From contig QMZD01000004.1 in assembly GCA_003662985.1 (NCBI GenBank), positions 1 to 22,456 on the forward strand: a stretch of DNA of 22,456 nt. The letters are read 5' to 3'. The first letter of the stretch is position 1; each line of letters starts with the position of its first letter. Shown one piece after another: positions 1 to 22,456 of this stretch. A program made the translations under genes and the position numbers. The DNA is from Archaeoglobales archaeon. GTDB taxonomy: Archaea > Halobacteriota > Archaeoglobi > Archaeoglobales > Archaeoglobaceae. A model generated the notes under the pieces. That model was not told where the DNA came from. It saw nothing but the letters and a program-made list of their open reading frames with translations, and did not search any database.

Positions 1-3
1 AAA

Positions 4-76
4 TGGACTCGCCGGGATTTGAACCCGGGGCCTCCGCCTCGCGAAGGCGGCGCTCTTCCAGCTGAGCTACGAGCCC
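4..76 (-). tRNA. tRNA-Ala (anticodon CGC)
   Basis: Reading the minus strand gives a complete 73-nt cloverleaf. The acceptor arms GGGCTCG and CGAGTCC pair over seven positions, and the third pair is the G3:U70 wobble that marks tRNA-Ala. The anticodon stem CCGCC/GGCGG encloses TTCGCGA, so the anticodon is CGC and reads GCG (Ala). The T arm CCGGG-TTCAAAT-CCCGG is canonical and the discriminator base is A. The CCA tail is not encoded, because TTT follows, so it must be added after transcription. No intron is visible. Identity is nearly certain from anticodon plus G3:U70. Confidence 0.97.
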
Positions 77-112
77 TTGCCATGTTTGGTTAGCATTGTT
101 AGTTGGCAAAGA

Positions 113-127
113 GGTTAAAATATTTTT
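113..127 (-). promoter_or_regulatory. TATA-type promoter of the tRNA-Ala gene
   Basis: An AT-rich box, AAAAATATTTTAACC on the minus strand, is centred about 44 bp before the tRNA 5' end. Initiation about 25 bp downstream would leave a leader of roughly 18 nt for RNase P to remove. Within and beside that leader, TTGCCA (104-109) and TGGCAA (77-82) are inverted repeats. Their role is not known; this is inference from spacing only. Confidence 0.5.
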
Positions 128-138
128 CCGCTTTATCA

Positions 139-181
139 GCTTCATAAGCAATAAGCTTCATGAGCTTCATAAACTTCATAA
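139..181. repeat. 9-bp tandem repeat GCTTCATAA
   Basis: Four copies of a 9-mer occur: 139-147 GCTTCATAA, 155-163 GCTTCATGA, 164-172 GCTTCATAA and 173-181 ACTTCATAA. The last three are head-to-tail with no gap. They sit directly after the vapC stop codon, between vapC and the tRNA promoter. Origin by replication slippage is the simple explanation. Confidence 0.7.
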
Positions 182-184
182 CCG

Positions 185-595
185 CTAACTCATTTCCAGA
201 ATCTCGACCTCAAATCCCTCATATACCCCTTTGATCTTCTCGAAATCCCTGTCAAGAGTTATGAGTTTCTCTTTTGCCCCAATACATATGGAAGAGATCA
301 TTATATCTGCATCATTGATCGACACACCTTTCTCTTTCAGCATTGCCCAGATATACGATGCTATTCTACTTTCTTCACTCCCGAATGGCAGAACTGAGAT
401 CTCGGAAAGAAGACTCATGATTACATTCATCTCCCTATCGCTGTGTCTTGTCAGCCTGACAAAAATCGCCCCCCTCAGCAATTCATAGGCAGTGATGGAC
501 GTAATTTTTACATCCTCATCCACGATTTCCCTCATATCTCTGTAAAAATCCCTATTCTTAAGAATTTGGAGAACGATCGACGTATCAAATATCAA
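185..595 (-). CDS. vapC: PIN-domain ribonuclease toxin VapC
   Basis: This is a 136-aa single-domain PIN protein, the usual length for a VapC toxin (Mg2+-dependent RNase that cleaves tRNA or rRNA). The acidic active-site residues are visible: D4 in the opening MIFDTS, E38 in SITAYELLRG, D95/D97 in SINDADIMI, and D115 in LITLDRDF. The start is TTG; no ATG lies at the right place, and the N-terminus MIFDTS is exactly where PIN domains begin. The TTG lies inside the end of vapB (11-bp overlap), so the two are translationally coupled and the weak start may keep the toxin below antitoxin level. Its RNA target cannot be read from sequence. Confidence 0.9.
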   Translation of the reverse strand: MIFDTSIVLQILKNRDFYRDMREIVDEDVKITSITAYELLRGAIFVRLTRHSDREMNVIMSLLSEISVLPFGSEESRIASYIWAMLKEKGVSINDADIMISSICIGAKEKLITLDRDFEKIKGVYEGFEVEILEMS

Positions 596-806
596 AATCT
601 CTCACCTCGAAGGATTTTCTTCCTCTCACCACGACTTCAAAGAGGTCGCTCTCTTCCAGCGATCCCGCATACCTCCCAAAAACTTCCAGAGATTTCTCCT
701 TTTTTTCTTCGATCAATCTAAGGATCACGTCTGAAAAGGATTCTCCTTCTCTCTTCATCTGAGAAAGCTTGTTGTAAACCTCGTCCCTTAAAACTATATT
801 CTTCAT
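585..806 (-). CDS. vapB: VapB antitoxin
   Basis: A 73-aa protein matching the VapB/DUF217 type of antitoxin. It begins MKNIVLRDEVYNKL, the small N-terminal DNA-binding strand and helix, followed by the family's ESFSDVILRLIEEK segment. The acidic/basic C-terminal tail would wrap the toxin. The reading frame is open upstream, but ATG at 804-806 is chosen because it begins the conserved domain and lies about 27 bp after a TATA box. It precedes and overlaps vapC by 11 bp. VapB proteins normally neutralise VapC and repress their own promoter. The target operator is not evident here. Confidence 0.88.
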   Translation of the reverse strand: MKNIVLRDEVYNKLSQMKREGESFSDVILRLIEEKKEKSLEVFGRYAGSLEESDLFEVVVRGRKSFEVRDFDI

Positions 807-828
807 ACATTTATATATACATGAACAG

Positions 829-837
829 TATTTAAAT
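829..837 (-). promoter_or_regulatory. TATA box of vapBC
   Basis: ATTTAAATA on the minus strand is centred about 27 bp before the vapB ATG, placing the transcription start at or next to the start codon. The transcript would be leaderless; no Shine-Dalgarno sequence precedes vapB. Confidence 0.55.
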
Positions 838-948
838 TCTTCTGTCCAATAAGACGATTCAGGTTTAAGAAGATTGAAGAAAGATCGAAGAATCTGCAAA
901 AAAGGAAAGATTGGAAACTGTATGAATTTGGATGAAATTTTTAGATTT

Positions 949-2187
949 TTAAACCCTCTCGATTATCGTAGCTCCGCCCTGCCCTCCTCCACCACAGAGG
1001 GTTGCACATCCGTATCTTGCGCCTTCTATTTCAAGTATCCTCGCAAGGGTTCCAGTCAGCCTTATACCGCTCGCTGCCAGCGGATGACCTATTGCAATCG
1101 CTCCCCCTTTAATGTTTACTCTCTCAGGATCTAAACCAAGCTTCTTGATTGCAAAAAGCGTCACGACAGCAAAAGCCTCATTGATTTCCCAGAAATCGAT
1201 GTCCTTAACTTCCAGACCAGCCATTTTCAATGCCTTCCTGCTTGCTGGCACTGGCCCTTCACCCATGACACTTGGCTCGACTCCAGCCCATCCAAGCGAT
1301 ACTATCCTTGCCATCGGCTCCAAGCCAAGCTCTTTCACCTTTTCTTTGGACATCAATATCATAGCCGTTGCTCCAGCATTAAGCGGAGATGAATTGCCGG
1401 CTGTGATAACTCCATCGGGCTTGAAGGCCGGTGGTAGGCTTTCACAAGCCTCAAGGGTGGTGTCAAACCTGATGGACTGATCGACATCTATAACCTTCTT
1501 GCTTCCATCCGCCTGTTCAACCTCGATTGGCAGAATTTCTCCCTCACGCTTATCCGGATACCCATCTCCATTCCTGAAGTATCCCTCTTTTACCGCTTTA
1601 GCTGCTCTTTCATGGCTCCTAACGCTCCACTCGTCAAGCTCCCTCTTCGTCCAGCCGAGCTCATCCTTGTACTTTGCAAAAAGCTTCTCCGCCGTCAGTC
1701 CCATGCTTATTGCCGTAAACAGATCGTATTTCTCTACGAGATCACCTCTTCCCATTAGAGTGGGTGAAACACCGAGATGGGGGTTCAAATCCATTTGAAG
1801 CGGCAGATGAGTCATGTGCTCCAAGCCGCATGCAATCGTTATATCGGAATAACCGAGCATAATCTCCATCGCACACTGATGCATCGCCGACATTCCAGAG
1901 ATGCAGACCCTCTCACTCCCCTGAGCGGGAACTTCTACAGGTAGCTCTGCCAGTAGAGTTACAACTCTGCCCCCATAAAGCCAGTTCTCCTTCATCTGCA
2001 TAGTACAGCCGGTTACCACGTCACCTATTTCCTTAGGATCGATTCCAGTTCTGTTGATCATCGTTTTAACGAGCTCAGCAGCAACAGCGGGCATATCTAT
2101 CTTGTTAAAAACATCCCTTTCAGGCTGTTTTGGCCTACTCCGCGAAAAGGCCGACCTAAGATAATCGACGATATACACCTCCCTCAT
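949..2187 (-). CDS. Thiolase (acetyl-CoA C-acyltransferase/acetyltransferase)
   Basis: A 412-aa thiolase-family enzyme. The nucleophile is C95 in SERVCISGMSA. Catalytic-loop motifs follow: NEAF (N336), GHP with H368, and the C-terminal acid/base C398 in LCGGGGQGG. All catalytic positions are intact, which separates it from the non-catalytic SCP2-thiolase-like proteins of archaea that lack the final Cys motif. It probably performs the last step of beta-oxidation, or the reverse acetyl-CoA condensation. It lies downstream of acyl-CoA dehydrogenase and SCP2 genes on the same strand, but a terminator and a separate promoter stand between them. ATG at 2185-2187 has a TATA box about 26 bp upstream and no Shine-Dalgarno, so it is leaderless. 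Chain-length preference cannot be judged. Confidence 0.92.
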   Translation of the reverse strand: MREVYIVDYLRSAFSRSRPKQPERDVFNKIDMPAVAAELVKTMINRTGIDPKEIGDVVTGCTMQMKENWLYGGRVVTLLAELPVEVPAQGSERVCISGMSAMHQCAMEIMLGYSDITIACGLEHMTHLPLQMDLNPHLGVSPTLMGRGDLVEKYDLFTAISMGLTAEKLFAKYKDELGWTKRELDEWSVRSHERAAKAVKEGYFRNGDGYPDKREGEILPIEVEQADGSKKVIDVDQSIRFDTTLEACESLPPAFKPDGVITAGNSSPLNAGATAMILMSKEKVKELGLEPMARIVSLGWAGVEPSVMGEGPVPASRKALKMAGLEVKDIDFWEINEAFAVVTLFAIKKLGLDPERVNIKGGAIAIGHPLAASGIRLTGTLARILEIEGARYGCATLCGGGGQGGATIIERV

Positions 2188-2208
2188 GATCGGAAATTGA
2201 ACTAAAAC

Positions 2209-2217
2209 TATTTAAAT
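2209..2217 (-). promoter_or_regulatory. TATA box of the thiolase gene
   Basis: ATTTAAATA on the minus strand, centred about 26 bp before the thiolase ATG, implies a leaderless transcript. It shows the gene has its own promoter, independent of the SCP2/acyl-CoA dehydrogenase unit. Confidence 0.6.
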
Positions 2218-2243
2218 GTTAGGAAATTTGCTCAAAAAGCTTT

Positions 2244-2257
2244 TTTACCGCGGTAAA
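2244..2257. promoter_or_regulatory. Perfect 14-bp palindrome, candidate operator of thiolase
   Basis: TTTACCGCGGTAAA is a perfect palindrome of 14 bp. It lies about 30 bp upstream of the thiolase TATA box, a position suited to an activator or to a repressor contacting the TBP/TFB complex. The dyad suits a homodimeric regulator such as a TetR- or GntR-type protein. No second copy was seen in the window, including upstream of the acyl-CoA dehydrogenase gene. Confidence 0.4.
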
Positions 2258-2303
2258 TCTGAGAAATACCTCTACTCACCAATTAAACGGTGAACAACAA
2301 GGA

Positions 2304-2340
2304 AAATTAAGAAAAATAAAACGTGGGTTTAAAACCCACG
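2304..2340 (-). terminator. Hairpin terminator after the SCP2 gene
   Basis: Immediately after the SCP2 stop codon the minus-strand transcript forms a hairpin with arms CGTGGGTTT (2332-2340 read in reverse) and AAACCCACG (2322-2330). It is followed by a T-rich run, TTTTATTTTTCTTAATTTT. The stem plus U-tract resembles an intrinsic terminator, and T-tracts alone are known to terminate archaeal RNA polymerase. It separates the acyl-CoA dehydrogenase/SCP2 unit from thiolase. Confidence 0.7.
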
Positions 2341-2347
2341 AATCCAT

Positions 2348-2686
2348 TTAGAGTTTCACCTTCTTGAGCACTCCACCGAGTTTCTGAGATTCCATTATGT
2401 TTCCCTGAATCTTGTACTTACCGGTCATGAAACCCATAACAGGATCTTCCTCACCCTTCATTACCTTTGCCCAGTACTCATCGCTCGCTATTACAGTGAA
2501 GTTTGCTCCCCCAGCATCACCCTCGAAAAATTCAGCCGTTCCGTCGTCGTTGTACTTCACGTAAAATTTCTCTCCATCAATTTCGAACTGTACCGTTCCT
2601 CCCCAGCCCTTCATTTCATTTTTTACTTCATCTGACGCATTTCCAACCTCAACCAATTTTTTAACCAATTCCTTTGCCTCACCCAT
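2348..2686 (-). CDS. SCP2 sterol-carrier-domain protein
   Basis: A 112-aa single-domain SCP2-like protein; members bind fatty acyl-CoAs or other hydrophobic ligands in a tunnel. The C-terminal part, DPVMGFMTGKYKIQGN followed by SQKLGGVLKKVKL, is the typical SCP2 ending. The ATG at 2684-2686 is chosen over a GTG three codons upstream, because the GTG lies inside the strong Shine-Dalgarno GGAGGTG (2693-2699), which is spaced 6 nt from this ATG. It starts 22 bp after the acyl-CoA dehydrogenase stop, so the two are co-transcribed. That context suggests it holds or delivers acyl-CoA substrates, which is inference. Confidence 0.88.
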   Translation of the reverse strand: MGEAKELVKKLVEVGNASDEVKNEMKGWGGTVQFEIDGEKFYVKYNDDGTAEFFEGDAGGANFTVIASDEYWAKVMKGEEDPVMGFMTGKYKIQGNIMESQKLGGVLKKVKL

Positions 2687-2708
2687 CAAAAACACCTCCT
2701 TAACTAAC

Positions 2709-3896
2709 CTAATATGGTGGCTTTCTTAAGACAGTGATCTGAGAGGGTAACTTACCATACAGAGATCTTGATATGATTTCTTTTTCAATTTCTTTCGTTC
2801 CTTCGTAGAGTTCCGTTATCTTCGCATGTCGATAAAATCTCGAAATCGGATACTCGCCGATATAACCATACCCACCAAAGATCTGAAGGGCCTCATCACA
2901 AACCTTCACAGCTGTCTTTGCAGTGTAGTACTTTGCCATTGCTGTTAAACCTGGATCTGGCATTCCTGTATCTGCCTGCATTGCCGCCTGAACTGCAAGA
3001 AGCCTTGATGCCTCGATCTCAGTCCTCATCTTGGCAAACTTATCCTGAGTGAGCTGGAAATCTTTAAGCTTCCTCCCAAAGACCTCTCTGTTCTTTGAAT
3101 ACTCGAAAGCAAGTTCAAAAGCCCCCTGAGCGATTCCAACAGCCTGAAAAGCAACTGGAATTCTCGTTGTGTTAAAGAACACCATCGCCTGCATGAAACC
3201 ATTTCCTTCCTGCCCGACCAGATTCTCGGCGGGAACCCTCACATTCTTGAAGTTGAGTTCTGCGGTATCCGAAGATCTTATTCCAAGCTTGTTCTTTATT
3301 TTAGTTCTTGTTAAGCCTTCGCTGTCTGCGTCAACTATAAAGACGCTCATTCCCTGATGTCTCTTCTCAGCGTTCGGATCAGTTCTTGCCAAAACAACGA
3401 ACCAGTCGGCGATAGTTCCATTCGTTATGAAGGTTTTCGTTCCATTCAAGATGTATTCATCGCCATCTTTTTCCGCTTTCATCTTTATTCCCGCGACGTC
3501 GCTTCCCGCCGCTGGCTCAGTAAAAGCTGCTCCACAGATCGTTTTACCCTTACAAAGCGGTGGGAGGTACTTCTTTTTCTGCTCTTCATTTCCAAAGTAC
3601 ATCAGCATTTCCGAACCGAAAGTTGAAGCGAGGATCATTCCAACTCCAGCATCCACCCTGAAGAACTCTTCAACAACAAGGCATGCATCCAGCATCTTCA
3701 GTCCCTGGCCTCCGTATTCTTCAGGTATTCCCATTCCGATGAACCCCAGTTTCACCGCTTTTTTAAAGACATCCCAAGGGAATTCTTCATTCAAATCATA
3801 CTCTTCAGCAATAGGAGCGATCTCTTTTTCGGCGAATTCCCTTGCAGCCTCTTTTATTGCCTTTTGTTCATCATTCAAAAGAATGTCCAGTAACAT
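2709..3896 (-). CDS. Acyl-CoA dehydrogenase
   Basis: A 395-aa FAD-dependent acyl-CoA dehydrogenase, which introduces the trans-2,3 double bond in the first step of beta-oxidation. Visible hallmarks are the N-terminal helical domain with EEYGGQGL, the FAD/substrate motif FTEPAAGSD, the segment NGTKTFITNG, the C-terminal QIFGGYGYIGEYPISRFYR and YEGTKEI with the likely catalytic Glu. It is complete and of normal length. A TTG four codons further upstream gives a longer frame (to 3908). The ATG at 3894-3896 is preferred because GGGTGA lies just before it and the TATA box would place the transcription start near 3906. It is first gene of the unit with the SCP2 protein. The electron acceptor (ETF genes) is not in this window. 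Confidence 0.93.
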   Translation of the reverse strand: MLLDILLNDEQKAIKEAAREFAEKEIAPIAEEYDLNEEFPWDVFKKAVKLGFIGMGIPEEYGGQGLKMLDACLVVEEFFRVDAGVGMILASTFGSEMLMYFGNEEQKKKYLPPLCKGKTICGAAFTEPAAGSDVAGIKMKAEKDGDEYILNGTKTFITNGTIADWFVVLARTDPNAEKRHQGMSVFIVDADSEGLTRTKIKNKLGIRSSDTAELNFKNVRVPAENLVGQEGNGFMQAMVFFNTTRIPVAFQAVGIAQGAFELAFEYSKNREVFGRKLKDFQLTQDKFAKMRTEIEASRLLAVQAAMQADTGMPDPGLTAMAKYYTAKTAVKVCDEALQIFGGYGYIGEYPISRFYRHAKITELYEGTKEIEKEIISRSLYGKLPSQITVLRKPPY

Positions 3897-3927
3897 GCTA
3901 TCACCCAACTTTCATTGCACCATAAAG

Positions 3928-3936
3928 TATTTAAAA
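3928..3936 (-). promoter_or_regulatory. TATA box of the acyl-CoA dehydrogenase/SCP2 unit
   Basis: TTTTAAATA on the minus strand, centred about 36 bp upstream of the chosen ATG. Initiation about 25 bp downstream would give a short leader of roughly 10 nt that carries the GGTGA ribosome binding site. Confidence 0.55.
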
Positions 3937-4058
3937 ATTTTCAAAAAATAAAGATTTTAATTTAAATTAGAAAAATTTTTAAAACATGAACAAAAACCTA
4001 ATTATTATTAATTATAAAACTAATCTAAATCCTTTTACGAAAATAAAAATAAGCAATA

Positions 4059-4208
4059 TTTGGAGTCGATCATAATCAATTAATTTTCTTCAGGAGTTCC
4101 CCCTTTAACGACATGATATATCCGCAACTCCAAACATATTTTGGAGTTTACATGTTCATCCTTAAATGTATTGTAAATTACTGAAAACTCCATATCAAAT
4201 TTAGAGTT
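4059..4208. promoter_or_regulatory. Cluster of GGAGTT motifs with two 23-bp inverted repeats upstream of the histone gene
   Basis: The gap 3897-4282 holds no convincing protein gene and is very AT-rich. In it stand two 23-bp dyads 60 bp apart. The first, 4126-4148, has perfect 9-bp arms AACTCCAAA and TTTGGAGTT around CATAT. The second, 4186-4208, has AACTC and GAGTT outer arms with a degenerate centre. Half-sites occur at 4059-4066 (TTTGGAGT) and 4093-4098 (GGAGTT). The array ends about 23 bp before the histone TATA box. It looks like a multi-site operator, with the first dyad also able to form a hairpin in RNA; the binding protein is unknown. Confidence 0.45.
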
Positions 4209-4230
4209 AAAAAAACATAGTTTGGTAGAA

Positions 4231-4242
4231 AAATATATATAC
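4231..4242 (+). promoter_or_regulatory. TATA box of the histone gene
   Basis: AAATATATATAC is centred about 24 bp before the expected start near 4260. The transcript would have a leader of about 23 nt that carries the strong Shine-Dalgarno GGAGGTGA (4269-4276), 6 nt from the ATG. Strong box and strong ribosome site fit an abundant protein. Confidence 0.65.
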
Positions 4243-4282
4243 ATGAAATAAGACACTATGTTACCGAAGGAGGTGAACGTGA

Positions 4283-4486
4283 ATGGCTGAGTTACCCGCT
4301 GCACCAGTTGAAAGATTGATTAGAAATGCTGGTGCCAACAGAGTTAGTGCTGACGCCGTTGCGAAAATGGTAGAGATCCTCGAGGATAAGGCAACCGAAA
4401 TCTCCAAGAAGGCAGTTGAGGTTGCCAAGCACGCTGGAAGGAAGACAGTTAAGGCAGAAGACATAAAACTCGCCCTAAGAACCTAA
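4283..4486 (+). CDS. Archaeal histone
   Basis: A 67-aa protein made of a single histone fold, the length of HMf-type archaeal histones. It opens with the family N-terminus [18 protein letters not shown], followed by RVSADAV, the long central helix and the C-terminal helix [15 protein letters not shown]. The R/K-T pair in GRKTVKAED is the conserved L2-loop DNA contact. Dimers and longer multimers wrap chromosomal DNA. There is no tail extension. It has its own strong promoter and ribosome site and is followed by T-rich DNA, so it is monocistronic. It stands divergent from acyl-CoA dehydrogenase, with a large repeat-bearing regulatory gap between. Confidence 0.97.
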
Positions 4487-4497
4487 TCAAAAACAAA

Positions 4498-4518
4498 TCT
4501 TTTCTTCATTTTTTATTT
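4498..4518 (+). terminator. T-rich terminator of the histone gene
   Basis: The stretch TCTTTTCTTCATTTTTTATTT begins about 12 bp after the histone stop codon. Runs of T in the non-template strand without a hairpin are the usual archaeal termination signal. Confidence 0.55.
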
Positions 4519-4560
4519 AAAAGTATTTAGAAGTAAAAACAAATGTAGAATCAAACTTTT

Positions 4561-5358
4561 CTAGGGTTTCCCTTCGAGAAGTTCCTTGTATGCCTTTATA
4601 TTCCTCTCAAAAAGGCTATAGTTCACCTCTCGATGTTTTCTTAATTTATCCAGATTAATTTCACAGTAAACAAGCTCTTCCGATTTCTCATCCGTGTAGA
4701 TGGCTTCGATGCCGGTGGGAGAAGAGATTAAACTCCTTCCAACTGCTTTTGACCCGAGCATGGTCACTCCTGGTCCTCCAGATTTTATTATTGCATAGCC
4801 ATTGTCGAAGGATCTCGTAAAATAAAGACAGTGACGCAGTTCTTGAGCGGGTAGCTCGGATTTTTCAACAGATACAACAGGATTGAAAACGATTTCCGCT
4901 CCTTTTATAGCAAGCACCCTGCAGTATTCCGGATAGAGAATATCAGCACAAATTAAAGCGGCGAAATTTACCTTTCCAATCCTGAAGATCTTTGCTTTCT
5001 CCCCTTCCCTTACTCCCAAACCTCTTTCATTTCTTGTTGGATGAATTTTCTCTTGAACTCCTCGGATTTCCCCATTTTCAAACACATGAAGTGCATTAAA
5101 ATACCCTTTCCCATCTGGAGCTTTTATGACCACATTTCCAGCCACAATGCATCCATAACTCAAACTAATATTTTGGAGGAAGGTCAGAGTTTCCCGACTT
5201 TTCTCCAAGCTAACTCCACCCGAAGTATACGAAAAGTACTCTGGGAGGAGAAAAACCTCTACATTTTCATCGATTCCGGCTTTAATCAACCTTTCTGCAC
5301 TTTCAAACGATTTTTTTGAGCCGACTTTGCACTGCACTGCGGCAATTTTAAGCTCCAT
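4561..5358 (-). CDS. Carbon-nitrogen hydrolase (nitrilase superfamily amidohydrolase)
   Basis: A 265-aa nitrilase-superfamily enzyme with the complete catalytic triad: E40 in LLPEYF, K104 in VQEKIHPTRNERG, and the nucleophile C137 in ALICADILYPE. These proteins hydrolyse amides or carbamoyl groups rather than true nitriles in most archaeal cases. The substrate cannot be assigned from motifs. The start ATG (5356-5358) lies about 24 bp after a TATA box, ATTTATATTA (5377-5386 on the minus strand), with no Shine-Dalgarno, so it is leaderless. It is transcribed separately from the UPF0182 gene downstream (84-bp gap upstream of it on the map, with the neighbour ending before). No obvious metabolic partner is next to it. 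Confidence 0.88.
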   Translation of the reverse strand: MELKIAAVQCKVGSKKSFESAERLIKAGIDENVEVFLLPEYFSYTSGGVSLEKSRETLTFLQNISLSYGCIVAGNVVIKAPDGKGYFNALHVFENGEIRGVQEKIHPTRNERGLGVREGEKAKIFRIGKVNFAALICADILYPEYCRVLAIKGAEIVFNPVVSVEKSELPAQELRHCLYFTRSFDNGYAIIKSGGPGVTMLGSKAVGRSLISSPTGIEAIYTDEKSEELVYCEINLDKLRKHREVNYSLFERNIKAYKELLEGKP

Positions 5359-5442
5359 GTTCCAGGATTTGGATCGTAATATAAATGTCTAACTCTTGTA
5401 GTTTCAACGTTTGTGTTTTTGTGTTGGCTACTTTCTCAACCA

Positions 5443-8103
5443 TTAACTCTGGCTTTTCGAGACGGTTGAGTTTATTTTTTTCAGAACCTCGCCCAATTTC
5501 TCGAGCATCTCTCCAAAACCGCTCCAGTTACCCTTTTTGATTTCTTCAAGGGCTTTCTCATACAATTCAACTCCCAGCTTTGCCAAGGAATTAAGATCTT
5601 CTGCCATCGGTTGCTCAGGAGCCTTAGCTTCTCCGAAAACATACCTTATCGAGCTTTGCAAATCCGGTTTCATGACGAGGTGATTCTCGTAAGAGACTAC
5701 AACACCCCTCAACTCAGGTATCTGAGCATTTTCAGCCCTCAGATAAACGGGTTCAACATAGATTATCGAGTTATCGATTGGGATAACGAGAAGATTGCCC
5801 CTTATTATCCTGGAGCCTGCCTGACTCCAGAGTGTGAATATCTTGGAGATTTCTGGATCTTGATCGATCCTCGCTTCGATCTGCATTGGTCCATAAACGA
5901 GTGTTCCTTTCGGAAATTCATAAAGTAGGATTTCTCCATAGTTTTCGTCACACCTCGCTGCCATCCAAGAGATTATGTTGTCTCTGTCCTTGGGGGAAAA
6001 GGGTAACATGAGCAAAAACTCGGGCTTGTTTTCAGCTATGGTTATAATAACGTAATAGGGCTCTATATCGATTATATGCTCTTCAAAAAGTTCTGTTGGA
6101 ATTTCCCAAACATCTTCTTTGTTGTAAAATGTCCTTGGATCGTCCATGTGGTAGATAGAGTAGATTTCAGCCTGTATTTTGAAAAGATCAACTGGATAGC
6201 GGATGTGACTCTTCTCCTCCGGACTCATCTTCTCAAATGGTATGAAAAGCTCGGGAAAGGCTTTAGTTAAGGTTTTTATAACCGGCTCATCACTCATTAC
6301 GTAAAATTCCATACTTCCATTGTACGCATCGATGAAAATCTTCACTGAGTTTCGGATATAGTTAAAAGGCTTCCCATAGACGACCGCTGCAGAGTAGGGG
6401 AAATTGTTCAAAGTCGTATATGCATCAACTATCCAGTAAAGCTTACCATCGATGATGGCTATGTAGGGATCACGATCGTAACTCAGATATGGGGCAATTG
6501 TATAAACTCTTTCCATTATCTGCCTGTGCATCATAATCCTGCTCTCTGGAGAGATATAGCTAGTGAGAAGTAAATTGATGTCGCCAAACTTCATGCTAAA
6601 GAGGAGTTTTTTCAGGAAGCTGTCGATCGGTACTCCTCCCGTCCCATTGTAAGTGGAGAAAACGTTCTTCTCTCCCGAAGGATAATCGAATTCCTTTTGG
6701 AGGGTTTTTACGATGACATAATCCCTCGTGATTTCCCCATAGTATATCTCTGGCCTTTCAACCTTGATTACACCCGTAGGAGGAATGTCATAGACAAAGA
6801 GCTCCGGTCTGCCTTCCTCAGAAACAGCATTAACTGGAGAGGCTATAACACCGTAACCATGGGTGTAAATCAGATGTCTGTTCACCCAAGTTTGAGCGGT
6901 GGTTGGAAGAAGATCGGGAGAGAGCTCTCTCGCAGAAACCATCAGCTGAGTATAATTTCCATTGATAAAGTATCTGTCAACATCAACATCGTTGATGTAG
7001 TAGTACGTTCTTATCTGCTGGATTTGCCGGTAGACGCTCAAAAGGGGCCTGTGATCCCACAGCCTTATATTCTCAATTATCCCTGAGTTTTTCTCGATGC
7101 TTTCAATGGTGAGCGTGCCTTTAACGGGGTAAACCTTCTTTTTCACGTCAAGCCCGTATGCAATCCGAGTATAATTTATGCTGTAACCTATAAACTTCTC
7201 CTCCAACGATAACTCGTTTGGGTCCACTCTTATTTTCTGAAATGCAAATGGAATTAGAACCAATCCTATGAACACCAATGCAATAAGAACGAAAAAGACC
7301 AAAGCATACATCTCCGCCTGTCTTTTCACCCCATAGTAAATAGATGCACCCGCCAGAGCGAATGAGGCTATAGAAAGTATGAGCATCGCTGGCATCCTTA
7401 TGAAAACATCCGTATAACCTGCACCTTTAACAACGCCCATCTGTGAGCTCAATAGATCGTATCTTCCGATATACAGATAAACACCTGCTAAGATCATGAT
7501 GGATGCGATAAGAACGGAGATATGGATGAACCCCGCTCTCGGAAAAAGGTCTTTGAATTCCTCAAAACTCTTCACCCACCTAAAAATTAAGAAATAATAT
7601 ATAATGGAGATTATCAAGCAAAAAACTATCAGAACAAAGAGAACGTTTATCAGATCTTTTATGAAAGGCAGTTTGAAGGCATAAAAAGAGACATCAATAT
7701 CAAATATAGGATCTTTCACTCCGAATTCCTGTCCATTCAAGAAAAAGACAAGGTTAACCCAGTTCCTTGATAAAACATAGGGAAAAAAGAGTGAAAGGAC
7801 AAGGAACACCCAGCTCGGAACCTTAAGAGGTTCACCCAAAAATTCCTCACTCGCCATATGCATTGCCAATCTGTTTAGAAAGAAGATAACAAGAGATATA
7901 ACAAAAAATATTCCAAAGAGTTCAACTCTGTAATATAAGACCTTAAGAAAATAATCTCCAAGTTTTAGAGAATCAAACCACAAATACTCCGTATAAAGGA
8001 AGACAAAGGTCGAAAATGAAATTATCAACACAAGAAGAATGAAGAGAAGAGCAAGTATCCTCTTGTCAAGGGGTGCTGAGATTTCAAATCGTTCCTGAGA
8101 CAC
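5443..8103 (-). CDS. UPF0182 family integral membrane protein
   Basis: An 886-aa protein of the UPF0182 (COG1615) type, of unknown function. The first third has about seven hydrophobic helices, near residues 16-37, 62-78, 93-110, 145-170, 187-210, 230-255 and 262-290. A large, mostly soluble region follows, presumably outside the cell, containing the family-typical block TTAQTWVNRHLIYTHGYG and SPVNAVSEEGRPELFVYDIP. A helical C-terminal tail, from about 835, is rich in Leu/Lys/Glu. The start is GTG at 8101-8103; a TATA box ATTAAATAG (8127-8135 on the minus strand) sits about 26 bp upstream, so the message is leaderless. Length is normal for the family (about 850-1000 aa). No functional partner is encoded beside it. 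Confidence 0.88.
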   Translation of the reverse strand: MSQERFEISAPLDKRILALLFILLVLIISFSTFVFLYTEYLWFDSLKLGDYFLKVLYYRVELFGIFFVISLVIFFLNRLAMHMASEEFLGEPLKVPSWVFLVLSLFFPYVLSRNWVNLVFFLNGQEFGVKDPIFDIDVSFYAFKLPFIKDLINVLFVLIVFCLIISIIYYFLIFRWVKSFEEFKDLFPRAGFIHISVLIASIMILAGVYLYIGRYDLLSSQMGVVKGAGYTDVFIRMPAMLILSIASFALAGASIYYGVKRQAEMYALVFFVLIALVFIGLVLIPFAFQKIRVDPNELSLEEKFIGYSINYTRIAYGLDVKKKVYPVKGTLTIESIEKNSGIIENIRLWDHRPLLSVYRQIQQIRTYYYINDVDVDRYFINGNYTQLMVSARELSPDLLPTTAQTWVNRHLIYTHGYGVIASPVNAVSEEGRPELFVYDIPPTGVIKVERPEIYYGEITRDYVIVKTLQKEFDYPSGEKNVFSTYNGTGGVPIDSFLKKLLFSMKFGDINLLLTSYISPESRIMMHRQIMERVYTIAPYLSYDRDPYIAIIDGKLYWIVDAYTTLNNFPYSAAVVYGKPFNYIRNSVKIFIDAYNGSMEFYVMSDEPVIKTLTKAFPELFIPFEKMSPEEKSHIRYPVDLFKIQAEIYSIYHMDDPRTFYNKEDVWEIPTELFEEHIIDIEPYYVIITIAENKPEFLLMLPFSPKDRDNIISWMAARCDENYGEILLYEFPKGTLVYGPMQIEARIDQDPEISKIFTLWSQAGSRIIRGNLLVIPIDNSIIYVEPVYLRAENAQIPELRGVVVSYENHLVMKPDLQSSIRYVFGEAKAPEQPMAEDLNSLAKLGVELYEKALEEIKKGNWSGFGEMLEKLGEVLKKINSTVSKSQS

Positions 8104-8330
8104 GTTAATAAATCTACTTCAGATACTATTTAATCTTTTGGTGATTTGGGGGGTTATTGAGCTAAATACTGAGTATCAACTGCGAATTGTAGCCATCAAA
8201 CATAAAGTTTATTTCATAAAATACTTCATAAATATTTCACAAGACGTTTGTGTCTGAATACTTATACCCCTAAAAATCACCATATAGAGCAGTGGATTAC
8301 CATCTAAACACCTAAGTTGTCTAATACTCC

Positions 8331-8358
8331 AAAAAAATTCTCGGCAAGGTATTAAAAC
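8331..8358 (-). terminator. T-rich 3' end of the structured RNA
   Basis: Directly after the last ACA box, the minus strand reads GTTTTAAT and then, about 20 nt further, a run of seven T (8331-8337). Either could end transcription of the RNA at 8359-8580. The remaining DNA to the UPF0182 promoter shows nothing recognisable. Confidence 0.45.
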
Positions 8359-8430
8359 TGTCCCCCGGGAACTAACGCCGCCTTTCACAGCATTGCTATG
8401 CAGCCTCCGGCAGCTGACCCTTTCTCGGGG
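8359..8430 (-). other. H/ACA hairpin 3 of the guide RNA, pocket complementary to 23S helix 69
   Basis: Lower stem CCCCGAGAA (8422-8430) with TTCCCGGGG (8363-8371), 8 of 9 positions paired. Upper stem GCTGCC (8409-8414) with GGCGGC (8377-8382). GGA (8406-8408) faces UGA (8385-8387), and the apical stem is GCAT/ATGC. ACA is at 8359-8361, 15 nt after the upper stem. The pocket is AGGGTCA on the 5' side and GTTAG on the 3' side, predicting the target UAAC-(psi)N-UGACCCU. This equals the archaeal 23S helix-69 region as I remember it (UAACUAUGACCCU), with the modified base at E. coli position 1915. Confidence 0.8.
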
Positions 8431-8502
8431 TGTGCCATGCATGGGTTGTCCCGGAATCAAAGCTGGCAAAGCCCACTCATCCGGGGACCTAATATGCATG
8501 GC
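8431..8502 (-). other. H/ACA hairpin 2 of the guide RNA
   Basis: Lower stem GCCATGCAT (8494-8502) with ATGCATGGC (8434-8442), a perfect 9-bp helix. Upper stem GTCCCCGG (8481-8488) with CCGGGAC (8448-8454), with one bulged C. GGA (8480-8482) faces UGA (8457-8459). ACA is at 8431-8433, 14 nt after (exclusive of) the upper stem. The pocket is ATTAG on the 5' side and AACCC on the 3' side, giving the predicted target GGGUU-(psi)N-CUAAU. No rRNA site was identified from memory. Confidence 0.78.
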
Positions 8503-8508
8503 CTATGA

Positions 8509-8578
8509 TGTGCCCCCTAACTTGCAGAAAGCTTCATCGCTTGCCTCGCACACTCCGCTTCCTCCCCGTTCGGGGGGC
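8509..8578 (-). other. H/ACA hairpin 1 of the guide RNA
   Basis: Lower stem GCCCCC (8573-8578) with GGGGGC (8512-8517); upper stem AGGAAGC (8557-8563) with GCTTTCT (8526-8532), containing one G-U pair. GGA (8554-8556) faces UGA (8534-8536) below a small TGC/GCA apical stem. ACA is at 8509-8511. The pocket is about GAACGGGG on the 5' side and GCAAGTTA on the 3' side. The predicted target is UUGC-(psi)N-CCCCGUUC; I could not place it in rRNA from memory. Confidence 0.72.
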
Positions 8579-8599
8579 ATAATTATTTTGTTCTTAAGA

Positions 8600-8608
8600 C
8601 TAAAAATA
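8600..8608 (-). promoter_or_regulatory. TATA box of the H/ACA guide RNA
   Basis: TATTTTTAG on the minus strand is centred about 25 bp before position 8579, just where the first hairpin begins. This supports an independent minus-strand transcript starting at or next to the structured region. Confidence 0.6.
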
Positions 8609-8622
8609 CTTTTTGTACTTTA

Positions 8623-8650
8623 TTGTAATCTTTGTAATCAAATTGTAATC
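8623..8650. repeat. Three direct copies of TTGTAATC between divergent promoters
   Basis: TTGTAATC occurs exactly at 8623-8630, 8632-8639 and 8643-8650 (start-to-start 9 and 11 bp, roughly one helical turn). The array lies between the TATA box of the guide RNA (minus) and that of the metallo-hydrolase gene (plus). It could be a binding site affecting one or both promoters; no protein can be named. Confidence 0.5.
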
Positions 8651-8662
8651 AAAAACGACAGG

Positions 8663-8670
8663 TATTTAAG
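8663..8670 (+). promoter_or_regulatory. TATA box of the metallo-beta-lactamase-fold gene
   Basis: TATTTAAG (within GGTATTTAAGATT) is centred 25 bp before the ATG at 8691, giving a leaderless transcript. Confidence 0.6.
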
Positions 8671-8690
8671 ATTGGAATCGAAATTCCTTC

Positions 8691-9479
8691 ATGGATCTCG
8701 AGGTGAGACAGGTTACGAATTCTTTAAAGCTCGTTAGAGTTGGCCTGATAAACTACTATCTCTTCGACTCCCTGCTGTTCGACTGCGGCACAACATGCAC
8801 AGCTTTAAAACTGATAGAGAGTCTGGATCGTTCCATCCAGTCCATCGTTGTGTCCCACGCCCATTTCGATCATATCGCTGGCTTGGCTGTAATAAAGTCA
8901 AAGTTTCCCGATGCGAGAGTTTTTGCCCATGAAAGAATAGCGGGGTTGGTAAAGAAGGACAAGGTTATTGAAACCTGGAATGAAGAAAACCGGGAATTTT
9001 GCAATAAATTCGGAGAGAATGTAGACCCATTTAATCTCGACTTTGAAATAGAAAACGTAAGTACAGAAAACTTCCCAGAACATTTAAAGATAATCGAGAC
9101 ACCCGGACACTCCCCGGATGCGATTTCCCTTTTAAACGAAAAGGAAGGATTCATGCTCGTCGCCGATGCTCTCGGCTACCCCCTGTCTTCGGGAAAAAAC
9201 ATCCCGATGTACTTCCACAGCTTCTCAAAATACATAGAGAGTATTGAGAAAATAAAATCTCTCACAGACAAGGTTTGCCTTGGCCACAACGGTGCAATTT
9301 TCAATTCTGAATACTGCGATGTTGCGATAGAGGAGGCTTTTAAGCTGAAGGACGAGATCCAAGGGGGTTTAACTGAAGAAGATGTGTTCAAGCGAATCTA
9401 CAAAGAGGAGATGTCTCTCTACCCCCTTAGCACAATAAAAGCCGTTGCAAGACTTCTTGTAAAGAGGTCTCTTGAATAA
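8691..9479 (+). CDS. Metallo-beta-lactamase-fold hydrolase
   Basis: A 262-aa MBL-fold protein, probably a glyoxalase-II-like or related hydrolase. The metal-binding motif HxHxDH is present as SHAHFDH (H56, H58, D60, H61). Further ligands are H140 in TPGHSP, D159 in LVADALGYP and H199 in LGHNG, so the two-metal site is complete. The N-terminal YYLFDSLLFDCGTT is the usual first strands of the fold. The substrate is not determined; this superfamily includes thioesterases, lactonases and flavoprotein partners, and no flavodoxin or rhodanese domain is fused here. ATG 8691 is supported by a TATA box 25 bp upstream (leaderless). The gene is monocistronic and converges on the secretion ATPase gene with a 67-bp gap. 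Confidence 0.88.
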   Translation: MDLEVRQVTNSLKLVRVGLINYYLFDSLLFDCGTTCTALKLIESLDRSIQSIVVSHAHFDHIAGLAVIKSKFPDARVFAHERIAGLVKKDKVIETWNEENREFCNKFGENVDPFNLDFEIENVSTENFPEHLKIIETPGHSPDAISLLNEKEGFMLVADALGYPLSSGKNIPMYFHSFSKYIESIEKIKSLTDKVCLGHNGAIFNSEYCDVAIEEAFKLKDEIQGGLTEEDVFKRIYKEEMSLYPLSTIKAVARLLVKRSLE

Positions 9480-9546
9480 CGCATTTTTTCATCCAACTAA
9501 TAACAAATCTCATTTTAGCCAATAACACTATGAGGATTCCCCAATA

Positions 9547-11187
9547 TCAAATGTATTCTAAACCTCTACCACCATATTCCTCTAAAAGTTTGAATGCTTC
9601 GCTTGGCTCAGCCTGGTAAGCATAGATGACCGAAGAAACCTTCTTGAAATCGGTTATATCGTTCTCTACCATGTACTCAAGGATGTACTGCCTTCTCCTG
9701 AGCTCATCTTCAAGCTCTCTCGCACTCCAGCCCCTTATCTTCTTTATCTCATCCAAAGCCTTGGATGTTCCGACCATCTGATGAATGTCTCGGATGTTAT
9801 CGTAGATGAAAACGGTTGAGGTTCTCAACATCTTCGTATTGGGATCCAAACCAACTATCTCTGCGATCTCAATATTCCTCCTCACCCTCTTTTCGTTAAC
9901 GTAGGTCTGTGTCTGGATGCTTATAATATCGAGAGCCTCAATCATCGCCCTTGGGACGCTTATGGGTGGGTTTTCAAGTCTATGAATAGCGCTGTTTACG
10001 CTGTCCGCATGCAGAGTTGAATAGGTTGTGTGGCCAGTAGACATCGCCTGAAAGAGAGTCGAGGCCTCCTTCCCTCTAACCTCACCAACTATGATATACT
10101 CAGGCCTTTGCCTTAAAGCAGCCCTAAGCAGATCGTACATCTCTATCGGCTTTGCATTCTCCTGAAAAGCGTCCCTCGTAACCCCAGGAATCCAGTTTTT
10201 ATGTGGCAACGTTAGCTCCCTTGTATCCTCAATCGTGACTATCTTCGCCTTTCTTGGAATAAAGAGAGCTACTGCATTCGTTGAGGTCGTTTTACCGCTT
10301 GCAGTTCCGCCTGCAAATATCAGGCTTTTCCTGTTTTCAATACAGAGCCACAGATATGCCATTTGCTCAGCCGAAAACGTGCCCCATTTTATCAGCGAAA
10401 TGGGGGTTATCGGTTCTTTCCTGAATTTTCTTACCGTAAAGGTTGAGCCATGATCCGTAACCTCCCTACCTAGGGTCATCTGAATTCTGCTCCCATCGGG
10501 CATTGTCGCATCAACCATCGGATCAGCAACGGATATGTGCTTTCCACACCTCTGGGCTAGTTTTATCACAAATGCATCAAGTGTGTCGGAACTTTCAAAA
10601 ACAAGGTTTGTTTTCAAATTCGTGTACTTCCTGTGGAAGATGTAGATCGGTTTACCATGTCCGTTACATGAGATGTCTTCAATGCTTGGATCGAGCATTA
10701 GAGGTGTGATCCTATCGTAAAGCACGGTCTTTTTCAAAACGTGATAAAAAACTCTGAAGAAATCAGAGCCTTCAAGCTCGATTCTATAATCGCTTAGGAT
10801 CTTATCTACCTCCTCCCTAAGGAGCTCCTCACTTGACTTTCCAGTTATTTTTTCGGGTTTCAAAACAACATAACCAAGCTTGTCAATTATCTCCTCAGCC
10901 AATTTATGTTCATCTTCATTGAGTTTCGGCTCATTAACAAAATAGAGATATTCATCCTCTTCAGGTTTATAAAGAACGTGGACGCTCGCAAATGCGTATT
11001 TCCCAGAGAGCGGATAGCTCTCTATTTGCGTCCAACCTTCTGGAACCTCAAAACTCCTTTCAAGCTTCTTTGCAAGCACGTTAAAAGTTTCTTCCTCAAG
11101 CCAGTCTTCTCTAGAAGCTTTCTTTAGCTCCTCAATCAACCTTATCTTGCTTTTATCCTTTCTTCTCAAACTTATCGAGAAACCCAT
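9547..11187 (-). CDS. Type II/IV secretion system (GspE/ArlI-type) ATPase
   Basis: A 546-aa archaeal motor ATPase of the secretion/archaellum/type IV pilus superfamily. The C-terminal RecA-like domain is complete: Walker A GGTASGKTT (about 293-301), Asp box TIEDTRE (about 318-324), Walker B YIIVGEVRG (about 364-372) and His box GHTTYSTLHAD (about 385-395). The N-terminal 250 residues hold the species-variable domain that meets the membrane platform. The ATG at 11185-11187 is preferred to an adjacent TTG one codon upstream. No Shine-Dalgarno is seen. The platform protein (TadC/ArlJ/GspF type) usually found next to it is absent, as are pilins. Whether it powers an adhesive pilus, an archaellum or another machine cannot be told. 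Confidence 0.9.
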   Translation of the reverse strand: MGFSISLRRKDKSKIRLIEELKKASREDWLEEETFNVLAKKLERSFEVPEGWTQIESYPLSGKYAFASVHVLYKPEEDEYLYFVNEPKLNEDEHKLAEEIIDKLGYVVLKPEKITGKSSEELLREEVDKILSDYRIELEGSDFFRVFYHVLKKTVLYDRITPLMLDPSIEDISCNGHGKPIYIFHRKYTNLKTNLVFESSDTLDAFVIKLAQRCGKHISVADPMVDATMPDGSRIQMTLGREVTDHGSTFTVRKFRKEPITPISLIKWGTFSAEQMAYLWLCIENRKSLIFAGGTASGKTTSTNAVALFIPRKAKIVTIEDTRELTLPHKNWIPGVTRDAFQENAKPIEMYDLLRAALRQRPEYIIVGEVRGKEASTLFQAMSTGHTTYSTLHADSVNSAIHRLENPPISVPRAMIEALDIISIQTQTYVNEKRVRRNIEIAEIVGLDPNTKMLRTSTVFIYDNIRDIHQMVGTSKALDEIKKIRGWSARELEDELRRRQYILEYMVENDITDFKKVSSVIYAYQAEPSEAFKLLEEYGGRGLEYI

Positions 11188-11287
11188 CAAGGGATAACTT
11201 TCATAGATGAGTAAAAGTTTTTCCGTTTCTCATGATGAGGAAACAGTATGGAAATAGAACAAAAACACAAAAATTGAAAGTTATTTC

Positions 11288-12061
11288 TTATTTCTGAAAG
11301 CTCACGATCTCAAAAGCGAGATTTTCATCGACGAGGCTAACGAGAAGGCTGTCAAGCATGCTCTCCGTACATACTACTATAACCCCACATCCATGATGGG
11401 CTGCCTCGATACAAACTTCCTTCGAACCGAAAAATATAGGTTCTACCATGATCTTTCTGCAGGTGATTAAGGCTTCAACGCCCAAAGCGACCACTATCTT
11501 TTTAGGATTTGACTTTATCAGCTTTGAAAATTCGTCGTAGTCGACTTTCCTACTCCCTCCCTCTCCAACATCTGGGACTTTCACGACAATTATCTCCCCT
11601 TTTCCGGGAGGTTCGAATCCTTCCAAAGGTTTAATTAGCACATCCTCCCCATCCTGAGCTGACATGAGGGCTACACCATTTCCACCATCGCTTGCCTCTT
11701 TTGCAAATATGAATCCATCGCTGTACCAGTACGTAACCTTGCTGTTTTCCTTTAGATTTCCAGAGGCTATGGCAACTATCGACTTGGAGTAAAGCTTCTT
11801 AACGAGCTCTTCAGAGAAGACATGAAGATCAAAGAGGTTTTTGGTTAACCATTCAACTCCACTCTCCGTGACTTCATAGAAGCCTTTGTGCACAACCCTG
11901 ACAAAACCCATGTTAACGAGATCCTTAAAATGCTCCGAAATCGCCTGGGGGGTAAGATGGAGTTTTCTCGCAATATCCCTCTGATTTGCCTCCTTCCTTG
12001 AGATGAGTTCCGAGAGAATCAGTAATCTTACAGTATCCTTCCTGCTTAGAAGAACATTCAT
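11288..12061 (-). CDS. Winged-helix transcriptional regulator with a C-terminal sensory-like domain
   Basis: A protein of about 257 aa. Near the N-terminus is a winged helix-turn-helix: NQRDIARKLHLTPQAISEHF is the helix-turn-helix, followed by KDLVNMGFVRVVHKGFYEVT as the wing, as in MarR/ArsR-like proteins. The C-terminal 150 residues, with conserved-looking GEIIVVKVPDVGEGG and SNPKKIVVALGVEAL segments and several Cys (for example in CGVIVVC), form a second domain of unknown ligand. A GTG at 12077-12079 would add six residues. The ATG at 12059-12061 is preferred, because the TATA box TTATAAAA (12084-12091 on the minus strand) predicts initiation near 12062. It lies 69 bp downstream of GpsA's stop codon. 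Target genes are unknown. Confidence 0.75.
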   Translation of the reverse strand: MNVLLSRKDTVRLLILSELISRKEANQRDIARKLHLTPQAISEHFKDLVNMGFVRVVHKGFYEVTESGVEWLTKNLFDLHVFSEELVKKLYSKSIVAIASGNLKENSKVTYWYSDGFIFAKEASDGGNGVALMSAQDGEDVLIKPLEGFEPPGKGEIIVVKVPDVGEGGSRKVDYDEFSKLIKSNPKKIVVALGVEALITCRKIMVEPIFFGSKEVCIEAAHHGCGVIVVCTESMLDSLLVSLVDENLAFEIVSFQK

Positions 12062-12130
12062 CAAACTAAGTAACTCCACAAGCTTTTATAATTTACCTTG
12101 CATTTTGCTTTTCAACTTACGACATTCCCA

Positions 12131-13150
12131 CTATACTATTCGGTAAAGCACATCTCCCACATCCCTGTTATTATAGAGGACATCGTAGATTCCTGTAAGT
12201 AGTGGAAACTCATGATTTTCAACTTTTCCCTGAGATTTAAGCAGGTTAAAGAGCTTGTAAGCTTTCTTGGCATTTTCGTAACCCTCTATAACTCCCACTC
12301 CCCGTCTTTTCAGCTCTTCAAGTGCCTCCTTAACAGAAAGCCCTTTACCAAGAAGTTCACCAAGCATTCCATTCCTTCCACCCCTGAACGTAGCAATAAG
12401 ATCTCCAAATCCAGAAAGACCATATACAGTCTCCTTTTTACCGCCCATTGCCTCAACAAAACGAGCGGTCTCACCTATCGCCATTGTTGCAATCACTCCT
12501 TTCAGATTGCTCATCTCAATGCCCCCCTTTCTTTCCTCGTAGCCTCTCACCCAAGCGATTCCTATCGAGTAAATATTCTTTAGAGCGGACGTAATCTCTG
12601 TGCCTACTATGTCAGTGCTCACTGTAACTCGATAAAACTCCGTTTCAAACAGTTTTGCGACATCCTTTGCAGCCCCATAATCTTCGCAGCTAAAAACAAC
12701 TCTTGTTGGTGCCTTGTTTGCAACTTCCCTTGCTATCGATGGGCCGGTAATTGCAACAACCATGCTAGCAAGACTCGGTACCTCTTCAACAATGAATTCG
12801 GGAATCGTGAGAATTTTGCCATCCACCTCCAGCAATCCCTTTGCAATTGTTACCATCGATTTTCCATCCACATCATCTTTTATTCTTCTAAACGTCGGGA
12901 TTACACCTTCAGTACTCACAGCGAGCAAAAGCAAATCAGCTTTCTTCATAGCTTCATGTAGCTCATCAGGGTAAAAGACCTCCACATCCAAACTTACGCC
13001 AATTCTCGGATGTTTTTCTCCCTTTTCAATTAACTTCAACAGTTCAACATCATATTCAGTCCCGTAAATCGCAACCTCAACCCCATTTTCTCTTAATGGA
13101 ACCGTTAATGCTGAACCCATTGCACCCGCCCCAATAACAAGCACCCTCAT
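12131..13150 (-). CDS. gpsA: NAD(P)H-dependent glycerol-3-phosphate dehydrogenase
   Basis: A 339-aa GpsA-family enzyme interconverting dihydroxyacetone phosphate and sn-glycerol-3-phosphate. The N-terminal Rossmann motif is GAGAMGSAL (7-15). Catalytic and binding residues in their usual places are K104 in TIAKG, GPS at 136-138, K191 in SALKNIYSIG and the conserved GLSGFGDLIAT. Archaeal membrane lipids use glycerol-1-phosphate, so this enzyme probably has another job, such as glycerol catabolism or another G3P pool. A GpsA protein has been characterised from Archaeoglobus fulgidus. ATG 13148-13150 follows a TATA-like AATAATTTAAATTTA about 25 bp upstream (leaderless). It is divergent from UPF0058. 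Confidence 0.93.
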   Translation of the reverse strand: MRVLVIGAGAMGSALTVPLRENGVEVAIYGTEYDVELLKLIEKGEKHPRIGVSLDVEVFYPDELHEAMKKADLLLLAVSTEGVIPTFRRIKDDVDGKSMVTIAKGLLEVDGKILTIPEFIVEEVPSLASMVVAITGPSIAREVANKAPTRVVFSCEDYGAAKDVAKLFETEFYRVTVSTDIVGTEITSALKNIYSIGIAWVRGYEERKGGIEMSNLKGVIATMAIGETARFVEAMGGKKETVYGLSGFGDLIATFRGGRNGMLGELLGKGLSVKEALEELKRRGVGVIEGYENAKKAYKLFNLLKSQGKVENHEFPLLTGIYDVLYNNRDVGDVLYRIV

Positions 13151-13169
13151 GCTAAAAACTTAAATTTAA

Positions 13170-13179
13170 ATTATTAAAA
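13170..13179 (-). promoter_or_regulatory. TATA box of gpsA
   Basis: TTTAATAATT on the minus strand, centred about 25 bp before the gpsA ATG, implies a leaderless transcript. The 119-bp gap to UPF0058 is AT-rich and carries both divergent promoters. Confidence 0.5.
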
Positions 13180-13269
13180 ATGTTAGGTTTAGAACTTTAA
13201 ATCAAAAGCGATCGACCAAAAATTTTTTTAGCACCTATTACAACTAAGGGTCAGGGTGGGGGAATTCTC

Positions 13270-13545
13270 ATGCACAAAGAAGAGCTGGTATTTTTACATT
13301 TGACCTTGTTTCACATGAAGAGATTTTTTGAAGAAGCAGGAATTGCCAACGGCCATTTTTTGTCATATGAAAAACTTGGCATCCAGCCGGTGCACATCCA
13401 CAGGAGCAAGGCTGACCACAAGAAGGCAATAATAACCTTGTGTAAAGGGATAACCGATATCTTCAAGGACAATCAACCAGAGGATGTTTTGAGGAATCCA
13501 AGGGTTAGAGAACTATTGGATGGGCTGGAGATTGAGCACCATTAG
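13270..13545 (+). CDS. UPF0058 family protein
   Basis: A 91-aa, mainly helical protein of the archaeal UPF0058 family, recognised from the N-terminus MHKEELVFLHLTLFHMKRFFE and the block LGIQPVHIHRSKADHKKAI. Its function is not known. The acidic/His C-terminus (EIEHH) is normal for the family. The ATG is preceded by GGTGGGG, an imperfect Shine-Dalgarno. Its last 33 bp overlap, on the opposite strand, the 3' end of the acetyltransferase gene. A TATA-like AACTTTAAATC stands near 13192-13202, giving a leader of about 45 nt. Confidence 0.88.
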   Translation: MHKEELVFLHLTLFHMKRFFEEAGIANGHFLSYEKLGIQPVHIHRSKADHKKAIITLCKGITDIFKDNQPEDVLRNPRVRELLDGLEIEHH

Positions 13546-13950
13546 ATATGCATCTTCTCCGTCTCTATAATAGCCTGGGATCACATCAATAACTTTAAAA
13601 CCTTTTTTTTTATACAACTCCTGAGCCCTTTTATTGGATACTCTAACCTCAAGCATTATCGACTTCTTCCCTCTCTCAATACATCTTTGAATTGCTTCAT
13701 CCATGAGTATGCTTCCAACCCCGTGTCCCCTGAATTCCTTCTTTACAGCGAAAGAGATTATTTTAGAGGAGTCGTTCATATCCATGACGGATATGTAGCC
13801 CACAACTTTTCCTCCGATATCTGCAACAAGGAGATCTGTGCTGTGAGAAAGGTAAATAAAGAGATCATAGGCTGGATTTTGAGGCTTAAAAGCCTCCTTC
13901 TCAATCTTCAAAATATCTCTAAAATCCCTTGGTGTATATCCCCTGACCAT
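13513..13950 (-). CDS. rimI: GNAT N-acetyltransferase of the RimI/Ard1 type
   Basis: A 145-aa single-domain GNAT enzyme, probably acetylating protein N-termini. The acetyl-CoA pyrophosphate-binding motif is RGHGVGSILMDEA (R/Q-x-x-G-x-G). The conserved C-terminal signature is VSNKRAQELYKKKGF. The frame is open for another 27 codons upstream, but MVRGYTPRDF matches the usual N-terminus of the family, so ATG 13948-13950 is used. No Shine-Dalgarno is present. The gene is convergent and overlapping with UPF0058 (33 bp) and divergent from UPF0146 with only 43 bp between the starts. The specific peptide substrate is unknown; archaeal Ard1/Nat proteins of this size are promiscuous. Confidence 0.88.
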   Translation of the reverse strand: MVRGYTPRDFRDILKIEKEAFKPQNPAYDLFIYLSHSTDLLVADIGGKVVGYISVMDMNDSSKIISFAVKKEFRGHGVGSILMDEAIQRCIERGKKSIMLEVRVSNKRAQELYKKKGFKVIDVIPGYYRDGEDAYLMVLNLQPIQ

Positions 13951-13993
13951 TACGGAGAGCACATATTTAATATTGCGTCCATGATTTAAAAAT
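13951..13993. promoter_or_regulatory. Compact overlapping divergent promoter of rimI and UPF0146
   Basis: Only 43 bp separate the two starts. On the plus strand TATTTAATATT (13964-13974) is centred about 25 bp before the UPF0146 ATG (leaderless). On the minus strand TATTTTTAAATC (near 13984-13995) could place rimI initiation near 13964, inside the other TATA box. Both polymerases are unlikely to initiate at the same time. Confidence 0.5.
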
Positions 13994-14377
13994 ATGGTGT
14001 TCGATGGTCTTCTGGAGTTCATTGTACTCAACTACAGTGGAAAGGTGGTGGAAGTGGGTTCAGGGAGTTTTTTTAAGGTAGCAATTGAACTCCAAAAAAA
14101 GGGATTTGACGTCACTTGCACGGATATAAGGGACATTAAAGCTCCTAAAGGAATCAAATTCGTTATTGATGACATTAATAGCCCAACTCTTGAGATCTAC
14201 AAAGGTTCTTCCCTAATTTATTCTATTAGGCCACCTTCAGAGCTATTTGAGGCTATTCGTTCTCTATCGAGAAAAGTTGGAGCAGATTGCATAATAAAAT
14301 CCTTGCCCGATGAGATTCCTGAAAACTTCAGCCTTATCAACCATAAGGGAGATTTTTTTTACCTTTCAAGATTTTGA
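13994..14377 (+). CDS. UPF0146 family protein (methyltransferase-like fold)
   Basis: A 127-aa protein of the archaeal UPF0146 family. It has a compact SAM-methyltransferase-like core: motif I VVEVGSGSF (about 18-26), the acidic strand-2 end CTDIRD, then DDINSP and the family's SLIYSIRPPSEL, where a methyltransferase would have its catalytic loop. It is shorter than typical methyltransferases, so activity is uncertain and function unknown. ATG 13994 is supported by the TATA box 25 bp upstream (leaderless). It shares its promoter gap with rimI; the UPF0058-rimI-UPF0146 order looks like a conserved archaeal neighbourhood. The ferredoxin gene begins 63 bp after its stop. Confidence 0.85.
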   Translation: MVFDGLLEFIVLNYSGKVVEVGSGSFFKVAIELQKKGFDVTCTDIRDIKAPKGIKFVIDDINSPTLEIYKGSSLIYSIRPPSELFEAIRSLSRKVGADCIIKSLPDEIPENFSLINHKGDFFYLSRF

Positions 14378-14440
14378 TTGTGAAGAGTGATGAGAAGGAA
14401 AACAGGAAAAAAGATTATTAGGAATTATCAATTTTAATCC

Positions 14441-14848
14441 ATGGCAAAAATCCTTACCATAAAGGACATCGAGAAGTGTGTTGGATGTGCCCTTTGCATG
14501 TATGCGTGCTCTAGGAAAAGCGCTAAGAATCCCTACATCGGCTACGACCACTCTGGAATTTTGGCGATAAGCCTCAGTGGATTTGAGAGAGGGGCAACGA
14601 TTATCGTTTGCAGAGCATGTTTGGAGCCTCCCTGCAGTCAGGTTTGTCCCACAAATGCTCTGGTTCCGAGAAAGGGAGGTGGAGTCGTATATAAAGAGAA
14701 ACTTTGCATAGGTTGTAATAACTGCATAGAGGCATGCACGATAGGTGCGATATTCAAAAGGCAAGATGGAAAAGTGGCGTTGTGCATCCATTGCGGTTAC
14801 TGTGTCGATTTCTGTCCCCACGATGTGCTAGAGTACAAGGAGGTGTAG
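14441..14848 (+). CDS. Ferredoxin-like protein with four [4Fe-4S] motifs, AOR partner
   Basis: A 135-aa iron-sulphur protein with 16 cysteines in four ordered motifs: C13-C16-C19-C23, C57-C60-C65-C69, C89-C92-C95-C99 and C115-C118-C121-C125. The second, CRACLEPPCSQVCP, is the signature of HycB/DmsB-like electron-transfer subunits; the others are standard CxxCxxCxxxC sites. Four cubane clusters could form a wire about 40 Å long. No signal peptide is present, so it is cytoplasmic. The next gene, aldehyde:ferredoxin oxidoreductase, begins 4 bp after its stop, so this is very likely the electron acceptor or a bound subunit of that enzyme. No Shine-Dalgarno is seen before the ATG, suggesting a leaderless message. 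Confidence 0.9.
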   Translation: MAKILTIKDIEKCVGCALCMYACSRKSAKNPYIGYDHSGILAISLSGFERGATIIVCRACLEPPCSQVCPTNALVPRKGGGVVYKEKLCIGCNNCIEACTIGAIFKRQDGKVALCIHCGYCVDFCPHDVLEYKEV

Positions 14849-14851
14849 CCG

Positions 14852-16597
14852 ATGTACGATTTTAATTTAAAAAGAATCCTCCATATCGATCTGGCCAATT
14901 ACTCCTACTTTGTAGAGGAAAGAGATATGGGTGAGTGGATTGGTGGGACAGGAATAGCAACAAGACTCCTTTCTGAGAACATGAAAAAGGATGTTGACCC
15001 ACTGAGCGAGGGTAACGTGATTGTTTTTGCCGTAGGTCCCTTCACTCCAGCTTATCCGTTCGCATCAAAGACTGTGGCGATGTTCAAAAGCCCCCTAACG
15101 GGCAATCTGGGAGAGAGTCACGCTGGCGGTAGAAGTGCAACCGCCATTGCAAATGCTGGCTACGATGCCATAGTGATCAAAGGAGCGAGCAGCAAGCCTA
15201 TTTACGTCGTAATTGAGAACGAAAAGGTACATTTCAGAGATGCCAGAGTCCTGTGGGGAATAGAAGACTCGCTCATCACAGGGAGAATCATAGCAGAAAG
15301 GGAGATAGGAAGAGGTCTTAGGACTATAATGAGAATCGGTGGAGCTGGTGAAAAGCTCATTAGGTTTGCTGGAGTGATGACCGAAACTTATCGTCATTTT
15401 GGAAGAACAGGCTTAGGTGCGGTTTTCGGAAGCAAAAAGCTGAAAGCCTTGGTTGTTATTGGGAGGGGCACGAAAAAACCGAGTGATGCTAAGGGCTACA
15501 GGGAGGTTTACAGTAAGATATTTGAGATCGCAACCACCTCGGATGCGATGAAAAAATACTACCTCATTGGAACTCCTGTGAACATCGCACCTCTCAACGA
15601 GCTAAGGGCATTACCAACCAGAAATCTCGAATCAGCTTACTTTGAAAAAGCAGAAGAGATAAGCGGGGAGAAATTTGCAGAGTTCAACCTCGCAAGGAGA
15701 ATAGCATGCAACCACTGTCCAACTGCATGCATACACATCGCAGCTTTAAGAATTCCCTACGAGGATGAGCCGTATTTCCACAAGACGATCATGATCTCCT
15801 ATGATTACGAATTAATTTACTCCCTCGGTTCTATGCTCGGTGTTGGAGACAGAGATTCCCTGCTTAAACTAATGCATAGGGTGGAGCTGTATGGAATGGA
15901 TGCGATGAGCACAGGAGTTTGCCTTGCCTGGGCAACGGAGGCTTTAAAGAAAGGATTGATCTCAAAGAACGATACCCTGATTCCACTAGAATTCGGTAAT
16001 GCTGAAGCGTATGTTAAGGCAATCGATAACCTATATCTCCAGCCAAATGAATTCTACAAAACGCTCGCGCAAGGGGTTGAGATGGCTGCTAGGAAATACG
16101 GCGGTGAGGAATTCGCCTTAGCCTTTGGTGGCAATGAGATGCCAGGCTACCATACCGGTCATGGTGGATACATAGGCTACCTCATTGGCTTAAGGCATAG
16201 CCATCTGGATAATGCCGGCTATTCAATAGATCAGAAGGCAAAGGAGGAGCTTACGCCTGAGGAACTCGTGGACAAGCTCGTGGAGGAGGAAAGTTGGAGA
16301 CAGATACTTTCAAGCCTCGTGGTGTGTTTCTTCGCTAGGGGAGTTTATACACCCGAGATAGTGGTCGAGGCTTTCAAACCCCTCGGAATCGAAATGAGCG
16401 AGGATGAACTAAAAGAGACCGGTAGAAAGATTTATTCGGAGAAGTTAAAGCTGAAGAAAGAGCTTGGATTTGATCTGAGTAAGATAAGAATTCCCAAGAG
16501 GATTTTCGAGGTTGAAACCTTTAAAGGAAAACTCGACAGGAAATATATCGAAAATGCTTTGAAATATTACGAGCAGAGGTACTACGAAATCGTTTAG
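14852..16597 (+). CDS. aor: Aldehyde:ferredoxin oxidoreductase (tungsten-pterin enzyme)
   Basis: A 581-aa AOR-family enzyme, oxidising aldehydes to carboxylic acids with ferredoxin as acceptor. The N-terminal domain carries IGGTGIATRLL, FKSPLTGNLGESHAGG and RTGLGAVFGSKKLKALVV, the pterin-contacting blocks. The [4Fe-4S] cysteines are C286, C289 and C293 (CNHCPTAC) and the distant C492 (VVCFFARG). The spacing matches the Pyrococcus enzyme. PGYHTGHGG and RHSHLDNAGYS surround the second pterin. The Shine-Dalgarno GGAGGTG (14839-14845) lies over the ferredoxin stop codon, 6 nt from the ATG, so translation is coupled. A DUF2330-like gene follows 18 bp later. The true substrate in the AOR/FOR/GAPOR/WOR family cannot be set. 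Confidence 0.93.
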   Translation: MYDFNLKRILHIDLANYSYFVEERDMGEWIGGTGIATRLLSENMKKDVDPLSEGNVIVFAVGPFTPAYPFASKTVAMFKSPLTGNLGESHAGGRSATAIANAGYDAIVIKGASSKPIYVVIENEKVHFRDARVLWGIEDSLITGRIIAEREIGRGLRTIMRIGGAGEKLIRFAGVMTETYRHFGRTGLGAVFGSKKLKALVVIGRGTKKPSDAKGYREVYSKIFEIATTSDAMKKYYLIGTPVNIAPLNELRALPTRNLESAYFEKAEEISGEKFAEFNLARRIACNHCPTACIHIAALRIPYEDEPYFHKTIMISYDYELIYSLGSMLGVGDRDSLLKLMHRVELYGMDAMSTGVCLAWATEALKKGLISKNDTLIPLEFGNAEAYVKAIDNLYLQPNEFYKTLAQGVEMAARKYGGEEFALAFGGNEMPGYHTGHGGYIGYLIGLRHSHLDNAGYSIDQKAKEELTPEELVDKLVEEESWRQILSSLVVCFFARGVYTPEIVVEAFKPLGIEMSEDELKETGRKIYSEKLKLKKELGFDLSKIRIPKRIFEVETFKGKLDRKYIENALKYYEQRYYEIV

Positions 16598-16615
16598 GTT
16601 TAACGAGGGGAAAAC

Positions 16616-17866
16616 ATGGAAAAACTTAAGATCTCAATGTTAGGGGTTCTCATCTTCCTGATACTCGCATCGCCAGCACTTGCAGACAGGGGAATGATAC
16701 CCCTAACACCTTCTATACTCGAAGAATCGGAGCAGAATGCGATAATTGCGTGGAATGGGAACGAAGAGATTCTAATTCTGGCGACTAAGGTCGAAGCTTC
16801 TAACAATACAACAGTTTTAGAAATACTTCCTCTTCCATCCAAACCAAAGGTTGAGAAAGCAAAGGTGGAATCATTCTACAAGCTTTTCGAAATTTTGAAT
16901 AGAAAGTATAGAGCTATGGGCGGCTTCGGTTTTGCAGCACAAAAAGGTGGTGGCTTTGAGATAGTTTTTCAAAAAAGGATCGGGATGCATTATCTGACAG
17001 TTGTTTATGTAAGTGATCCCGATGATTTCTCAAGATGGTTCAGGGATTTCATAACTGAAAGAAAAATAAACGCCTCGGAGGTAAAAATTCCTGCAGGCTT
17101 CACCCAGATTATCGGGGACTACACCTCTAGAGGATATAACTATTTCGTAATAGACCTAATTAACGTTACCACAGAACAAAGGACGGTTGATCCAATTTTA
17201 TACAGATTTAAAATTGACAAGCTCTACTATCCTTTGAAAATAACCTCCTCGATAAAATCCGACACGAGAATCAACCTCTTCCTTCTTGCAAACGGTATTG
17301 TCATGCAAGAAGATTTGAAGAGAGCTAGAATGTGGGAAATTAGGAATCCGAGTGTTTACACCTTTTTAAGCAAATCCCAGCTAGCGGAGGTAAATTCCCA
17401 GATAGCTGAGATTCTCGATGGGGCTTATGTGGTTAACGCGTATTACGTAGGCAATACGGCACACCTGGTGGATGATCTTGAAGTTTACAAACTCCACATT
17501 CCCGGCATTCACGAACATCTGGCAAAGCTTTTGGAGGGTACAACCATATACCTTTGCCTTTCAGCTTTTTCGGCTTTAAACATGGGTGGGTTTACCCTTT
17601 TCGCCTCAATAATGGTATTCTCACCCTTACTCGGTTTTCTGGCGGTGTTTTACATCCTACATAGAGCCATAAAAAGCCCAAAGGTGGAAATTAGAAATGC
17701 AAAAATAAGGAAATACCTTTCCTACATTGTCCCAGCTTTGGTAACCATCCTTATCGCCTTATTACCGGGTATTCTAGCTTTTATGAGTATTTTCATACTC
17801 TTCTTCCTAGGTGTAGTATTCGCCCTCTATATAGCTGTAAAGGTTATTTTTAAACCCCAAAAATAG
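16616..17866 (+). CDS. Secreted/membrane-anchored protein, DUF2330-like
   Basis: A 416-aa protein with an N-terminal signal peptide (hydrophobic residues 6-20, cleavage likely after ALA at 23). An extracellular beta-rich region of about 280 residues follows, beginning DRGMIPLTPSILEESEQNAI with AWNGNEEILIL, a pattern I associate with DUF2330 proteins. The C-terminal part has about four hydrophobic segments (roughly 303-325, 328-345, 362-385, 386-408) and ends in a basic tail. It has no cysteine cluster or cofactor motif. It is 18 bp downstream of aldehyde:ferredoxin oxidoreductase with a weak GAGGGG ribosome site 5 nt before ATG, so it is probably co-transcribed. A role in that pathway is not obvious. 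Family assignment is tentative. Confidence 0.65.
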   Translation: MEKLKISMLGVLIFLILASPALADRGMIPLTPSILEESEQNAIIAWNGNEEILILATKVEASNNTTVLEILPLPSKPKVEKAKVESFYKLFEILNRKYRAMGGFGFAAQKGGGFEIVFQKRIGMHYLTVVYVSDPDDFSRWFRDFITERKINASEVKIPAGFTQIIGDYTSRGYNYFVIDLINVTTEQRTVDPILYRFKIDKLYYPLKITSSIKSDTRINLFLLANGIVMQEDLKRARMWEIRNPSVYTFLSKSQLAEVNSQIAEILDGAYVVNAYYVGNTAHLVDDLEVYKLHIPGIHEHLAKLLEGTTIYLCLSAFSALNMGGFTLFASIMVFSPLLGFLAVFYILHRAIKSPKVEIRNAKIRKYLSYIVPALVTILIALLPGILAFMSIFILFFLGVVFALYIAVKVIFKPQK

Positions 17867-17869
17867 CAA

Positions 17870-17899
17870 TTTTCTTTATTTCTTTTCATCCTAATTTTC
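17870..17899 (+). terminator. T-rich end of the ferredoxin-AOR-DUF2330 unit
   Basis: Only 35 bp separate the converging stops here. On the plus strand the gap is T-rich (runs TTTTC, TTTATTTC, TTTTC, AATTTTCC), consistent with termination of the plus-strand unit. No hairpin is evident. Confidence 0.4.
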
Positions 17900-17901
17900 C
17901 A

Positions 17902-19662
17902 TCAGTTAAAATAATAATAGTATTCTCCTTTGCTCTTTTGCTCCCTGTCAAGCCTTGAATTCAACTTGTTAACTCTCGGCCTCCTCGTCTCCTCATCCCT
18001 CCTGAAGGTGATGCCGAGATTTGCGAGGAATCTGTTCATTCCATCCTTCATGCTTAATGGCCTGCTGGATTTACCTCTCCTGCCGGGCTCCCCTTCGAAA
18101 ACTATCAGCCTGTCAGAGATCATGTCGATCAGATAGATATCATGGTCAACAACGAAGACGCTCTTCTTGGTGTTCAGAGCGAATCTCCTTATGATCCTTG
18201 CAACCTCAGTTCGTTGTTCTACATCTAAATGGGCGGAGGGTTCGTCGAGAAGATAGAGATCCGCTTCCCTCAGCAAGCATGCGATGATTGCAACCCTCTG
18301 CAATTCCCCCCCACTCAGATCATTCAAATTCCTGTCCATCAGCTCCTCAACCCTCAAAGGCTTCAAAAATTCGGTTTTGTAGTATGAAGTATTGACCATC
18401 GGGTTGATCGAGGTGAGAAAAGCGGCAACCGATTTTTCAACCTCAGCCTTGATATACTGAGGCTTATAGGATGTTTTCAGCTTTAAATCAACCTTCTTTT
18501 CATCATCCTCGAGTACTCCAGCCAGAATCTTTACGAAGGTCGATTTTCCCGTAGCATTCGGTCCAACGATGCCAAGAACCTCGGATTGTTTGATATCTCC
18601 TCCTTCCGTTTGCAGTCTGAAACCATTCAGGGACTTGGTAAAAGCCGGATACTCCACCATGATGTTCTCCAGCTCGCTTTCCCTCGGTTGAAAAACATCG
18701 AACTCGATCGCTTTATCCCTTATCCTTATGTTCTCCTCAGGCAAGTATCCTCTAAGATACTGATTTATTCCCGTTCTGACTCCCTTCGGATGGGTTATTA
18801 CCCCGTAAACTGCAGGCTCACCGTAAGACAGGTGAACGTAATCGGCGAGCATGTCCAGAATTGCGATGTCATGCTCTACGATAAGCACAGGCTTTTTCTC
18901 TGCTTTCTCCTTAATAACCTTCGCGACAGCGGTACGCTGATAGATGTCGAGATAAGAAGTTACCTCATCGAGGAAATAGAAGTCCGCATCCCTTAAAAGG
19001 CAGGCAGCTATAGCCAGTCTTTGAAGTTCCCCTCCGCTAAGATTTTTAACATCTCTTTCCAGGGAATTTCTAAGCCCAAGTTTATCAACCAGCTCATCCA
19101 TTCCGCCTATCTCATCAGCCTTTTCAAGGAGATCTCCCGCTTTCCCGCTGTAAACCTTCGGGATGGCTTCTATGTACTGCGGTTTAAGGCTTGTCTTTAT
19201 TCCATCCTTCAAAGCCTTTAAATAATCCAGCAGCTCCGTTCCAGCAAACCTCTCGAAGATTTCATCCCATTCTGCACCTTCCTTTCCGAGATTCGGTTTC
19301 AGCTGTCCGGAAAGAATTCTCACAGCCGTCGTTTTTCCAGTACCGTTTGGACCTAGCAGTCCTACTACATGCCCTTTTCGCGGTATGGGGAGGTTGTAAA
19401 GCATAAATCCATTTTGGCCGTATCTATGGACTTCTTTGCCTTCTAGCTCGTGCGGTAAACCAACGATGGAGATCGCATTGAACGGACATTTCTTCACGCA
19501 TATCCCGCATCCAACGCATAACTCCTCAGATATAATCGCTCTGTCCTCAATGATTACTGCTTCTCCTCCCGTTCTGACCACGGGACAGTACTTCAGGCAT
19601 TCCTGACTGCACTTTTCGGGTTTACAGCTATCCCTGTCAACAACTGCGATCCTGAGTTCCAT
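17902..19662 (-). CDS. ABCE1 / RNase L inhibitor-type ATPase, ribosome recycling factor
   Basis: A 586-aa ABCE1 protein, which splits ribosomes after termination and in ribosome rescue. The N-terminal domain has the eight cluster cysteines: four in DSCKPEKCSQECLKYCP and four in CVGCGICVKKCP. Two ABC ATPase domains follow. The first has Walker A GPNGTGKTT (about 104-112) and signature LSGGELQRLA; the second has GPNATGKST and LSGGELQRVA. Both have HxD/switch regions (VEHDIAILD and VDHDIYLID). The start at 19660-19662 (MELRIAVVDRDSC) is chosen over an upstream in-frame codon, because it matches the family start and AGGTGGG lies 4-5 nt before it. It lies 8 bp after the stop of the EMC6-like gene. 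Complete and normal in length. Confidence 0.96.
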   Translation of the reverse strand: MELRIAVVDRDSCKPEKCSQECLKYCPVVRTGGEAVIIEDRAIISEELCVGCGICVKKCPFNAISIVGLPHELEGKEVHRYGQNGFMLYNLPIPRKGHVVGLLGPNGTGKTTAVRILSGQLKPNLGKEGAEWDEIFERFAGTELLDYLKALKDGIKTSLKPQYIEAIPKVYSGKAGDLLEKADEIGGMDELVDKLGLRNSLERDVKNLSGGELQRLAIAACLLRDADFYFLDEVTSYLDIYQRTAVAKVIKEKAEKKPVLIVEHDIAILDMLADYVHLSYGEPAVYGVITHPKGVRTGINQYLRGYLPEENIRIRDKAIEFDVFQPRESELENIMVEYPAFTKSLNGFRLQTEGGDIKQSEVLGIVGPNATGKSTFVKILAGVLEDDEKKVDLKLKTSYKPQYIKAEVEKSVAAFLTSINPMVNTSYYKTEFLKPLRVEELMDRNLNDLSGGELQRVAIIACLLREADLYLLDEPSAHLDVEQRTEVARIIRRFALNTKKSVFVVDHDIYLIDMISDRLIVFEGEPGRRGKSSRPLSMKDGMNRFLANLGITFRRDEETRRPRVNKLNSRLDREQKSKGEYYYYFN

Positions 19663-19670
19663 GTTCCCAC

Positions 19671-20114
19671 CTAGAGGTTCAGAAAGAGTGTCCAAGTTAT
19701 GTACCAGGTTGTAAACGTCATAAAGGCAATTCCCGCCCAGTCCTTGCTTTGGAGCTCGATTCCAAATCTGGGCATTAGGAATTTATTCAAATAGATAAAA
19801 ATGACCAGAACGATTATCCCCATTGGGTCACGAGATCTCATACTTCCCGAAATCAGGAAGGATATGAGACCCGCAATAATGCCGAAAAGAAGGGGTAAGA
19901 ATGTTTTAATTATGTCTTTTTTATAATCGACCTCCTCAACTTCGGCCTCTAGCTCGATTTCAAGCTTCTCCTTTACTTTTTTGGATTCTTTAGCTTCCTT
20001 AATCTTGGCTTCTCTGATTTCTTCAGCTTTTTTGCTCTCTAGCCTCTTCTCCTTTTTCTCCGGCTTTTTCTCTGGCTTCTTCTTTGGTTTTTTCTTTTTC
20101 TTCCTCTTTGCCAT
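19671..20114 (-). CDS. EMC6-like archaeal membrane protein with a Lys/Glu-rich N-terminal tail
   Basis: A 147-aa protein. The first 60 residues are extremely rich in Lys and Glu (MAKRKKKKKPKKKPEKK at the start), probably cytoplasmic and able to contact RNA or ribosomes. Residues 67-147 have three predicted membrane helices (about 69-86, 96-111, 126-145) with DIIKTFLPLLFG, RDPMGIIVLVIFIYLNKFLMP and KDWAGIAFMTFTTWYITW, resembling the archaeal EMC6-like family. EMC6 is part of the ER membrane protein insertase in eukaryotes; the archaeal version is of unproven function. It lies between thrS (24-bp gap) and ABCE1 (8-bp gap) on the same strand, so it is probably co-transcribed with translation genes. 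Family call is from memory; not certain. Confidence 0.7.
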   Translation of the reverse strand: MAKRKKKKKPKKKPEKKPEKKEKRLESKKAEEIREAKIKEAKESKKVKEKLEIELEAEVEEVDYKKDIIKTFLPLLFGIIAGLISFLISGSMRSRDPMGIIVLVIFIYLNKFLMPRFGIELQSKDWAGIAFMTFTTWYITWTLFLNL

Positions 20115-20138
20115 ACTCTCACCGCTATCTATCCGGCT

Positions 20139-22007
20139 CTATCTGAACGATGGTCTTGCAGATAGGAACATCGGCAAAGGAAGTTGTTTGAAGGGTTTAC
20201 CTTCGCATTCTCCCTTTATTCTTGCAATGAGGTCCTCAACCTCCATCAGTTCCTTTTTCTGCCTTTTAAGCGTTGATTCTTCTCTTATGGTTACCATAAT
20301 CTTATTCTCAGTAACCTCTCTTTCTCCAATAACCGCTATAAATGGTATCCACTCTGTTGAGGCATCTCTGACTTTCTTTCCGAGGGTTTCATCTCTGTCA
20401 TCAACGTCAACCCTTATGCCAGCATCCTTGAGCCTTTCAGCGATTTCAACAGACTTCTCCAGATACTTCTCCGATACCGGTATCACCCTCACTTGGGTTG
20501 GAGAGAGCCACAGGGGCAACGAGGGAAGTTCACCCTTTTCCTTTTTCATATAAGCTTTCTCCAGTATCGCGTAGATGCACCTCTCCACAGCCCCACTCAG
20601 GGAGCAGTGGAGAATATAGGGCCTTTTTTTCTCCCCATCAACATCCACATAGCTTATATCGTATCTCTCCGCATTTTCAACGTCTATCTGAACTGTACTC
20701 AAAGCCGATGCCTTATCAAGAGAATCGACAAAATTGAACTCGAACTTCAGAACGAAATAGAAGAATCTGCTGTCCCACATCTCAATCAGAATCGGTCTCC
20801 CCAAGATGTCAACAAGGCTGTGGATGAACTCCCTGTTTTCCTCGTAGAAGTCCTTTGTAATCCTAACGGCAGTTTCGTATTCATCCGACTCCAGTCCGAT
20901 ATCCCTGAGGACTTCTACCGCCAGCTTATACTGATTCAAGAACTCCTGCTTGGCCTCTTCCATATCTCTTGCCAATGTATGCATATCTGGCATTGTGAAG
21001 GCTCTGAGTCTTCTCAATCCTACAAGCTCACCCCTTTGCTCCTTTCTGAAAGAGTATCTCGTTAATTCATACATCTTCAGCGGAAGATTCTTGTAGGTGA
21101 TGATCGCATCGTGCTTCATCAAGAACTGGCCAAAGCATGCGGCAAACCTGAGGAAAAACTCTCTTTTGTCCCCACTTATGATATATTGCCTCGCAGGAAA
21201 CCTTTCCAGATACTTTCGAAGGGTAGGATGTTCGCGATCGTACATCAGAGGTGTTTCAACCTCCATAGCACCATATTCAACGCACTTGTCCGTTATGTAC
21301 GTCTCAAGAAGGCTTTTTATCAGTCTGCCCTTAGGATAATACCTCATATGACCAGAGTCGCTTGCCGGTTCATAGTCGGCCAGCTGCAATCTTTGCATGT
21401 ATTCAACATGGGGTGGAATCCTGTCAACAGCTCTTTTCTTCGCTATCTCGTATCTCACGAATTTTTCAAGGTTTTCATGTCCCTTGAAGTCAAACTTTTC
21501 CACTTCCACAAGCTCCTTTTCAGGAGTTAAGATGTACCAGTAGCTTTTCGCCTTTTCCTCGGCCTTCAGAGCTTCAGTGAATTCCTTTTCTTCCTCTTTA
21601 CCCTCGGCAACAATCTCTCTCGATAGCTCGCTTAACGGATGGCCTTTGCAAGAGATATTGAAGGACTTGTACCAGCCGAAGGGTGCCCTATGCACTTCAA
21701 AGGAGTCTTTGAGTCCAGTTTCGATTTCTCTGAGGAGTTTTATTCCGGTTTTCGCATCTGCAAGATTGGGTGAAAGGTGAGCATACGGGTAAACCAGAAT
21801 TCTCTCCGCTCCAACCTTTTCTGCAATTTCCTTGATGTCTTCAACAGCTTTTCCAGCGGTTCTTTCATCATCATCCTTCTCGACCGAGGTAAAAACAACG
21901 AGAACTTCATCCAAGCGCTTTCCCTTCTCCTTGGCATCTTCAGCTACCGAGGTTTTTCTCTTTAGCTCATACTCCATGAAATCAGCGTGAATTAGGAGAA
22001 GCTTCAT
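20139..22007 (-). CDS. thrS: Threonyl-tRNA synthetase, archaeal type
   Basis: A 622-aa archaeal-type ThrRS charging tRNA-Thr. The N-terminal domain (about 1-145; [36 protein letters not shown]) is the D-Tyr-deacylase-like editing domain found in archaea, not the bacterial N2 domain. The class II core has motif 2 [14 protein letters not shown] with [12 protein letters not shown], the zinc Cys in RFAACFGQ, and motif 3 [15 protein letters not shown]. The C-terminal anticodon-binding domain begins near [18 protein letters not shown] 22005-22007 matches the family N-terminus. Upstream, ACTTTAATA (22031-22039 on the minus strand) is spaced for a leaderless start; a stronger-looking TTTATAAA at 22018-22025 is too close. 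It is first in the thrS - EMC6-like - ABCE1 operon. Confidence 0.97.
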
Positions 22008-22030
22008 GAACCTCGAATTTATAAAGGGGG

Positions 22031-22039
22031 TATTAAAGT
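22031..22039 (-). promoter_or_regulatory. TATA box of the thrS operon
   Basis: TACTTTAATA-like sequence on the minus strand (ACTTTAATA) centred about 28 bp before the thrS ATG. The nearby palindromic TTTATAAA (22018-22025) is only about 14 bp from the ATG, so it would start transcription inside the gene. Confidence 0.4.
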
Positions 22040-22087
22040 TTTCTATCCTCTACCTCCGATATTCGTTTATTTTTTAATCGATTTGAT

Positions 22088-22456
22088 TCAATCCTCCAAC
22101 TTCAGCTCTTTCGCAAAATTAACGATGTCCCCAACTATGATCAAAACCGGACCTTTAACATCACTCTTTTTCAAGATATCAGCTATGTTAGAGAGCTTAC
22201 CAAAAATCGTTCTTTCACTTTCAAGCGTGCCATTTTCAACAACCGCTACTGGTGTTTCCGGATTTCTCCCTTGCCTTATAAGTTCAACTGAGACTTCTCC
22301 AATTCTATCTCTACCCATGAGGATGACTACCGTGCCTTCAATGAGGGTTTTCGACCATTTTTGTACATCTTCTCTGCCAGTAACAACGAGCAGAGATGAG
22401 GAGAGGTTGGGATGGGTTAGAGGTATACCAGCATTTGTCGGAACACCGCTTATCGA
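22088..22456 (-). CDS. cobA: Uroporphyrinogen-III C-methyltransferase (SUMT/CobA), 3' part, cut by window edge
   Basis: The frame runs off the window, so only the last 122 codons are present (the visible part is open from 22456 to the TGA at 22088-22090). The translated piece reads GVPTNAGIPLTHPNLSSSLL, VVTGRED, a VVILMGRDRIGEV segment and then RQGRNPETPVAVVENGTLESERT. This matches the SUMT core: the GIPLTHR-like loop, the VTGHE-like strand, the LMG strand and the GTL/Q block with GPVLIIVGDIV. SUMT methylates uroporphyrinogen III to precorrin-2 (siroheme, B12, F430, heme d1/alternative heme). It is complete at the C-terminus with no fused uroporphyrinogen synthase domain. It stands 80 bp upstream of thrS on the same strand; thrS has its own TATA box. 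Confidence 0.9.
   Translation of the reverse strand, partial: SISGVPTNAGIPLTHPNLSSSLLVVTGREDVQKWSKTLIEGTVVILMGRDRIGEVSVELIRQGRNPETPVAVVENGTLESERTIFGKLSNIADILKKSDVKGPVLIIVGDIVNFAKELKLED

Follow-up and report, generated by a model that had tools for sequence, protein, structure and literature searches.

The locus and the predicted fold

The stretch of DNA analysed here, referred to as the window, comprises 22,456 nucleotides of a contig from an Archaeoglobales archaeon, and the features considered in it are collected in Table 1. Two divergent genes, one for a UPF0182 protein and one for a metallo-beta-lactamase-fold protein, start at 8103 and 8691, respectively; between them lies the 587-bp gap in which a sequence-only reading of the same DNA had placed, on the minus strand, a box H/ACA guide RNA with three hairpins. 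The segment concerned is indeed a GC-rich island, with 59% G+C, whereas the flanks on its two sides within the gap have 31% and 24%. When 8350-8590 is folded, as that reading had advised, the minimum-free-energy structure consists of three hairpins (-97.4 kcal/mol, z -2.92; an equally low energy was reached by 0 of 200 shuffles), and the ACA box expected at the end of each hairpin is present on the minus strand in all three cases. The spacing between upper stem and ACA is 14 nt in hairpin I and 15 nt in hairpin III, as had been proposed; the 14 nt proposed for hairpin II belong to the minimum-free-energy register, which is one among several, and the distance to the ANA box is larger in the other registers.

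Upstream of hairpin I, where a TATA box had been suspected, there is an A/T-rich block that also recurs, by eye, in the relatives G003 and G004 (genomes are designated by G numbers). A TATA box at this place is plausible, and we put it no higher because TATA-consensus scoring favoured other places in many of the sequences. A scan of 8200-8760 with a bacterial promoter pattern found one match against 1.3 expected and so carries no information, and a plasmid search gave no match. As far as Rfam goes, the impression of an unannotated RNA was correct: at the gathering threshold, no RNA family matches 8359-8578.

Table 1. Features of the window, with position, strand and basis of the assignment
Feature	Position	Strand	Basis
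HgcG-like H/ACA guide RNA, whole, three tandem hairpins, 220 nt	8359..8578	-	RF00064 match, fold, homologs
Hairpin I, ACA at 8509-8511; pocket fits best the 23S counterpart of P. abyssi U2588	8509..8578	-	
Hairpin II, ACA at 8431-8433; pocket GGUC / ACAACCC fits two 23S U in alternative registers	8431..8502	-	
Hairpin III, ACA at 8359-8361; pocket GGUCA / GUUAG fits the helix-69 uridine of 23S rRNA	8359..8431	-	
A/T-rich promoter-like block AAAAAGTATTTTTA, putative	8601..8614	-	23-36 nt upstream of hairpin I, by eye
UPF0182 protein, 886 aa, function unknown	5443..8103	-	Pfam PF03699, E 3.3e-270
tRNA gene	4..76	-	only family that Rfam reports from the window at its gathering threshold
Two small overlapping ORFs, similar in look to a PIN-toxin/antitoxin pair	185..899	-	resemblance
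67-aa ORF, similar in look to an archaeal histone	4283..4486	+	resemblance

The neighbours of the RNA were surveyed by tblastn over 15 loci of about 3 kb. The lactamase-fold gene adjoins the RNA in the window, in G001-G004 and in G018; the G015 locus has a weak match to it (25% identity), and in the G005 locus none was found. UPF0182 stands beside the RNA solely in the window and in G003. The RNA thus persists at loci whose neighbouring genes differ. Going by the neighbouring protein, the nearest named relatives are Archaeoglobus sp. JdFR-27 and the isolate GB_MAG3_049.

Family match, distribution and conserved structure

The covariance model of the family RF00064 (HgcG/Pab40), run against 8100-8700 with an E-value threshold, aligns over its full length (model positions 1-276) with 8354-8634 of the minus strand, at 61.2 bits and an E-value of 4.1e-16 (3.5e-16 for the match within its own genome). 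The gathering score of 77 is not reached, and it is for this reason that a standard Rfam scan is silent on HgcG here; this cut-off is a threshold set by the curators and not a biological trait. Used as a query, the window DNA reaches G020 (E 1e-15), G029 (5.5e-14), G036 (5.5e-12) and G023 (1.8e-10), and at those same four loci RF00064 scores above its cut-off, with 83.5, 90.1, 88.9 and 91.5 bits, respectively. The link to the family thus does not depend on the sub-threshold score alone.

Among 60 whole genomes, the window's own and its relatives, 40 have an RF00064 match at E <=0.01 and 29 exceed the cut-off, while none was found in 14 control genomes. The matches follow kinship: they occur in 34 of the 36 genomes that share the window's family, in both genomes of another family of the order, in both of the class, and in 2 of the 20 more distant genomes of the phylum. 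All six genomes of the window's genus have exactly one, below the cut-off in every case (49.5-69.2 bits). The two members of this family in which no match was found are G007, whose assembly is 81% complete, and G028, at 99%; the other genomes of the genus g4 to which the latter belongs (G008, G019 and G035) do have one, and loss, an assembly gap or loss in filtering are alternatives for its absence in G028. Second, weak matches of 21.7-33.7 bits were seen at G015:C1:686136-686339, G025:C214:4884-5053, G016:C18:94127-94304 and G027:C1:438959-439091, and are perhaps other H/ACA RNAs of these genomes.

The alignment draws on 34 of the 40 genomes with RF00064; it omits G024, which is nearly the same as G032, G033, whose copy is truncated where the contig ends, and G037, whose locus came from blastn, as well as G039, G044 and G052. 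Hairpin I was aligned in 33 sequences (alignment A2), G020 having no extracted hairpin I, and hairpins II and III in 34 each (A3 and A4). The sequence-only reading would have been called into question by stems that lack compensatory changes among related genomes; such changes are present, RNAalifold giving both-side changes in 8 of 14 predicted pairs of hairpin I, 13 of 20 of hairpin II and 8 of 13 of hairpin III. Only hairpin II was counted formally, because the lower stems of hairpins I and III are in part misaligned in A2 and A4. In its 34 sequences (33 distinct), 88% of the cells are paired and 12 of 16 pairs have changes on both sides, with the proviso that lower-stem starts were chosen by complementarity, which favours pairing there. 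The covariation score of 0.382, compared to 0.174 in shuffles, was matched by 0 of 500, and slid structures scored at most 0.115; one of the five measures, the number of further pair types, was not above the shuffles (24 vs 23.5). While the stems carry these compensatory changes, the pocket loops are nearly constant.

The boxes are conserved in position. An ANA box ends the extracted hairpins I, II and III in 33/33, 34/34 and 34/34 sequences, and this is ACA in 28/33, 34/34 and 23/34, respectively, the rest being AAA, AGA or ATA; extraction demanded ANA (ACA for hairpin II, with T also allowed as first base for hairpin III), so that the position is informative and the count is not. In G020, hairpin I has, by eye, an ACA 13 nt after its GCATG. 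The facing elements that had been read as K-turns are likewise general: GA followed by UGA, a loose sequence pattern, is found in 33/33, 34/34 and 33/34 of the extracted hairpins I, II and III.

Complementarity of the pockets to rRNA

The window's own assembly (80.7% complete) yielded neither 16S nor 23S rRNA, and the guides were therefore scored against the rRNA of G005, the single genome of the genus with both rRNAs complete. Altogether, rRNA was sampled in 16 genomes (23S from 10 and 16S from 12), position 1 being the base at which the Rfam match to the rRNA begins. Hairpin III finds its best site at 23S U1961 with a score of 27.0 (second site 16.0), equalled by 0 of 300 shuffled guides. 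The best site for hairpin I is 23S U2532 (26.5, second 21.0; equalled by 4 of 300), and when the guide is extended by one 3' nucleotide it is 16S U1166 (20.5, second 18.0, as raw scan scores). Hairpin II fits 23S U2622 when read as GGUC/AACCC (24.0, second 14.0; equalled by 6 of 300) and 23S U2591 when read as GGU/ACAACC (25.5, second 16.5; equalled by 0 of 500). Hairpin II was tried in four registers and hairpin I in two, and the shuffle counts are uncorrected for this choice. Judging by sequence contexts and position numbering, U2532 is probably the equivalent of P. abyssi 2588 and U2622 that of Haloarcula 2621.

The same sites recur when the guides of other genomes are compared with their own rRNA. 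For hairpin III, the helix-69 uridine is the top site in 10/10 genomes. The U2622-type site of hairpin II (GGUC/AACCC) is likewise found in 10/10, and the U2591-type (L2601-type) site in 9/10, G026 being the exception; in G006, G018 and G027 the latter leads by merely 20.0 vs 19.5. For hairpin I, the U2532-type site is recovered in 9/10 genomes by at least one of two rules for cutting out the guides (7/10 under the first rule, G020 and G026 under the second, and G012 by neither). These counts should be read with the behaviour of the rules in mind: the first gave no guide for hairpin II in 8/10 genomes, and for hairpin I it took a wrong 3' guide in two genomes (G026, G012) and found none in G020, while the second misplaced the upper stem of hairpin I and so missed the site in 7/10. 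In nine chosen sequences, five of which were scored against G005 rRNA, hairpin I ranks the U2532-type site first in 9/9, and in its longer register ranks the 16S 1166/1167-type site first in 7/9 and second in 2/9. The 23S site of G026 is TTTGC[T]ACATC where CTTGC[T]ACCTC is usual, and the guide of that genome is GCGAA and GGGATG where GCAAG and CGGGG are usual; guide and target have changed jointly.

Hairpin II can be drawn in more than one form. In the minimum-free-energy fold, which is also that of the sequence-only reading, GUCCC pairs with GGGAC 14 nt before the ACA. We rejected the idea that the hairpin guides in this closed form, since 131 of 300 shuffled guides did as well as the best match of its pocket to rRNA. 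Opening the hairpin frees GGU(C) and (A)CAACCC, which are almost invariant and fit two 23S uridines. In the closed form 97.0% of the upper-stem cells pair and 0 of 5 pairs show a both-side change, compared to 86.5% of cells and 4 of 7 pairs in the slipped form, and RNAalifold returns a hybrid in which the closing pairs remain, one C is bulged out, and three of the slipped form's four changing pairs recur. These structure counts do not choose between the two forms, and it is from complementarity to rRNA only that we infer the opening. Since it has already been suggested that refolding allows Pab40 to reach the 2621-type site (PMC2584109), the opening is at most a refinement.

Known orthologs, alternative explanations and proposed function

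The ortholog in G035 has its sites at 16S 1167, 23S 2606 and 23S 1975. We presume this genome to be that of A. fulgidus DSM 4304. For this species, PMC4652768 assigns Af4.1 to S1167, Af4.2b to L2601 and Af46 to L2639, and states that Af4.3, a close relative of Pa40.3, can guide L1970; the 23S sites 2606 and 1975 both lie 5 above L2601 and L1970, and 16S 1167 equals S1167. As the published Afu-4 targets coincide with those of G035, the A. fulgidus ortholog is Afu-4. The sequence-only reading had pointed to Afu-46 as the related RNA; judged on targets, we reject it as the ortholog, none of the top sites listed for G035 falling at the equivalent of L2639.

The counterpart in Pyrococcus is Pab40, which guides P. 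abyssi 23S U2588 in vitro (PMC6138745) and is the same as HgcG and RF00064, with Pa40.1 directed to L2588 and Pa40.3 to L2016 (PMC4652768). PMC2584109 treats Pab40 as a homolog of Pf7, assigns the 1956-type site (E. coli 1915) to Pf7 and Afu4, and notes that HP1, which is of the hairpin II type, could guide 2621 (E. coli 2586). The window RNA resembles HgcG/Pab40 of Pyrococcus and Pf7 of P. furiosus in its three tandem H/ACA hairpins, in its full-length match to the model, and in the sites of hairpins I and III, which are equivalent to L2588 and L2016; it differs from HgcG/Pab40 in its weaker score, and while Pa40.2 has a 3' guide sequence of 23 nt (PMC4652768), the pocket of hairpin II is compact. 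Afu-4 shares the sites recovered for G035 but has diverged in sequence, and hairpin I of the window favours the L2588-type site (25.5) over the 16S 1167-type site (20.5). Hairpins II and III correspond to HP1 (2621) and HP2 (1956/1958) of Haloferax volcanii (Hvo1/Hvo2), going by PMC2584109.

With three conserved tandem hairpins of the RF00064 type, a full-length alignment to the model and pockets that are complementary, on G005 rRNA, to the known sites of the family, the minus strand of 8359-8578 almost certainly encodes a box H/ACA sRNA with three hairpins, the ortholog of HgcG/Pab40/Pf7/Afu-4 in Archaeoglobus; the triple-hairpin guide RNA of the sequence-only reading is thereby borne out. 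A guide RNA of another family directed to other sites, for example a relative of Afu-46, the H/ACA RNA of A. fulgidus that had been named beforehand (PMC4652768), is very improbable: RF00064 is by far the best family, the Rfam match of Pab160 to hairpin I is at chance level (E 6.9), and Afu-46, compared here by its published targets, is assigned to a site other than the three Afu-4 sites that the G035 ortholog matches.

We give next to no credence to a decayed or non-functional copy of HgcG. The score below the Rfam cut-off, shared by all six genomes of the genus, might suggest one, as might the outermost position of the lower stem of hairpin III, where A stands against G; each of the six has its single match, however, and the guide loops and ACA boxes are intact and the stems maintained by compensatory change. 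It is just as hard to believe that the conserved element is protein-coding or a cis-regulatory leader or terminator between the divergent genes. ORFs of 96 and 114 aa do overlap the RNA, and 8200-8760 contains three terminator-like patterns compared to 0.4 (sd 0.7) in shuffles, the three being made up of hairpin I and hairpin III sequence; but single-base indels relative to G003 at three places make a protein frame across the RNA unlikely, on which the earlier proposal would also have foundered, conservation tracks stems and pockets, and the neighbouring gene differs among relatives.

As an HgcG ortholog, the RNA would be expected to work as other members of its family do. L7Ae would bind the apical K-turn or K-loop of each hairpin, and Cbf5-Nop10-Gar1 would bind along the stems and at the ACA; the internal loop would base-pair with the rRNA flanking a target uridine on either side, and Cbf5 would convert that uridine to pseudouridine. 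Hairpin I would thus direct modification of the 23S counterpart of P. abyssi U2588, with the published 16S site of Afu-4 as a possible second target; for hairpin II the target would be the 23S counterpart of A. fulgidus L2601, the Haloarcula 2621-type uridine, or both; and for hairpin III it would be the uridine in helix 69 (2016 in P. abyssi, L1970 in A. fulgidus). That the window RNA is transcribed, binds these proteins and directs modification is assumed here by analogy with its relatives. As for the machinery, the own assembly encodes Gar1 and two L7Ae-type proteins above cut-off, together with two weak partial matches to the C-terminal part of Cbf5; Nop10 was not found in this assembly, of which 80.7% is present. 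The Cbf5/Nop10 gap is best put down to that incompleteness, since both proteins score above cut-off in 6/6 relatives tested. The Cbf5 match at G005:C1:90885-91835 (-) contains one TGA, which may be a frame end or a real stop.

We also considered, as a rather unlikely extension, that hairpins I and II have been conserved as guides with two registers, in which the pocket slides by 1-2 nt and each hairpin serves two uridines. The possible pairs would be the 23S L2588-type and 16S 1167-type sites for hairpin I, and the 23S L2601-type and 2621-type sites for hairpin II. If this were true, five pseudouridines would be directed by one RNA of 220 nt, and the near-invariant GGUC/CAACCC loop of hairpin II would be kept by double selection.

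The family has long been known, and the RNA is a conserved, functionally ordinary and here added member of it, so that the finding is useful as an annotation correction. Annotation that relies on the RF00064 cut-off would probably miss HgcG in the genus of the window, and an alignment of the present sequences could help to mend the model. Hairpin II, in addition, is a case in which the fit of a single guide loop to two uridines of 23S rRNA can be put to the test.
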